From: Mariprofundaceae bacterium
GTDB taxonomy: Bacteria > Pseudomonadota > Zetaproteobacteria > Mariprofundales > Mariprofundaceae
Direction of reading: 5' to 3'
Assembly (NCBI GenBank): GCA_027018935.1
Contig: JALUXZ010000161.1
Location: forward strand, 1-50,642
Length of the DNA stretch: 50,642 bases
Part shown: positions 1 to 50,642 of the stretch, in pieces
How the letters are laid out: every line of letters begins with the position of its first letter
How positions within the stretch are numbered: position 1 is the stretch's first letter
Notes under the pieces: model-generated
What the model was told of the DNA's origin: nothing
Database searches by the model: none
The model's input: the letters and a program-made list of their open reading frames with translations, nothing else
Position numbers and translations under genes: made by a program

Positions 1-49
1 TCCTCCACTTACAGGTTTCAAAAAGGCGCGTGTTACTGCGCTTTATCCT

Positions 50-171
50 TTTGAAATCTGACGTTTCGGCGCATCTTGGGCAGGGGATGAAACATCTCAC
101 TCATATATACCTCTGCCTCTTGCAGGTACTGGGTGAAAAAACTAAAAAGAGACTTTCTGAGGAAGCTCTAT
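50..171 (+). repeat. dispersed repeat, copy 1 (inverted partner near 49.9 kb)
   Basis: About 120 bp that aligns by eye with the reverse complement of 49837-49955. Well matched blocks include CTGACGTTTCGGC near the left end, CATCTTG, GGTGAAAAAA-like sequence in the middle, and GAGGAAGCTCTAT at the right end. No coding capacity or terminal inverted repeat is evident. The right end coincides with the 3' end of the neighbouring parE-like reading frame, so the repeat directly flanks the toxin gene. Bases 1-49 show nothing I recognise. Confidence 0.6.
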
Positions 172-465
172 TTATCCAACCGTCCTTTCATCCATGCAGG
201 ACTTCTGCGGCAATCCAATATGGCACACACAACCAAGATCACGTTCTTCAATCGTATAGTAAATTGCAAAAGGAAAACGTTTGGATAACATTTTATAATA
301 CTTATCAAGGTATTTGGAATGAATGCCATGGTAAATCATAAGTGAATCAATATCCGAAAATAGGGAGTCTCGGAAATAAGCCCCCAAACCTTGTGCTTGC
401 GCCTCATAAAAATGATACCCATTAACCAAATCAGCATTGGCTGGTGCAAGCAGCTTAATATTCAT
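168..465 (-). pseudogene. ParE/RelE-family toxin, frameshifted near the 3' end
   Basis: The N-terminal part, starting at the ATG at 465 (MNIKLL...), reads as a ParE/RelE-superfamily toxin with the conserved stretch KRFPFAIYYTIEERD. The open frame then ends in unrelated residues at a stop at 172. Shifting frame within the CA/TG dinucleotide run at 224-231 restores the expected family ending, ILDCRRSPAWMKGRLDK, with a stop at 168. The simplest reading is loss of one TG unit (or gain of one base). The ATG overlaps the antitoxin stop in an ATGA arrangement, typical of a coupled toxin-antitoxin pair. It may be inactivated, phase-variable or a sequencing error. Confidence 0.75.
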
Positions 466-671
466 TGTGTTTGCTTCAAAATATCCTGTTTGGCTTCTTC
501 CCAACTCATTGGTTGCTCATTGCCTTGTTGACGAATCATATCTCGTTGTTGCAACACATCAGCATGCCATGATGGAGATTCAAGGTGTTGTTGACATAAA
601 TCATCCCAAAGTGTTTCCATAGTTGCTATTTTCTCTTCAACACTCATATCTTTTAATGCTAAATTACCCAT
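462..671 (-). CDS. ParD-like antitoxin (addiction-module component family)
   Basis: A 69-residue acidic protein resembling the small addiction-module antitoxin family paired with ParE/RelE toxins. The part after MSVEEKIATMETLWDDL matches the family pattern of a helix ending in a W-D-x-L motif, and the C-terminal SWEEAKQDIL segment is also typical. I chose the ATG at 671 because AGGTGG lies about four bases upstream; the frame is open further upstream but without a better start. It overlaps the toxin by four bases and lies downstream of the TatD gene on the same strand. By family knowledge it should neutralise the toxin and may autoregulate the pair. Confidence 0.7.
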   Translation of the reverse strand: MGNLALKDMSVEEKIATMETLWDDLCQQHLESPSWHADVLQQRDMIRQQGNEQPMSWEEAKQDILKQTQ

Positions 672-741
672 TACCACCTCATGCTGCTTTGTTGGTTTCA
701 TATTCAAGAGAAAGTAGGATAGCAAATAAAGGAAAGAATCG

Positions 742-1521
742 CTACAACTGAAAACGCCTTAGAGCATTGGCAGTTGTAATCTCAGCCAGTTCCTCAACTG
801 ACATATGCCGTGCATCTGCCACACACTGAGCCACATGTTTTACAAATGTTGGTTCATTGCGTTTGCCGCGTTTGGGCACTGGTGCAAGATATGGGGAATC
901 GGTTTCAATCAAAATTGATTCTTCGGGCACTTTGGCTGCAACTTCACGCAATTCATCATTGCGCTTGAATGTGACATTGCCAGAGAATGAAATCGACATA
1001 CCCATATCCAAGGCTTGGCTTGCGGCACTCCAGCTGGATGAAAAGCAGTGCATGATACCACCACAACCTGCAATATTTTCTTCTTTAAGAATACGAAGCG
1101 TGGCTTCATCTGCGTCACGCATATGCACAATCACAGGTTTATTGACTGCGTGTGCTGCGCGGATATGGGTGCGAAAGCGTGCCTCTTGAATAGCAGGGTC
1201 AACATGGGCTCGGAAAAAATCCATACCAGACTCCCCTATTGCCACACATTTTTCATGCTGTGCAAGCTCACATAACTGCTCAACTGTCGGTTCATGATCC
1301 ACTTCATGATTGGGGTGTACACCCACCGAAAACCATACATGATTACGCGACTCTACCAAGCGAATCAAACGTGGTGTTTGCTCTAATTCCACTGCAACTG
1401 CAACAATGCGTGTTACTCCAGCTTCTTGCATATGCTCAAATACTTCATTTCGATCATCATCAAAATGCTCGAAATCAATGTGACAATGGGTATCAAATAA
1501 TTGCACGCTATTTTTCTGCAC
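742..1521 (-). CDS. TatD-family metal-dependent deoxyribonuclease
   Basis: A 259-residue TIM-barrel metallohydrolase of the TatD/YcfH/YabD family. The metal ligands are visible in order: DTHCHIDF at the N-terminus, the glutamate of AIGESGMDFF, histidines in VIVHMRD and GGIMHCFS, and the aspartate of IETDSPYLAP. Length matches the family. The likely start is GTG at 1521, preceded by GGAAG. It begins two bases after the stop of the upstream phosphatase gene, so the two are probably co-transcribed. Family members are 3'-5' exonucleases on DNA, proposed to act in DNA repair or turnover; the exact substrate here is unknown. In many proteobacteria the TatD paralogue YcfH lies next to holB, but here the holB operon is 30 kb away. 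Confidence 0.9.
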   Translation of the reverse strand: MQKNSVQLFDTHCHIDFEHFDDDRNEVFEHMQEAGVTRIVAVAVELEQTPRLIRLVESRNHVWFSVGVHPNHEVDHEPTVEQLCELAQHEKCVAIGESGMDFFRAHVDPAIQEARFRTHIRAAHAVNKPVIVHMRDADEATLRILKEENIAGCGGIMHCFSSSWSAASQALDMGMSISFSGNVTFKRNDELREVAAKVPEESILIETDSPYLAPVPKRGKRNEPTFVKHVAQCVADARHMSVEELAEITTANALRRFQL

Positions 1522-1523
1522 GA

Positions 1524-2282
1524 TCAGTCTTCCATAATGCTTTGTAAGTGTGACAGTGTCACGTATTCAAGCTTATCTAAGCCATGTTTATTGCTTAAAA
1601 CAGCAATGGCTTCACGATCAGGGTCCCCTAGCTCTGCGACAACCAAATCCGCGCCCTCAAAATCTTGATTGGCAGTATAGTCATTCACTGTAATCACAGT
1701 CTTCAGTTTTGCAGCATGTGCAGATAACCAGCCATTGCCAGAATCTTCCAAAGCAAGCGTATTTTCAGGAGCGACACTCAATTTTTCCATAGCATAATTA
1801 TAAATATCTGGGGCAGGCTTCTTATTGGGCACAATATCCCCTGCTGCCAACACTGCAAAACGATCAAACCACTCTTTACCTAATGAATGTTCAATCAAAG
1901 CGTCCAAAGCTGCGGGTGTGGTGGTGGTTGAAATACCCAGTGTAATACCTGCTGCATAAGCCTCTTCCAATAAACGCAGCACACCAGAGCGTAAAGGAAT
2001 CAAGCCATCAGCAATCAAGGTTTGGTAATGTATGGTTTTACGAGCATGCAATGCGGCAATTTTCTCAAAAGGCATATCCGCCATACCACCACGCTCAATA
2101 TCAAACTGCATGCGCTCTTTGCCACCAGTGACTTTTAACAGTTCACCGTATGTGTCCACATCCCAACGGCGATCAAGCCCTGCTTCTTCAAATGCCATGT
2201 TAAATGCAACACGATGACCATCACGTTCGGTATCTGCCAATGTGCCATCAACATCCCATAAAATACATTTTAATTCAGCCAT
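1524..2282 (-). CDS. cbbY: CbbY-type HAD phosphatase (xylulose-1,5-bisphosphate phosphatase)
   Basis: A 252-residue HAD-superfamily hydrolase. Motif I is WDVDGTLADTERDGH, followed by the CbbY-typical FNMAFEEAGL and LLKVTGGKER, then lysine and aspartate motifs in NKKPAPDIY and ALEDSGNG. This combination is diagnostic of CbbY rather than of generic phosphoglycolate phosphatases. Known CbbY proteins dephosphorylate xylulose-1,5-bisphosphate, an inhibitory misfire product of RuBisCO, so the gene implies a Calvin-cycle autotroph, although no RuBisCO gene lies in this window. ATG at 2282 follows GGAGAG. It is divergent from clpS and sits directly upstream of the TatD gene. Confidence 0.85.
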   Translation of the reverse strand: MAELKCILWDVDGTLADTERDGHRVAFNMAFEEAGLDRRWDVDTYGELLKVTGGKERMQFDIERGGMADMPFEKIAALHARKTIHYQTLIADGLIPLRSGVLRLLEEAYAAGITLGISTTTTPAALDALIEHSLGKEWFDRFAVLAAGDIVPNKKPAPDIYNYAMEKLSVAPENTLALEDSGNGWLSAHAAKLKTVITVNDYTANQDFEGADLVVAELGDPDREAIAVLSNKHGLDKLEYVTLSHLQSIMED

Positions 2283-2329
2283 GATACTCTCCTATCGAAA
2301 AATATGATAATAGCCTCTATCATTGCGGC

Positions 2330-2647
2330 ATGGATACAGACATCATTATAACGCCCGACATTCAAACAGAAAAACCTGAATTGAAAAAGCCACCCATGTA
2401 TAAGGTTATCATGTTTGATGATGATTATACGCCGATGGACTTCGTTGTAGAGCTATTAATAAAGTATTTTCAACACAATGAAGACAGTGCAACAGATATT
2501 ATGATGCATATTCATAAGAAAGGGCTTGGTATTTGCGGTGTTTATCCAAAAGATATTGCTGAGAGCAAGGTGACGCAGGTCATAGCCCATTGCCGCAAAG
2601 ATGAATATCCTTTACGCTGTAGTTTTGAGAAGCAAACAAACGACTAG
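2330..2647 (+). CDS. clpS: ATP-dependent Clp protease adaptor ClpS
   Basis: A 105-residue adaptor with a variable N-terminal tail followed by the conserved core. Visible are MFDDDYTPMDFVVELL, the histidine-containing MMHIHKKGLGICGVY and DIAESKVTQV, which form the pocket for N-degron substrates. It delivers proteins with destabilising N-terminal residues to ClpAP and binds the N-domain of ClpA. The clpA gene follows after about 100 bp on the same strand, the standard proteobacterial arrangement. Confidence 0.96.
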   Translation: MDTDIIITPDIQTEKPELKKPPMYKVIMFDDDYTPMDFVVELLIKYFQHNEDSATDIMMHIHKKGLGICGVYPKDIAESKVTQVIAHCRKDEYPLRCSFEKQTND

Positions 2648-2748
2648 GTATTATAGCATGAGTCTTGCTAGTTACAGCTTATGGCAAAAGTCGTGTGGTG
2701 GTTTGCCGATAGTTACATTGAAATTAGGTTGAAGTATAAGGTGAAGAT

Positions 2749-4998
2749 ATGGGTATATTAAATGAAAACCTTGAACAATCATTAAATGATATTTTTCGTG
2801 TGGCTCATTTGCGCCGCAATGAATTTGTGACGGTTGAGCACCTTCTACTGGGTTTACTCGATAATATGGAAGCTAGGCATGTGCTGGAAGGCTTAAATGT
2901 TGATTCACAAAACCTGCGCGAAGAAATTGAGACCTTTATTCAAGAGCATATCGTAGTTTTAGCCGAAGATGAAGGCGAAACAGTTGCCAGTGTTGGTTTG
3001 CAACGGGTGATTCAACGGGCAGTGATGCATGTTCAAGCTGCTGGTAAACAAGAAGTTACAGGCGCGCATGCACTTGTTGCTATATTTTCAGAAAAAGATT
3101 CCCATGCTGTGTATTTTCTTAACCGCGCAGGCATCTCTCGCCTTGATGTTGTCGCATTCATATCCCATGGCACACTAAGTCTTCCTAATCAACCAGGTGA
3201 GCAAACTGGCACTGATGAAACATCACATAAAGCAAGTGATACCTCCCCGCTTCAACGTTTTTGCATTAATTTAAGCGAGCGTGCTTTGGCTGGAAAAATT
3301 GACCCATTGATTGGGCGTGATGATGAATTAAATCGCTGTATGCATATTTTATGCCGTCGCCGTAAGAATAACCCTTTATTGGTCGGTGAAGCGGGTGTTG
3401 GCAAAACAGCCCTAGCAGAGGGCTTGGCTTTGCGCATCGTGCAACGAGAAACACCTGAAGTATTGCATGATACCAAAGTATTCTCCTTGGATATGGGGTC
3501 ATTGTTGGCGGGTACAAAATATCGTGGTGATTTTGAAGAGCGCTTAAAAGCCATTCTTAGTGCGATGGAAAAAGAAGATAAAGCCATTTTATTTATTGAT
3601 GAAATTCATACCATTATTGGTGCTGGTTCTGCCAATGGTAGTGCGATGGATGCATCAAATTTACTCAAGCCTGCCTTGGCGAATGGTGAATTGCGCTGTA
3701 TGGGTGCGACAACTTATCAAGAATATCGTCGTGTCTTTGAAAAGGAATCAGCACTTTCTCGTCGTTTTCAAAAGGTAGACTTAGAAGAGCCTAGCATTGA
3801 AGATACGGTAGAAATCCTTAAAGGCTTGAAAGATCGCCTTGAAGAACATCATGATATTCATTATAGCCAAACAGCTATTTTAACTGCTGCGAAATTAGCA
3901 TCACGTTATATTCAAGATCGGCGATTGCCTGATTCTGCTATTGATGTATTGGATGAGGCTGGTGCTGCGGTACATTTAAGAGCTGAAGGTAAACGCAAAA
4001 AACAAATCAATATTACAGATATTGAAGCAACCATTGCTAATATGGCGCGCATCCCTACCCGTCAAGTATCCTCCAATGATAGACAAAGCTTAGAGCATCT
4101 TGAACGCAATTTAAAACTGGCTATTTTTGGTCAAGATGATGCCATTGCGAAGTTATCCGCCAGCATTCGTTTATCACGGGCTGGTTTGTCGCATCCAGAT
4201 AAACCCATTGGTAGCTTTTTATTCTCAGGGCCTACTGGAGTTGGTAAAACCGAAGTTGTGCGCCAATTAGCACGTATTATGGGCATTGAATTGATTCGCT
4301 TTGATATGTCTGAATATATGGAATCACACGCTGTATCACGGCTTATCGGCGCACCTCCAGGGTATGTGGGTTATGAGCAAGGCGGTTTACTCACCGATGC
4401 GATTAACAAACATCCGCATGCTGTTCTTTTACTTGATGAAATGGAAAAAGCCCATCAAGATTTGTTTAATATTCTATTGCAAGTCATGGATCACGGGAAA
4501 CTGACCGATAACAATGGTCGTTCAGCTGATTTTAGACATGTGATTGTTATTATGACCAGTAATGCTGGGGCATTTGAAATGCAACAAAATGCCATTGGCT
4601 TTAATCCACAATCAAGTGAAGGGCGTGATGAAGAAGCCATTAAACGACTATTTACACCTGAATTTCGCAATCGTTTGGATGCGGTCATTCCTTTTGCCGC
4701 CTTGAATCAAGACACCATCTTGCATGTAACCGATAAATTCTTGGTTGAGCTTGAAATGCAGTTATTGGATAAAAAAGTTGAGCTTGAAGTCAGTGATGAA
4801 GCTCGCCAATGGCTTGCCAAACATGGTCATGATCCACAGATGGGTGCAAGACCCATGTCTCGCTTAATTCAAGATACGCTAAAAAAGGCTCTGGCAGATG
4901 CCATCTTGTTTGGCGCGTTACAAAAAGGTGGCAAGGCGCATGTGATACTTGTCGATGGTGAGATAAAAATTGAATATCCCGCGACCATTAATGCATGA
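2749..4998 (+). CDS. clpA: ATP-dependent Clp protease ATP-binding subunit ClpA
   Basis: A 749-residue Hsp100 unfoldase, close to the usual length of about 750. The N-terminal substrate/adaptor domain covers about residues 1-145. D1 has Walker A GEAGVGKT near residue 212 and Walker B ILFIDEIHT. D2 has Walker A GPTGVGKT near 493 and LLLDEMEKAH. The IGF loop that docks on ClpP is present near residue 614 (NAIGFNP), so this is a true ClpP partner and not ClpB. It unfolds ClpS-delivered and SsrA-tagged proteins into ClpP. Its stop overlaps the trmO start by four bases. Confidence 0.97.
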   Translation: MGILNENLEQSLNDIFRVAHLRRNEFVTVEHLLLGLLDNMEARHVLEGLNVDSQNLREEIETFIQEHIVVLAEDEGETVASVGLQRVIQRAVMHVQAAGKQEVTGAHALVAIFSEKDSHAVYFLNRAGISRLDVVAFISHGTLSLPNQPGEQTGTDETSHKASDTSPLQRFCINLSERALAGKIDPLIGRDDELNRCMHILCRRRKNNPLLVGEAGVGKTALAEGLALRIVQRETPEVLHDTKVFSLDMGSLLAGTKYRGDFEERLKAILSAMEKEDKAILFIDEIHTIIGAGSANGSAMDASNLLKPALANGELRCMGATTYQEYRRVFEKESALSRRFQKVDLEEPSIEDTVEILKGLKDRLEEHHDIHYSQTAILTAAKLASRYIQDRRLPDSAIDVLDEAGAAVHLRAEGKRKKQINITDIEATIANMARIPTRQVSSNDRQSLEHLERNLKLAIFGQDDAIAKLSASIRLSRAGLSHPDKPIGSFLFSGPTGVGKTEVVRQLARIMGIELIRFDMSEYMESHAVSRLIGAPPGYVGYEQGGLLTDAINKHPHAVLLLDEMEKAHQDLFNILLQVMDHGKLTDNNGRSADFRHVIVIMTSNAGAFEMQQNAIGFNPQSSEGRDEEAIKRLFTPEFRNRLDAVIPFAALNQDTILHVTDKFLVELEMQLLDKKVELEVSDEARQWLAKHGHDPQMGARPMSRLIQDTLKKALADAILFGALQKGGKAHVILVDGEIKIEYPATINA

Positions 4999-5534
4999 AA
5001 CCAAAAAAAGAAGCTAAAAACTATACTGATGCCTTTCAAGGTGAAGAAAACAGCTCATTAAGTATTGAAATGCAGGCGATTGGCATGGTTCACAGCCCTT
5101 TCAAAGAGCGCTTTTCTGCACCGCGTCAGCCAGATTTATCCATGCCAAGCCAAGGGCGCATTGAGTTAAATGCTGGACTAAATTTTGAACAAGCCTTGTC
5201 TGATTTGGATAGTTTTAGCCATATTTGGGTGATTTATTGGATGCATCTCAATCAAGGTTGGAATCCTACAGTCATGCCACCACGCGGTTCAGATACTCGG
5301 CGCGGATTATTTTCAACCCGCGCCCCCCACCGCCCGAATAGTATTGGTTTATCGGTCGTGGCATTAAGCAGCATTAAAAAACGCACGTTATTTATTGAAG
5401 GCTTGGACATGCTTGATGGCACACCAGTGTTGGATATCAAACCTTATTTACCCTATGCAGATAGCCTTGAAGATGCTTCACATGGTTGGTTAGACCCTAA
5501 TGCGCCCTTTACGTTTTCTTCTACATGCAAATAA
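4995..5534 (+). CDS. trmO: TrmO (TsaA/YaeB-like) tRNA N6-methyltransferase
   Basis: A 179-residue protein of the TsaA/YaeB family, known to add the methyl group of m6t6A at tRNA position 37 using S-adenosylmethionine. Family signatures are AIGMVHSPFKERFSAPRQ near the start, SFSHIWVIYWMH, RRGLFSTRAPHRPNSIGLS in the centre and LDIKPYLPYADS near the end. It is shorter than the E. coli protein (about 235 residues) and seems to lack the C-terminal subdomain. The start codon overlaps the clpA stop as ATGA, suggesting translational coupling, although no functional link to Clp is known. Confidence 0.88.
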   Translation: MKPKKEAKNYTDAFQGEENSSLSIEMQAIGMVHSPFKERFSAPRQPDLSMPSQGRIELNAGLNFEQALSDLDSFSHIWVIYWMHLNQGWNPTVMPPRGSDTRRGLFSTRAPHRPNSIGLSVVALSSIKKRTLFIEGLDMLDGTPVLDIKPYLPYADSLEDASHGWLDPNAPFTFSSTCK

Positions 5535-5551
5535 CATAGTATCGGCATAAT

Positions 5552-7513
5552 ATGACTCAGAAAAAGCATACATATACTTTCTATGAAGAAATTGGACGTG
5601 GTGGCATGGGCATTGTTTACCGTGCTGTACACAATGATACAAAAGAAGAAGTAGCTATCAAAGTGCTACACAGAGAACTTATTCACGATAGCAAACAAGT
5701 AGATCGCTTTGAAAGAGAAGCACGCTCTCAGGGCAAGGTGAATCATCCCAATGTCATTCGTTTTATAAGTGTCTATAAGCATAACGAAAGCTTGGGCATC
5801 GTTATGGAGCTGCTTAAGGGCTGCTCTCTAAAACAGTATGCCAAACATCATGGCGTGCTTAGCACCGCCGAAGTTCACACTGTTGCAGATGAGCTTGTTC
5901 AAGGCCTTGCTTCAGCACATGAACAAGATATTACACACCGTGATTTAAAGCCTTCCAATATCTTTATATGTGATGATGGTTGTATAAAAATTATGGATTT
6001 TGGTTTGGCAAAAAGCAGCTTAGCTCAAGATGATATTACTGATTCTGGGAATAACCCTGTTGGCAGTTATTATTTTATGGCCCCAGAGCAAGTGCTTGGT
6101 CAAAAACTTGATGCACGATCAGATTTATATGCCATCGGTATCATATTATTCAAGCTTGCAACAGGTCACTTGCCCTTTTCAACACATGGTGGTGGCGAAT
6201 TTGAAATTATGGAAAAACAAGTGCGACAAGAGCCTCCCAAACCGCAGGATATACACGATGGTGTTTCAGATGTGTTATCCGATATTATTCTCAAGCTTTT
6301 GCAAAAAGACCCAGCACAACGCTTTCAAAATTGCCATGCACTATCCCAAGCTTTGCTTGAGCTAGGAGCAAAGGATCCTCTTTCACTAAGCGGTAAAAGT
6401 AACATTAAACATTTTTCTGATTTGCAATATCGCCCCAACCAAACTGTGAGTACCATGCCTTCGGTTCATTTTCATGAGCCTGAAGATGTTGATGAAGATA
6501 CGGTGAAAAACACGCTGCTTTGGGCATTTAAAAGTATGTCTCCAAGCATGCCCATTGTACCACCTCTGGATTTAATCGCACCACCACCGATTGCTGTCAC
6601 AACATTGCAACATTTGCGCCAAGGTATTGCTACCATTGCCCCATTACCTGAAATATGGCATCAAATTCAAGATACTCTAAACAATCAAGATGCCGCAGCA
6701 TCGGATATTGCTAAATTGGTTTCAAAAGACCCAATTTTAACTGCGCATATATTGAAAGTATGCAATTCAGCTGCCTATGCCATACCAGGTAACCCACCTG
6801 TAACCCATATTGCTCTAGCTTTAACACGTTTAGGTATGGATGCTGCGCAAGAAGTTATCTTACAAATGCTTATGCCCGACATTGGCAACGAAACCTCACA
6901 AAATGATGTGCAATACCTATATTTTCATGCCCAAGCTATTGCTTTATTTACACGTACCTTGAGTGAGTATAGTCAGATTGTGGATCGTCAGTCTGCTAGC
7001 TTATTCGGTATGTTACATGATATTGGTAAGTTGGTTATCTTGCATGTTGAGGGAGAAGATAAGCTCAAACAACTGCGTGAAAGCATTGCTCAAGGCACTC
7101 CTGCATTAAAAGCTGAATGGGATATACTGGGTTACACGCATATCGATGCAGGCATGATGTTGGCTCTGCATTGGAAGTTGCCACGTAATATTCATCATTT
7201 TATTTATTTTCACCACCACACATGTTGGCATGATATGGATTCATGGCCGAATGATGTGCAACCAGCCATTATGCTTGTTCACCTATCGCATATTATGCTT
7301 TCAAGTATGCTTAGCGATGAAGATATGCCCAATATTTGGCAGCAAAATATGCGTAGTCATGTTCCAGAAAGTAAAAAGCTTTTACATCGCAGTCTGCATG
7401 TACCTGTAAGTGATGTGGGGTTTTATAATCAAATGCAGCACGAACTCAAACGTTTATGCCTACAATTTCCTGATTTATTTACAAGTGAACTCTCAAAAAA
7501 AGTGACTATTTAG
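5552..7513 (+). CDS. Ser/Thr protein kinase fused to an HDOD domain
   Basis: A 653-residue two-domain signalling protein. Residues about 1-270 form a Hanks-type kinase: glycine loop GRGGMGIVYRA near 14, the VAIK lysine, catalytic HRDLKPSN near 129, DFG near 148, then MAPEQ and the DARSDLYAIG aspartate, so it looks active. A linker of about 70 residues leads to an HDOD domain (about 343-580) beginning PPPIAVTTLQHLRQGIATI and containing LHDIGKLVIL near 487. HDOD domains are usually non-enzymatic scaffolds in signalling. There is no transmembrane segment or extracellular sensor, so the kinase is predicted cytoplasmic. It follows trmO by 17 bases. Its stop codon lies at the left edge of a mobile element. 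Target and ligand are unknown. Confidence 0.9.
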   Translation: MTQKKHTYTFYEEIGRGGMGIVYRAVHNDTKEEVAIKVLHRELIHDSKQVDRFEREARSQGKVNHPNVIRFISVYKHNESLGIVMELLKGCSLKQYAKHHGVLSTAEVHTVADELVQGLASAHEQDITHRDLKPSNIFICDDGCIKIMDFGLAKSSLAQDDITDSGNNPVGSYYFMAPEQVLGQKLDARSDLYAIGIILFKLATGHLPFSTHGGGEFEIMEKQVRQEPPKPQDIHDGVSDVLSDIILKLLQKDPAQRFQNCHALSQALLELGAKDPLSLSGKSNIKHFSDLQYRPNQTVSTMPSVHFHEPEDVDEDTVKNTLLWAFKSMSPSMPIVPPLDLIAPPPIAVTTLQHLRQGIATIAPLPEIWHQIQDTLNNQDAAASDIAKLVSKDPILTAHILKVCNSAAYAIPGNPPVTHIALALTRLGMDAAQEVILQMLMPDIGNETSQNDVQYLYFHAQAIALFTRTLSEYSQIVDRQSASLFGMLHDIGKLVILHVEGEDKLKQLRESIAQGTPALKAEWDILGYTHIDAGMMLALHWKLPRNIHHFIYFHHHTCWHDMDSWPNDVQPAIMLVHLSHIMLSSMLSDEDMPNIWQQNMRSHVPESKKLLHRSLHVPVSDVGFYNQMQHELKRLCLQFPDLFTSELSKKVTI

Positions 7514-7673
7514 GGCACCTCGAAAAACCTCAGCACTTCGCCAAACTTGTGCTTTTCACCCCTAGCTGCGTTGAATAAAATGGATAATAGCGATGCTATG
7601 ACTCATTTTATTGCGCCTTGCTATGAGTAAAAATCAACGTCGTTTAACTCGTGCGATGTTTTTCGAGGTGCCC
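7513..7673 (+). mobile_element. 161-bp MITE-like element, copy 1
   Basis: Starts GGGCACCTCGAAAAAC and ends GTTTTTCGAGGTGCCC, an inverted terminal repeat, and is flanked by a direct TTTA at 7509-7512 and 7674-7677 that looks like a 4-bp target duplication. It is about 93% identical by eye (roughly 12 differences) to the element of exactly the same length at 13720-13880. It has no open reading frame. Inner sequence also pairs imperfectly, so the whole element could fold. It fills the gap between two convergent genes, and its first base is the last base of the upstream TAG stop codon. Confidence 0.85.
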
Positions 7674-7679
7674 TTTAGA

Positions 7680-8285
7680 TTAAACATGCCAGCCAGCATG
7701 CTTGGCTCGCTCTAACATTTCAGGGGTATCGACATCAAAACTTTCTTCCAATACAAGGCAATTTAACTGCTGCTTTTGGATTATTGCTAGAGTTTGCTTT
7801 AAAACATGCTCTGAACTCCAAGCAATATCCGAAAACAGCACCGGATAAGCACCATTCATGGCAATTAAATCATAACCACCATCTTCCACAGCACCAAGTA
7901 CAACATCATGTTCATTCAAGGCTGAAGTAACCTGTAACAATCGTTTGTCAGGCATATGCGGTGAATCTGTGCCTAGAAATAATATTTTTTTATAGCCGTA
8001 TTGCGAGGCTTGCTTTAATAAATGTGCCATACGCTCACCCAAATCACCCTCACCTTGTGCATAAAGAGGAAGTTCAAAGGTCTTAAAGAAAGGATGGGCT
8101 GTATCATCAACTGCTAACCAAACATGTTGAAACAAACGTTTGGCGCGTTCAATCACAGTGGTTGCCATGGCTTGATGCCACGCCATGGCTTGTGCGGCAG
8201 TATATTTCGCCATCAAACGTGTTTTTACTTTTCCTTCCACGGGAGCTTTGCACATAATAATAAGCAAACAATGGCTATCGGGCAT
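7680..8285 (-). CDS. glycosyltransferase, TIGR04282 (DUF2064) type
   Basis: A 201-residue GT-A-like nucleotidyl/glycosyltransferase fold protein. It has the N-terminal IIMCKAPVEGKVKTRL signature of this family, the LFLGTDSPHMP motif and GAVEDGGYDLIAM. It corresponds to the group called rSAM/selenodomain-associated transferase 1, some members of which are linked to arsenosugar synthesis. No arsM, arsS or selenium genes are nearby, so the donor and acceptor cannot be assigned. The start overlaps the stop of the preceding family-2 glycosyltransferase by 11 bases, so the two are a coupled pair, as is usual for these families. Confidence 0.83.
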   Translation of the reverse strand: MPDSHCLLIIMCKAPVEGKVKTRLMAKYTAAQAMAWHQAMATTVIERAKRLFQHVWLAVDDTAHPFFKTFELPLYAQGEGDLGERMAHLLKQASQYGYKKILFLGTDSPHMPDKRLLQVTSALNEHDVVLGAVEDGGYDLIAMNGAYPVLFSDIAWSSEHVLKQTLAIIQKQQLNCLVLEESFDVDTPEMLERAKHAGWHV

Positions 8286-8964
8286 GATGATATATATCCG
8301 CTAATTTTTCAGGCGGTGTTCCCAACCAGTATAATAAACGTAGTTTCCACATCAGTATGACGGTTTTTATCATGCCATGTTTTTCCCAGCGGCGACTGGA
8401 TGTAACAACTTTATTTTTCAGGCAAGCAATTTTACCATATCGTTTTAGTTGTTTTGAAAACTCAACATCTTCCATCAATGCCTGTTCAGGAAAACCGCCC
8501 ATCTCTTCAAACACAGAACGACGTACAAATTGGCATTGATCACCTGTTGATATGCCTGTCATACGCGAGCGAATATTTATCATAAATTCAATGATTCTAA
8601 ATGTAAATTGATCACCTGACAAATGCACATCAAAGCGCCCTCCCACTATGGATTTATCCTGCATAGTCGCTTTCACAAGCTCAATATCACTTGAAGATAT
8701 GGTCGTATCTGCATGAATAAAAACAAGAATATCGCTATCGCATGCAGATGCTCCAGCATTCATTTGCAAAGCACGACCGCGCGGGCTGTGGCAGTAATTC
8801 AAAGCATGCTTTTGTAACAAAACACATGTTTCATCATCCGAATCACCATCACAGAAGATGATATAACAATCTTTTTCCAAGGCTTTAAATTTGGCTATAT
8901 GCTGTTGCAATGACTGTTCTTCATTGAGTACAGGAACAATCATAGCCACACTTAAATCCGTCAT
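8275..8964 (-). CDS. family 2 glycosyltransferase, TIGR04283 type
   Basis: A 229-residue GT-A glycosyltransferase with the N-terminal SVAMIVPVLNEEQSL, CDGDSDDET and a DxD-like HADTTI motif. The later GDQCQFVRR and MEDVEFSKQLKRYG segments are typical of the group called rSAM/selenodomain-associated transferase 2. I take the ATG at 8964, which overlaps the upstream stop as ATGA; the frame is open to 8982. It is the middle gene of three. Members generally transfer sugars to small molecules or lipids; the substrate here is unknown. Confidence 0.85.
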   Translation of the reverse strand: MTDLSVAMIVPVLNEEQSLQQHIAKFKALEKDCYIIFCDGDSDDETCVLLQKHALNYCHSPRGRALQMNAGASACDSDILVFIHADTTISSSDIELVKATMQDKSIVGGRFDVHLSGDQFTFRIIEFMINIRSRMTGISTGDQCQFVRRSVFEEMGGFPEQALMEDVEFSKQLKRYGKIACLKNKVVTSSRRWEKHGMIKTVILMWKLRLLYWLGTPPEKLADIYHHAR

Positions 8965-10025
8965 ATATTCAATGATGCCCAACCACTGCCATCTTCACGA
9001 AAGTTGGTGACCTGCCCGCGCCATAAACGCCCTGCCACAGCAATCAAGCTCTCACCATGCATATACAGCCGCACATCAAATTTATATGACACATCATCGT
9101 GCTCAATTTGACTGGCAGGCACATAGGATTGCACGACAGTGGTTTCATGATCAAGGCTTTCAAAACGCTTACGGCTCATGGCTTTACCCAATACAACACC
9201 TTTACCACCATGCCTTGCTGCTGGTTTAAACACCCAAGCTTTGCGCTCTTGCCATAGTTGCGTCCTATCACAAGCCGAAAGCAAATGAATTTCAGGCACA
9301 ACCGAGCGAATAAAGGCAACGTCATCGCTAGGCAAACACCCTTCTAACAAGCCTTCATGCCACCAGTCCACCATACGCGATTTATCACCCAATAAGGCAT
9401 AGCTACGCGGATGTGGGTTTAAAGCCACATCGCCTGCCATCAATGCTGTGCGAATATGCGTAAGCTCGTTTGTATCTAAGTAAAAATCAGTATGGCGATT
9501 GTAAATACCATCTATGCGCTGATTCTCTACATATAAACCATCAGCTTTTAACTCTAAATTTTCAGGGCTTACAAGAAAAACAGTACGCCCAGCTTGGCGT
9601 AATAAATCCGCATAATGCTGCATTTCTGGGTACATATATTGCTCAGTTACATCTGCATCCATAATAGCAATGGTTTGCCAAGTATCAGGGAACATCTGTG
9701 ATATGCGTTCTTCCAATGTGCCAGCAAGCTCTGCAATCACAGGCTGCTTCATCCATTGATTCCGACCAATATACAAACCACCTGCGTTATTGTTAATTTC
9801 AATCAAACGCGGTCCATCATTGGTTAAATGAAAGTCATAACCCATAAGTATGGATGCTTCATCAAACATGGCCGCTGCGGTTGCTGGAAGCTGCTCTTTT
9901 AATGATGTTATGTAATGGTCATTTTGTTTTAATTGAAACATCAAACGCGAAAATCGGAGCATTTTCTCAAATTCATTGCGTTGTATATTCACTTCTTCTA
10001 AAGCTGCTAAAGTATTCACGCGCAC
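8961..10025 (-). CDS. ATP-grasp-like ligase, function unknown
   Basis: A 354-residue protein with ATP-grasp-like features. RLIEINNNAGGLYIG near residue 75 resembles an ATP-grasp metal/nucleotide-binding strand, and WVFKPAARHGGKGVVLG near residue 270 resembles the glycine-rich loop. The order looks permuted relative to the classical fold. ATP-grasp enzymes form carboxylate-amine or related bonds with ATP. It is the first gene of a three-gene operon ending in two glycosyltransferases. The likely start is GTG at 10025 without a clear ribosome-binding site. The assignment to the ATP-grasp superfamily is moderately secure; the substrate is unknown. Confidence 0.6.
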   Translation of the reverse strand: MRVNTLAALEEVNIQRNEFEKMLRFSRLMFQLKQNDHYITSLKEQLPATAAAMFDEASILMGYDFHLTNDGPRLIEINNNAGGLYIGRNQWMKQPVIAELAGTLEERISQMFPDTWQTIAIMDADVTEQYMYPEMQHYADLLRQAGRTVFLVSPENLELKADGLYVENQRIDGIYNRHTDFYLDTNELTHIRTALMAGDVALNPHPRSYALLGDKSRMVDWWHEGLLEGCLPSDDVAFIRSVVPEIHLLSACDRTQLWQERKAWVFKPAARHGGKGVVLGKAMSRKRFESLDHETTVVQSYVPASQIEHDDVSYKFDVRLYMHGESLIAVAGRLWRGQVTNFREDGSGWASLNI

Positions 10026-10080
10026 AAGCTATCTGAAATCATTCTGTATTGGAAAAGGCTTGTCATATACCATACGCATC

Positions 10081-11133
10081 ATGAATAAGACTCTTGTGCA
10101 ATTACCATCCCTAAACTTAGAAAGCCTAAAAAATATGGTTTCTGATTGGGGGTTTCCCGCGTTTCGTGCCAAGCAAATCATAGATTGGCGCAATAAAGGT
10201 ATTTTAAACCCTGATGATATGCGTAATTTACCACAAGATTTGCGCACAACCCTAAATCAAAAATTATGTTGCCAGCCGCTTAAACAAGTGCAACGACAAT
10301 GCTCCGAAGATGGCACGCGCAAGTATTTATTTTCGTTACAAAGCGGAAAAACCATTGAAACAGTGCTTATTCCAGAGCCTGAACGCGGCACTGTGTGCAT
10401 ATCATCACAAGTGGGTTGTGTATTGGACTGCCCTTTTTGTCATACAGGCACACAAAAGTTCGAAGCTAACTTAACAGCGGGTGAGATTATTGCGCAAGTA
10501 TTGGCAGTCAAAGAAGATTTGCGAAATAATCCCCTGCCTTCGGATTTGCACGATCAAGTCACCCATATTGTTTATATGGGTATGGGTGAACCCATGGCAA
10601 ATGAAGAAGCTCTGCATGAAAGCTTAAAGATGCTCATGGCAGAAGATGGTTTACACATCTCGCGCCGCCGTATTACTGTCTCAACATCAGGACTCACCCC
10701 ACAAATTGAGCGTCTGGGTGAGATACACCCTGTAAATTTAGCTATTTCATTACATTCAGCATTGGATGACGAGCGAAATACCTTGGTTCCCATCAATCGC
10801 AAATACCCGCTGCAAACATTGCGTACATGCTTGAATCTTTATCCATTACCGCATCAACGCCATATTACCTTGGAATACCTTATGCTTGATGGTGTCAATG
10901 ATCGCCAAGAAGATTTGCAAGCTTTGCTACAATTTGTAAATCCCGAACGTGAACGTGTTAACCTTATTCGTTTTAATCCTTATCCAGGCAGTCCTTACGA
11001 AGGTTCGCCCACAGAACACATGAATAAATTCGCACAAGACTTGATTTCTAAAGGCATTCGTGCAACCGTAAGGCGTTCGCGCGGGCAAGATATTATGGCT
11101 GCTTGTGGTCAACTTAAATCTTCGGCGGCGTAA
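10081..11133 (+). CDS. rlmN: RlmN dual-specificity rRNA/tRNA adenine-C2 methyltransferase
   Basis: A 350-residue radical-SAM methyltransferase. The CxxxCxxC cluster motif is in GCVLDCPFCHTG, and the conserved C-terminal cysteine of the ping-pong mechanism is in IMAACGQL. VYMGMGEPMAN and the LHSALDDERNTLVPINR segment are family hallmarks. It methylates C2 of A2503 in 23S rRNA and A37 in some tRNAs. The frame is open back to 9976, but family alignment favours the ATG at 10081. As in many Gammaproteobacteria it precedes pilF and rodZ, here with mtnP inserted. It is divergent from the ATP-grasp operon. Confidence 0.96.
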   Translation: MNKTLVQLPSLNLESLKNMVSDWGFPAFRAKQIIDWRNKGILNPDDMRNLPQDLRTTLNQKLCCQPLKQVQRQCSEDGTRKYLFSLQSGKTIETVLIPEPERGTVCISSQVGCVLDCPFCHTGTQKFEANLTAGEIIAQVLAVKEDLRNNPLPSDLHDQVTHIVYMGMGEPMANEEALHESLKMLMAEDGLHISRRRITVSTSGLTPQIERLGEIHPVNLAISLHSALDDERNTLVPINRKYPLQTLRTCLNLYPLPHQRHITLEYLMLDGVNDRQEDLQALLQFVNPERERVNLIRFNPYPGSPYEGSPTEHMNKFAQDLISKGIRATVRRSRGQDIMAACGQLKSSAA

Positions 11134-11163
11134 ACAAAGGGTAGCAGTTTAAAGGGAGGGGCA

Positions 11164-12027
11164 ATGACGGTTACAAAACGTACCGGCATTATCGGTGGCA
11201 GTGGCTTGTATGCTATGCAGGGCATTGAGATTTTAGATGAGCTTGATATAGATACGCCATGGGGTAAGCCTTCAGCACCATTGCTGTTGGCTAGTTATCA
11301 TGGGCAAGAAATCGTTTTTTTGCCACGCCACGGTGCAGGTCATGCGATTCCTCCCCATAAAATCAATTACCGCGCCAATATTTATGCGCTGAAACAAGCG
11401 GGTGTTTCACGTGTTATTTCAGTATCTGCGGTTGGCTCTCTGCGCGAAAATATTGCTCCTGGTGATTTTGTTTTGGTAGACCAATTTGTGGATCGTACGG
11501 TGAACCGCGAAAAAACTTTTTTTGATGGACCTATTGTGGCGCATGTGTCCATGGCTGACCCAATATGCTCCTGTTTGCAGAAATCTTTAATTCGCGCTTC
11601 AAAACAAGCCGCTATTCCAACCTATGAAGGTGGTACATATTTGGTTATGCAAGGTCCGCAATTTTCAACGCGGGCTGAATCCATGCTTTATCGCTCTTGG
11701 GGTATGGATGTGATTGGCATGACCAATATGCCTGAAGCCAAATTAGCCCGCGAAGCTGAAATGTGTTACGCAACTATTGCCATGTGTACTGATTATGATT
11801 GCTGGCATGAGGAAGAGGAAAATGTTTCTATATCTTCTGTCTTGGAAGTAATGCAAAGCAATGTTCAAAAAGTTCAAGGCTTGTTAGATTGTTATTTCAA
11901 ACAGCCTGTGGATTCATGTGTATGTAGTTGCCAAGCAACATTGGATCACGGTATTTTTGCAGATTTAAGCCAACAAAGTGATGATGCATTACGCCCTATT
12001 CATGCATTAGTGGAGCGTTTATTATGA
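11164..12027 (+). CDS. mtnP: S-methyl-5'-thioadenosine phosphorylase
   Basis: A 287-residue purine-nucleoside-phosphorylase-family enzyme. IIGGSGLYAM is the N-terminal phosphate-binding region. PRHGAGHAIPPHKINYRAN, SAVGSLRE, MQGPQFSTRAES and GMTNMPEAKLAREAEM are the characteristic MTAP motifs. It cleaves methylthioadenosine, a by-product of polyamine and homoserine-lactone synthesis, to adenine and methylthioribose-1-phosphate for methionine salvage. GGGAGGGG directly precedes the ATG. It overlaps pilF by four bases (ATGA). No other methionine-salvage genes are in the window. Confidence 0.93.
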   Translation: MTVTKRTGIIGGSGLYAMQGIEILDELDIDTPWGKPSAPLLLASYHGQEIVFLPRHGAGHAIPPHKINYRANIYALKQAGVSRVISVSAVGSLRENIAPGDFVLVDQFVDRTVNREKTFFDGPIVAHVSMADPICSCLQKSLIRASKQAAIPTYEGGTYLVMQGPQFSTRAESMLYRSWGMDVIGMTNMPEAKLAREAEMCYATIAMCTDYDCWHEEEENVSISSVLEVMQSNVQKVQGLLDCYFKQPVDSCVCSCQATLDHGIFADLSQQSDDALRPIHALVERLL

Positions 12028-12797
12028 TGCCTTTGATTCGTCATAGTTTTATTATTATTGTATGCATGAATCTTCTTACATCATGTCAAACAACAGGTTC
12101 TAAAGTTGATTCTGAACTAAAAAGTAAACAAGCCAAGATTCATTACCAAATAGGTTTGGATTCATTGCAGCGCGGCCAGCTTCCCAAAGCCTTTGATGAG
12201 CTTATGCAATCCAATAAGCTTGAACCTAATCGGGTGGAAACTTTGGCAACCTTGGCGTATGCGTGGCGTTTGCAAGGTAACTTGGAACAATCAGAAGTTT
12301 TTTACAAGCGCGCTATTGCAATTAAGGGAAGCTCTTCGACCTATACCAATTATGGCTCACTATTGGTCTCTCTACAGCGCTATAAAGAGGCTGAAACGAT
12401 ATTACACAAAGCTTTGGAAGATCCGCGTTATCGCAAGCAGTACCTTGCGCTTATTCTTTTGGGTGATGCATTACTTGGACAAGACAAACCCAATGATGCT
12501 ATCAAAAGCTATCGCAAAGCAGCTTTGATGAATCCCAAGCAAAGCATTTCCCAACTTAAAGAGGCGGAGGTGTATGTGAAAATGGGTCGTTTAAACTATG
12601 CACAAGCTTTATATGAAACCATACTTCGTCAGCAGCCTACCCTACGTCCTGCCTTGGAAGGCTTGATAGGGTTGCTTATAAAAGAATCGAAAATTAAGGC
12701 TGCTCGTCAACAATTAGCAAATTACCTTGAAAAAGAGAAAAAACCGTTAAATCGAGCTTGGGCAAGTGATGAGCTAACACGTTTGGGGCATTTATAG
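12024..12797 (+). CDS. pilF: PilF/PilW-like TPR lipoprotein for type IV pili
   Basis: A 257-residue predicted outer-membrane lipoprotein. The signal sequence ends in a lipobox (LLTSC, cysteine near residue 21). The rest is tetratricopeptide repeats, for example KAFDELMQSNKLEPN, QSEVFYKRAIAI and DAIKSYRKAALMNP. PilF/PilW helps the PilQ secretin assemble in the outer membrane. The placement after rlmN and immediately before a RodZ-like gene (no gap) matches the conserved proteobacterial order, which supports the name. A generic TPR lipoprotein is the alternative. Confidence 0.78.
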   Translation: MMPLIRHSFIIIVCMNLLTSCQTTGSKVDSELKSKQAKIHYQIGLDSLQRGQLPKAFDELMQSNKLEPNRVETLATLAYAWRLQGNLEQSEVFYKRAIAIKGSSSTYTNYGSLLVSLQRYKEAETILHKALEDPRYRKQYLALILLGDALLGQDKPNDAIKSYRKAALMNPKQSISQLKEAEVYVKMGRLNYAQALYETILRQQPTLRPALEGLIGLLIKESKIKAARQQLANYLEKEKKPLNRAWASDELTRLGHL

Positions 12798-13709
12798 ATG
12801 TCTTCGGATGCGGAAGTTACCGTAGATAATCCTGAAACGCTTTCTCGGGAAGCAATTCTTTTGGAAGTTGGCGAATTATTAAAAAGTGAACGAAACAGAA
12901 AAACAATTTCCATTGATATGGTTGCCAATGCATTAAACTTTCGCAAAGTTTACCTTGAGGCATTGGAGGCTGGTGATTGGTCAAATATGCCTGGTGAGGT
13001 ATATGCACTAGGTTTTTTGCGTCAATATGCAATTTATTTGCATTTGGATTTAGATCATACCATTGAAAAACTCAAATTAGGTCATTATCAACTTACCAAA
13101 CCACTAACCTTCCCCGACCCACCTGTTGCACCAAAGAAATCTTGGATGATTATCGCAGCCTTAAGCTTTATTTTGCTATTTGTTGGATTAAATATGTTCA
13201 ACCATACGCCTGCCCCCTTACCATCAGGGTTGATGCAGAATTCAGCTGTAAGTATGCAAAAATTAGATGAAGCTCATAACTCGTCTAATACTGCAATTCC
13301 CCCCAAATTAACAACAGCTACTGTCGTTAAACCTGAGGCTGTTACTCATACAATAAAAGCTACGGAAAAGCAGCCGCAACCAACACAAAACAGCAAGGTT
13401 AGACTCCATGAAATTCCTGCCGCCCAAGAAGCCCCCGCTTACAGCTATAAACTCACGGCTGTAACAGGTGATGTTTGGTTGCAGCTGCATGATAGCAATG
13501 AGCCGCCCGCACTGATTCGTGAAGTATTGTTAAAAAAAGGTGAGAGCATGCGGGTGACATCAGCAAAAGCTTTAAAACTTACCAGTGGTAACCCCCTTGC
13601 ATTGGAAATTTATTTAAATAAGAAGCTTCTTGTACAAGTCAATCAACTGGGTGAAAAAGGCAAGGTTTTGCATGCTCACTTATTACAAAAGCAGGATTCC
13701 TTACCATAA
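12798..13709 (+). CDS. rodZ: RodZ-like cell-shape protein
   Basis: A 303-residue bitopic membrane protein. Residues about 15-90 form the HTH_25-type helix-turn-helix (AILLEVGELLKSERNRKTIS through YALGFLRQYAIYL), which in RodZ binds MreB. A single membrane segment follows near 115-135 (SWMIIAALSFILLFVGLNMF), then a low-complexity linker. The C-terminal DUF4115 domain has VTGDVWLQLHDS and the AKALKLTSGNPLAL region. It starts right after the pilF stop. ispG, which often follows rodZ, is absent; a mobile element lies at that position instead. Confidence 0.87.
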   Translation: MSSDAEVTVDNPETLSREAILLEVGELLKSERNRKTISIDMVANALNFRKVYLEALEAGDWSNMPGEVYALGFLRQYAIYLHLDLDHTIEKLKLGHYQLTKPLTFPDPPVAPKKSWMIIAALSFILLFVGLNMFNHTPAPLPSGLMQNSAVSMQKLDEAHNSSNTAIPPKLTTATVVKPEAVTHTIKATEKQPQPTQNSKVRLHEIPAAQEAPAYSYKLTAVTGDVWLQLHDSNEPPALIREVLLKKGESMRVTSAKALKLTSGNPLALEIYLNKKLLVQVNQLGEKGKVLHAHLLQKQDSLP

Positions 13710-13719
13710 ATATCCATAT

Positions 13720-13880
13720 GGGCACCTCGAAAAACCTCAAAACTTCGCCAAACTTGTGCTTTTCACCCCTAGCTGCGTTGAATAAAATGGGCAATAGCGA
13801 TGCTATGACTCATTTCATTGCGCCTTGCTATGAGTGAAAATCAGTATCGTTTGACTCGTGCGAGGTTTTTCGAGGTACCC
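13720..13880 (+). mobile_element. 161-bp MITE-like element, copy 2
   Basis: Same length and end sequences as the element at 7513-7673: GGGCACCTCGAAAAACCTC at the left, GAGGTTTTTCGAGGTACCC at the right (one mismatch in 19). It is flanked by ATAT on both sides (13716-13719 and 13881-13884), a second independent 4-bp direct repeat. It contains no coding sequence. It separates rodZ from the pcm-family gene in a 258-bp gap; the rest of that gap shows nothing further I can assign. Confidence 0.85.
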
Positions 13881-13967
13881 ATATGCTTACAGCCATACCT
13901 TCATGCCGATTGAGAAAATCATTATTATTGCTAGAATGTGCTCTTTAAGTAAGGGAAAGGGGAAATC

Positions 13968-14660
13968 ATGACTGAAATTGCTAGTAATCAAGGCGCATTA
14001 AATATTGCTCGTCGTAATATGGTTGAGTATCAAATTCGTTGTTGCAAAGTATTAGAACCTGAATTACTGGATATGCTAGATAGCATGCCACGTGAGGATT
14101 ATGTTCCTGCTGATGTGCGTAGCTTGGCATATATGGAAGGTCATGTGCCTATTGCCTGTAACCAAGAGATGTTTAGCCCACTACAAGAAGCAAGCATTAT
14201 GCAGAAATTGAACCTGCAAGGGCACGAGCGGATTTTAGAAATTGGTACAGGCACTGGTTATTTAACAACACTTTTGGCAATGCATAGCGCTGAAGTGACT
14301 AGTTGTGAATTGCATGCAGAGTTAACTGAAGTTGCGCGCAAAAATTTGTCTGATCATGGTATTGAAAATGCTACAACCATTCGCATCAATGCAATGAATG
14401 CTGAGGAAGTAACAAATCACGCTCATATTGCCACGGATTATGATGTAATTGTGATTGGTGCTTCTTTAAATGCTGTTCCAGAACATTTAACCGCCCTGCT
14501 TGCCGAAAATGCGCAAATGATTGCATTTATTGGCAAAAATCCTGTAGTTACCCTAACCCATACACAAAAGTCCACCACATCACACATCGAAACAGCAATG
14601 TGTGAGACATTGCTCCAAAATATGGAAGCACTTCCACAAAAACGTGAATTTATTTTTTAA
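13968..14660 (+). CDS. protein-L-isoaspartate O-methyltransferase family protein
   Basis: A 230-residue class I SAM methyltransferase. The pre-motif REDYVPADVRSLAYME and QEMFSPLQEASIMQ are typical of Pcm. SAM motif I is ILEIGTGTGYLTTLLA, and CELHAELTEVARKNL is the acidic motif II. Canonical Pcm repairs isoaspartyl residues in aged proteins. The region after motif I is divergent and the usual GG-P-LxxQL ending is not evident, so this may be one of the Pcm-like paralogues found near outer-membrane efflux genes in some Proteobacteria. AAGGGGAAA precedes the ATG. Confidence 0.8.
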   Translation: MTEIASNQGALNIARRNMVEYQIRCCKVLEPELLDMLDSMPREDYVPADVRSLAYMEGHVPIACNQEMFSPLQEASIMQKLNLQGHERILEIGTGTGYLTTLLAMHSAEVTSCELHAELTEVARKNLSDHGIENATTIRINAMNAEEVTNHAHIATDYDVIVIGASLNAVPEHLTALLAENAQMIAFIGKNPVVTLTHTQKSTTSHIETAMCETLLQNMEALPQKREFIF

Positions 14661-14701
14661 AATTGGATGCATAGCTTACTAAACTTAAAGATTTATGAGT
14701 A

Positions 14702-17368
14702 ATGCCTCTTATTGATGAGCGTGCAAATCTGAGCCTCACGCAAGGCAATAGTGAGTCGTATGAAGTTTTAAAGGAGCAAGTTTGCCTGCTCTATAAGCCT
14801 TCGCTTCTTGCTGCTAATGCGACTATTTTTACTTCTGCCTTTCTTGCTTATATACAGTGGAATGTAATAAATCACACAACCATATTTTGCTGGCTAACTA
14901 TTATATGGGTGGTTGTCATAATTCGTATATTATGTTTTTTTGCCTTTAAACGAGAAAAACTTATTGCCTCACGGGTATCATTTTGGATGTACCTATATAT
15001 TGTAATAACCATTTTCGCTGGGGGTGCTTGGGGCTCGGCGGGAATATTTTTATTCCCTAATGAATTTGAGCACCAAGCTGCCACCATCGTAATCCTTGCT
15101 GGTATGGCAGGAGGCTCGATCACAACACTGGCTGCCTTGCGAACGCCAGTATTTATGTTCTTAATACTTGTCATGCTGCCGCTGATTGTACGTCTCTTTT
15201 TTGAACAAACTGACATGGCAGTTTCTTTTGCAATAATATGTACGGTTTATACTGTGTTTTTATTAAACTCTGCCAAGCTCACTTATGAAACCCACGCACA
15301 AAGTATTACCCTTCTAATCAGAAGTTTGGAGAGAGAAACTGCTGCGAAGACTTCTGAGAAAACACTCTTAAAAACCTCTGAAATTCTAAAAATGATTGCA
15401 CAGGGGCACCCTGCAAGAGAAATATATAATGCCATTGCACTATTGTATGAATCACGCCATTCAGGGTTGCGTTGCTCGATGTTGGAGCTAAAGGGCAATA
15501 AATTAATGCACGGCGGTGCTCCTAGTCTGCCAAAAGCATATTGCGAGGCTGTCAATGGATTAGAAAATGGCCCAAGCGTAGGCTCATGTGGAACATCCAC
15601 CTATACAGGCAAACGTGTTCTTGTTGAAAATATTGAAACCGATCCTAAATGGGCAAAGATTAAAGAGGTTGCGCTTCCTCATGGTATGCGCTGCTGCTGG
15701 TCTGAACCCATCAAAGACCAATCAGGTAAAGTCTTGGGTGCATTTGGAATGTATTATGATTATCCTGCCCTGCCGAATAAATCTGAATTAGCCGATTTGG
15801 AATCAGCTGCAAGCCTTGCTGGAATTGTCATGGAAAGGCAGCAAAGAGAAGTGCTTCTGGAGAAGTTACATAGTGCTTTTGAATATGCGTATGATGCCAT
15901 TATTATTGCAGATTTAGATGCACGCATTGAATATGTAAACCCTGTATTTGAAAAAATGACGGGTTATTCCGCTGAGGAGGCAGTTGGTGAATACTTCAGT
16001 ATTCTACGAAGCAATAAACACCCCGAAAGTTTTTATGATGATTTATTACAAAAATCCCAAGCTGGTAAACCTTGGCAGGGTGAGATTATTATCAAATGTA
16101 AAGATGGTTCTTTTCTCGAAGTGGAAAGAAGTGTTTCTCCTGTACTTGATAAACAAGGCACTCCCCTATTCCAAGTTGCTATTCAACGTGATGTTACGGA
16201 GCAAAAAATACTTGAAGAAAAATTCCAGCAAGCTCAAAAGCTAGAGGCTATTGGAACACTGGTGGGCGGTATCGCCCATGATTTCAATAATATTCTTGCA
16301 GGCATGACTGGTAACCTCTATTTGGCGAAAAAGCTTACAACAAGCATTCCACGTGTGCAAAAAAAGTTAGAGAATATCAATAAACTTTCATTTCGAGCTG
16401 CTGATCTCATTCAGCAATTGCTCACATTTGCCCGTAAAGATATGGTTCATATTCAACCGTTATCATTGCTTCCATTTTTTGAAGATATTATAAAATTTTC
16501 CCATTCAATTATTCCAGAAAACATTACTATTCAGCATATGATCGATGTAAATTCACTGTTTATTAAGGGTGATACAACGCAGCTACATCAAGTTCTGATA
16601 AATTTACTTACCAATGCCCGTGATGCCGTTGAGGGCGTAGATAGACCCTGTATTCTCATGAGTCTGGATATATTTAAGACAGACAATGCATTTATTGAAA
16701 AACACCCTTACTTTAAGCCTGGCTCATATGCACACTTAAGTGTGCAAGACAATGGTTGTGGTATTTCAAAAACAGATATTGAACATGTTTTTGAACCTTT
16801 TTTTACCACAAAGGAACAAGGCAAAGGAACAGGGCTAGGTCTATCTATGGTCTTTGGAGCAGTCAAAAATCACCACGGATTTATTGAAATCGATAGTGTT
16901 GAGGGTGAGGGCTCAATATTCCATATTTATATTCCACGCCTTATGGATAATGAGCATGTTGCCTCTACTGTATTAACTGAAAAGGAAGTGACTGAAGGGC
17001 ATGGCGAGTTAATTTTGCTGGTTGATGATGAAAGAGAAGTTCGAACAATCGGTAAGGAGGTGTTAAAAACATTAGGATATAAAGTATTAGAGGCATCCGA
17101 TGGTCTAGAAGCAATTAAATTATTTACTGAACACCAAAATGAAATTTCCCTGATTATTATGGATGTTGTGATGCCTAAGCTGGGTGGTGTAAAAGCTATT
17201 GAACGTATAAGAATGATACAACCCAACATAAGTGTTATTTTTGCAACAGGCTATGATAAGGAAGCAACATTTCCAGATAAGATACCAACAAGTGGTGAGT
17301 TTATTCTTACCAAGCCTTATGACATAGAAGAGCTTAGTCATATCATTAGGCGTAAGTTGAAAGCATAA
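14702..17368 (+). CDS. membrane hybrid histidine kinase (GAF-PAS-HisKA-HATPase-REC)
   Basis: An 888-residue sensor kinase. The N-terminus (about 35-205) has roughly six hydrophobic segments forming a membrane sensor. A GAF domain (about 245-380, with GSCGTSTYTGKRVLVENIETDP) and a PAS domain (about 386-500, with YVNPVFEKMTGYSAEEAVGE) follow. The phospho-accepting histidine is in GGIAHDFNN near 525. The ATP-binding domain has NLLTNARDAV, DNGCGI and GTGLGLSMV. The C-terminal receiver domain has its aspartate near 820 (IIMDVVMPK). No output response regulator is adjacent, so the partner must be elsewhere. The kinase core is paralogous to that at 27510-29846. Confidence 0.92.
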   Translation: MPLIDERANLSLTQGNSESYEVLKEQVCLLYKPSLLAANATIFTSAFLAYIQWNVINHTTIFCWLTIIWVVVIIRILCFFAFKREKLIASRVSFWMYLYIVITIFAGGAWGSAGIFLFPNEFEHQAATIVILAGMAGGSITTLAALRTPVFMFLILVMLPLIVRLFFEQTDMAVSFAIICTVYTVFLLNSAKLTYETHAQSITLLIRSLERETAAKTSEKTLLKTSEILKMIAQGHPAREIYNAIALLYESRHSGLRCSMLELKGNKLMHGGAPSLPKAYCEAVNGLENGPSVGSCGTSTYTGKRVLVENIETDPKWAKIKEVALPHGMRCCWSEPIKDQSGKVLGAFGMYYDYPALPNKSELADLESAASLAGIVMERQQREVLLEKLHSAFEYAYDAIIIADLDARIEYVNPVFEKMTGYSAEEAVGEYFSILRSNKHPESFYDDLLQKSQAGKPWQGEIIIKCKDGSFLEVERSVSPVLDKQGTPLFQVAIQRDVTEQKILEEKFQQAQKLEAIGTLVGGIAHDFNNILAGMTGNLYLAKKLTTSIPRVQKKLENINKLSFRAADLIQQLLTFARKDMVHIQPLSLLPFFEDIIKFSHSIIPENITIQHMIDVNSLFIKGDTTQLHQVLINLLTNARDAVEGVDRPCILMSLDIFKTDNAFIEKHPYFKPGSYAHLSVQDNGCGISKTDIEHVFEPFFTTKEQGKGTGLGLSMVFGAVKNHHGFIEIDSVEGEGSIFHIYIPRLMDNEHVASTVLTEKEVTEGHGELILLVDDEREVRTIGKEVLKTLGYKVLEASDGLEAIKLFTEHQNEISLIIMDVVMPKLGGVKAIERIRMIQPNISVIFATGYDKEATFPDKIPTSGEFILTKPYDIEELSHIIRRKLKA

Positions 17369-17433
17369 TAAACAGCTTATTTATTCGTAACGATTCAGCA
17401 TAGTCGTAAATGAGCCTGTAGCTCTGTTAGCAT

Positions 17434-19290
17434 TTATTCTTCAAAAAACCAACGCACCTCAGCCAAATCATCGACAATACGTGCGGGTGGAAGGTTATGT
17501 GCTACATCTCTCCCATAACGTTTGTGATACAAACGTGAATCCAAAATAGCCATAATACCACGATCTGAATTGGAGCGAATCAAACGCCCTACTCCCTGCC
17601 GTAATACAGCAATGGCTTCTGGCAATTGAATATCCATAAAACCATTACCGCCTTTTTTCTCACAATGAGCCACGCGTGCTTGTAGTAAGGGATCACTTGG
17701 TGGTGCAAATGGCACTTTATCCACAATTACCATGGATAATGTTTCACCAGGCACATCTACGCCTTCCCAAAAGCTTCGTGTACCACACAAGATAGAATGC
17801 GTATCTTCGCGAAACTTCTCAAGAATCGCATCGCGGCTACCACTTTTGCCTTGAATCAATACAGGCCATTGCAAACGCTTACTCAAGCCCTCGCCGATAT
17901 GATTGAGCATATACCATGATGTAAACAATACAAATGCTCGCCCTTGTGAGGCTTGCAATAAAGTCACCATTTCTTCCAATAATGCCTCTTTACCCGTATC
18001 ACTTCGAGGATCGGGTAAATGACGCGGTAAATATGTCAAAGCCTGTTGCTCATAATCAAAGGGCGAGACATGAAACACCTCTTGAGCATCTTCCAAGCCC
18101 AAACGCTCACGGGCATAATCAAAACGCCCTGATACCCGCAATGTCGCTGAAAGCAATACAAAAGCTGCTGGGCGTGCCCATAAATGCTCATGCAAAACAG
18201 GTCCCGTTTCTACAGGTGCAAGCACATGTCGCCTAAACTCCCCTTCCCCTTCACTCCAAGCCACAAAACCTTTTTCAGGCTTTTGAATTGCTTTCATATC
18301 TTGTGCAAACGCTTCGGCTCGTTCAGATATTTTTTGTAAATCTTCACTGCGCTCGGCTCGGCTTGCAGCAAAATCCACTAAGACTTGCCATGCATCACTT
18401 ACTTTAGATAAATCTGGTTCAAGCCATGCATCCAAAAGTTTTCGCCCTGCTTTTAATGCATCTTTTTTTAGTTCATCTTCATCACCCAACTCATCCAACA
18501 AGCCTTGAAAATCATTAAGCCAAGTAATCAAGCGCATACGATTAAGTTGAATACCAAAATGCTGACATGCCACATCAGGTAGGCTATGTGCTTCATCCAA
18601 TACATAAGCATCAAACTGTGGTAAAACCTCACCAAAATCACCCGATTTAAGCGCAGCATCCGCCAATAACAAGGCATGGTTTGAAACCACAATATCCGCC
18701 TGCATAGCTTTTTCTCGGGCTTTCATGAGTGGACATTTTTTAAACTCAGGGCATTTGGAGCCGCTACATTGCTCTGCTGTTGCCGTAATCATTGCCCCAA
18801 TACCCTTTTCAAAGGCATCAAAAGGCAATGTGGATAAATCACCATCAATACTATTCTCAGACCATTTCAGCACCTTTGACAATGGCTTTTTATGCCATAA
18901 TTCAAGGCTTGCCGATGTTAAGCTCTTCTCTAATCGAAAAGGGCATAAATAATTGCTTCGCCCTTTTAATAAAGCTATTTTTCGGCGAACACCCATCGCT
19001 TTGACCACAGCAGGAATATCGCGATGCACCAATTGATTTTGCAGAGAACGTGTGTGCGTAGAAATCAGCACTTTACCATCTAAACGCAATGCTGGAATCA
19101 AGTAAGCTAGCGTTTTACCCGTTCCAGTTTCAGCCTCTGCCAGCAAGACAGTGCCATTATCAAAGCTATCGGCAATTTCACTGGCTAGTTTTACTTGCTC
19201 ATCTCGATAGACATAGCCCGTAAGCCCCGTGGCTAGCGGAGAGTCTAGAGAAAAATCATTTTTTATTTGATCAGAAAAAGGTTGGTTCAC
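17434..19290 (-). CDS. dinG: DinG/YoaA-type ATP-dependent DNA helicase
   Basis: A 618-residue XPD-like superfamily 2 helicase. Walker A is AETGTGKTLAYL and the DEAH box is VLDEAHSLPD. Four cysteines, one in NYLCPF and three in CSGSKCPEFKKC, form the expected 4Fe-4S site. C-terminal motifs are GTRSFWEGVDVPGE and QGVGRLIRS. Family members unwind R-loops, D-loops and forked DNA during repair. The start is GTG at 19290, overlapping a small open frame upstream. The gene is convergent with the hybrid kinase. Between DinG and YoaA the size fits YoaA somewhat better. Confidence 0.92.
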   Translation of the reverse strand: MNQPFSDQIKNDFSLDSPLATGLTGYVYRDEQVKLASEIADSFDNGTVLLAEAETGTGKTLAYLIPALRLDGKVLISTHTRSLQNQLVHRDIPAVVKAMGVRRKIALLKGRSNYLCPFRLEKSLTSASLELWHKKPLSKVLKWSENSIDGDLSTLPFDAFEKGIGAMITATAEQCSGSKCPEFKKCPLMKAREKAMQADIVVSNHALLLADAALKSGDFGEVLPQFDAYVLDEAHSLPDVACQHFGIQLNRMRLITWLNDFQGLLDELGDEDELKKDALKAGRKLLDAWLEPDLSKVSDAWQVLVDFAASRAERSEDLQKISERAEAFAQDMKAIQKPEKGFVAWSEGEGEFRRHVLAPVETGPVLHEHLWARPAAFVLLSATLRVSGRFDYARERLGLEDAQEVFHVSPFDYEQQALTYLPRHLPDPRSDTGKEALLEEMVTLLQASQGRAFVLFTSWYMLNHIGEGLSKRLQWPVLIQGKSGSRDAILEKFREDTHSILCGTRSFWEGVDVPGETLSMVIVDKVPFAPPSDPLLQARVAHCEKKGGNGFMDIQLPEAIAVLRQGVGRLIRSNSDRGIMAILDSRLYHKRYGRDVAHNLPPARIVDDLAEVRWFFEE

Positions 19291-19663
19291 GCCGAGAATC
19301 GTGAATCATCTTGCTTGATATGCAAGTTTATCATAGCCAAATGCTTTATCAGCAAGCCAAATTTGCGGTCATTGCAAGTGAAATCAGCATCAATAGAAGC
19401 CGTAAATGAGACTTCCGAAGTTTGCTCTTTGATATTTTTTATCGATAACCATTCAGCTTTTGCTTCTTGCTTGGGATGCAAGAGTTACGAAAAAATGAAG
19501 AATTTGCTGTAAATTTTTAGCTCCTTGCACCTCTATAAGCTTGCATTCAATACAGGCATGACGATTATTTTTATTGAAATATATGAGTTCTTTAGTTTCT
19601 AAGTAAAATCCAAACAATTTACGCCATATACTTCATGCGCTGCCTAGTGAATAATCGCCAACC
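19291..19663. other. intergenic region between the divergent dinG-like and cvfB-like genes
   Basis: This 373-bp gap should hold the promoters of both flanking genes, but I cannot point to a convincing -35/-10 pair. On the minus strand an open frame of 64 codons runs from a TTG at 19481 to a TGA at 19287 that overlaps the dinG GTG by four bases. The protein would be polar and unrecognised, and there is no ribosome-binding site at its start, so I do not call it a gene. No RNA gene or repeat was recognised. Confidence 0.4.
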
Positions 19664-20590
19664 ATGATTGGACATATGAATACCCTCACCGTTATCAAAG
19701 AAGTTGATTTTGGCGTATACCTTGATGGCGGAAAGCTTGGCGAGATTTTATTGCCTATACGTTACGTGCCACAGGACTGCAAAGTCGCTGATAAAGTGGA
19801 TATTTTTCTTTATCATGATTCCGAAGATCGTGTTATTGCGACCACCGAAACACCTTATGCCATGGTCGGTGAATGTGCATACCTGAAATGTATTGCCACC
19901 AATCATGCCGGTGCTTTTCTTAACTGGGGATTGATGAAGGATTTATTGGTGCCATTCAACCAACAAAAGCCGCCCATGGAAGAAGGAAAGTCATATATCG
20001 TCCATTTATATGTGGATGATCAAAGTGGGCGCATCGCCGCATCAGCCAAGCTGGATCGTTTTCTTTTCCAAGATAGCGATGAAGATTTTAAGATTGGTGA
20101 AGAGGTATCATTGCTCAATGCCAATAAAACTGATTTAGGGCATAAAGTCATCATTAATCATACCCATTGGGGGCTATTGCATGAACAACGTCTTAGCCGT
20201 CCTATCAGGCGTGGTGAGCGTTTTACCGGTTACATTAAAAATATCCGTGATGATGGAAAAATTGATGTTGCTATGCATCTCAATACTCGTGAAAAACTCG
20301 ATGACACAGCTGAAGACATACTTAAAGAATTAAGGGTAAATGCGAATTTCTTGCCATTAACAGATAAAAGCTCTCCAGAAGATATTTTTAGCTATTTAAG
20401 TATCAGTAAAGGGCTGTTTAAGAAGAGTATTGGCACACTTTATAAGAAAAAGTTTATTCGTTTGGAAAGTGATGGTATTTATCTCAATGCAGATGTTCCT
20501 ATGCCCAAAACCCAAGAAAAAAAGCCCGTAAAACGCATGCAAAAAACAACACCGCGCAGCATTCCAAAAGATGTATGGGGGAAGAAGTAA
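19664..20590 (+). CDS. CvfB-family S1-like RNA-binding protein
   Basis: A 308-residue protein resembling the CvfB/YitL family: tandem S1-like OB folds and a C-terminal winged helix. The start TVIKEVDFGVYLDGGKLGEI and LLPIRYVP match its first domain. YAMVGECAYLKC and AGAFLNWGLMKDLLVPF match the second. RRGERFTGYIKNIRDDGKIDV matches the third. The C-terminal LSISKGLFKKSIGTLYKK fits the winged helix, where related proteins bind RNA. The start could instead be the ATG at 19676. It is immediately upstream of, and probably co-transcribed with, the LexA-like gene. Confidence 0.85.
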   Translation: MIGHMNTLTVIKEVDFGVYLDGGKLGEILLPIRYVPQDCKVADKVDIFLYHDSEDRVIATTETPYAMVGECAYLKCIATNHAGAFLNWGLMKDLLVPFNQQKPPMEEGKSYIVHLYVDDQSGRIAASAKLDRFLFQDSDEDFKIGEEVSLLNANKTDLGHKVIINHTHWGLLHEQRLSRPIRRGERFTGYIKNIRDDGKIDVAMHLNTREKLDDTAEDILKELRVNANFLPLTDKSSPEDIFSYLSISKGLFKKSIGTLYKKKFIRLESDGIYLNADVPMPKTQEKKPVKRMQKTTPRSIPKDVWGKK

Positions 20591-20592
20591 GC

Positions 20593-21057
20593 ATGGCTGA
20601 TATTCATATTCTTATTCCAAAAAAAGATCGCCCTTTATGGCATGAAGCCATCGAATCCATCGATATTGAACCTGAAGCAATGATGGACATTGACTTGCTT
20701 GGCACAGTCACGGCTGGGCAGCCGATGGATTTATTTGAATACAAAGAAAGTGTATCTGTGCCTGCCAGTATGGTGCGCAAGTCCAGTTATGCTTTACGTG
20801 TACGTGGTAATTCGATGATTGATGATAATATTGAAGATGGCGACATTATCGTGGTTGAAAAACGTGATTCTGCTGAAAATGGGCAATCAGTTGTTGCTAT
20901 GATTAATGGCGATAGCGTAACACTGAAAAAATTCTACATCGAAAAAAATGGTATTCGTTTGCAACCTGCCAACCCCGACCTACAACCTATTTATATTAAA
21001 AATGAAGAGCTACAAATTCTCGGCATTGTGATTGGTGTCATTCGCAGACATGACTGA
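20593..21057 (+). CDS. S24/LexA-type autoprotease domain without a DNA-binding domain
   Basis: A 154-residue protein matching the C-terminal half of LexA. The self-cleavage site is the Ala41-Gly42 bond in TVTAGQPMD. The catalytic serine is Ser74 in RGNSMIDDNI and the lysine is Lys112 in VTLKKF. NGQSVVAMINGD, RLQPANPDLQPI and GIVIGVIRR are LexA-like rather than UmuD-like. The first 33 residues (ending PEAMMDI) are too short for, and do not resemble, the LexA winged helix. GGGGAAG precedes the ATG at 20593. It overlaps the next gene by eight bases. It may be a UmuD-like SOS factor or a regulatory decoy; no umuC or SOS box is visible here. Confidence 0.82.
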   Translation: MADIHILIPKKDRPLWHEAIESIDIEPEAMMDIDLLGTVTAGQPMDLFEYKESVSVPASMVRKSSYALRVRGNSMIDDNIEDGDIIVVEKRDSAENGQSVVAMINGDSVTLKKFYIEKNGIRLQPANPDLQPIYIKNEELQILGIVIGVIRRHD

Positions 21058-22021
21058 GCATCAATACGAAATAAGTGTCGATATTGCACCACTCATCAAA
21101 CGTATCGCACGCGGCAAACATGGCTCTGAACATCTAAACCAAGAAGAATCTCAACTTGTTTTCTCCGAATTACTCAAGCCTGACGCGGATTTACTACAGT
21201 TGGGTGCATTTCTCATTGCCCAACGCATAAAAGGTGAAACATCCGCAGAGTTGGCAGGTTTTGTACAAGCTGCACGCAATCATGTGCCCCACTTTGCTGA
21301 GTCTAAGCCTATCCCAAGTGCAGTTGATTTACCCTGTTATGCAGGTAAACGCCGAGCAGCTCACGCCTACCTTGCTGCTGCCCTACAATCCCGTGATGCA
21401 GGCATTCCCACCTTTGTACACGGCGTGGAATCTATTGAAGGTCGCATTACAGCTTGGCAGATTCTTCAAGGGCAAGGCATTCAGCGTGCCAATTCTTTAC
21501 CCGAAGCACAAAGCATCATGCAAAACGATGGTATGGTGTATATGGACTTGGCTGAAATATCACCTGACCTACATCGCATTTATCAACTTCGCCCACGCCT
21601 TGGTGTGCGATCATTTGCCAATACTGTCGCCCGCTTGCTCAACCCTATGCAATGCGAAGGACAGCTAAACGGCTTTTTTCATACCCCTTATGCCAATTAT
21701 ATGGCAGAAGCCAATGTACTCTTGGGGCAAATACGTTCATTGATTTTTATGGGTGCAGAAGGTGAGCCAGAGCTATATGCGGATCGCCAAAAAGTCGTAA
21801 AAATGCAAGTTGGTAATGATATTTCAGATGTTCACTTTGAAGATTGTGGTCATCCCCCCTACCCTAGAATTGGCAAAGAGCCTTTAAATGACATCATTGA
21901 AGAGTTTGATAAGTTTTTACTAACATTTGAAGAATCAAGAGAACTATCAACTTTACAGCGCATGAAATCGGCTTTTTTATGGGCTAATGGTAAAGAAAAT
22001 ATAACGATTAAGAGGCTATAA
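21050..22021 (+). CDS. ybiB: YbiB/TrpD2-like nucleic-acid-binding protein
   Basis: A 323-residue glycosyltransferase-family-3 fold protein resembling the anthranilate phosphoribosyltransferase homologue YbiB/TrpD2. The segment IAPLIKRIARGKHGSEHLNQ is the family start. LGAFLIAQRIKGET, GIPTFVHGVESIEGR and LRPRLGVRSFANTVARLLNP are further signatures. YbiB is reported to be a dimeric, non-specific nucleic-acid-binding protein and not a tryptophan enzyme; in E. coli its gene is LexA-regulated and lies next to dinG. Here it follows a LexA-like peptidase gene and lies near the dinG-like gene. It overlaps the convergent yjdF-like gene by six bases. Confidence 0.82.
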   Translation: MTEHQYEISVDIAPLIKRIARGKHGSEHLNQEESQLVFSELLKPDADLLQLGAFLIAQRIKGETSAELAGFVQAARNHVPHFAESKPIPSAVDLPCYAGKRRAAHAYLAAALQSRDAGIPTFVHGVESIEGRITAWQILQGQGIQRANSLPEAQSIMQNDGMVYMDLAEISPDLHRIYQLRPRLGVRSFANTVARLLNPMQCEGQLNGFFHTPYANYMAEANVLLGQIRSLIFMGAEGEPELYADRQKVVKMQVGNDISDVHFEDCGHPPYPRIGKEPLNDIIEEFDKFLLTFEESRELSTLQRMKSAFLWANGKENITIKRL

Positions 22022-22609
22022 CAAAGCCAGTTGCTTATCATGCCTGCGACTTAAACATAATAAGCCCAGCACTGCACCACACAATGCAAAAGCCATATCG
22101 GATTGCGTATCCCAAACATAACCTTGCGTCCCCAAAAAGGCTTCTGCCCCTGTACCTGATGCCAATGCAACCCACCATTCCACCAGTTCATAAAAAGCAC
22201 TTAATGCCAGACAAAAACATAGCAAAAAGAAATTTCGCCACATCGGAAAAAGAATAACTCCCTTACGCAGAACAATTTCCCTTGCCACCATCACAGGTAC
22301 AAAGCCTTGCATAAAATGTCCGAGTTTATCGTAATTATTACGCTGCCAGCCCATCCATTCTGACACCTGATCAAACAACGGCACTTCTGCATAGGTATAA
22401 TGCCCACCCACCATCAAGACAATCATATGCAATAAAATAAGCGTATAAAGTAGTGGTGTAAGCGGAAATGCATAGCGTGTCATAAGCAAAACCACAAAGC
22501 CAGCCAGAGCAGGAAACACCTCCAAAAACCACACAAACATATCCTTCGGATACCATGCCGACCAAACCAGTACGGTAAAAAATACTGCCAACCAAGAAAA
22601 TCGAGCCAT
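22016..22609 (-). CDS. YjdF/DUF2238 inner-membrane protein
   Basis: A 197-residue integral membrane protein with about six hydrophobic segments. The DUF2238 hallmarks are GGHYTYAEVPLFD, NNYDKLGHFMQGFVPV, YELVEWWVALASG and GYVWDTQSDMAFALCGA, which contain conserved charged residues within membrane regions. The biochemical role of the family is not established. It overlaps the 3' end of ybiB by six bases and is divergent from xthA, with GGAGGG just upstream of its ATG. Confidence 0.88.
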   Translation of the reverse strand: MARFSWLAVFFTVLVWSAWYPKDMFVWFLEVFPALAGFVVLLMTRYAFPLTPLLYTLILLHMIVLMVGGHYTYAEVPLFDQVSEWMGWQRNNYDKLGHFMQGFVPVMVAREIVLRKGVILFPMWRNFFLLCFCLALSAFYELVEWWVALASGTGAEAFLGTQGYVWDTQSDMAFALCGAVLGLLCLSRRHDKQLALL

Positions 22610-22680
22610 CTACACCCTCCTGCTTCTGACAATATTACCGCAACTTTGCACTTCTTTGCCATGTCTGCATAATCGCCTTT

Positions 22681-23466
22681 ATGAAAATAATCACTGCAAA
22701 TGTCAATGGTATTCGTGCCGCAACACGTAAAGGTTTTTGGGATTGGTTCGCCAAACAAGATGCTGATATTTTATGTCTACAAGAGCTAAAAGCCCACGCA
22801 CACCAAATCCCTGATGAAGCCAAGCCTGATGGTTATCATCATTATTATCATTTCGCTGAAAAGGCGGGTTATTCGGGTGTAGCACTATATTCACGCCAAA
22901 AACCTGATGCCGTGTATATCGGACTGGCGAGCATTGACCCTGATACCGATTGGTCGGATATGGATGCTGAAGGACGTTTTGTACAGGTTGATTTTGGCAA
23001 CTTATCTGTCATCAGTGCTTATTTTCCATCTGGTTCAAGCTCAGATGAACGGCAAGCAGTAAAAATGACATTTCTAGAACGTTTTTTGCCTTTTATTAGC
23101 AGGCTAAAAGAGCAAGGTCGCGACGTTATTTTATGCGGTGATATTAATATCGCCCACAATAATATTGATTTAAAAAACTGGAAAGGAAATAAAAAGAACT
23201 CTGGCTTTTTACCCGAAGAACGGGCTTGGATGGATGAGTTATTTGATAAAAGAGGCTTTGTGGATGCCTTTCGTGCGCTTTACCCTGAAAAAGAGCAATA
23301 TTCATGGTGGTCCAATCGTGGAAAAGCCCGCGAGAATAATGTCGGCTGGCGCATTGATTATCATATCTGCACGCCTGAAACTGCCAAGCGATTCACTGAG
23401 TTTTCTGTTTATACAGAGAGCTGGTTTTCCGATCACGCACCAGTTATTGCCACACTAGACGATTAA
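22681..23466 (+). CDS. xthA: exodeoxyribonuclease III (AP endonuclease)
   Basis: A 261-residue ExoIII-type enzyme. The opening IITANVNGIRAATRKGFWDW, the metal-binding LCLQELKA, the central GDINIAHNNIDLKNWKGN and the C-terminal SDHAPVIATL contain the catalytic residues of the endonuclease/exonuclease/phosphatase fold. WRIDYHI is also conserved. It incises DNA at abasic sites and degrades 3' ends during base-excision repair. It is followed after five bases by the YigZ-family gene, so the two are probably co-transcribed. Confidence 0.95.
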   Translation: MKIITANVNGIRAATRKGFWDWFAKQDADILCLQELKAHAHQIPDEAKPDGYHHYYHFAEKAGYSGVALYSRQKPDAVYIGLASIDPDTDWSDMDAEGRFVQVDFGNLSVISAYFPSGSSSDERQAVKMTFLERFLPFISRLKEQGRDVILCGDINIAHNNIDLKNWKGNKKNSGFLPEERAWMDELFDKRGFVDAFRALYPEKEQYSWWSNRGKARENNVGWRIDYHICTPETAKRFTEFSVYTESWFSDHAPVIATLDD

Positions 23467-23471
23467 GTTGC

Positions 23472-24119
23472 ATGCCTGATAATATGGTTTCGGCTGATTA
23501 TATGATTCCCAGCAAAGCCATCTGTGTTGAGCAAGAAATCAAACGTAGTCGTTTTATTGTGAATATCGGACACGCAGAGCATAAAGCCGATGCCCAAGCC
23601 TTTATTCGGGAAATATCAGCGCAATATCCTGATGCTAGGCACAATTGCTGGGCTTATATTGCAGGGCATCCCATTGAATCGATTGAGCGCGGCTTCTCTG
23701 ATGCAGGTGAGCCTTCTGGCACCGCAGGCAAACCCATGCTGAATGTATTACAACACAAAGCGAGCAATGAAGATATTGGTGAAGTTGTGGTCGTGGTTAG
23801 TCGTTATTTTGGCGGCATTAAACTGGGTGCAGGTGGTTTGGTTCGTGCTTATTCCAGCAGCGTGCAACTTGCCTTCGATGAGCTGCCACTAGATAAAGTT
23901 GTCGCAACCATCGCTGCGGAAGTATGTTTCCCTTATGCGCTGGAAAGCCAAATACGCCATTGGCTTGAAAAATACAATGTAGAAATTTGCAACTTATCTT
24001 ATGAACAACAGGCTAAAATGACACTTTTGGTGCCATTAAATATTAAAAATGACCTAAAAAATATCATTTCAGACAAAACACAAGGAAAAGTTAATATTAC
24101 CTATCCTACGCATCAATAA
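23472..24119 (+). CDS. yigZ: YigZ/IMPACT-family protein (UPF0029)
   Basis: A 215-residue protein with the conserved UPF0029 N-terminal domain: DARHNCWAYIAG, FSDAGEPSGTAGKPML, VVVSRYFGGIKLGAGGLVRAYS. A DUF1949-like C-terminal domain of about 70 residues follows. Eukaryotic IMPACT proteins modulate the kinase GCN2, and bacterial YigZ is suspected of binding RNA or ribosomes, but its role is not settled. It lies five bases after xthA and is convergent with the fructosamine-kinase-like gene. Confidence 0.92.
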   Translation: MPDNMVSADYMIPSKAICVEQEIKRSRFIVNIGHAEHKADAQAFIREISAQYPDARHNCWAYIAGHPIESIERGFSDAGEPSGTAGKPMLNVLQHKASNEDIGEVVVVVSRYFGGIKLGAGGLVRAYSSSVQLAFDELPLDKVVATIAAEVCFPYALESQIRHWLEKYNVEICNLSYEQQAKMTLLVPLNIKNDLKNIISDKTQGKVNITYPTHQ

Positions 24120-24126
24120 GATAGCC

Positions 24127-25032
24127 CTAACATTCAACCAGCAACTGATCCATCATAGCTTCTGCTTGTTGTGCATAAGCACCACCAAATAAATTGGCAT
24201 GATTCAAGATATGGTAAAGATTATAAAGCACCTTGCGAACCTGATAACCCGCATCAAGCGGGTAAACATCATGATATACAGCATAAAAGTCACGAGACAT
24301 ACCGCCAAATAGTTCCGTCATGGCTACATCAGTCTCTCGATCACCATAATACACCGCTGGATCAAATATCACGGGATTGCCATGACTATCCACCGCATGA
24401 TTCCCAGACCAAAGATCGCCGTGTAATAAAGCGGGGCAGGCTTTATAGCTCTCAAAAAATATATGCAAATCAGCCATCAATCGCTCACCTTTATCTTGCA
24501 AGCTTGTAGAAAACCCGTGTTGGTTGGCGAGTTTTAATTGGTAACCCAAACGCTGCTTTCGATAAAAGCTCACCCAATCAGTGCTGATGGTATTCACCTG
24601 AGGGGTCGAACCAATGGTATTATCACAAAACCAACCAAACGATTCGCCCATGCAAGCATGCATAGAAGCTAGCTGCTCTGCAAAGCGTTTTTCAGATGCC
24701 CCATTATGTGGGCTAAGCGCGATATACTCCATCACCAACCAGCTATGCGTATCATCACACGCACATGCATATACTTCTGGCACGCGAATAACTGCCGCAT
24801 CACATAAAGCCTGCAAACCCGTCGCTTCCGCTTCAAACATAGAGATATATTTGGCTTGATGAAGTTTAATGAATAGAAAACTCTGACCAAGATTAACTCG
24901 ATAGGTTTGATTGATACTGCCACCTGGTACAGGCAGCCAAGGTGATGACGTTATCCCATCTATATTGAAATGATTGCGATACTGATGAACCGACTCCTCC
25001 ACTGCCAAACGTGTATCAGCAGATGGCATCAT
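24127..25032 (-). CDS. fructosamine/ketosamine-3-kinase family protein
   Basis: A 301-residue protein-kinase-like small-molecule kinase. The N-terminal PVPGGSINQTYRV corresponds to the nucleotide loop and FIKLHQA to the lysine strand. The catalytic LLHGDLWSGNHAVD and the magnesium-binding VIFDPAVYYGDRETDVAMTE are strongly diagnostic of the fructosamine kinase family. Such enzymes phosphorylate ketoamines on glycated proteins or metabolites, making the adduct labile (deglycation). The start overlaps the stop of the DUF2062 gene as ATGA, so the two are coupled. Confidence 0.9.
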   Translation of the reverse strand: MMPSADTRLAVEESVHQYRNHFNIDGITSSPWLPVPGGSINQTYRVNLGQSFLFIKLHQAKYISMFEAEATGLQALCDAAVIRVPEVYACACDDTHSWLVMEYIALSPHNGASEKRFAEQLASMHACMGESFGWFCDNTIGSTPQVNTISTDWVSFYRKQRLGYQLKLANQHGFSTSLQDKGERLMADLHIFFESYKACPALLHGDLWSGNHAVDSHGNPVIFDPAVYYGDRETDVAMTELFGGMSRDFYAVYHDVYPLDAGYQVRKVLYNLYHILNHANLFGGAYAQQAEAMMDQLLVEC

Positions 25033-25538
25033 GACTTATGACGTTTTTCCCAGCGGCGCATGACCGTCATCCGCCATGACCATTGAACGGCGATATAACC
25101 CAATATGCCTGATAACAAACCCAGTACCAAACAACCCAACAAGAAAGGCTGCCAAATCAATAACATACTATGCATTGCCCAATCAAACGATGCTTCAAAA
25201 TGAAAGTCATTTTCTGGCAATAATAATATCCATCCGCCCACTTTATATGCTAAATAAAAGATTGGCGGCATGGTCAACGGATTGGTTAACCAAACCAATG
25301 CCACTGATACAGGTAAATTCGCATGCAACCAAATTGCTCCTGCAGCAGCCACAATCATTTGAAATGGTATGGGTAACATGGCGCAAAAAAGCCCTACAAG
25401 AAATGCTTTTGCCAGAGAATGTCTATTTAAATGCCAGAGTGCAGGGTTTTGTAATAGGCATCCAAAACAGCGCAACGATTTATGCTCCCGAATCGTTTTT
25501 TGATTCGGCATCCAACGTTGCGCAAATTTCTTCGGCAC
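25029..25538 (-). CDS. DUF2062 membrane protein
   Basis: A 169-residue protein of the DUF2062 family. The conserved core runs RHSLAKAFLVGLFCAMLPIP, followed by QMIVAAAGAIWLHANLPVS and WLTNPLTMPPIFYLAYKVG. Three or four hydrophobic segments are seen, including one near the C-terminus (PFLLGCLVLGLLSGILGYIA). The function is unknown; family members are often near lipid or glycan genes. It starts seven bases after metG and overlaps the kinase-like gene downstream, which suggests one transcript. Confidence 0.85.
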   Translation of the reverse strand: MPKKFAQRWMPNQKTIREHKSLRCFGCLLQNPALWHLNRHSLAKAFLVGLFCAMLPIPFQMIVAAAGAIWLHANLPVSVALVWLTNPLTMPPIFYLAYKVGGWILLLPENDFHFEASFDWAMHSMLLIWQPFLLGCLVLGLLSGILGYIAVQWSWRMTVMRRWEKRHKS

Positions 25539-25545
25539 GCTGTTG

Positions 25546-27084
25546 TTACTCCATTCTCGGGAAGACTGGTGCAGGTGATTGGCATGTATGCCCTACTTTC
25601 AATTGCCCCCAGCCAGCACAATCCAATAATCTTAAAGCATCAATTTTCACATCTTTATTCAGAATTTGGGTCAGCATATCCGCCATTTTTTCAGGCATAA
25701 AGGGTGATAATTGAATAGCTACCAAACGCAATGTTTCAATCAAATGATACAATACTGTATTCAATCGTGCTGTATCCCCCGCTTTTGCCAAACCCCAAGG
25801 CGCATTATCTTCCACATAACGGTTACCATGTTTGACAACTTGATTCACACGTTCCAATGCCAAATGAAATGCCTGACGGTTCAATAACTCGTCAACCTCG
25901 CGCTGCATAGCATCCACATCAGCAATCAAAGCACGATCCATATCCAATTCTTCGCCTGTTTCACCAAGCACACTACCGTTATATTTCTTAAGCATTGCCA
26001 AAGAGCGATTGAGCAAATTACCCACATCATTGGCAAGCTCTGAGTTATAACGGCTTTTCAGTGAATCCACAGAAAAATCACCATCCTGACCAAATGGTAC
26101 TTCGCGTAACAAGAAATAACGCAATACATCAGCATCATACTTTTCAAGCAAATCCGCAGGCCGCAAGGCATTACCCTTGGATTTGGACATTTTTTCGCCT
26201 TCCACAGTCCACCAACCATGCGCAAAAATACGTTTAGGCAAAGGCAAACCTGCTGCCATCAACATACACGGCCAATACACCGCATGAAAACGCAGAATAT
26301 CTTTGCCAATCAAATGCACATCAGCTGGCCAATATTTTGGATTTTCCTGCTCTGGAAAACCTGCAGCTGTAAGATAATTGGTCAGCGCATCAATCCACAC
26401 ATAAATCACATGTTTTTCATCACCAGGAACAGGGATTCCCCATGAAAAGGTAGTCCGAGAAACAGATAGATCACGCAAACCGCCTTCCACAAAACTGAGC
26501 ACTTCATTACGACGTGATTCAGGCGCAATAAAATCAGGGTTTTCTTTAATATAGGTAATCAATTGATCTTGAAATGCACTTAAACGAAAGAAATACGACT
26601 CTTCTTGAATCTTTTCAACATCACGTTGGCAATCTGGGCAGTTATGTGAATCCCAACATTCGGCTTCTTTAAGCTGGGTTTCTGTCCAATATGTTTCGCA
26701 CGGCACACAATACCAATCTTCATAAAAATCTTTATAAATCGCACCTGCATTTTCCAAGCGTCGCCACATGGCTTGCACAGCTTTGTGGTGCCGCTCTGAA
26801 CTGGTACGAATAAAATCATCATTTGAAATGGATAACTCAGGCCATAGACTTTCATACCGTTCTACAACCTTATCCGCCAATGCAATCGGCTCTATTTCAC
26901 GTGCTTCTGCTGCCTGCTGCACTTTTTGACCATGCTCATCTGTACCTGTTAAGAAAAAAACATCTTTGCCCGATAAGCGTTCGTGGCGAGCCAATACATC
27001 AGCTGCAATAGTGGTGTACATATGACCCAGGTGCGGCTCATCATTCACATAATAAATTGGCGTTGTAACATAGTATGGCTGCAT
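25546..27084 (-). CDS. metG: methionyl-tRNA synthetase
   Basis: A 512-residue class I synthetase. The HIGH-type motif is PHLGHMYTT and the KMSKS loop is GEKMSKSKGN. A zinc knuckle is formed by CVPC and CPDC with a cysteine between them. The C-terminal helical anticodon domain follows, but the EMAP/Trbp111-like dimerisation domain found in longer MetG proteins is missing, giving the short form also seen in many bacteria. It charges tRNA-Met. It is the first gene of a minus-strand group with DUF2062 and the fructosamine-kinase-like gene. Confidence 0.96.
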   Translation of the reverse strand: MQPYYVTTPIYYVNDEPHLGHMYTTIAADVLARHERLSGKDVFFLTGTDEHGQKVQQAAEAREIEPIALADKVVERYESLWPELSISNDDFIRTSSERHHKAVQAMWRRLENAGAIYKDFYEDWYCVPCETYWTETQLKEAECWDSHNCPDCQRDVEKIQEESYFFRLSAFQDQLITYIKENPDFIAPESRRNEVLSFVEGGLRDLSVSRTTFSWGIPVPGDEKHVIYVWIDALTNYLTAAGFPEQENPKYWPADVHLIGKDILRFHAVYWPCMLMAAGLPLPKRIFAHGWWTVEGEKMSKSKGNALRPADLLEKYDADVLRYFLLREVPFGQDGDFSVDSLKSRYNSELANDVGNLLNRSLAMLKKYNGSVLGETGEELDMDRALIADVDAMQREVDELLNRQAFHLALERVNQVVKHGNRYVEDNAPWGLAKAGDTARLNTVLYHLIETLRLVAIQLSPFMPEKMADMLTQILNKDVKIDALRLLDCAGWGQLKVGHTCQSPAPVFPRME

Positions 27085-27509
27085 GCAAATAAAAACCTTT
27101 ACGGATAGAAGTTGGGCAAGTGTAGCGTTATTTCACCTTGAAAAAAACAACACATTTTTTCATAGACTTATAACGATGCTAACATTTCTAAAATTTGTGC
27201 TATGCTGGAAGCGGAAATGACTTTGTTTGATTGCATCTAAGCATTGAATTACTAATGGTAAGTTGCATCAAAATTGACATTTTTCTAAGAGTCTGTTGAA
27301 CTTAAGCTATCGTTAAAGAGTGCCTGAACAATCGTAGTGTATTGCGAAATAACATTCATAATACCTACTACCATACGACTGCAAGGATGTAGGAGTTAGA
27401 GCGCTGCAGGAAGCAAATAGCCAAGTTCACAAAGTCTAATACTTCAAAGAAATGAAGTTGGGTTGTCAGCATACAATTAGAATATAATACTGATATAGGG
27501 GTGAAATGA
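27085..27509. other. intergenic region between metG and the CBS-PAS kinase
   Basis: A 425-bp divergent gap with no open frame I trust. A TATAAT lies at about 27483-27488, 22 bases before the kinase start, with TTGTCA upstream at a rather short spacing, so it is only a possible promoter. A perfect 6-bp hairpin (ACTTCA / TGAAGT) lies at 27441-27458. A GGGGTG ribosome-binding sequence is near 27497. The central 200 bases look like decayed or regulatory sequence, and I recognise no element in them. Confidence 0.35.
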
Positions 27510-29846
27510 ATGGCTGTAAGTGTTATAGATATACTGTTACGAAATGTTGCGACTATTCAAGTTGGCGACTCACTGGAGCGTGCCTATCAACTTATCGCTG
27601 AACAAGATTCCCATGCAATCATTGTCATGCAAGGTGATAAACCATTGGGTTTACTTCATGAAAATGATATTTCTCTGATTCAACAGAAAAACATTGATTC
27701 TCAAACACTCATACAGGCAAACCATATACCATCCAGCTCTATTGCTCAGCTTGAGCTTAGCATGCCATTACAAGCGGCATTCGACTTTCTCTTTGATCAT
27801 CAGCGTCGTCAGCTTGTTGTTATCAATCAGCATGGTGAATTTGAGGGTCTGTTAACGCTAGCACGTCTTATCGACAGCCTATCTGGGAAATCATTGCAAC
27901 ATGCTAGCAAACCTCAGCCTGACGTATCCACTGATACCGAAAAATGTTATCAACAATTGATATACGCCATGCCAGAAGCCGTTATAATTCATCACCGAGA
28001 CCATATCCTTTTTGCCAATCCAGCCTCACTTGAACTACTTGCTTGGGATTCTAAACATAATATTGTCGAATTACCGTTTATGGAATTTATACACCCAGAT
28101 TCTCAAGCAGGGATTCACCAGCATATGGATAACCTCCAGCAAAATCCAAGCAACAAGTTTGCAGCTATCGAAGAGCGATTAATACGCCATGATGGTAAGA
28201 CCATTTGGGTAGAAATGAGCTGTAGTATCAGCAAACATCAAGGAAAAACAGTGGTTATATCCGTATTTCGTGATATTTCCAAGCGCAAAAAAGCCGAGTT
28301 AGAATCTCAGCTACTAAAGAAAACCATTAATACCATTCAAGAGAGTATCTTTATCACAGATCCGAATGGTATCATTCAATATGCGAACCAAAGCTTCACA
28401 CGTATCATGGGTTATACAGCACAAGAAGTCTTGGGTAAAACGCCAGCTATTTTAAATAGCCATCAACAGTCCAAAGAGTTTTATCAACACCTGTGGCAGA
28501 CGCTTAAAAGTGGGCAGTCATGGTCTGGGCGAATTATGAATAAACATAAAGATGGCACAATTTTCCCTGTTTATATGTCCATTGCTCCTATGTTTAACAC
28601 ACAACAGAAAATTACACATTTTGTAGCTGTGCATGAAGATTTAACAACTGATGAAGCACTACAACATAAAATTATGCAAGCTCAAAAAATGGAAGCTGTG
28701 GCAATTATGGTAGGTGGTATCGCCCATGATTTTAATAATCTTCTAGCCACCATCCTTGGCAACCTCTATTTAATGCGCAAAAAGATGCAAGATGATGAAA
28801 AAGGTATGTCGCGCATCCAGACCATGGAAAAGGCTGTACACCATGGGGCTAGCATGATTCAACAAATGTTAACCTTTTCACGCCAAGATAGTCCTGATAT
28901 GAATACCATGAATATGTTGGCATTCTTAAAGGAGGCAACCAAGCTTGCAGAGAATAGTTTACCTGAAAATATTCAGTTTACATTGGATTATTCATCCGAT
29001 GTAAATGAATCCTATATACAAGGCAACCTGCATCAATTACAGCAAGTAATTCTAAGTTTGGTCAACAATGCCAAAGATGCCGTGCGCAATGTTGTGAGTC
29101 CTAAAATAAGCCTAACCTTAAATCAAGAAAACCCCACCCCAGAGATGCTATTAAATTATACGGGAGTACATAGCAAAGGGGAATGGCAGTGTTTGCGTTG
29201 CCAGGATAATGGTTATGGTATTGCACAAAAACATATCGATAAGATATTCGACCCATTTTTTACCACTAAAACTGTTGGAGAAGGTACTGGTCTAGGGCTT
29301 GCCATGGTCTATGGAGCGGTTCAAAATCACCATGGACTAATTGCTGTCGAGAGCGGACTCGGTGTAGGCACTACCATATCCATTTATATCCCCAAGCACA
29401 AAACATCTGAGCTTCAACTTATTGCCAATGAAAGCAAATTTGACCAAGGCAGAGGGCAGTCCATCTTACTCGTTGATGATGATGAGCCTTTACGCAGTGT
29501 ACTGGATGAAATTCTCAAAGAATCTGGATTTAAAACTTTTCAAGCAGGAAATGGGCAAGAAGCTGTGGATATTTTTACGGCGAATCAAGCTGATATTGCC
29601 ATCATTATTATGGATGTTGTCATGCCTATTATGGGCGGGGTGGCTGCAGCCAAGGAAATTCGTAATATCAACAGCACCATCCCCATTGTTTTCCAAACAG
29701 GTTATGGTGAGCAAACAGAATTGGATGCTGCTGCCTCCATTGAAAACTGCGATACATTACGAAAACCATTACAAGTTCATGCACTTCTAGCAAAAATAGA
29801 AGAAAAACTCGAAGCTTCAGCAACTTTAAATAGCCTTAAGCCATGA
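27510..29846 (+). CDS. cytoplasmic hybrid histidine kinase (CBS-PAS-PAS-HisKA-HATPase-REC)
   Basis: A 778-residue soluble sensor kinase. A CBS-domain pair occupies about residues 1-127 (SDSHAIIVMQGDKPLGLLHE-like region, then RRQLVVINQHGEFEGLLT), so an adenine nucleotide may be sensed. Two PAS domains follow (about 148-262 and 270-385; the second has YANQSFTRIMGYTAQEVLG). The phospho-histidine is in GGIAHDFNN near 402. The ATPase domain has SLVNNAKDAV and GTGLGLAMVYG. The receiver aspartate is near 699 (IIMDVVMPI). No transmembrane segment is present. The stop overlaps the nrtS-like gene as ATGA, which suggests a role tied to nitrate or nitrite. Confidence 0.92.
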   Translation: MAVSVIDILLRNVATIQVGDSLERAYQLIAEQDSHAIIVMQGDKPLGLLHENDISLIQQKNIDSQTLIQANHIPSSSIAQLELSMPLQAAFDFLFDHQRRQLVVINQHGEFEGLLTLARLIDSLSGKSLQHASKPQPDVSTDTEKCYQQLIYAMPEAVIIHHRDHILFANPASLELLAWDSKHNIVELPFMEFIHPDSQAGIHQHMDNLQQNPSNKFAAIEERLIRHDGKTIWVEMSCSISKHQGKTVVISVFRDISKRKKAELESQLLKKTINTIQESIFITDPNGIIQYANQSFTRIMGYTAQEVLGKTPAILNSHQQSKEFYQHLWQTLKSGQSWSGRIMNKHKDGTIFPVYMSIAPMFNTQQKITHFVAVHEDLTTDEALQHKIMQAQKMEAVAIMVGGIAHDFNNLLATILGNLYLMRKKMQDDEKGMSRIQTMEKAVHHGASMIQQMLTFSRQDSPDMNTMNMLAFLKEATKLAENSLPENIQFTLDYSSDVNESYIQGNLHQLQQVILSLVNNAKDAVRNVVSPKISLTLNQENPTPEMLLNYTGVHSKGEWQCLRCQDNGYGIAQKHIDKIFDPFFTTKTVGEGTGLGLAMVYGAVQNHHGLIAVESGLGVGTTISIYIPKHKTSELQLIANESKFDQGRGQSILLVDDDEPLRSVLDEILKESGFKTFQAGNGQEAVDIFTANQADIAIIIMDVVMPIMGGVAAAKEIRNINSTIPIVFQTGYGEQTELDAAASIENCDTLRKPLQVHALLAKIEEKLEASATLNSLKP

Positions 29847-30088
29847 AACATCGTCTAAACATTGCCAAACAACCTGCTGTTATACGCACCGCAACACGTT
29901 TTGCATTGATTGTAGGTCCCGTACTGGTGATGATTAACCATGGTGACACCATTGTTGCTGGAGAGATGACCACTGTTGACTGGCTAAAGTCTGCTTTGAC
30001 CATGCTTGTTCCTTATACTGTCTCTACATTATCCAGCATCAGTGCTTATATGTCTTGCCAGTCTAATACTGACAACAATAGCAATTAA
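29843..30088 (+). CDS. nrtS: NrtS-like small membrane protein (nitrate/nitrite transport)
   Basis: An 81-residue protein with two hydrophobic segments. TATRFALIVGPVLVMINHGD and the later KSALTMLVPYTVSTLSS match the small NrtS family, annotated as nitrate/nitrite transporters. The conserved N-H-G-D between the segments is the best signature. It is translationally coupled to the CBS-PAS kinase and convergent with holB, with four bases between the stops. The assignment rests on short motifs, so transport activity is inferred from the family only. Confidence 0.72.
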   Translation: MKHRLNIAKQPAVIRTATRFALIVGPVLVMINHGDTIVAGEMTTVDWLKSALTMLVPYTVSTLSSISAYMSCQSNTDNNSN

Positions 30089-30092
30089 CATC

Positions 30093-31049
30093 CTACTGCG
30101 CTTTTAAAGCAGAGCGCATATCCAATATCCGCGAAATTAAGGCTGGTACAGGCCTTAAACTATGACGAACAACTTCGGCAGGCCATGCCAATAATGCTTG
30201 TGCTGAATCAAAAACATGTTGTTTCCTATCATATGAAGAGCTTGCTTGTTGTAATTCTTTCTGCAATGGCAACATCAATATAGCTATGATTAAATCATGC
30301 GGGATTATTTGAATATGCTTCTGTAAAAAATCAGACATCATACCAATATCTGCACGCGATATATCCGTAACTTGTTGATGCCACTGCAAACATGCTTGCG
30401 CCACATCATCATCCTGCAAAATTGCAACATGACCAGGGCAACCTTGTGCAAGCTCCTTTGCCAATGATGCCACATTCTCAGATAAGTCCATGACTTGAAG
30501 TGCTTGCTGCATATCGTCTTCATGCAAAGGTGCGCAATGCTCCAACATACACCGTGAACGAATGGTTGCAGGCAAACGGGTGAGATCATGACAAACAATC
30601 AACAACAAACTACCCGCAGAAGGCTCTTCCAAACCTTTAAGCAGCGCATTAGCAGCTTGGTTATTCATGGCATCTGCATCATCCAACAGCAATACACGCC
30701 GCTGACTTTGCATGCCTGAAAGCGATAAAAATGATAAAGCATCACGCACCTGAGCCACACTAATATCACGATAAAATTTCTTTTTCTTTTCATCCCATAA
30801 AATACCCATCTGCATAAAATCAGGATGCGAATCCCCAGCCAACATGTGGCAGCTATGGCATTGCCCACAGGCAGCACCATGATTTGTCAGCGATTCACAC
30901 AAATACGATGCTGCCAAGCTTTGCGCCAACATCGCCTTACCCACACCACGCAAACCGTGTAACAACCATGCATGAGGCATTTTTTTTTGCTGCATCAATG
31001 TTTCAAACCGCTGAGCAGTATCCGCATGCCCTAATACTTTATCATTCAT
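30093..31049 (-). CDS. holB: DNA polymerase III subunit delta prime
   Basis: A 318-residue clamp-loader subunit. The Walker-A-like HGLRGVGKAML, a zinc site made by CGQCHSC with an upstream cysteine, LLLDDADAMNNQAANALLKGLEEP and the sensor motif TIRSRCMLE are as expected for delta prime. It is a structural part of the loader that places the beta clamp on DNA. The ATG overlaps the tmk stop (ATGA). The order pabC-mltG-tmk-holB is the conserved proteobacterial one. Confidence 0.94.
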   Translation of the reverse strand: MNDKVLGHADTAQRFETLMQQKKMPHAWLLHGLRGVGKAMLAQSLAASYLCESLTNHGAACGQCHSCHMLAGDSHPDFMQMGILWDEKKKKFYRDISVAQVRDALSFLSLSGMQSQRRVLLLDDADAMNNQAANALLKGLEEPSAGSLLLIVCHDLTRLPATIRSRCMLEHCAPLHEDDMQQALQVMDLSENVASLAKELAQGCPGHVAILQDDDVAQACLQWHQQVTDISRADIGMMSDFLQKHIQIIPHDLIIAILMLPLQKELQQASSSYDRKQHVFDSAQALLAWPAEVVRHSLRPVPALISRILDMRSALKAQ

Positions 31050-31687
31050 GCTGCCAATAAATCCTCAAGATAGTTTTGAATATTACTCTGAATTTCTTCA
31101 ATCTGAATCCCAGCATCTACGCGTACCATACGCTCAGGGTATTGCTTACAAATATCTATAAATGCCGCATGTACCCGCTCATGAAAAGATAATGCCTCTT
31201 CATCCAAACGTGTACTTTCTGCTCCCATATCGGTGCGCGCACGCACCCGTTTTAAAGCTATTTCCGCAGGCACATCCAACCAAAATGTTTGCTGCGGTGT
31301 ACAACCTGCTTCGGCAAATGCCAGCATGGGTTTTAAATCCACACCTTCAGCCAAACCACGCGCCGCCAACTGATAAGCCAGTGTTGAATCTGAATAACGA
31401 TCACACAATACCCATTGCCCATTTGCCAATGCAGGCTTGATGACTGTTTGCACATGTTGCGCTCTATCCGCCAAAAACAATAACAACTCACACTCGGGCA
31501 CAGGCACAAATTCACCTGATAACAACAAACAGCGAATCTCCATACCCAAAGGTGTCGCACCTGGCTGGCGTGTTTCAAGCACATCCTTGCCCTGCTGTCT
31601 CAACCAATCTGCGGTCAGCTTTAATTGCGTGCTTTTCCCGCAACCATCACCACCTTCAAAGCTAATCAAATGACCCATATTAGCCAT
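31046..31687 (-). CDS. tmk: thymidylate kinase
   Basis: A 213-residue dTMP kinase. The P-loop is FEGGDGCGKSTQL, the DRX-type motif is CDRYSDSTLAYQ, and ETRQPGATPLG and LDVPAEIALKRVRAR are the substrate and lid regions. It makes dTDP for DNA synthesis. I chose the ATG at 31687 because GGAGGG lies about four bases upstream; the frame is open to 31708 but inside the preceding gene. It overlaps the stop of the 85-residue upstream gene by eight bases. Confidence 0.95.
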   Translation of the reverse strand: MANMGHLISFEGGDGCGKSTQLKLTADWLRQQGKDVLETRQPGATPLGMEIRCLLLSGEFVPVPECELLLFLADRAQHVQTVIKPALANGQWVLCDRYSDSTLAYQLAARGLAEGVDLKPMLAFAEAGCTPQQTFWLDVPAEIALKRVRARTDMGAESTRLDEEALSFHERVHAAFIDICKQYPERMVRVDAGIQIEEIQSNIQNYLEDLLAA

Positions 31688-31937
31688 CGTCCCTCCATAA
31701 CCATTCACCTGTCACTGCAAAAAACTCTGGTAACTGCTTCAACCAATCAAGCGCATCTTCTCTTTGGCATACAGTTGTCCAAAACTGTTGTTTTCTTTTC
31801 TCAGCATCTGTATCTGACTTACTAGCAAAACAACGAATCACACCCAAACCATCTTCACCCAATAACCATGCTTGCAATATCAACGCCCGACTCGGCGGCA
31901 CGTCCAACTCTATCACCCATACATCATAGTCGTTCAT
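31680..31937 (-). CDS. small protein of unknown function between mltG and tmk
   Basis: An 85-residue protein that I do not recognise with certainty. It begins MNDYDVWVIELDVPPSRALILQ-like (quoted only approximately), contains GLGVIRCFASKSDTDAEKRK and ends GEWLWRDDG. It has no membrane segment or cysteine pair. It overlaps mltG by 14 bases and tmk by 8, so it is clearly part of the operon and probably translated. A DUF4911-like identity is possible, but only on weak resemblance in length and the V-x-R pattern. Confidence 0.6.
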   Translation of the reverse strand: MNDYDVWVIELDVPPSRALILQAWLLGEDGLGVIRCFASKSDTDAEKRKQQFWTTVCQREDALDWLKQLPEFFAVTGEWLWRDDG

Positions 31938-32931
31938 TTATTTTTTGCTCTACGCTTTGTTTTCGATTCATTTTTCTCTCAAGCTTGACCCATTTCTTCA
32001 CATTGGCTTGATGCTCTGCCAATGTCGAAGCAAACGCATGACCACCACTACCATCGGCAACAAAATAGACATAACTCACATCCGCAGGATTCGCAGCGGC
32101 ACGCAAGCTTGCCGCGCCAGGATTACAAATAGGTGTGGGAGGTAAACCCTTGCGCGTATACGTATTCCAAGGCGTATCCGTTTTTAAATCTTTACGCTGA
32201 ATATTCCCTGAAAACACACCATCGCGTTTCCATATACCATAAATAACCGTTGGATCCATTTGCAAACGCATACCCAAGCGTAAACGATTATGAATCGCGG
32301 CTGAAACAAGCGGACGCTCCTTATCCAACGATGTCTCTTTTTCAATAATCGAGGCAATAATACGTAACCGTTGTACTGATTCAGGCTTCATTTCTTTTAG
32401 AATTTTCTTTTGAGCCTGCACCATGCTCATTAATATCTCTTTGGGGCGTATCGGTTTGCTATAGGTATAGGTTTCTGGAAGTAGCCGCCCTTCTTGCTCA
32501 TCATTCTTTAAAATAAGCTTGAGTGCTGACTGCCAATCAGCCAGTGAGTCCCCTGTATGATTTGCCAATATCTGCAATATTTCCTGTGTTCGCAAACCTT
32601 CTGGCACTGTCACATGATGTAACACCACATCTCCAGCCACCAGCTTATCAAGTACATCTACCACACTCATCTCACCAGAAAATACATATTCCCCAGCTTT
32701 AATTTGTGTCGCAGTGCCTGCCAAACGCGCTGCCAAACGAAATAGCCATGCCGAATCAATCACACCTTGTTTTTGTAGGCTATTAGCAATCCTATGCGAT
32801 GATGCACCAGAAGAAACCACCAGCGATACTTCACTCACGGGGCTCTTGGCATAAAGCTGTTGCCACATCCATGCCATACCGCCCAAAAGCAGGGCACCCA
32901 ACAGCAAAAATATTTTCAGCCAATTATTCAC
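31924..32931 (-). CDS. mltG: endolytic murein transglycosylase MltG
   Basis: A 335-residue membrane-anchored YceG-like protein. One N-terminal membrane segment (LKIFLLLGALLLGGMAWMW) precedes a LysM-like region. The catalytic glutamate lies in ASIIEKETSLDKERPLVSAA. DPTVIYGIW, NTYTRKGLPPTPICNPG and the final AANPADVSYVYFVADGSGGH are all family signatures. It cleaves nascent peptidoglycan strands and sets glycan length. The start is GTG at 32931, overlapping the pabC stop by eight bases. Confidence 0.95.
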   Translation of the reverse strand: MNNWLKIFLLLGALLLGGMAWMWQQLYAKSPVSEVSLVVSSGASSHRIANSLQKQGVIDSAWLFRLAARLAGTATQIKAGEYVFSGEMSVVDVLDKLVAGDVVLHHVTVPEGLRTQEILQILANHTGDSLADWQSALKLILKNDEQEGRLLPETYTYSKPIRPKEILMSMVQAQKKILKEMKPESVQRLRIIASIIEKETSLDKERPLVSAAIHNRLRLGMRLQMDPTVIYGIWKRDGVFSGNIQRKDLKTDTPWNTYTRKGLPPTPICNPGAASLRAAANPADVSYVYFVADGSGGHAFASTLAEHQANVKKWVKLERKMNRKQSVEQKINERL

Positions 32932-33727
32932 GGTTCAACACTCCCAGAGTTGGTACACCTGACATGCCTTTAAAAGCAGAAAACAATTTACTCATAGCAG
33001 GATGATTTACATCTAAACCTCGACCATTTAATGATGCCACAGGCTGCACAAACACGCCGCTATTCATACAAGCAACCGCCTCACAATCATCCAACCATGC
33101 CATAGGACACACTGATTCAAATAACACGCCTTGTTGCAATAAAAAATGCCGCACAACACCCGATAAAATTCCCAAGCCTTGCGGTGTAAACCACTGCCCT
33201 TGTCGATATATCGCTATATTTGCAGTGAGTGTACTCAAAACATTGCCACTATCTGAGCCAATCAATGCTTGCATAGGATTATCAAGACCCCATTGCTGAA
33301 TGGCACGCAAACTCTCCGCATAATCAGCGGTATATTTCACCTTCTTTTCGCGCAAAGGGAATGGCCAAATCACCGATTGCAAATGCAACGGATACCTATT
33401 TGCAGATGGCATCATTTGTATTTGAACATGTGGCTGCGTATTTTTTACCAACAAGCCCCAAGCTGCATCGCCACCTGATACTGTCATGCGCACCAACATA
33501 TCATTGCCCTGTATATTTGCGGCGGAAATAGCCTCTTTAAAGCAGTTTTCCAGCTCGTTATCTGTGCAGATGAGACCATAGCTTTCCAAAGCATATTTCA
33601 AACGCTGCTGATGTTCAGCTTGTTGAAATATATGACCATCGAGCACCCGAAATGTCTCAAAACATGCTTCGGCATATGCCAAACCACGATCCAATTGCTC
33701 AACAATTTTGATTTCATTCATTCTCAT
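32924..33727 (-). CDS. pabC: aminodeoxychorismate lyase (class IV aminotransferase)
   Basis: A fold-type IV PLP enzyme of 267 residues from the ATG at 33727 (ATG at 33721 is also possible; neither has a good ribosome-binding site). DRGLAYAEACFETFRVLDG is the typical N-terminal region. KVKYTADYAESLRA holds the likely PLP lysine, and ALIGSDSGNVLSTLTANIAIY and GILSGVVRHFLL follow the class IV pattern. It makes p-aminobenzoate for folate. The position upstream of mltG and tmk supports PabC over a branched-chain aminotransferase. It is divergent from ilvA with only about 15 bases between the starts. Confidence 0.85.
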   Translation of the reverse strand: MRMNEIKIVEQLDRGLAYAEACFETFRVLDGHIFQQAEHQQRLKYALESYGLICTDNELENCFKEAISAANIQGNDMLVRMTVSGGDAAWGLLVKNTQPHVQIQMMPSANRYPLHLQSVIWPFPLREKKVKYTADYAESLRAIQQWGLDNPMQALIGSDSGNVLSTLTANIAIYRQGQWFTPQGLGILSGVVRHFLLQQGVLFESVCPMAWLDDCEAVACMNSGVFVQPVASLNGRGLDVNHPAMSKLFSAFKGMSGVPTLGVLNRE

Positions 33728-33742
33728 GGTAGAAGATTGCCC

Positions 33743-35251
33743 ATGCCGAAGTTCTACCTTGAAGCCATCGAACACGCACGTGTCTATGACATTGCCAAAG
33801 AAACGCCACTGGAGCTTGCCCCCAAGCTTTCCGCACGTCTGAGCAATGAAGTATTGATAAAACGTGAAGATTTACAGCCTGTTTTCTCATTCAAACTACG
33901 CGGTGCCTACAATAAAATTGCCAATTTAAGCGATACTGAACGGCAAAATGGCGTTATTTGCGCATCGGCTGGCAACCATGCCCAAGGTGTTGCCTTGTCT
34001 GCGAAGAAACTTGCCATCAAAGCTACCATTGTTATGCCACGCACCACCCCTGAAATTAAAGTTAAAGCTGTTGAATCATATGGCGCAAATGTTGTGCTTT
34101 TTGGCGATTCTTATTCCGATGCCAGTGCCCATGCCAACGAACTATGCCAACAAACGGGCATGACTTATATTCACCCATACGATGATCCTTTGGTGATTGC
34201 TGGGCAAGGCACCATTGCGGCTGAAATTCTACGCCAAGCACCTTCAGATTTGGATTATATCTTTGTACCTATTGGTGGTGGCGGTCTGATTGCTGGCATT
34301 GCCACATATTTGAAACAAATTACGCCTAATACTCGCATTATCGGTGTTGAGCCTGTCGATTCTGCTGCCATGCACGATTCGATTAAAGCAGGTGAGTTGG
34401 TCACTCTTGAACAAGTCGGTATTTTTGCCGATGGTGTTGCCGTTAAAAAAGTTGGCACGCATACCTTTGATTTGGTTCAGCGTTATGTTGATGATATTAT
34501 CCTTGTTGATACCGATGAAATTTGTGCTGCAATTAAAGATATTTACGATGAAGATCGCTCCGTTGTAGAGCCTGCGGGAGCCTTGGCTGTGGCTGGCATG
34601 AAAAAATATGTGCGTGAGCATGCATTGCGCGGGCAAGTGATTGCTTGCATCAACAGCGGTGCCAACATGAATTTTGATCGTTTGCGCCATGTTGCCGAAC
34701 GCTCTGAAATGGGTGAGCGTCGTGAAGCATTGTTTGCGGTCACCATTGATGAAAAACCAGGCAGTTTTTTAACCTTTTGTAAATTATTGGGTGATCGCCC
34801 TATCACTGAATTTAATTACCGCCTGTCTAGCCGCAAACAAGCCTATGTATTTGTTGGTATTGCTGTGGCATGCGAGCAAGAGCGTCAAGACATTCAAAAT
34901 TTACTTGAAAAACATCAATATCCCGTCATTGATTTAATGGATAATGAGGTAGCAAAACTACATATGCGACACATGGTCGGCGGCAAATCGACCGAGGTTC
35001 AAAATGAACAGCTTTATCGTTTTGAATTTCCAGAGCGTCCTGCTGCCCTATTAGATTTTCTCACCTGCATTGCAGGACGTTGGAATATATCATTGTTTCA
35101 TTATCGCAATCATGGTGCGGCATTTGGTCGTGTCTTGGTCGGTGTTGAAGTTCCCAAACATGACCAACAGGCATTTGAAGGTTTTCTATTAACCCTAGGT
35201 TACACATGGGTCAATGAATCGAATAACCCTGCGTTAAAGCTATTTTTATAA
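33743..35251 (+). CDS. ilvA: threonine ammonia-lyase, biosynthetic
   Basis: A 502-residue enzyme. The N-terminal PLP domain has the lysine in FSFKLRGAYNK, the asparagine loop ASAGNHAQGVA, and PIGGGGLIAGIA for the phosphate. Two C-terminal ACT-like regulatory domains start near EALFAVTIDEKPGSF and EQLYRFEFPERPAALLDFL, as in the isoleucine-inhibited form. It makes 2-oxobutanoate for isoleucine. The family start MPKFYLEAIEHARVYD at 33743 is preferred over the longer open frame beginning at 33611, which would overlap pabC. Confidence 0.95.
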   Translation: MPKFYLEAIEHARVYDIAKETPLELAPKLSARLSNEVLIKREDLQPVFSFKLRGAYNKIANLSDTERQNGVICASAGNHAQGVALSAKKLAIKATIVMPRTTPEIKVKAVESYGANVVLFGDSYSDASAHANELCQQTGMTYIHPYDDPLVIAGQGTIAAEILRQAPSDLDYIFVPIGGGGLIAGIATYLKQITPNTRIIGVEPVDSAAMHDSIKAGELVTLEQVGIFADGVAVKKVGTHTFDLVQRYVDDIILVDTDEICAAIKDIYDEDRSVVEPAGALAVAGMKKYVREHALRGQVIACINSGANMNFDRLRHVAERSEMGERREALFAVTIDEKPGSFLTFCKLLGDRPITEFNYRLSSRKQAYVFVGIAVACEQERQDIQNLLEKHQYPVIDLMDNEVAKLHMRHMVGGKSTEVQNEQLYRFEFPERPAALLDFLTCIAGRWNISLFHYRNHGAAFGRVLVGVEVPKHDQQAFEGFLLTLGYTWVNESNNPALKLFL

Positions 35252-35252
35252 C

Positions 35253-37160
35253 TTAATGCTGCAACTGTTGCTGGCGAAGCAATGCTTGTGCCCGCATCAC
35301 GTTCTGCTTTGCCATTTTAAAATCAGGCAAAATGGCAATAGCACGCTTAAAAGTCGCAATACCTTGCTGATAATCCCCTTTCATCAAATATGCTGCACCC
35401 AATAAATTCAAAGCTGGTGGATTATAAGGGTAAATCACTTCAAAGTGTTGCAAATAAGCAATGGCATCATCATAACGCTTTTGTCGATATGCTATTTCAG
35501 CCACACCAAATACAGCACGGAAATTATCTTTATCCCAAGTATAGGCTTTTTCATACTCAAGACTTGCCACAGAAGGCTGACGAACATGAGACATCGCCGA
35601 GCCTGCATACCATTCAGAAATCACCCAGCGTGTTGGCCAAATACTTAACAACATCAAACCTAGCAACAATGTTAATATTACGGGTTTCAATGCTACAACA
35701 GGCAAAGCAGGTAATTTCATCACATTAGGCATGGGCTTTAATGCTGCCCACCAACAAGCTGCAAACAATGCAAATACAAACATACTAGCAGGATTAAAAA
35801 ACACATGGTTAAACATCGCATCAAACAGTGCTGCTGTAATCGCTGCAACACCTGTTGCTTGCCATATATCCCACTCTCGCCAAACAGAAATAAATAATCG
35901 CCACCAAAAAAACAGCAATAAACCCATAAATAATATTGTGGCTATCAACCCTTGTTGGGTCGCAATTTGCAATACAATATTATGTGGATTTGTTGTAAAG
36001 GTTCGTGCGTTACTTAAGGGATCTCGGAAATCTGGAAAATGATTGCTAAAGCTTGGATAAATCGCAAAAAAGCTACCTGTTCCCTGCCCCAGCAAAGGTT
36101 TCTCTAATGCCATAGCTGTTGCCGATGCATACATGGGCGTTCGAGCCCCAAGCACTGGTTTTAAGGCATTCCACATATCTGCTAATGGCGGCTGAACAAC
36201 ATTACCGCTCAAAGTTTTCACCTGCATATCTATTGCTGATTCCACTGTCCCTGAAACACGTACCAGATCACGGTAATGGTAAGGCAGCATTTCATAAATA
36301 AACACAGAAACTACACATGAACTTAACAATAAAATTACTGGAAAATAGCATGCAGGCAACTTCCAGTTTTGAGCCAATATCCAAGTTCGATGGCGTAAGC
36401 ACAATACCAATAACACCACGACTGCCAAAGTCATACCGCCTAAAGCACCACGACCTGAAGCAACCAATAACACAGCAATAATCGTAGTTACTGAAAACCA
36501 ATTCAAAATTCGCAGCACAGCATGACTTTGTGTAACAAGTAAATAAATCAATACAGGCAGCAACACAACCAACACATCGCCTGTAAAATTCACATGTCCG
36601 ATGGGTGAAAAAAGCACACTTACATTATAATTCGGTGTACCATAATCTAGAATATAGCTCTGCCAATATCGAAAGGAGAAAACAAAACTGCCTAGCGTAA
36701 TCAACCACGCCCAAACAGCTTGAAATGATGCTATATTTCGCCATGCCCAACAGACGGTTAAAAATACGCCTAGGGCACTCAACCAAAAAGAAAAACGGAT
36801 CAAACCCTCCGTTTGATTGGGGCCAATAAAAGCACCTATGGCTAATAACACATAGAACAATAACAAAGCCAAACCAGACCATGAAAGCGACCATTCAGGT
36901 AACGTAGAACGCCGCCATAATACCCATAAGGCAGCCAATCCCATCCATACACCACACAAAGTTAGCACTGCCCATTTGGGTTCTTCATTTGGTGCAATCA
37001 TTGGAAACAAACGAACATTCAACATAAAAACAAACAAAACAAGTGGTGCTAATACCCATAACCAAACAGCAGAATCTGTGTCCTGCCATGATGGTTTTGT
37101 AGAAGCTTGTGCTACTTTTTGTGCTGACTTTTTACTTTTATTTGAATTTTTAGAACGCAT
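35253..37160 (-). CDS. O-antigen ligase/polymerase-like membrane protein with TPR tail
   Basis: A 635-residue protein with about 10 to 12 membrane segments and a large periplasmic loop (about 280-370). The stretch PLLGQGTGSFFAIYP with the following TTNPHNIVLQIATQQGLI is the Wzy_C/WaaL-family signature. The last 100 residues are tetratricopeptide-like (AYLQHFEVIYPYNPPALNLLG, GIATFKRAIAILPD). Such proteins ligate or polymerise glycans on lipid carriers; some are pilin glycosyltransferases. No LPS cluster is next to it, so its substrate is open. The stop is one base from the convergent ilvA stop. A lysine-rich, cytoplasmic N-terminal tail is notable. Confidence 0.82.
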   Translation of the reverse strand: MRSKNSNKSKKSAQKVAQASTKPSWQDTDSAVWLWVLAPLVLFVFMLNVRLFPMIAPNEEPKWAVLTLCGVWMGLAALWVLWRRSTLPEWSLSWSGLALLLFYVLLAIGAFIGPNQTEGLIRFSFWLSALGVFLTVCWAWRNIASFQAVWAWLITLGSFVFSFRYWQSYILDYGTPNYNVSVLFSPIGHVNFTGDVLVVLLPVLIYLLVTQSHAVLRILNWFSVTTIIAVLLVASGRGALGGMTLAVVVLLVLCLRHRTWILAQNWKLPACYFPVILLLSSCVVSVFIYEMLPYHYRDLVRVSGTVESAIDMQVKTLSGNVVQPPLADMWNALKPVLGARTPMYASATAMALEKPLLGQGTGSFFAIYPSFSNHFPDFRDPLSNARTFTTNPHNIVLQIATQQGLIATILFMGLLLFFWWRLFISVWREWDIWQATGVAAITAALFDAMFNHVFFNPASMFVFALFAACWWAALKPMPNVMKLPALPVVALKPVILTLLLGLMLLSIWPTRWVISEWYAGSAMSHVRQPSVASLEYEKAYTWDKDNFRAVFGVAEIAYRQKRYDDAIAYLQHFEVIYPYNPPALNLLGAAYLMKGDYQQGIATFKRAIAILPDFKMAKQNVMRAQALLRQQQLQH

Positions 37161-37162
37161 GC

Positions 37163-38305
37163 TTACGGTACTTCGCCTTTACTCCACACATCATTGCTGG
37201 ACACATCCAACACATCCAGCCACAAACCGCCATGTTTCACACGTAAACGACGGCGCACAGGTAAGGATAAAGCCTTTTCATGCTTCCAGTCAGGGCACAT
37301 TACTGCTACCCGCCAACCGACAAAAGAATCACGCAATACATGCCCTAACTCACGGTAAAATTGTATGCCATCCATCTCAATACGTAAGCCATACGGCGGA
37401 TTACAAATCATAAGCCCAGCCTTTGCATCTTTGGCTGGTTTTAGTTTTTGCACATCCTGCTGCTGCACATGCAAATCTGCCAATACACCAGCTCGCTCTG
37501 CATTCTCTTTGCAGGCAGTCAACGCACCGACATGAATATCAGATACGTCTATTTTATTAGCCAAAGCATCCTGCGCCATCGCCGATGTTTTTTCTAACAC
37601 ACGCAGCCAAGCTTTTTCTTTGAATATATCCCAATCTTTAAATGGAAAATCATGCTGGATATTGGGAGCCATTTTACGCCCCATCAATGCCGCTTCAATG
37701 GCTAACGTACCAGAGCCGCACATGGGTACAAGCAAAGCTTCATCTGACTTCCAATCCATCCACTGCACCACTGCTGCCGCCAATGTCTCGCGCATCGGAG
37801 CTTTGGCAGATGCCAAACGATAACCACGTCGATCCAAGCGTTCACCCGATGCATCAACACGAATATCACAACGGTTATTATTGATATGCACATATACCTG
37901 CTGCTCGCGGCCATCTTCTTTATCCAAACGTTTGCCCAAAGCATCTTTGATACCTGCCAATACATGCTCGGCAATCTTATCGGTATGCATCAGTTTCGAT
38001 TTCTCAGCACTGGCTTGCACCACAACCTTACAACCCTTGGGAAGAAAACGCTCCCACGCCATGTTTGCTACATGATGCTGCAATTCAGCCAACATCATGG
38101 CATGACACTTACCCACACGCACCTGAATGCGGGTCATGCAGCGCGCCCTTAGACTCACACGATAAAGCGTGTCCAGTGTGCCAGCAAAGCGAACACCGCC
38201 CTGCCCAGCCTGAATATTATGCGCTGAAAGTGATGTAAGTTCTTGTACTGCTAATGACTCTAGCCCAGGCAGAACCACAGCATAAAATTGGTAAGGTTGT
38301 TTCAT
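37163..38305 (-). CDS. rlmL: THUMP-domain 23S rRNA guanine-N2 methyltransferase (RlmL-like)
   Basis: A 380-residue protein from the ATG at 38305. An N-terminal ferredoxin-like/THUMP RNA-binding part (FYAVVLPGLESLAVQELTSL) is followed by a UPF0020 methyltransferase with LVPMCGSGTLAIEAALMGRK and catalytic MICNPPYGLRIE. This corresponds to the RlmL half (m2G2445) of the E. coli RlmKL fusion. The frame is open to 38494, but the extra codons are hydrophobic and precede the family start. It ends two bases before the O-antigen-ligase-like gene begins. Confidence 0.88.
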   Translation of the reverse strand: MKQPYQFYAVVLPGLESLAVQELTSLSAHNIQAGQGGVRFAGTLDTLYRVSLRARCMTRIQVRVGKCHAMMLAELQHHVANMAWERFLPKGCKVVVQASAEKSKLMHTDKIAEHVLAGIKDALGKRLDKEDGREQQVYVHINNNRCDIRVDASGERLDRRGYRLASAKAPMRETLAAAVVQWMDWKSDEALLVPMCGSGTLAIEAALMGRKMAPNIQHDFPFKDWDIFKEKAWLRVLEKTSAMAQDALANKIDVSDIHVGALTACKENAERAGVLADLHVQQQDVQKLKPAKDAKAGLMICNPPYGLRIEMDGIQFYRELGHVLRDSFVGWRVAVMCPDWKHEKALSLPVRRRLRVKHGGLWLDVLDVSSNDVWSKGEVP

Positions 38306-38517
38306 GCGGGCACTATAAAACAACAACAAACAATAAGATAATAAAAAAGCCTGTAGGGATGTGCTGGTTAATTCTGGATGGGTGGATATGCGATTCAAAA
38401 TTTTCAACCCCAAGACGGCAAGCGCAAGTAATAGCACCGCTATTGCTAAGTTTGCCAACGCTGGCGTTGGTAATTTTGAGCGCATAGACACCATGCATTG
38501 AGTTAATCAGCACCTCC

Positions 38518-38569
38518 CTAGGGGTGAAAAGTACAAGTTTGGCGAAGTACCGAGTTTTTCGATGTGCCC
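38518..38569 (-). mobile_element. truncated relic of the 161-bp MITE-like element
   Basis: Read on the minus strand it begins GGGCACATCGAAAAAC and continues through CTTCGCCAAACTTGT to CACCCCTAG, matching about the first 52 bases of the complete copies with a handful of substitutions. Similarity then becomes patchy. No opposite terminal repeat or target duplication is visible, so it is an old or incomplete copy. Confidence 0.75.
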
Positions 38570-38652
38570 GATAGTATCTGTGAATCATGCGGGTTGAGGG
38601 AACTCTAATTGACAATACAATGAACCTACTGCCCTGCTCATAATATTTTTAG

Positions 38653-38681
38653 TTGACAAGCTCATTAGATGTATCTTTAAT
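38653..38681 (+). promoter_or_regulatory. sigma70-type promoter of the octaheme cytochrome operon
   Basis: TTGACA at 38653-38658 and TTTAAT at 38676-38681, with a 17-base spacer. Transcription would start around 38688-38690, about 45 bases before the first gene. The -35 is a perfect consensus and the -10 differs at one position. It faces the DUF3365/octaheme operon. Confidence 0.7.
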
Positions 38682-38688
38682 GTACCTT
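38666..38688 (+). promoter_or_regulatory. NsrR-like operator overlapping the -10 element
   Basis: The half-sites TAGATGTATCT and TAATGTACCTT, separated by one T, follow the known NsrR pattern AAGATGYATTT-N-AAATRCATCTT at about 9 and 8 of 11 positions. The box covers the -10 region of the promoter, where repressor binding would block transcription. This was matched by eye. NsrR itself is not encoded in the window. Confidence 0.35.
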
Positions 38689-38695
38689 ATATTTT

Positions 38696-38717
38696 GTGAG
38701 TATTATAATTCACTCAT
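38696..38717. promoter_or_regulatory. inverted repeat in the leader of the cytochrome operon
   Basis: TGAGT (38697-38701) and ACTCA (38712-38716) flank ten bases that include the palindrome ATTATAAT. It lies just downstream of the predicted transcription start and 16 bases before the first start codon, followed by GGAGG. It could be a second operator or a small hairpin that affects translation. Confidence 0.35.
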
Positions 38718-38732
38718 AAATTTGGAGGTTTT

Positions 38733-39305
38733 ATGTTATTCAAAGTCATAGGCTGCCTTTTTGTAATTTTATCTTTTTCTGCCTGTGCAAGCAAAACATC
38801 CATTGATATTAAACAACAAGTAGCATTACAAAAAGAAGCCACCTCTATCATACAACAATTTGCAAACACGCTGAAACCACAATTAAAACAAGCACTACAA
38901 CATGGCGGTCCTGCTTATGCCATTGAAACCTGTTCAAAAGCAGCCCCTCTACTGACTACACAGTTAAGCAAACAAACTGGCTGGTCAATCAAACGGGTCA
39001 GTTTAAAAGCTCGCAATCATCACACTGCCATACCCAATAGTTGGGAGAAGTCTATCTTGCAACAATTTAACCGTGACCAAGCTGACGGAAAATCACCTTC
39101 AACCATGCAGGCAAGCCGAATAGAAAATGGGACTTACCAGTTTATGAAGGCTCAATCAGTCACCCCAGTTTGCCTATTATGTCATGGTGAGAATCTTAAA
39201 CCTGATGTTGTTGCTGCATTGAAGAAATACTACCCGCAAGATCAGGCAAGATATTATAAACTTGGGCAAATAAGAGGAGCGTTTAGTTTAACTAAACAGC
39301 TGTGA
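38733..39305 (+). CDS. DUF3365 (Tll0287-like) heme lipoprotein
   Basis: A 190-residue exported protein. A signal sequence ends at a lipobox-like SFSACAS. The body resembles DUF3365/Tll0287-like sensors: YAIETCSKAAPLL, SIKRVSLKARNHHTAIPNSWE and a c-type heme motif CLLCH near residue 147. Related domains bind heme c with an unusual cysteine or similar ligand and are seen as redox or gas sensors or electron carriers. GGAGG precedes the ATG. It is the first gene of the operon and is followed after 25 bases by the octaheme gene. Its exact role (electron carrier or sensor) is open. Confidence 0.82.
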   Translation: MLFKVIGCLFVILSFSACASKTSIDIKQQVALQKEATSIIQQFANTLKPQLKQALQHGGPAYAIETCSKAAPLLTTQLSKQTGWSIKRVSLKARNHHTAIPNSWEKSILQQFNRDQADGKSPSTMQASRIENGTYQFMKAQSVTPVCLLCHGENLKPDVVAALKKYYPQDQARYYKLGQIRGAFSLTKQL

Positions 39306-39330
39306 AAATAAGCAACGCTAGGAGGTTGTA

Positions 39331-40959
39331 ATGGAACGGTGCTTACAATATCTGCAAGTGTCCCTATTGATAACATGTTTTTCAGGTATGATGGTTTTTG
39401 CTACTGACGCTCAGAGCTCAGAAACCCATACTATAGAAAAAACGGCAAACCCAATCAATACAACAGCGAATCATAGCCAATTCAAAGCCTTGCAACAAAA
39501 ATTCAACAGTGGTCCGGAAGTCACCAAAGCTTGCCTCTCCTGTCATAATCAAGCTGGCAAACAGATACAGAAAAATATTCATTGGACTTGGTCTTATCAC
39601 AATAAAAAGACTGGGCAACTGCTCGGCAAAGAACATCTGATCAATAATTTTTGTTCAAATGCCCGTGGTAACGAAGGTATGTGTGCCCAGTGTCATATTA
39701 GTTATGGGGCAAAAAACTTTAAATTACCGAAAAAACAGAGTCAAATTGATTGCCTCGTTTGTCATGATACAACAGGTAGCTATTATCGTTTACCACCCAC
39801 AAAGGGAAGTCCTGCCTGTTCGATTTTATTTGCAGGCAAGAAACCTATCCAATGGGAACATGTTGCACAGAATGTCGGACTACCAAGGCGCTCTAACTGT
39901 GGATCCTGCCATTTTAATGGTGGCGGTGGTGATAACGTAAAACATGGTGACCTATCTTCAATCATGGCCAATCCAACGAAAGATGTGGATATACATATGT
40001 CCCCAGACGGACAAAACTTTGCTTGTACCGCTTGCCATGTAACCAAAAATCACCAGTGGTCTGGTAGTCGCTATCAGGGGTTGGCTCGTGATTTAAAAGG
40101 CACAGGTAAGCCAGGTTTTCGCAGGGTTGCCACATCATGTGAGTCTTGTCACGGGCTGGAGCCGCATCCAAAAGATTCAATAAAACATTTGACCCTGAAC
40201 ACCCATGTCAAACGGGTAGCTTGTCAGGCGTGTCATATACCAAGCTTTGCCCGTGGAGGTGTGGCAACACGTACCTTCTGGGATTGGCGCACCGCTGGTC
40301 GCACCAAAAAGGGCTTGGGTTTTATGGAAGAAAATTATACCCAGGGAAATGGGAAAAAACGAGAAACCTACTGGTCAATCAAGGGGAATTTCAAAAATGG
40401 TGAAAATATTGTACCATATTATGCTTGGTATAATGGCGTAAATACTTATACCACAGTGGATACACACTTTGACCCAACAAAGCCCGTGGACATCAACCAT
40501 CTGGAAGGCTCTGCCAATGATGCGGCTTCACGTATCTGGCCATTCAAACGTATGGTAACTTGGCTGCAATATGATAAAAAATACAATAACTTAGTATATA
40601 CACACTTATGGGGCAATGACGATGAGTCTTTTTGGGGTAACTTCAAGCTTAAAAAGGCAATTGCCCGTGGTATGAAAGATGCAAACAAACCATTCAGTGG
40701 TGAGGTCGGTTTTATCAAAACATATTCCTATTGGCCAACAACTCATATGGTTGCCCCCAAAGAAAAGGCGGTTGCATGCATGGAGTGTCATGCTACAGAT
40801 GGTCGGTTAAACGAAATTAAGGGCATATATATAGCAGGACATCATCATTTTACATGGCTGGATAAAACAGCTTGGCTTGTCATTGCTCTTACGGGTAGTG
40901 GAATCTTACTGCATATGCTGATACGTCTATTTGCAGCTGTAAGGAGGAAGAAGTCATGA
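39331..40959 (+). CDS. octaheme c-type cytochrome, tetrathionate reductase (OTR) family
   Basis: A 542-residue periplasmic cytochrome with exactly eight CxxCH motifs, starting near residues 68, 118, 141, 190, 232, 270, 298 and 483. This count and spacing, the isolated last motif and the overall size fit the octaheme tetrathionate reductase family, whose Shewanella member reduces tetrathionate, nitrite and hydroxylamine in vitro and has a lysine-ligated active heme. An N-terminal signal sequence and, unusually for a soluble enzyme, a C-terminal membrane anchor near 510-535 (followed by RRKKS) are visible. AGGAGG precedes the ATG. The stop overlaps the cytochrome b start (ATGA). The physiological substrate is not determinable from sequence. 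Confidence 0.88.
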   Translation: MERCLQYLQVSLLITCFSGMMVFATDAQSSETHTIEKTANPINTTANHSQFKALQQKFNSGPEVTKACLSCHNQAGKQIQKNIHWTWSYHNKKTGQLLGKEHLINNFCSNARGNEGMCAQCHISYGAKNFKLPKKQSQIDCLVCHDTTGSYYRLPPTKGSPACSILFAGKKPIQWEHVAQNVGLPRRSNCGSCHFNGGGGDNVKHGDLSSIMANPTKDVDIHMSPDGQNFACTACHVTKNHQWSGSRYQGLARDLKGTGKPGFRRVATSCESCHGLEPHPKDSIKHLTLNTHVKRVACQACHIPSFARGGVATRTFWDWRTAGRTKKGLGFMEENYTQGNGKKRETYWSIKGNFKNGENIVPYYAWYNGVNTYTTVDTHFDPTKPVDINHLEGSANDAASRIWPFKRMVTWLQYDKKYNNLVYTHLWGNDDESFWGNFKLKKAIARGMKDANKPFSGEVGFIKTYSYWPTTHMVAPKEKAVACMECHATDGRLNEIKGIYIAGHHHFTWLDKTAWLVIALTGSGILLHMLIRLFAAVRRKKS

Positions 40960-41639
40960 GCATGCATCGCATTATGATTTATACCCGTTTTGAGCGGCTA
41001 TGGCACTGGCTACAAGCTGGAGCTATTCTAACACTATTATTTACAGGCCTTCGCATTCATGGAACTCATACACTGATCAGCTTTGAGACAGCCGCAACCA
41101 TCCATAATATCGTGGCTATTGGGCTTTTAGTATTATGGGCATTTGCCACATTCTGGTTATTTACAACCAGTAACTGGAGACATTATATGCCAACCAAACA
41201 AGGACTCTGGCGTATTATCCGTTTTTATTCCTATGGCATATTTCAGGGGGAACATCATCCATACCACAAGGCATTTTGGCGCAAGCATAACCCCTTACAG
41301 GCTGCTGCTTACCTTGGTTTAAAAATAGTAATCTTTCCAATGGTGTGGATATCAGGTTTAATTTATCTTTATATCGTTCTTGGCGGCTCATGGTCAGGTT
41401 TGCTTAATTTTCCAGCAGCGGTTGCATTCACCCATACATTAGCAGCTTTTGCACTGATTCTTTTTCTAATTATTCACCTATATATGCTGACTATTGGAGG
41501 CAGCCTTATACAACATATCACCCCTATGATTAACGGCTTTGATGAAGTCGATCTATCTCAAGTAGAGGAAGCCTACCTAGAAGCCGATGAACCAAATCAT
41601 ATCAAAGATGACATTAATCAATCCGAAAACCATCGCTAA
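40956..41639 (+). CDS. membrane cytochrome b (cytochrome b561/FdnI-like)
   Basis: A 227-residue protein with four main membrane segments. Heme-ligand histidines are plausible in RFERLWHWLQAG, AATIHNIVAIG, VAFTHTLAAF and LIIHLYMLTI. The pattern is that of the di-heme cytochrome b subunits of formate dehydrogenase, hydrogenase and thiosulfate reductase. It most likely exchanges electrons between the quinone pool and the periplasmic cytochromes encoded on both sides. It overlaps the octaheme gene by four bases and shares one base with the next gene (TAATG). The acidic C-terminal tail is cytoplasmic by the usual topology. Confidence 0.87.
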   Translation: MSMHRIMIYTRFERLWHWLQAGAILTLLFTGLRIHGTHTLISFETAATIHNIVAIGLLVLWAFATFWLFTTSNWRHYMPTKQGLWRIIRFYSYGIFQGEHHPYHKAFWRKHNPLQAAAYLGLKIVIFPMVWISGLIYLYIVLGGSWSGLLNFPAAVAFTHTLAAFALILFLIIHLYMLTIGGSLIQHITPMINGFDEVDLSQVEEAYLEADEPNHIKDDINQSENHR

Positions 41640-42862
41640 TGATTGCTAATATGCCATACAGACAGCTTACAAGGATATCTATTATTATGCTAAGTATCTT
41701 TATTTGGCATGCTGGACAAGCACTGGCTAACCCAATAAACATTGTAGCCAGCGAGTCTGGTTATCCAAAACTTCATTTGGCAACATCAAAACATTCTGCA
41801 AAACAAATCAAGCATGGGGAGTACCTAGTCAAAATGGCAGACTGCTTTACCTGCCACACCAATGAGTCAGAACACGGCAAAGCCTTTGCTGGCGGTTTAA
41901 AAATAGATACGCCATTTGGCTCTTTGTATGCTCCAAATATTACACCAGACAAAACAACGGGTATTGGCAACTGGAGTGATCAAGACTTTGTAAAGGCTGT
42001 ACGTGAAGGCATCGCACCCAATGGATCCTATTATTATCCAGTATTTCCCTATAATTACTTCAATAAAATGAGTAAACAAGACATTCTTGATATTAAAGCA
42101 TATCTGGATGTTATCCCGGCTGTCCAGCAACAAAACCACAAGCAGGAGATGAATTGGCCATTTAACTATCGCATATTGCAAATTGGCTGGCGCTTGCTGT
42201 TCTTTACGTTCAACAAAGAGTCGTTCAAAGTAGATGTCAGAGCCTCTAAACTAAGAAACAGAGGAGCTTTTATTGTTGAAGGGCCAGGGCATTGTGCCTT
42301 ATGCCACTCAAAATTAAATTATTTTGGTGTTCCCGAAACTGCTCATTATCTCGCAGGTGCTTTTGTTGAAGGTTATTATGCACCCAATATAACTTCACAA
42401 GGTTTACATCATTTAGCCAATAAAGATGTCGCAAATATTTTCTTGCGCAATGAAAAGCCAACGCACGCTCAACTTGGAGGACCAATGCAGGGTGTCGAAC
42501 ACAATAGTCTTCGCTACCTAAATCAGTATGATATTTCGGCTATTGCGGATTATTTGAAATCTGTACGTAGCAGCCCACCTAAAGTAGAGGTGGCATTGAA
42601 TAGGAACTTTAGTATCGAGGAAGGTAAAAAGCTATATCAATCAAACTGTAAAATGTGCCACGCCAACCAAATTATGGGTGCTCCAAACACAGATAAGCAC
42701 ATTTGGGATGTATTGCTCGATCAAGGGCGCAATAAGCTCTATGAAGTAGCTATTCGTGGTAGCGGCGACATGCCCGCCAAAGGTGGATGTGATGCGTGTG
42801 CCAATGGAAGAGTGCAGGCTGCTGTCGACTATATGATTGATATGACTAGAAAACAAAAATAA
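41639..42862 (+). CDS. triheme cytochrome c with C-terminal c5-like domain
   Basis: A 407-residue exported protein with three CxxCH motifs: CFTCH near 69, CALCH near 219, CKMCH near 337. The first two domains resemble the cytochrome subunits of membrane alcohol and gluconate dehydrogenases (GEYLVKMADCFTCHT, PFGSLYAPNITPD). The third resembles cytochrome c5, including the distal MPAKGGCDACANG with its extra cysteine pair. An N-terminal signal sequence is present. As the last gene of the operon it probably passes electrons between cytochrome b or the octaheme enzyme and soluble carriers or a terminal oxidase. Confidence 0.87.
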   Translation: MIANMPYRQLTRISIIMLSIFIWHAGQALANPINIVASESGYPKLHLATSKHSAKQIKHGEYLVKMADCFTCHTNESEHGKAFAGGLKIDTPFGSLYAPNITPDKTTGIGNWSDQDFVKAVREGIAPNGSYYYPVFPYNYFNKMSKQDILDIKAYLDVIPAVQQQNHKQEMNWPFNYRILQIGWRLLFFTFNKESFKVDVRASKLRNRGAFIVEGPGHCALCHSKLNYFGVPETAHYLAGAFVEGYYAPNITSQGLHHLANKDVANIFLRNEKPTHAQLGGPMQGVEHNSLRYLNQYDISAIADYLKSVRSSPPKVEVALNRNFSIEEGKKLYQSNCKMCHANQIMGAPNTDKHIWDVLLDQGRNKLYEVAIRGSGDMPAKGGCDACANGRVQAAVDYMIDMTRKQK

Positions 42863-42879
42863 ACCCGTCCCATATTAGA

Positions 42880-42895
42880 GGGCACCTCGAAAAAC
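42880..42895 (+). repeat. 16-bp end fragment of the 161-bp element
   Basis: GGGCACCTCGAAAAAC matches the left terminus of the complete elements exactly, then diverges. No matching right end is found in the following 200 bases. It sits just after the cytochrome operon, so relics of the same family lie on both sides of the operon (the other at 38518-38569). Confidence 0.6.
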
Positions 42896-43038
42896 AGATA
42901 GCTTGATGAACATACAAAAGCACTTAATCTGCTTACACTACAAAGAAATTATTAGCATGTAATTTAGTATTCTTGCTTCATACTATTACCTTAAAATTTT
43001 TAAAGAACTACAGGTTTAAAAAAAATACAACTACACTG

Positions 43039-43066
43039 TTGACAAGGTCAGTCTCGCCGCTAAAGT
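43039..43066 (+). promoter_or_regulatory. promoter of the tRNA cluster
   Basis: TTGACA (43039-43044), a 16-base spacer and TAAAGT (43061-43066), followed by the GC-rich TCGCGTCG before the first tRNA. A perfect -35 and a GC-rich discriminator are typical of stringently controlled stable-RNA promoters. Confidence 0.65.
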
Positions 43067-43078
43067 TCGCGTCGTTCA

Positions 43079-43154
43079 GCGGGTATAGCTCAGTTGGTAG
43101 AGCGCGACCTTGCCAAGGTCGAGGTCACCGGTTCGAGCCCGGTTACCCGCTCCA
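43079..43154 (+). tRNA. tRNA-Gly (GCC)
   Basis: A 76-base cloverleaf. The acceptor stem GCGGGTA pairs with TACCCGC. The D-arm is GCTCAGTTGGTAGAGC. The anticodon arm CGACC-TTGCCAA-GGTCG has anticodon GCC, and the T-arm CCGGTTCGAGCCCGG is intact. CCA is encoded. Confidence 0.97.
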
Positions 43155-43160
43155 AATTAA

Positions 43161-43184
43161 AGGGGTCCTAGTGACCCCTTTTTA
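43161..43184 (+). terminator. hairpin with T-run between tRNA-Gly and tRNA-Cys
   Basis: AGGGGTC pairs perfectly with GACCCCT across a five-base loop, followed by a run of T. It has the form of an intrinsic terminator, though it lies inside the tRNA cluster. It may give partial termination or act in processing, since no clear separate promoter for tRNA-Cys is seen. Confidence 0.7.
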
Positions 43185-43198
43185 TTTCTTGGTAGAAT

Positions 43199-43273
43199 GG
43201 CAGGGTGGCTCAGTGGTACGGCGGAGGATTGCAAATCCTTTATTCGCGAGTTCGATTCTCGCCCCTGCCTCCA
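43199..43273 (+). tRNA. tRNA-Cys (GCA)
   Basis: A 75-base cloverleaf. GGCAGGG pairs with CCCTGCC. The anticodon arm GGATT-GCA-AATCC carries GCA. The discriminator base is T, as required for tRNA-Cys, and CCA is encoded. Confidence 0.97.
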
Positions 43274-43300
43274 CCTTGAATTTGATGACAACCTTTGTAT

Positions 43301-43388
43301 GCCCGGATGGTGAAACTGGTAGACACAAGGGACTTAAAATCCCTCGGTCATTGCGACCGTGCCGGTTCGATTCCGGCTCCGGGCACCA
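43301..43388 (+). tRNA. tRNA-Leu (TAA)
   Basis: An 88-base class II tRNA with a long variable arm (CGGTCATTGCGACCG). The acceptor GCCCGGA pairs with TCCGGGC. The anticodon stem AGGGA/TCCCT encloses CTTAAAA with anticodon TAA. CCA is encoded. Confidence 0.97.
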
Positions 43389-43478
43389 CTTTTTCCCATT
43401 CAAGATGAATAGTCTTAAGTTGACCTTATTGAAAAACAATTGATTGCTCAAAAGCAGTCCAACTTTTAGCCTGTGCTG

Positions 43479-44672
43479 ATGTCTAAAGATTCATACACTT
43501 ATATTGATACGCCAGAAACATTAGCCCACACATGCGAAGAACTTAAACAATGCAAAGTATTGGCTGTGGATACCGAATTTCACCGTGAAACCACCTACTA
43601 TCCAGAATTTGCACTGCTGCAAATTTATGGCAATGGTCAATGTTGGATTATTGATCCCATCAAGTTAAACGATTTAACAGAGCTTTGGAATGTACTTTGC
43701 GATCCAAATATCTTAAAAGTTTTCCATGCAGCCAGACAAGATATGGAAATTATATTAAAAGAATCTGGCAAACTGCCGTTACCACTTTTTGATTCACAAG
43801 TTGCAGCCGCATTACTTGGTTTGGGTCAACAAATCGGCTTTGGCAACCTTGTCCAACGTATTGCCAAGAAGGAGCTTGCCAAGCAAGAATCTTTTAGTGA
43901 TTGGATGTCTCGCCCTTTGCGTCAAAAACAACTTGAATACGCTGCTGATGATGTGATTTGGTTGATGCCTATTTACCAACATTTAAGCGAATCTCTTGAA
44001 GCACGCGGTCGCCTTGCATGGCTTGATGAAGAGCAAGCAAAGCTGTGTGACATCGCCACCTATCAAGAAGATAAAAATGCTCTTTTGTGGCGCGTAAAAG
44101 GTGTAAATAAACTCAAAAGTCGTGCCTTGGCTGTACTGCGCGAATTAGCAGGCTGGCGAGAAGAGCAAGCCAAGCAGCGCAATCTTCCCCGCCGCAGGCT
44201 TATTGCCGATGAACCATTGCTCGAAATTGCTCGTCGAGATGAATTGGATCATGAAATCCTTAAGCGCATTCGTGGCCTGCCACAAGGTGTAGTCCGCCGT
44301 TTTGGTGACGATTTAATACGTGTGTGGAAAAAAGGTAAAAATACGCCTGAAGAGCAATGGCCCAAACCACACAAGCGCAATCATCATACCACAGGTACCG
44401 ATCTGCGATTGGAACTTCTCGATACCCTACTCCGCCTTAAAGCTGAAGCTGGGGATATTTCTGGAACTATTTTAAGTAGTAAAGGTGAGCTTGCAGAATT
44501 GGCTTCATGGGGCAAACAACGCAAACTTCCAGAACCCGACATTGCCTGTTTGCAAGGTTGGCGACGCGAGTTGGTTGGTGAAGATTTATTGCATTTATTG
44601 CATGGTGATATTTCATTACGCATTGACCCCCATAGTGGCAATCCAGTGATTGAGAAGCAGGCTCAAGCATGA
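43479..44672 (+). CDS. rnd: ribonuclease D
   Basis: A 397-residue DEDD-family 3'-5' exoribonuclease. Catalytic acids are in LAVDTEFHRETTYYP, VFHAARQDMEIIL (second aspartate region) and YAADDVIWLMPIYQHL. An HRDC domain follows (LRELAGWREEQAKQRNLPRR, RIRGLPQGV). It trims tRNA precursors, and here directly follows a tRNA cluster. I prefer the ATG at 43479 over the GTG at 43473. The stop overlaps the next gene by four bases (ATGA). Confidence 0.94.
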   Translation: MSKDSYTYIDTPETLAHTCEELKQCKVLAVDTEFHRETTYYPEFALLQIYGNGQCWIIDPIKLNDLTELWNVLCDPNILKVFHAARQDMEIILKESGKLPLPLFDSQVAAALLGLGQQIGFGNLVQRIAKKELAKQESFSDWMSRPLRQKQLEYAADDVIWLMPIYQHLSESLEARGRLAWLDEEQAKLCDIATYQEDKNALLWRVKGVNKLKSRALAVLRELAGWREEQAKQRNLPRRRLIADEPLLEIARRDELDHEILKRIRGLPQGVVRRFGDDLIRVWKKGKNTPEEQWPKPHKRNHHTTGTDLRLELLDTLLRLKAEAGDISGTILSSKGELAELASWGKQRKLPEPDIACLQGWRRELVGEDLLHLLHGDISLRIDPHSGNPVIEKQAQA

Positions 44673-45313
44673 AAATTATTTTCTCTATTGATGCCCTTTC
44701 ACCCGCAGCAGATAAAGCATGGCGCTTACAATCTGATGATACTTGGCGCACATGCATCTATGCAGAGCCTCTGCAAGAAAATGATGCTCGTTTGAGTAAT
44801 AAACAGATTGCCGAAGACTGGGCTGGCAGACGCATGCAAAAAGATAAAGAACGTGGCTTGGTTGCCAAAGATAAAGCAGGTATGTTCGATTTCCTCATGC
44901 GAGGCACATTTGCGCATGCCGTGCTACACCGTCTTTCGGTCGCGCCTATACCTGACAAGGCTCAAATGATTCAAACCACCGCATCACTTGAACCAGGGAC
45001 TGCATGGCTTATTTATCTTAATACTGCGGGTCAATTTAAGGCGATGGATGCCAATAATAGTAAAATTATTGGTAATCTAGATATTGCTGTGCGCGGAGAA
45101 ATTGCCTCAAGTGCGGATTATATTGGTGAGCAAGCTACCTTAAAAGAAGAGCTTATGAATAATACCTATTTGCAATTTCTGGGTGGTTGGCTGGAGCATC
45201 TTAAGACATCCAATATGGGAGTATTCATCCCAGATGTGGAAAAATTAAAAGAAGTATCCGAATACACTCATGACATCCAAAACTGGCAACCTGAATCAGT
45301 AAACAATGCATAA
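44669..45313 (+). CDS. hypothetical protein coupled to rnd
   Basis: A 214-residue protein I do not recognise. The N-terminus has KAWRLQSDDTWRTCIYAEPL, then a charged helix (DWAGRRMQKDKERGLVAKDK). The C-terminal half alternates short strands, for example GTAWLIYLNTAGQFKAMD and GNLDIAVRGEIASSADYIGE, and ends in a helical region. There is no signal sequence or membrane segment, so it is probably cytoplasmic. The ATGA overlap with rnd implies translational coupling, so a role near RNA processing is a reasonable guess but only that. Confidence 0.75.
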   Translation: MKIIFSIDALSPAADKAWRLQSDDTWRTCIYAEPLQENDARLSNKQIAEDWAGRRMQKDKERGLVAKDKAGMFDFLMRGTFAHAVLHRLSVAPIPDKAQMIQTTASLEPGTAWLIYLNTAGQFKAMDANNSKIIGNLDIAVRGEIASSADYIGEQATLKEELMNNTYLQFLGGWLEHLKTSNMGVFIPDVEKLKEVSEYTHDIQNWQPESVNNA

Positions 45314-45354
45314 TTGGCTAAATGAACAGCAAATATCCGACCACGGAGAGTACC

Positions 45355-45909
45355 ATGCACAAAGTTCTAGTTCCTTTCACAGAAGGTGTTGAAGAAATTG
45401 AATTTGTCGCCATTGTCGATATTTTAAGGCGGGCTGATATTGCAGTCACCACGGCTAGCCTCAAGGGTCAAAGCGTTCAAGGTCGCTCAAATATCACCAT
45501 CCAAGCCGATGCCAGCTTGGATGATGTGATGCATGATGCTTGGGATATGATTGTATTACCAGGCGGCTTGCCCAATGCCCATTTATTGCGTGATGATGCC
45601 AATGTTAAAGCAGTCGTTGAGCGTTTACGCGCTGAGAGAAAATCTATTGCCGCTATTTGCGCTGCTCCTACCGCTTTGGCTGCGTATGGCATTACCGCTG
45701 GTATGAATGTTACCGCCTACCCTGCCTGCCAAGCCGATATGGAAGCATTGCAGCCTTCATCTGTATATATGGATGATAATGTTGTCGAAGATGATTTTCT
45801 GATTACCAGCCGTGGTGCTGGTACGGCTGTTGAATTCTCACTGCGACTTGTTGCCAAACTTTGTGGTGAAACTAAGGCTGATGAAATTAGAGCGTCGATT
45901 ATCGCTTAA
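45355..45909 (+). CDS. DJ-1/PfpI family protein (YajL/ThiJ-like)
   Basis: A 184-residue DJ-1 superfamily protein. The catalytic glutamate lies in PFTEGVEEIEFVAIVD, and the nucleophilic elbow cysteine is in IAAICAAPTALAAYGI. ITSRGAGTAVEFSLRLV contains the third conserved motif. The length and ICAAPTAL pattern fit the YajL/DJ-1 group, implicated in oxidative-stress protection and proposed deglycation. GGAGAG precedes the ATG at 45355, favoured over the upstream ATG at 45322. A fructosamine-kinase-like gene elsewhere in the window is a second candidate deglycation function. Confidence 0.9.
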   Translation: MHKVLVPFTEGVEEIEFVAIVDILRRADIAVTTASLKGQSVQGRSNITIQADASLDDVMHDAWDMIVLPGGLPNAHLLRDDANVKAVVERLRAERKSIAAICAAPTALAAYGITAGMNVTAYPACQADMEALQPSSVYMDDNVVEDDFLITSRGAGTAVEFSLRLVAKLCGETKADEIRASIIA

Positions 45910-45928
45910 ATATTGGTATCGTTCGCTC

Positions 45929-46630
45929 ATGCGTTTATCCAAAGAGTTCCGAGATCAGTTTTCCCAACAAGAAATGCGTACCCATGGGCGTAAAAATGGC
46001 TTTGTAACCGATGGTCAAGAAGCACGCTTACTTAAATGGTTACCTAAAATTGGCTTGCCAAAAGACACAACTTTAAATGATACCAATATTCCAACAGGCT
46101 CACCCATTGTGATGGAAATTGGTTTTGGTAATGGTGATTTTTTGGTTTATACCGCCCAAAACAACCCTGATTGGATTGTAGTGGGTGTTGAAATCTATTT
46201 GCCTGGCGTAGCAAAAGCAGTTGGCAGACTTGAAGATGCAGGTGTGATTGAGCGTAGCCGCATTACACAACTACCAGCCCAATATGTCTTAGAGCATCAA
46301 GTCGAACCAGAACAACTCGATGGCATTATCGTTAACCACCCCGATCCTTGGCCAAAAGCGCGCCACCATAAACGCCGCATTATTCAAAAAGATATGGCAA
46401 ACATGATGGTCAGCCGATTAAAACCAGGTGGATTCATTCAACTGGCATCAGATATTGAAGAGCTTGCCGATTGGATGCGTGATATTTTGGATAACACTTC
46501 TGGTCTCACCAATATTGCTGGCAAAGGTGGTTATGTTAATCGTGATGAAGGGCGTATTTTTACAAAATTCGAGCAACGTGGTATCAATGCAGGTCGAATG
46601 AGTAAGTTTTTGCATTATGTGAAGGAGTAA
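45929..46630 (+). CDS. trmB: tRNA (guanine-N7-)-methyltransferase
   Basis: A 233-residue SAM methyltransferase of the TrmB family, making m7G46 in tRNA. The N-terminal RTHGRKNGFVTDGQE region has the usual basic character. SAM motif I is VMEIGFGNGDFLV. The signature IIVNHPDPWPKARHHKRRI and the final RIFTKFEQRGINAGR match. The ATG at 45929 is preferred; the longer open frame from 45812 overlaps the DJ-1 gene. It lies 19 bases after that gene. Confidence 0.94.
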   Translation: MRLSKEFRDQFSQQEMRTHGRKNGFVTDGQEARLLKWLPKIGLPKDTTLNDTNIPTGSPIVMEIGFGNGDFLVYTAQNNPDWIVVGVEIYLPGVAKAVGRLEDAGVIERSRITQLPAQYVLEHQVEPEQLDGIIVNHPDPWPKARHHKRRIIQKDMANMMVSRLKPGGFIQLASDIEELADWMRDILDNTSGLTNIAGKGGYVNRDEGRIFTKFEQRGINAGRMSKFLHYVKE

Positions 46631-46632
46631 CT

Positions 46633-47043
46633 GTGGACACACTTGATTACAGCCAGCTACAGAAAGCCATAAAGTCATTACAAGAAGGTATCCATATTTA
46701 TGACTTACACAAACATGATGCTGCCCTAAAAGATGTCTTGCGTGATTCAGTTATTCAACGCTTTGAATATACCTTCGAGATGTCTTGGAAAATGTTACAG
46801 CGTTGGATTCGACTTTATATCAGCCCTGCCGATGCTGACCCACTGACAAAAAAAGATTTGTTTCGCCTCGCTTCACGCCAAGGTTTAATTGATGACCCTC
46901 AAACTTGGTTCTTATTCATAGAAGCGCGGAATATATCTGTTCACACCTACAACGAAGATAACGCTAAGAAAGCATTTGATGCAGCATTAACATTCGCAAC
47001 GACTGTTCCCTCACTGTTACAACACATGCAAGAAAAATCATAA
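46633..47043 (+). CDS. HEPN-domain toxin-like protein (HI0074/HepT type)
   Basis: A 136-residue all-helical protein of the nucleotidyltransferase-substrate-binding (HI0074-like) HEPN group. It shows RDSVIQRFEYTFEMSWKMLQRW and the motif EARNISVHTYNE, which contains the HepT-type RX4HXY pattern (R-NISV-H-T-Y). HEPN proteins with this motif are RNases inhibited by their partner nucleotidyltransferase, which modifies the tyrosine. The GTG start follows AAGGAG. It shares one base with the partner gene. The pair forms a likely type VII-style toxin-antitoxin module. Confidence 0.85.
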   Translation: MDTLDYSQLQKAIKSLQEGIHIYDLHKHDAALKDVLRDSVIQRFEYTFEMSWKMLQRWIRLYISPADADPLTKKDLFRLASRQGLIDDPQTWFLFIEARNISVHTYNEDNAKKAFDAALTFATTVPSLLQHMQEKS

Positions 47044-47348
47044 TGCACCTTGAATCCAGCAACTTAAATATTGTTCAAGATATTCTAAAACAATATGTTC
47101 CTGAATATGATGTTTGGGTATTTGGTTCAAGGGTGCATGGTCGAAATCTGAAAAAATTTTCAGACCTTGATTTGGTCATTGTCAACGACAACCCATTAAA
47201 AACACTGCAACTTTTTAATATCAAAGAAGCTTTATCCGAGTCTGACCTGCCTATCATGGTCGATGTATTAGCATGGAGTGACATTGATGAGACATTCAAG
47301 CATATTATTCAGAAAGAATATGAAATCATTCAGAAAAAGGACAAATAA
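47043..47348 (+). CDS. minimal nucleotidyltransferase antitoxin (MNT, MntA-like)
   Basis: A 101-residue polymerase-beta-type nucleotidyltransferase. The active-site pattern is FGSRVHGRNLKKFSDLDLVI, with a third acidic residue in IMVDVLAWSD. The spacing between GS and DxD is 11 residues, one more than the common ten. In characterised pairs MntA adds AMP to the tyrosine of the HEPN toxin. Gene order (HEPN first, MNT second) and the TAATG-type junction match HI0074-HI0073. Confidence 0.88.
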   Translation: MHLESSNLNIVQDILKQYVPEYDVWVFGSRVHGRNLKKFSDLDLVIVNDNPLKTLQLFNIKEALSESDLPIMVDVLAWSDIDETFKHIIQKEYEIIQKKDK

Positions 47349-47354
47349 GTAAAA

Positions 47355-47495
47355 ATGATTGTGAAAGAATGGTCAGGTCAACTTACAAATGACATTAGAT
47401 TAAAGGCAGGACAAGATACAGAGAAGCAGATGGCCTGTTATCTAAAACGTGAATTTGGAAAAGATAAAAATAAACTTGCGAGCGAAACAATATGA
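47355..47495 (+). pseudogene. remnant of a NERD-domain protein (N-terminus only)
   Basis: A 46-codon frame starting MIVKEWSGQL. It includes AGQDTEKQMACYLKREFGKDK, which resembles the N-terminus of NERD (nuclease-related) domain proteins, usually about 200-300 residues long. After KDKN the resemblance stops, and a TGA follows that overlaps the next gene's ATG. The rest of the gene, including the nuclease motifs, is missing, as expected of a deletion whose right end lies at or just before the DUF4438 gene. It may still be transcribed with the toxin-antitoxin genes. Confidence 0.6.
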
Positions 47496-48373
47496 GCCTA
47501 AAAACCAATAAAGATCAATTAGTCGTGACCGCAGTACAAGGCGGTGTTGCACCAGCTCATCAATGGGCACCGTTTGAAGTTGGCAGTGATGGTGAAATAT
47601 TTTCTTGGCCATCGACTGGCGGCATTACTTACAATGTTAAAGTCGGCGATTCAGTATTTGGCTGGGCTGGTGAACATATTGAATCAGGTGTTTCCAGCAC
47701 GCTCGATCATAAAAATAAGAAGTGTGCTTCTGGTTATCAGTTTATGTCCTGTTGCGGCAATCAGGTGCGTGTGATTTCTGGTGAAGCCAAAGGCGAAACT
47801 GGCACAGTGCTTGGTCATCATGGCGGTGTGGATCATTTGATGCTCGACTTCCCTGATAGCATCTTGGATAAGCTGACTTGCGATGATAAATTCTTGGTTA
47901 AAGGTCATGGGCAAGGGCTAAAATTTATCGATCATGATGATGTATATATCTATAACCTTGACCCTGTATTACTTGAACAATGGGGTTTAAAAGAGCGAGA
48001 AGATGGAAAAATCGAAGTGCCTGTCAATGTCATGGTTCCAGGTTATGCGATGGGCAGTGGCATCGGCGCATTATCTGTGACTACGGGTGATTATGATATT
48101 CTCTGCCATGATGAGTCTGTGATGAAAGAATTCAGCTTAGACAAACTACGTTTCGGTGATTTTGTTGCCGTGCTTGATCATGATAACCGTTATGGACGAA
48201 CCTATCGCAAAGGCTCAATCACCATTGGTGTAGTGATTCATTCTGACTCTCCACTTGCTGGTCATGGACCTGGTATGATGACACTCATGACTTGCACGAG
48301 TGATAAACTCGTTCCTGTATTGGATAGCCGTGCAAACCTAGGTGTGCTTCGTGGTATTGGCCGTTTTGCGTAA
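47492..48373 (+). CDS. DUF4438 family protein
   Basis: A 293-residue cytoplasmic protein of the DUF4438 family: VTAVQGGVAPAHQW, a GVSSTLDHKNKK segment and CCGNQVRVISGEAKGETGTV. It also has VPGYAMGSGIGALSV and a terminal STHGLGHG-like section here reading HSDSPLAGHGPGMMTLMT. The family is widespread in Bacteria and Archaea and has no settled function. No ribosome-binding site is obvious. The start overlaps the NERD remnant, and the stop overlaps the protease gene. Confidence 0.85.
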   Translation: MSLKTNKDQLVVTAVQGGVAPAHQWAPFEVGSDGEIFSWPSTGGITYNVKVGDSVFGWAGEHIESGVSSTLDHKNKKCASGYQFMSCCGNQVRVISGEAKGETGTVLGHHGGVDHLMLDFPDSILDKLTCDDKFLVKGHGQGLKFIDHDDVYIYNLDPVLLEQWGLKEREDGKIEVPVNVMVPGYAMGSGIGALSVTTGDYDILCHDESVMKEFSLDKLRFGDFVAVLDHDNRYGRTYRKGSITIGVVIHSDSPLAGHGPGMMTLMTCTSDKLVPVLDSRANLGVLRGIGRFA

Positions 48374-48920
48374 GTTACTTATTCTATGCCTTCTTCTGCC
48401 TTTTATGGCACAAGCAGAGATTTATAAATGGACTGATAAATACGGTAAAGTACACTTTTCAGATAAACCTGTTGCAGGCTCCCAAAAACAGCATTTGAAA
48501 AATATGACAGGCATTTCCAACCCTGCATTCAATCTTAAACGCAATGCCATGCGCATTAAATACCAAGATAAAAACGGCAGCATGATTGTACAGGGGCGAG
48601 TCAATAATATTAACATGCAGTTTGTTGTAGATACAGGTGCATCTTTGGTAATTATCCCGCCAAATGTTGCCAAAAGAGCCCATATATCTACAAAAAATGC
48701 TAAAACAATCACCTTACAAACAGCCAATGGTGCAACACAAAGTTATATGGTGAATATTTCCAGCTTACACATTAATCAATTACATCAAAAAGGTGTGCGT
48801 GCTGCCATTCAACAAGTTTCACCTGATCCAAACCTTGGGCTGCTCGGCATGAGCTTCTTAAATGCTTATAAAATGAGTATTGATCACAATCAACAAATTA
48901 TCACCTTGGAACCGCGCTAA
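48366..48920 (+). CDS. periplasmic retropepsin-like aspartic protease with DUF4124 domain
   Basis: About 184 residues. A signal peptide (LRKLLILCLLLPFMAQA) leads to a short DUF4124 segment (EIYKWTDKYGKVHFSDKP), then a TIGR02281-like clan AA aspartic protease domain. The latter has INMQFVVDTGASLVIIPP with the DTGAS active-site motif, and LGMSFLNAYKMSIDHNQQ near the end, where retropepsins have the LLG segment. Such proteins are likely homodimers, since only one active-site aspartate is present. The start is uncertain: TTG at 48366 fits the signal peptide, and the frame stays open to ATG 48342. Confidence 0.78.
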   Translation: MRKLLILCLLLPFMAQAEIYKWTDKYGKVHFSDKPVAGSQKQHLKNMTGISNPAFNLKRNAMRIKYQDKNGSMIVQGRVNNINMQFVVDTGASLVIIPPNVAKRAHISTKNAKTITLQTANGATQSYMVNISSLHINQLHQKGVRAAIQQVSPDPNLGLLGMSFLNAYKMSIDHNQQIITLEPR

Positions 48921-49714
48921 TGCCCAAAACAATGCAAGTCAGTTGCATTCAAATGTGTTCCAACCATGATGTTGAAAGCAATCTTGCTAAAGTAGAAATC
49001 TTCTTAAAACAAGCTGCCGAAAGTGGTTCAAAACTGGTTCTTTTACCTGAAACTTTCTCATTTATGACACGAAATCATCAAGAAAAGCTAAGAAATTCCG
49101 AAAAATCACATGTAATATTTCATTTTTTATCAGAAAAAGCCAAGCAACATCAATTATGGATTATCGCAGGGTCCAGTCTCTTTCCTACCGAGCATGGCGA
49201 TAAATTACACAATCGTTGTTTTATCTTCGCCCCCGATGGCAGTCAACACGCTCACTATGATAAAATGCATCTATTCGATGCTAATTTAGACACGGAAAGC
49301 TGGCAGGAATCAGCAACTATTGAAGCAGGGAAAAATCCTGTTGTAGTCAATATCAATGATCATTGGCAAGCAGGTGTCTCCATTTGTTATGACTTGCGTT
49401 TCCCCGAACTTTATCGCCATTATAGCTCTCAAGGCTGCAATATACTCACTGTTGCTGCTGCATTTACCGTGCCAACGGGAAAAGCCCATTGGGAGATATT
49501 ATTACGCGCCCGTGCTATTGAAAATCAATGTTATATTCTCGCTGCCGCACAATGCGGCACACATAGTGATGGTCGGAAAACTTATGGTCATAGTATGATT
49601 GTTGACCCTTGGGGTGAGATTATCACCGAGCTTCCTGATAGCGAAGGCATCATCACAGCCGAACTTAATTTATCAGCTATTCAGCGTATTCGGCAATCCT
49701 TGCCTGTTCTATGA
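48920..49714 (+). CDS. Nit1-type carbon-nitrogen hydrolase
   Basis: A 264-residue nitrilase-superfamily amidase. The catalytic triad is visible as Glu in LLPETFSF, Lys in YDKMHLFD and Cys in VSICYDLRFPELYR. RARAIENQCYILAAAQCG and GHSMIVDPWGEII complete the pattern. The sequence is closest in appearance to the Nit1/deaminated-glutathione-amidase group, which repairs a damaged form of glutathione. It shares one base with the protease gene. Confidence 0.9.
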   Translation: MPKTMQVSCIQMCSNHDVESNLAKVEIFLKQAAESGSKLVLLPETFSFMTRNHQEKLRNSEKSHVIFHFLSEKAKQHQLWIIAGSSLFPTEHGDKLHNRCFIFAPDGSQHAHYDKMHLFDANLDTESWQESATIEAGKNPVVVNINDHWQAGVSICYDLRFPELYRHYSSQGCNILTVAAAFTVPTGKAHWEILLRARAIENQCYILAAAQCGTHSDGRKTYGHSMIVDPWGEIITELPDSEGIITAELNLSAIQRIRQSLPVL

Positions 49715-49760
49715 CACATAGCATAGCAATAAAAAAATGTATCTATTCAGCATACTTCCA

Positions 49761-49812
49761 AGCCCCCTTCTCCCATTGAAGGGAGAAAGTTGAGATGAGG
49801 GGTGATTTTCTC
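49761..49812. repeat. dispersed hairpin repeat of a type common in many bacteria
   Basis: CCCCCTTCTCCCATTGAAG followed by GGGAGAAAGTTGAGATGAGGG is a version of a GC-rich repeat seen between genes in many bacterial genomes. CTTCTCCC and GGGAGAA(A)G form a hairpin. It lies 46 bases after the nitrilase-family gene, whose transcription it might help end, though no T-run follows. Bases 49715-49760 show nothing further. Confidence 0.6.
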
Positions 49813-49836
49813 AAATATTAACGGGAATCGTTTTAT

Positions 49837-49955
49837 ATAGAGCTTCCTCAAAAAGTCGTTTGTTACATTTTTTCCACCAAGGGGCGCAGAGAGAGATACA
49901 TATGAAGGCAACATTATCCCTGTTCAAGATGTGCCGAAACGTCAGGTTTCAAAGA
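49837..49955 (-). repeat. dispersed repeat, copy 2 (inverted relative to 50-171)
   Basis: About 119 bp. Its reverse complement aligns with the window start: CTGACGTTTCGGC, CATCTTG and GAGGAAGCTCTAT are shared blocks. The middle contains CACCAAGGGGCGCAGAGAGAG, a purine-rich run that differs from copy 1. It is flanked by the 187-residue membrane-protein gene (stop at 49984). No coding sequence or short terminal inverted repeat is evident. Confidence 0.6.
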
Positions 49956-49983
49956 AAATCTAAAACTAGAGACTTTAAAACTC

Positions 49984-50547
49984 TTACATCAACACCATCG
50001 AGCAAACACGGCGAAGTGGAGTTAAACAGCGAAAGTCATTATTCTCACTGCGAAGGTTACTCAATGCATATTTTTGTGTTTCATTAAGGTCAACATCATA
50101 CATGGTACAAACTGAATAGGCTCGCTGCCCAAAGATGCGGTCAATAGTTTTATATTCAGCCTTGCCATATTTATTATTTAAACTTGTGATGGCTGGGTTT
50201 AATTTTTTCATCATCAACTCATCCAAGCCCGCCACTCGAACATTTGCACTACTACAAGATGTTGCCCAAACCATTTCATAGCCTGCGCTCTCATTCTGAA
50301 CACTGTTTTCCAAATAGATTCTTGAAAGCTCTGATTTATTCAAGGTATCGGCTTTGCTGCCAATGACCGCACGCACATCTACTTGAATACGGCTATCCAT
50401 ATGTGATGCATTGCTTTTATCACCAATATCAGTCCAATATCCAAATATTGCCATCACCAAAATAGCTACAGGAAATAGCCACTCATTCTTCTTTAGCACC
50501 TCTTTGGCTGAAATTACCAGTGCCTCTTCCTTATCTGTAATTTCCAT
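49984..50547 (-). CDS. hypothetical membrane protein
   Basis: A 187-residue protein I do not recognise. A short N-terminal cytoplasmic segment precedes one membrane segment near residues 24-41 (LFPVAILVMAIFGYWTD). The remainder would lie outside the cytoplasm and has a two-cysteine pattern (SCSSANVR and YSVCTMY) and a conserved-looking YKTIDRIFGQRAYSVC. GGAGAAA gives a good ribosome-binding site before the ATG at 50547. A second gene ends two bases upstream of this start, so they are co-transcribed. Confidence 0.75.
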   Translation of the reverse strand: MEITDKEEALVISAKEVLKKNEWLFPVAILVMAIFGYWTDIGDKSNASHMDSRIQVDVRAVIGSKADTLNKSELSRIYLENSVQNESAGYEMVWATSCSSANVRVAGLDELMMKKLNPAITSLNNKYGKAEYKTIDRIFGQRAYSVCTMYDVDLNETQKYALSNLRSENNDFRCLTPLRRVCSMVLM

Positions 50548-50548
50548 A

Positions 50549-50642
50549 TTATTTCTCCTCTACTTCATGATTAGAAACAAACAAAGCGGTTTTATAGTCT
50601 ACCCCTTCCATCATATCGTTAATTTCGGAGAGGATTTCATAC
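50549..50642 (-). CDS. partial CDS (3' end only), unrecognised
   Basis: The last 30 codons of a gene that begins beyond the window edge. The readable C-terminus contains EILSEINDMMEGVDYKTALF and ends in an acidic tail (VEEK). The stop lies one base before the ATG of the next gene, and the ribosome-binding site for that gene lies within these last codons. Too little remains for a family assignment. Confidence 0.6.
   Translation of the reverse strand, partial: YEILSEINDMMEGVDYKTALFVSNHEVEEK

Follow-up and report, generated by a model that had tools for sequence, protein, structure and literature searches.

The heme operon and its setting

The window analyzed here is a 50,642-nucleotide stretch of DNA from a Mariprofundaceae bacterium, a marine organism of the iron-oxidizer type (contig JALUXZ010000161.1). 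It carries four open reading frames on the forward strand that encode, in order, a DUF3365 heme lipoprotein, an octaheme cytochrome of the OTR family, a cytochrome b, and a triheme cytochrome c (Table 1). Consecutive frames are spaced by +25, -4, and -1 bases, and good ribosome-binding sites precede the DUF3365 and OTR genes. An earlier note had read this arrangement as a tight four-gene operon, and the positions of the frames, their gap and overlaps, and family matches for each gene all bear this out. Chance is excluded as the source of the arrangement.

Table 1. Positions in the window of the operon genes and their principal features.
Feature	Position	Strand	Basis
Candidate sigma-70 promoter, TTGACA (38653-38658), 17 bp, TTTAAT (38676-38681)	38653..38681	+	By-eye reading; weak
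DUF3365/Tll0287 (sCache_heme) lipoprotein of 190 aa with a single CXXCH at residue 147	38733..39305	+	PF11845, 79 bits
Membrane-anchored octaheme cytochrome, OTR family, 542 aa	39331..40959	+	TIGR04315, 1SP3 match, CXXCH count
Codon of OTR Lys204, equivalent of 1SP3 Lys153	39940..39942	+	1SP3 alignment
OTR membrane-spanning anchor at the C-terminus (residues 516-534)	40876..40932	+	Hydropathy
Anchor His528	40912-40914	+	Invariant, 109/109 rows with anchor aligned
Anchor Arg532	40924-40926	+	110/110 aligned rows, 4 gaps; near-invariant
Four-helix diheme cytochrome b (PF01292, PhsC-like), 227 aa; His17, His50, His160, His174	40956..41639	+	PF01292, 79 bits
Periplasmic triheme cytochrome c, 407 aa, three CXXCH	41639..42862	+	PDB matches
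Triheme domains 1-2, residues ~47-315, AdhB/FdhC-type diheme unit		+	PDB 8gy3 2e-52, 7w2j 8e-50
Triheme domain 3, residues 326-407, cytochrome c5/c555-like	42614-42859	+	PDB 2zon, 4j20

The operon start at 38653 is placed solely by the by-eye match to TTGACA-17-TTTAAT. A promoter scan of the window did not list this match, and the matches that it did return were no more numerous than in shuffled sequence. A weak NsrR-like palindrome (38666-38688; 17 of 22 consensus positions) overlaps the candidate promoter. We dropped NsrR control as a possibility: a second 17/22 match occurs elsewhere in the window, and by eye nothing similar lies upstream of the operon in two other family members, L004 and L024. 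The GC content of the operon (41.6%) is close to that of the window (42.0%), so composition shows no sign of recent transfer. Within the window, no sulfur genes lie beside the operon.

A membrane-anchored OTR and its cytochrome b

The octaheme protein scores 557 bits with TIGR04315 over the full model (positions 1-440), where the cutoff is 375, and it aligns over nearly its full length with the Shewanella oneidensis OTR structure 1SP3 (7e-88). Its CXXCH motifs stand at residues 68, 118, 141, 190, 232, 270, 298, and 483. Lys204 aligns with Lys153 of 1SP3, the residue that ligates the active heme of the S. oneidensis enzyme, and this position is lysine in 114 of 114 aligned OTRs. Asn105 and Cys108 (Asn61 and Cys64 in 1SP3) are kept in 112 of the 114, with gaps in the other rows. 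No HAO-type family is listed among the Pfam and NCBIfam matches of the protein, where TIGR04315 is decisive; a PF13447 search of the genome gave no match, but its controls gave none either. The earlier note's assignment to OTR, probably to the exclusion of HAO, is upheld by the TIGR04315 score, the eight CXXCH motifs, and the active-heme lysine that the note had suggested seeking by alignment. By family the protein is a true OTR, and it is putatively a reductase of tetrathionate, nitrite, or hydroxylamine. The C-terminal membrane anchor noticed earlier is also there, as a hydrophobic helix. Its arginine is replaced by glutamine in the fusion protein of locus L211.

Helices 1, 2, and 4 of the cytochrome b bear four histidines that serve as heme ligands, the pattern of FdnI/HyaC/PhsC-type proteins, and these histidines are invariant among the sequences aligned there (107-109 of 109). 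We take their positions to match those of FdnI. The best NCBIfam match, PRK15006 thiosulfate reductase cytochrome b, scores 95 bits and falls below its cutoff of 204, so it does not place the protein within PhsC.

Of 80 named loci, 79 have the OTR and cytochrome b genes side by side, and in the 80th the contig stops within OTR. In a proteobacterial sample of 34 OTRs, cytochrome b accompanies all 30 anchored proteins and none of the four soluble ones, which include Shewanella-type operons. Cytochrome b is therefore the standard partner of anchored OTRs, having been found with every one examined. OTR–cytochrome b pairs are also common in organisms that do not oxidize iron.

Two further heme proteins in Mariprofundaceae

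The DUF3365 protein matches the Tll0287 structure 5B82. Cys67, Cys147, Cys150, and His151 are invariant in 12 of 12 homologues, and Cys67 is likely the second heme ligand. The N-termini of the homologues resemble those of lipoproteins, with Cys18 a possible lipid-attachment site in the window protein. A preprint (PMC12889525) divides sCache_heme proteins into stand-alone and NO-sensing classes and describes stand-alone DUF3365 proteins as poor NO binders. The window protein has the CXXCH motif, putative axial cysteine, and absence of a fused output domain that mark the stand-alone class; it is a 190-aa lipoprotein by itself, with none of the TM/HAMP or kinase fusions of NO sensors. NO sensing was rejected on this basis, and the protein is probably a redox accessory instead.

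The third domain of the triheme cytochrome matches c551/c555/c5-type structures, in agreement with the cytochrome c5-like domain described in the earlier note, while domains 1-2 are newly placed in the AdhB/fructose-dehydrogenase cytochrome subunit family. All three CXXCH motifs, Met144, Met283, Met378, and Cys384/Cys387 are invariant in 13 aligned sequences. A likeness between domain 3 and the monoheme cytochrome of the Shewanella operon comes down to 15 residues around the heme site and was discarded as uninformative. The triheme gene is also present in zetaproteobacterial genomes that have no OTR.

The addition of these two proteins to OTR–cytochrome b is unusual and is found in Mariprofundaceae only. 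The description of the OTR's partners as atypical consequently applies to the DUF3365 and triheme proteins and fails for cytochrome b. Because the two genes are confined to this family, the full set of four rarely occurs together elsewhere, which is largely the outcome that the earlier note had named as counting against its reading. In our tree, the zetaproteobacterial OTRs form one clade within those of sulfur-oxidizing gammaproteobacteria and Nitrospirota MAGs, and their distribution among zetaproteobacteria is patchy. This nesting and patchiness suggest horizontal gain.

Proposed electron routes and substrate, and known relatives

The genes, their family membership, and their conserved ligands are established here, as is the tendency of OTR and cytochrome b to be conserved together and at times fused; the complex, its quinone link, the direction, and the substrate we infer. 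The operon encodes what is probably the Mariprofundaceae form of a widespread OTR–cytochrome b redox complex of the inner membrane, supplemented by two heme proteins. The periplasmic octaheme OTR, held by its C-terminal helix, would dock on the diheme cytochrome b, which would exchange electrons with the quinone pool as in formate dehydrogenase N or PhsABC. His528 and Arg532 of the anchor probably form part of a quinone/heme pocket on the cytoplasmic side. To this core Mariprofundaceae would have added the soluble AdhB/c5 chimeric triheme, which most likely connects the complex through a second port to the periplasmic pool of high-potential cytochromes, and, as a probable redox accessory, a stand-alone (Cys/His-ligated) DUF3365 lipoprotein. 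The earlier note had proposed a self-contained quinone-linked module with the triheme as exchange point to another chain. As judged from sequence, there is good support for a redox module linked to quinone, and a second port is a plausible form for the exchange point; self-containment is doubtful, since the triheme gene persists without OTR.

Sulfur oxyanions (the tetrathionate/thiosulfate couple) are, tentatively, the likeliest substrate class. In about 11 of the 118 loci, genes for rhodanese, persulfide-dioxygenase-like, SQR-like, DsrE-like, or Sulf_transp proteins are no more than ~3.5 kb away from OTR; these loci are a minority, belong to other lineages, and yield a small near/far comparison. 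In lucinid symbionts otr is reported to stand beside soxYZ-S3 (PMC11237559). A search for SoxB across the order returned no match, with no positive control giving a signal. We give nitrite/hydroxylamine a lower probability as the substrate class, and some other substrate a slightly lower one still. The nitrogen-oxide role suggested in the earlier note would have the module reduce or detoxify nitrite/hydroxylamine (or NO) with quinol electrons supplied by cytochrome b, and we consider it rather unlikely. Nitrite and hydroxylamine, as well as tetrathionate, are reduced by the S. oneidensis enzyme (work cited in PMC4484225), and tubeworm symbionts have an OTR with a nitrite annotation (PMC7540712). 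One symbiont (L053) has NirS and NirDL-type genes ~7.5 kb away from OTR, genus g8 has NnrS close to OTR or to the triheme gene, and the G078 operon occupies a stress-like setting between Fur/CCP and cytochrome bd genes. However, NapA occurs in just one of seven OTR-positive zetaproteobacterial genomes and NnrS, present in 47 of 78 genomes, does not track OTR, leaving no association in the NnrS/NapA phylogenetic profile. The frequent near neighbors in other lineages include no nitrogen-oxide family and lean to sulfur, the NsrR-like box of the window is not conserved, and the preprint PMC12889525 describes weak NO binding by stand-alone DUF3365 proteins. A NirS search also gave no match, though no positive control responded.

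Two other accounts are less likely. The host family is an iron-oxidizer lineage, the c5-like domain of the triheme could face an oxidase branch, and the triheme gene occurs alone as well, all of which would suit a module that buffers electrons for the iron-oxidation chain, or branches from it, and acts on no small-molecule substrate. The strict conservation of the OTR active-site Lys, Cys, and Asn makes this improbable, as does the frequency of the OTR–cytochrome b pair in lineages other than iron oxidizers. Even less probable is a role for OTR–cytochrome b mainly in redox sensing or regulated switching, with the periplasmic redox state read through the membrane. This idea draws on cytochromes b with a C-terminal response-regulator receiver (REC) domain, which form a monophyletic group of nine tree rows (SH-aLRT 100); three are fused with OTR in a single open reading frame (L007, L211, L213). 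The phospho-Asp is found in seven of eight checked sequences, and a PAS-hybrid histidine kinase is encoded downstream in L211. An AlphaFold model of a natural fusion shows the TM helix, the four cytochrome b helices, and the REC fold at fair to good confidence, with a poor heme region (mean pLDDT 63.7). Yet REC is absent from the window cytochrome b and from most OTR cytochromes b, and all catalytic residues are retained, for which a pure sensor would have no need.

An extended form of the preferred OTR–cytochrome b complex is possible but doubtful. The Mariprofundaceae OTR would be a dual-port membrane complex, connected to quinone by cytochrome b and the anchor His/Arg and to the high-potential iron-oxidation chain by its dedicated AdhB/c5 triheme, with a lipid-anchored c-type sCache_heme subunit. 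Since REC is attached to the same core elsewhere, the OTR–cytochrome b family would then span enzymes and redox-coupled signaling devices.

The physiological role of OTR has so far been argued mainly from the single soluble Shewanella enzyme. Among the OTRs examined here, the majority carry a membrane anchor and have a diheme cytochrome b as partner; the anchor histidine is invariant, and the two chains also occur naturally fused. Our survey points to a defined complex, a target for mutagenesis, and hosts better suited to resolving substrate and direction (Marinobacter, Chromatiaceae, Rhodobacterales), and the two extra zetaproteobacterial proteins could plug the complex into an iron-oxidation chain.

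Compared with the S. oneidensis OTR (1SP3, TIGR04315), the window protein shares the eight CXXCH motifs, the active-heme lysine ligand, and the Asn/Cys pocket residues. The Shewanella enzyme, however, is a soluble protein that lacks a cytochrome b of its own and receives electrons from CymA via STC, and comparable operons include genes for a monoheme cytochrome c and for an outer-membrane protein of the DUF3373 family. Closer in layout is the Ignavibacteriae cluster of OTR with cytochrome b561 (PMC7509429), a type found in many Proteobacteria, in which a cytochrome b of family PF01292 likewise comes after an anchored OTR; unlike the window operon, this cluster has neither a DUF3365 nor a triheme gene. 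Formate dehydrogenase N and PhsABC also have a diheme cytochrome b of four helices, with four histidine ligands and a periplasmic catalytic partner, but in the window that partner is an octaheme cytochrome rather than a molybdoenzyme, and the PhsC score stays at 95 against 204 bits. The DUF3365 protein resembles other stand-alone sCache_heme (DUF3365/Tll0287) proteins in its CXXCH, invariant cysteine, and lack of a fused signaling domain, and differs in being a probable lipoprotein that shares an operon with OTR. Finally, the triheme cytochrome is like the AdhB and FdhC triheme subunits of membrane dehydrogenases in domains 1-2 (8gy3, 2e-52), the only part to match them well, whereas its domain 3 is of the cytochrome c5/c555 kind and no dehydrogenase subunit is encoded nearby.

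The octaheme protein and its operon

The four genes lie on the forward strand at the positions and spacing first described, with a 25-base gap followed by overlaps of 4 and 1 bases.

Genes of the window operon and OTR-cytochrome b fusions in other genome loci
Feature	Location	Strand	Evidence
DUF3365/Tll0287-like lipoprotein	window 38733-39305	+	PF11845, 79 bits
Octaheme cytochrome OTR	window 39331-40959	+	TIGR04315, 557 bits, cutoff 375
Cytochrome b	window 40956-41639	+	PF01292, 79 bits
Triheme cytochrome c	window 41639-42862	+	triheme
OTR-cytochrome b-receiver fusion	L007:304-3003	-	single reading frame
OTR-cytochrome b-receiver fusion	L211:2985-5837	+	single reading frame
OTR-cytochrome b-receiver fusion	L213:6673-9108	-	single reading frame

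The earlier note placed the octaheme protein with the octaheme tetrathionate reductases (OTR), and this assignment held. Its TIGR04315 match would leave no room for a hydroxylamine oxidoreductase (HAO), and its sole PDB match at E ≤ 0.01 is Shewanella oneidensis OTR, 1SP3 (7e-88; residues 53-494). The expected active-heme lysine is also found: Lys204 aligns with the lysine at chain position 153 of 1SP3, the ligand of that heme, and its equivalent is kept in 114 of 114 aligned OTRs. The Asn and Cys equivalent to 1SP3 positions 61 and 64 are kept in 112 of the 114, with gaps in the other two. As proposed, the protein has a C-terminal membrane anchor, in which basic residues come after a transmembrane helix; the heme part would therefore be periplasmic and the tail cytoplasmic.

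Cytochrome b and the proposed quinone link

The partners of OTR had been called atypical. This description fits the DUF3365 and triheme genes but not cytochrome b, which is the standard OTR partner rather than an exception: it adjoins OTR in 79 of 80 named genome loci with OTR, and the 80th contig stops inside OTR. In a separate proteobacterial sample, cytochrome b accompanies 30/30 anchored OTRs and 0/4 unanchored ones, although the four soluble OTRs cluster on the tree and this difference is thus one evolutionary contrast, not many. Besides a monoheme cytochrome c, three soluble-OTR operons (L176, L177, L179) encode a protein of outer-membrane type, DUF3373 in the one tested. The fourth soluble-type OTR adjoins a heptaheme-cytochrome b fusion and two-part Sulf_transp/rhodanese genes (L178:1852-7353, reverse strand) and is a third kind of arrangement; similar sulfur-transport genes occur in L219. 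An otr-cytochrome b561 cluster is mentioned in an Ignavibacteriae genome (PMC7509429); none of the literature searched describes the pairing as a general feature.

Strong evidence that the two predicted proteins act together comes from three loci in which they form one continuous reading frame (table), and the reading of the operon as a quinone-linked redox module stands. His17, His50, His160 and His174 of cytochrome b are invariant in every aligned sequence covering them, enough for two b hemes. In the OTR anchor, His528 is kept in all 109 sequences with the anchor aligned and Arg532 in 110 of 110, with one exception (Gln in the L211 fusion). By topology, His528 lies toward the cytoplasmic face, on the same side as His17 and His174 of cytochrome b. 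The quinone site of formate dehydrogenase N is on the cytoplasmic side. Because the two sides match, the OTR anchor probably, by analogy, helps form a quinone site.

A response-regulator receiver domain (PF00072) ends cytochrome b in the fusions and in further genomes with separate genes (L006, L008, L009, L015, L172, L174, L175). The OTRs of this lineage form one clade (SH-aLRT 100). Of eight receiver sequences checked, seven have the phospho-accepting Asp and one, L015, has Asn. Two genes downstream of the L211 fusion lies a PAS-containing hybrid histidine kinase (6840-9578, forward strand), a candidate phosphate donor. The window cytochrome b has no receiver domain. Elsewhere in the window, judging by the sequence, positions 14702-17368 and 27510-29846 each appear to encode a large hybrid histidine kinase of GAF/PAS type that ends in a receiver-like domain.

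Distribution and origin of the four genes

Within the order Mariprofundales, OTR occurs in 7 of 78 genomes and 4 of 18 genera. The four-gene set recurs within Mariprofundaceae, contiguous and in the same order in the window's own assembly (G000), G009, G075 and G078 and spread over two contigs in G083, but is absent from every named locus outside that family; L069 shows no more than a weak triheme-like neighbor, on the opposite strand. In genus g8 (G065), a TolC-like gene rather than DUF3365 precedes OTR. Operon flanks vary from genome to genome: the window has rlmL and tRNAs, G009 an ECF sigma factor, G078 Fur/peroxidase genes and cytochrome bd, and G075 an amino-acid permease. One congener, whose rnd is 91% identical, shares the tRNA cluster but has mnmA at the operon's place. 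The G000 assembly (274 contigs, 2.57 Mb; congeners are smaller, 1.6-2.1 Mb) has 7.8% estimated contamination; the window itself looks genuine because of that rnd identity.

On the tree, zetaproteobacterial OTRs form one clade inside sulfur-oxidising gammaproteobacteria, adjoining two Nitrospirota MAGs. This placement and the patchy distribution suggest horizontal acquisition; GC content argues neither for nor against it. One zetaproteobacterial genome without OTR has the triheme gene between LysR and NnrS genes (L146:8327-12186). This locus appears either to have lost OTR or never to have acquired it, since OTR or cytochrome b adjoins the triheme gene or NnrS in three genomes of its genus (G065, G068, G069).

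The triheme protein is of a more specific type than a generic triheme. For residues 47-315 the matches are the cytochrome subunits of aldehyde, alcohol and fructose dehydrogenases that are quinone-linked (8gy3, 7w2j, 8gy2); for residues 326-407 they are cytochromes c551, c555 and c5, bearing out the suggested c5-like third domain. Three CXXCH motifs, one Met per domain and, in the c5-like domain, a Cys pair are kept in all 13 aligned sequences. The gene occurs in 15 of the order's 78 genomes; because five (G001, G002, G017, G032, G033) show no OTR or cytochrome b trace nearby, the protein may be able to function without OTR. DUF3365 occurs in 12/78 genomes, with Cys67 kept beside CXXCH in 12/12 sequences. 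The window protein belongs to the stand-alone class, described as Cys/His-ligated and redox-like rather than NO-sensing (2026 preprint, PMC12889525).

Substrate and relation to known OTR systems

S. oneidensis OTR acts on tetrathionate, nitrite and hydroxylamine and has been placed in nitrogen respiration via STC (PMC4484225). The nitrogen-oxide role earlier proposed for the operon is not favored: NapA is found in one of the order's seven OTR-positive genomes, and NnrS, present in 47 of 78, does not track OTR. Given these profiles, the sulfur-type genes near OTR elsewhere and the report that otr adjoins soxYZ-S3 in lucinid symbionts (PMC11237559), we lean modestly toward a sulfur substrate. 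Sulf_transp, with 5 members, ranks first among the Pfam families of 140 near neighbors elsewhere, and Rhodanese has 3 members. Both are missing from the 25 commonest families of 106 far genes, where any family with at least two members would appear and single occurrences would not, and the numbers are small. In about 11 of 118 loci, from several lineages, the stretch within ~3.5 kb of OTR includes homologues of rhodanese, DsrE-like, persulfide-dioxygenase-like (PDO), SQR-like or YeeE-like proteins, the SQR, PDO and DsrE relatives being named by sequence inspection rather than family search. Counting against sulfur, no sulfur gene lies beside the operon in the window, and L053 has a NirS gene ~7.5 kb from OTR. 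At L183:4393-10368, rhodanese, OTR, cytochrome b, DsrE-like, persulfide-dioxygenase-like and SQR-like genes are grouped; Marinobacter loci L094, L095 and L101 have part of this set.

Unlike the window protein, Shewanella OTR has no C-terminal transmembrane helix. We conclude that the four-gene octaheme cluster is a real operon and a new form of a known kind of system.
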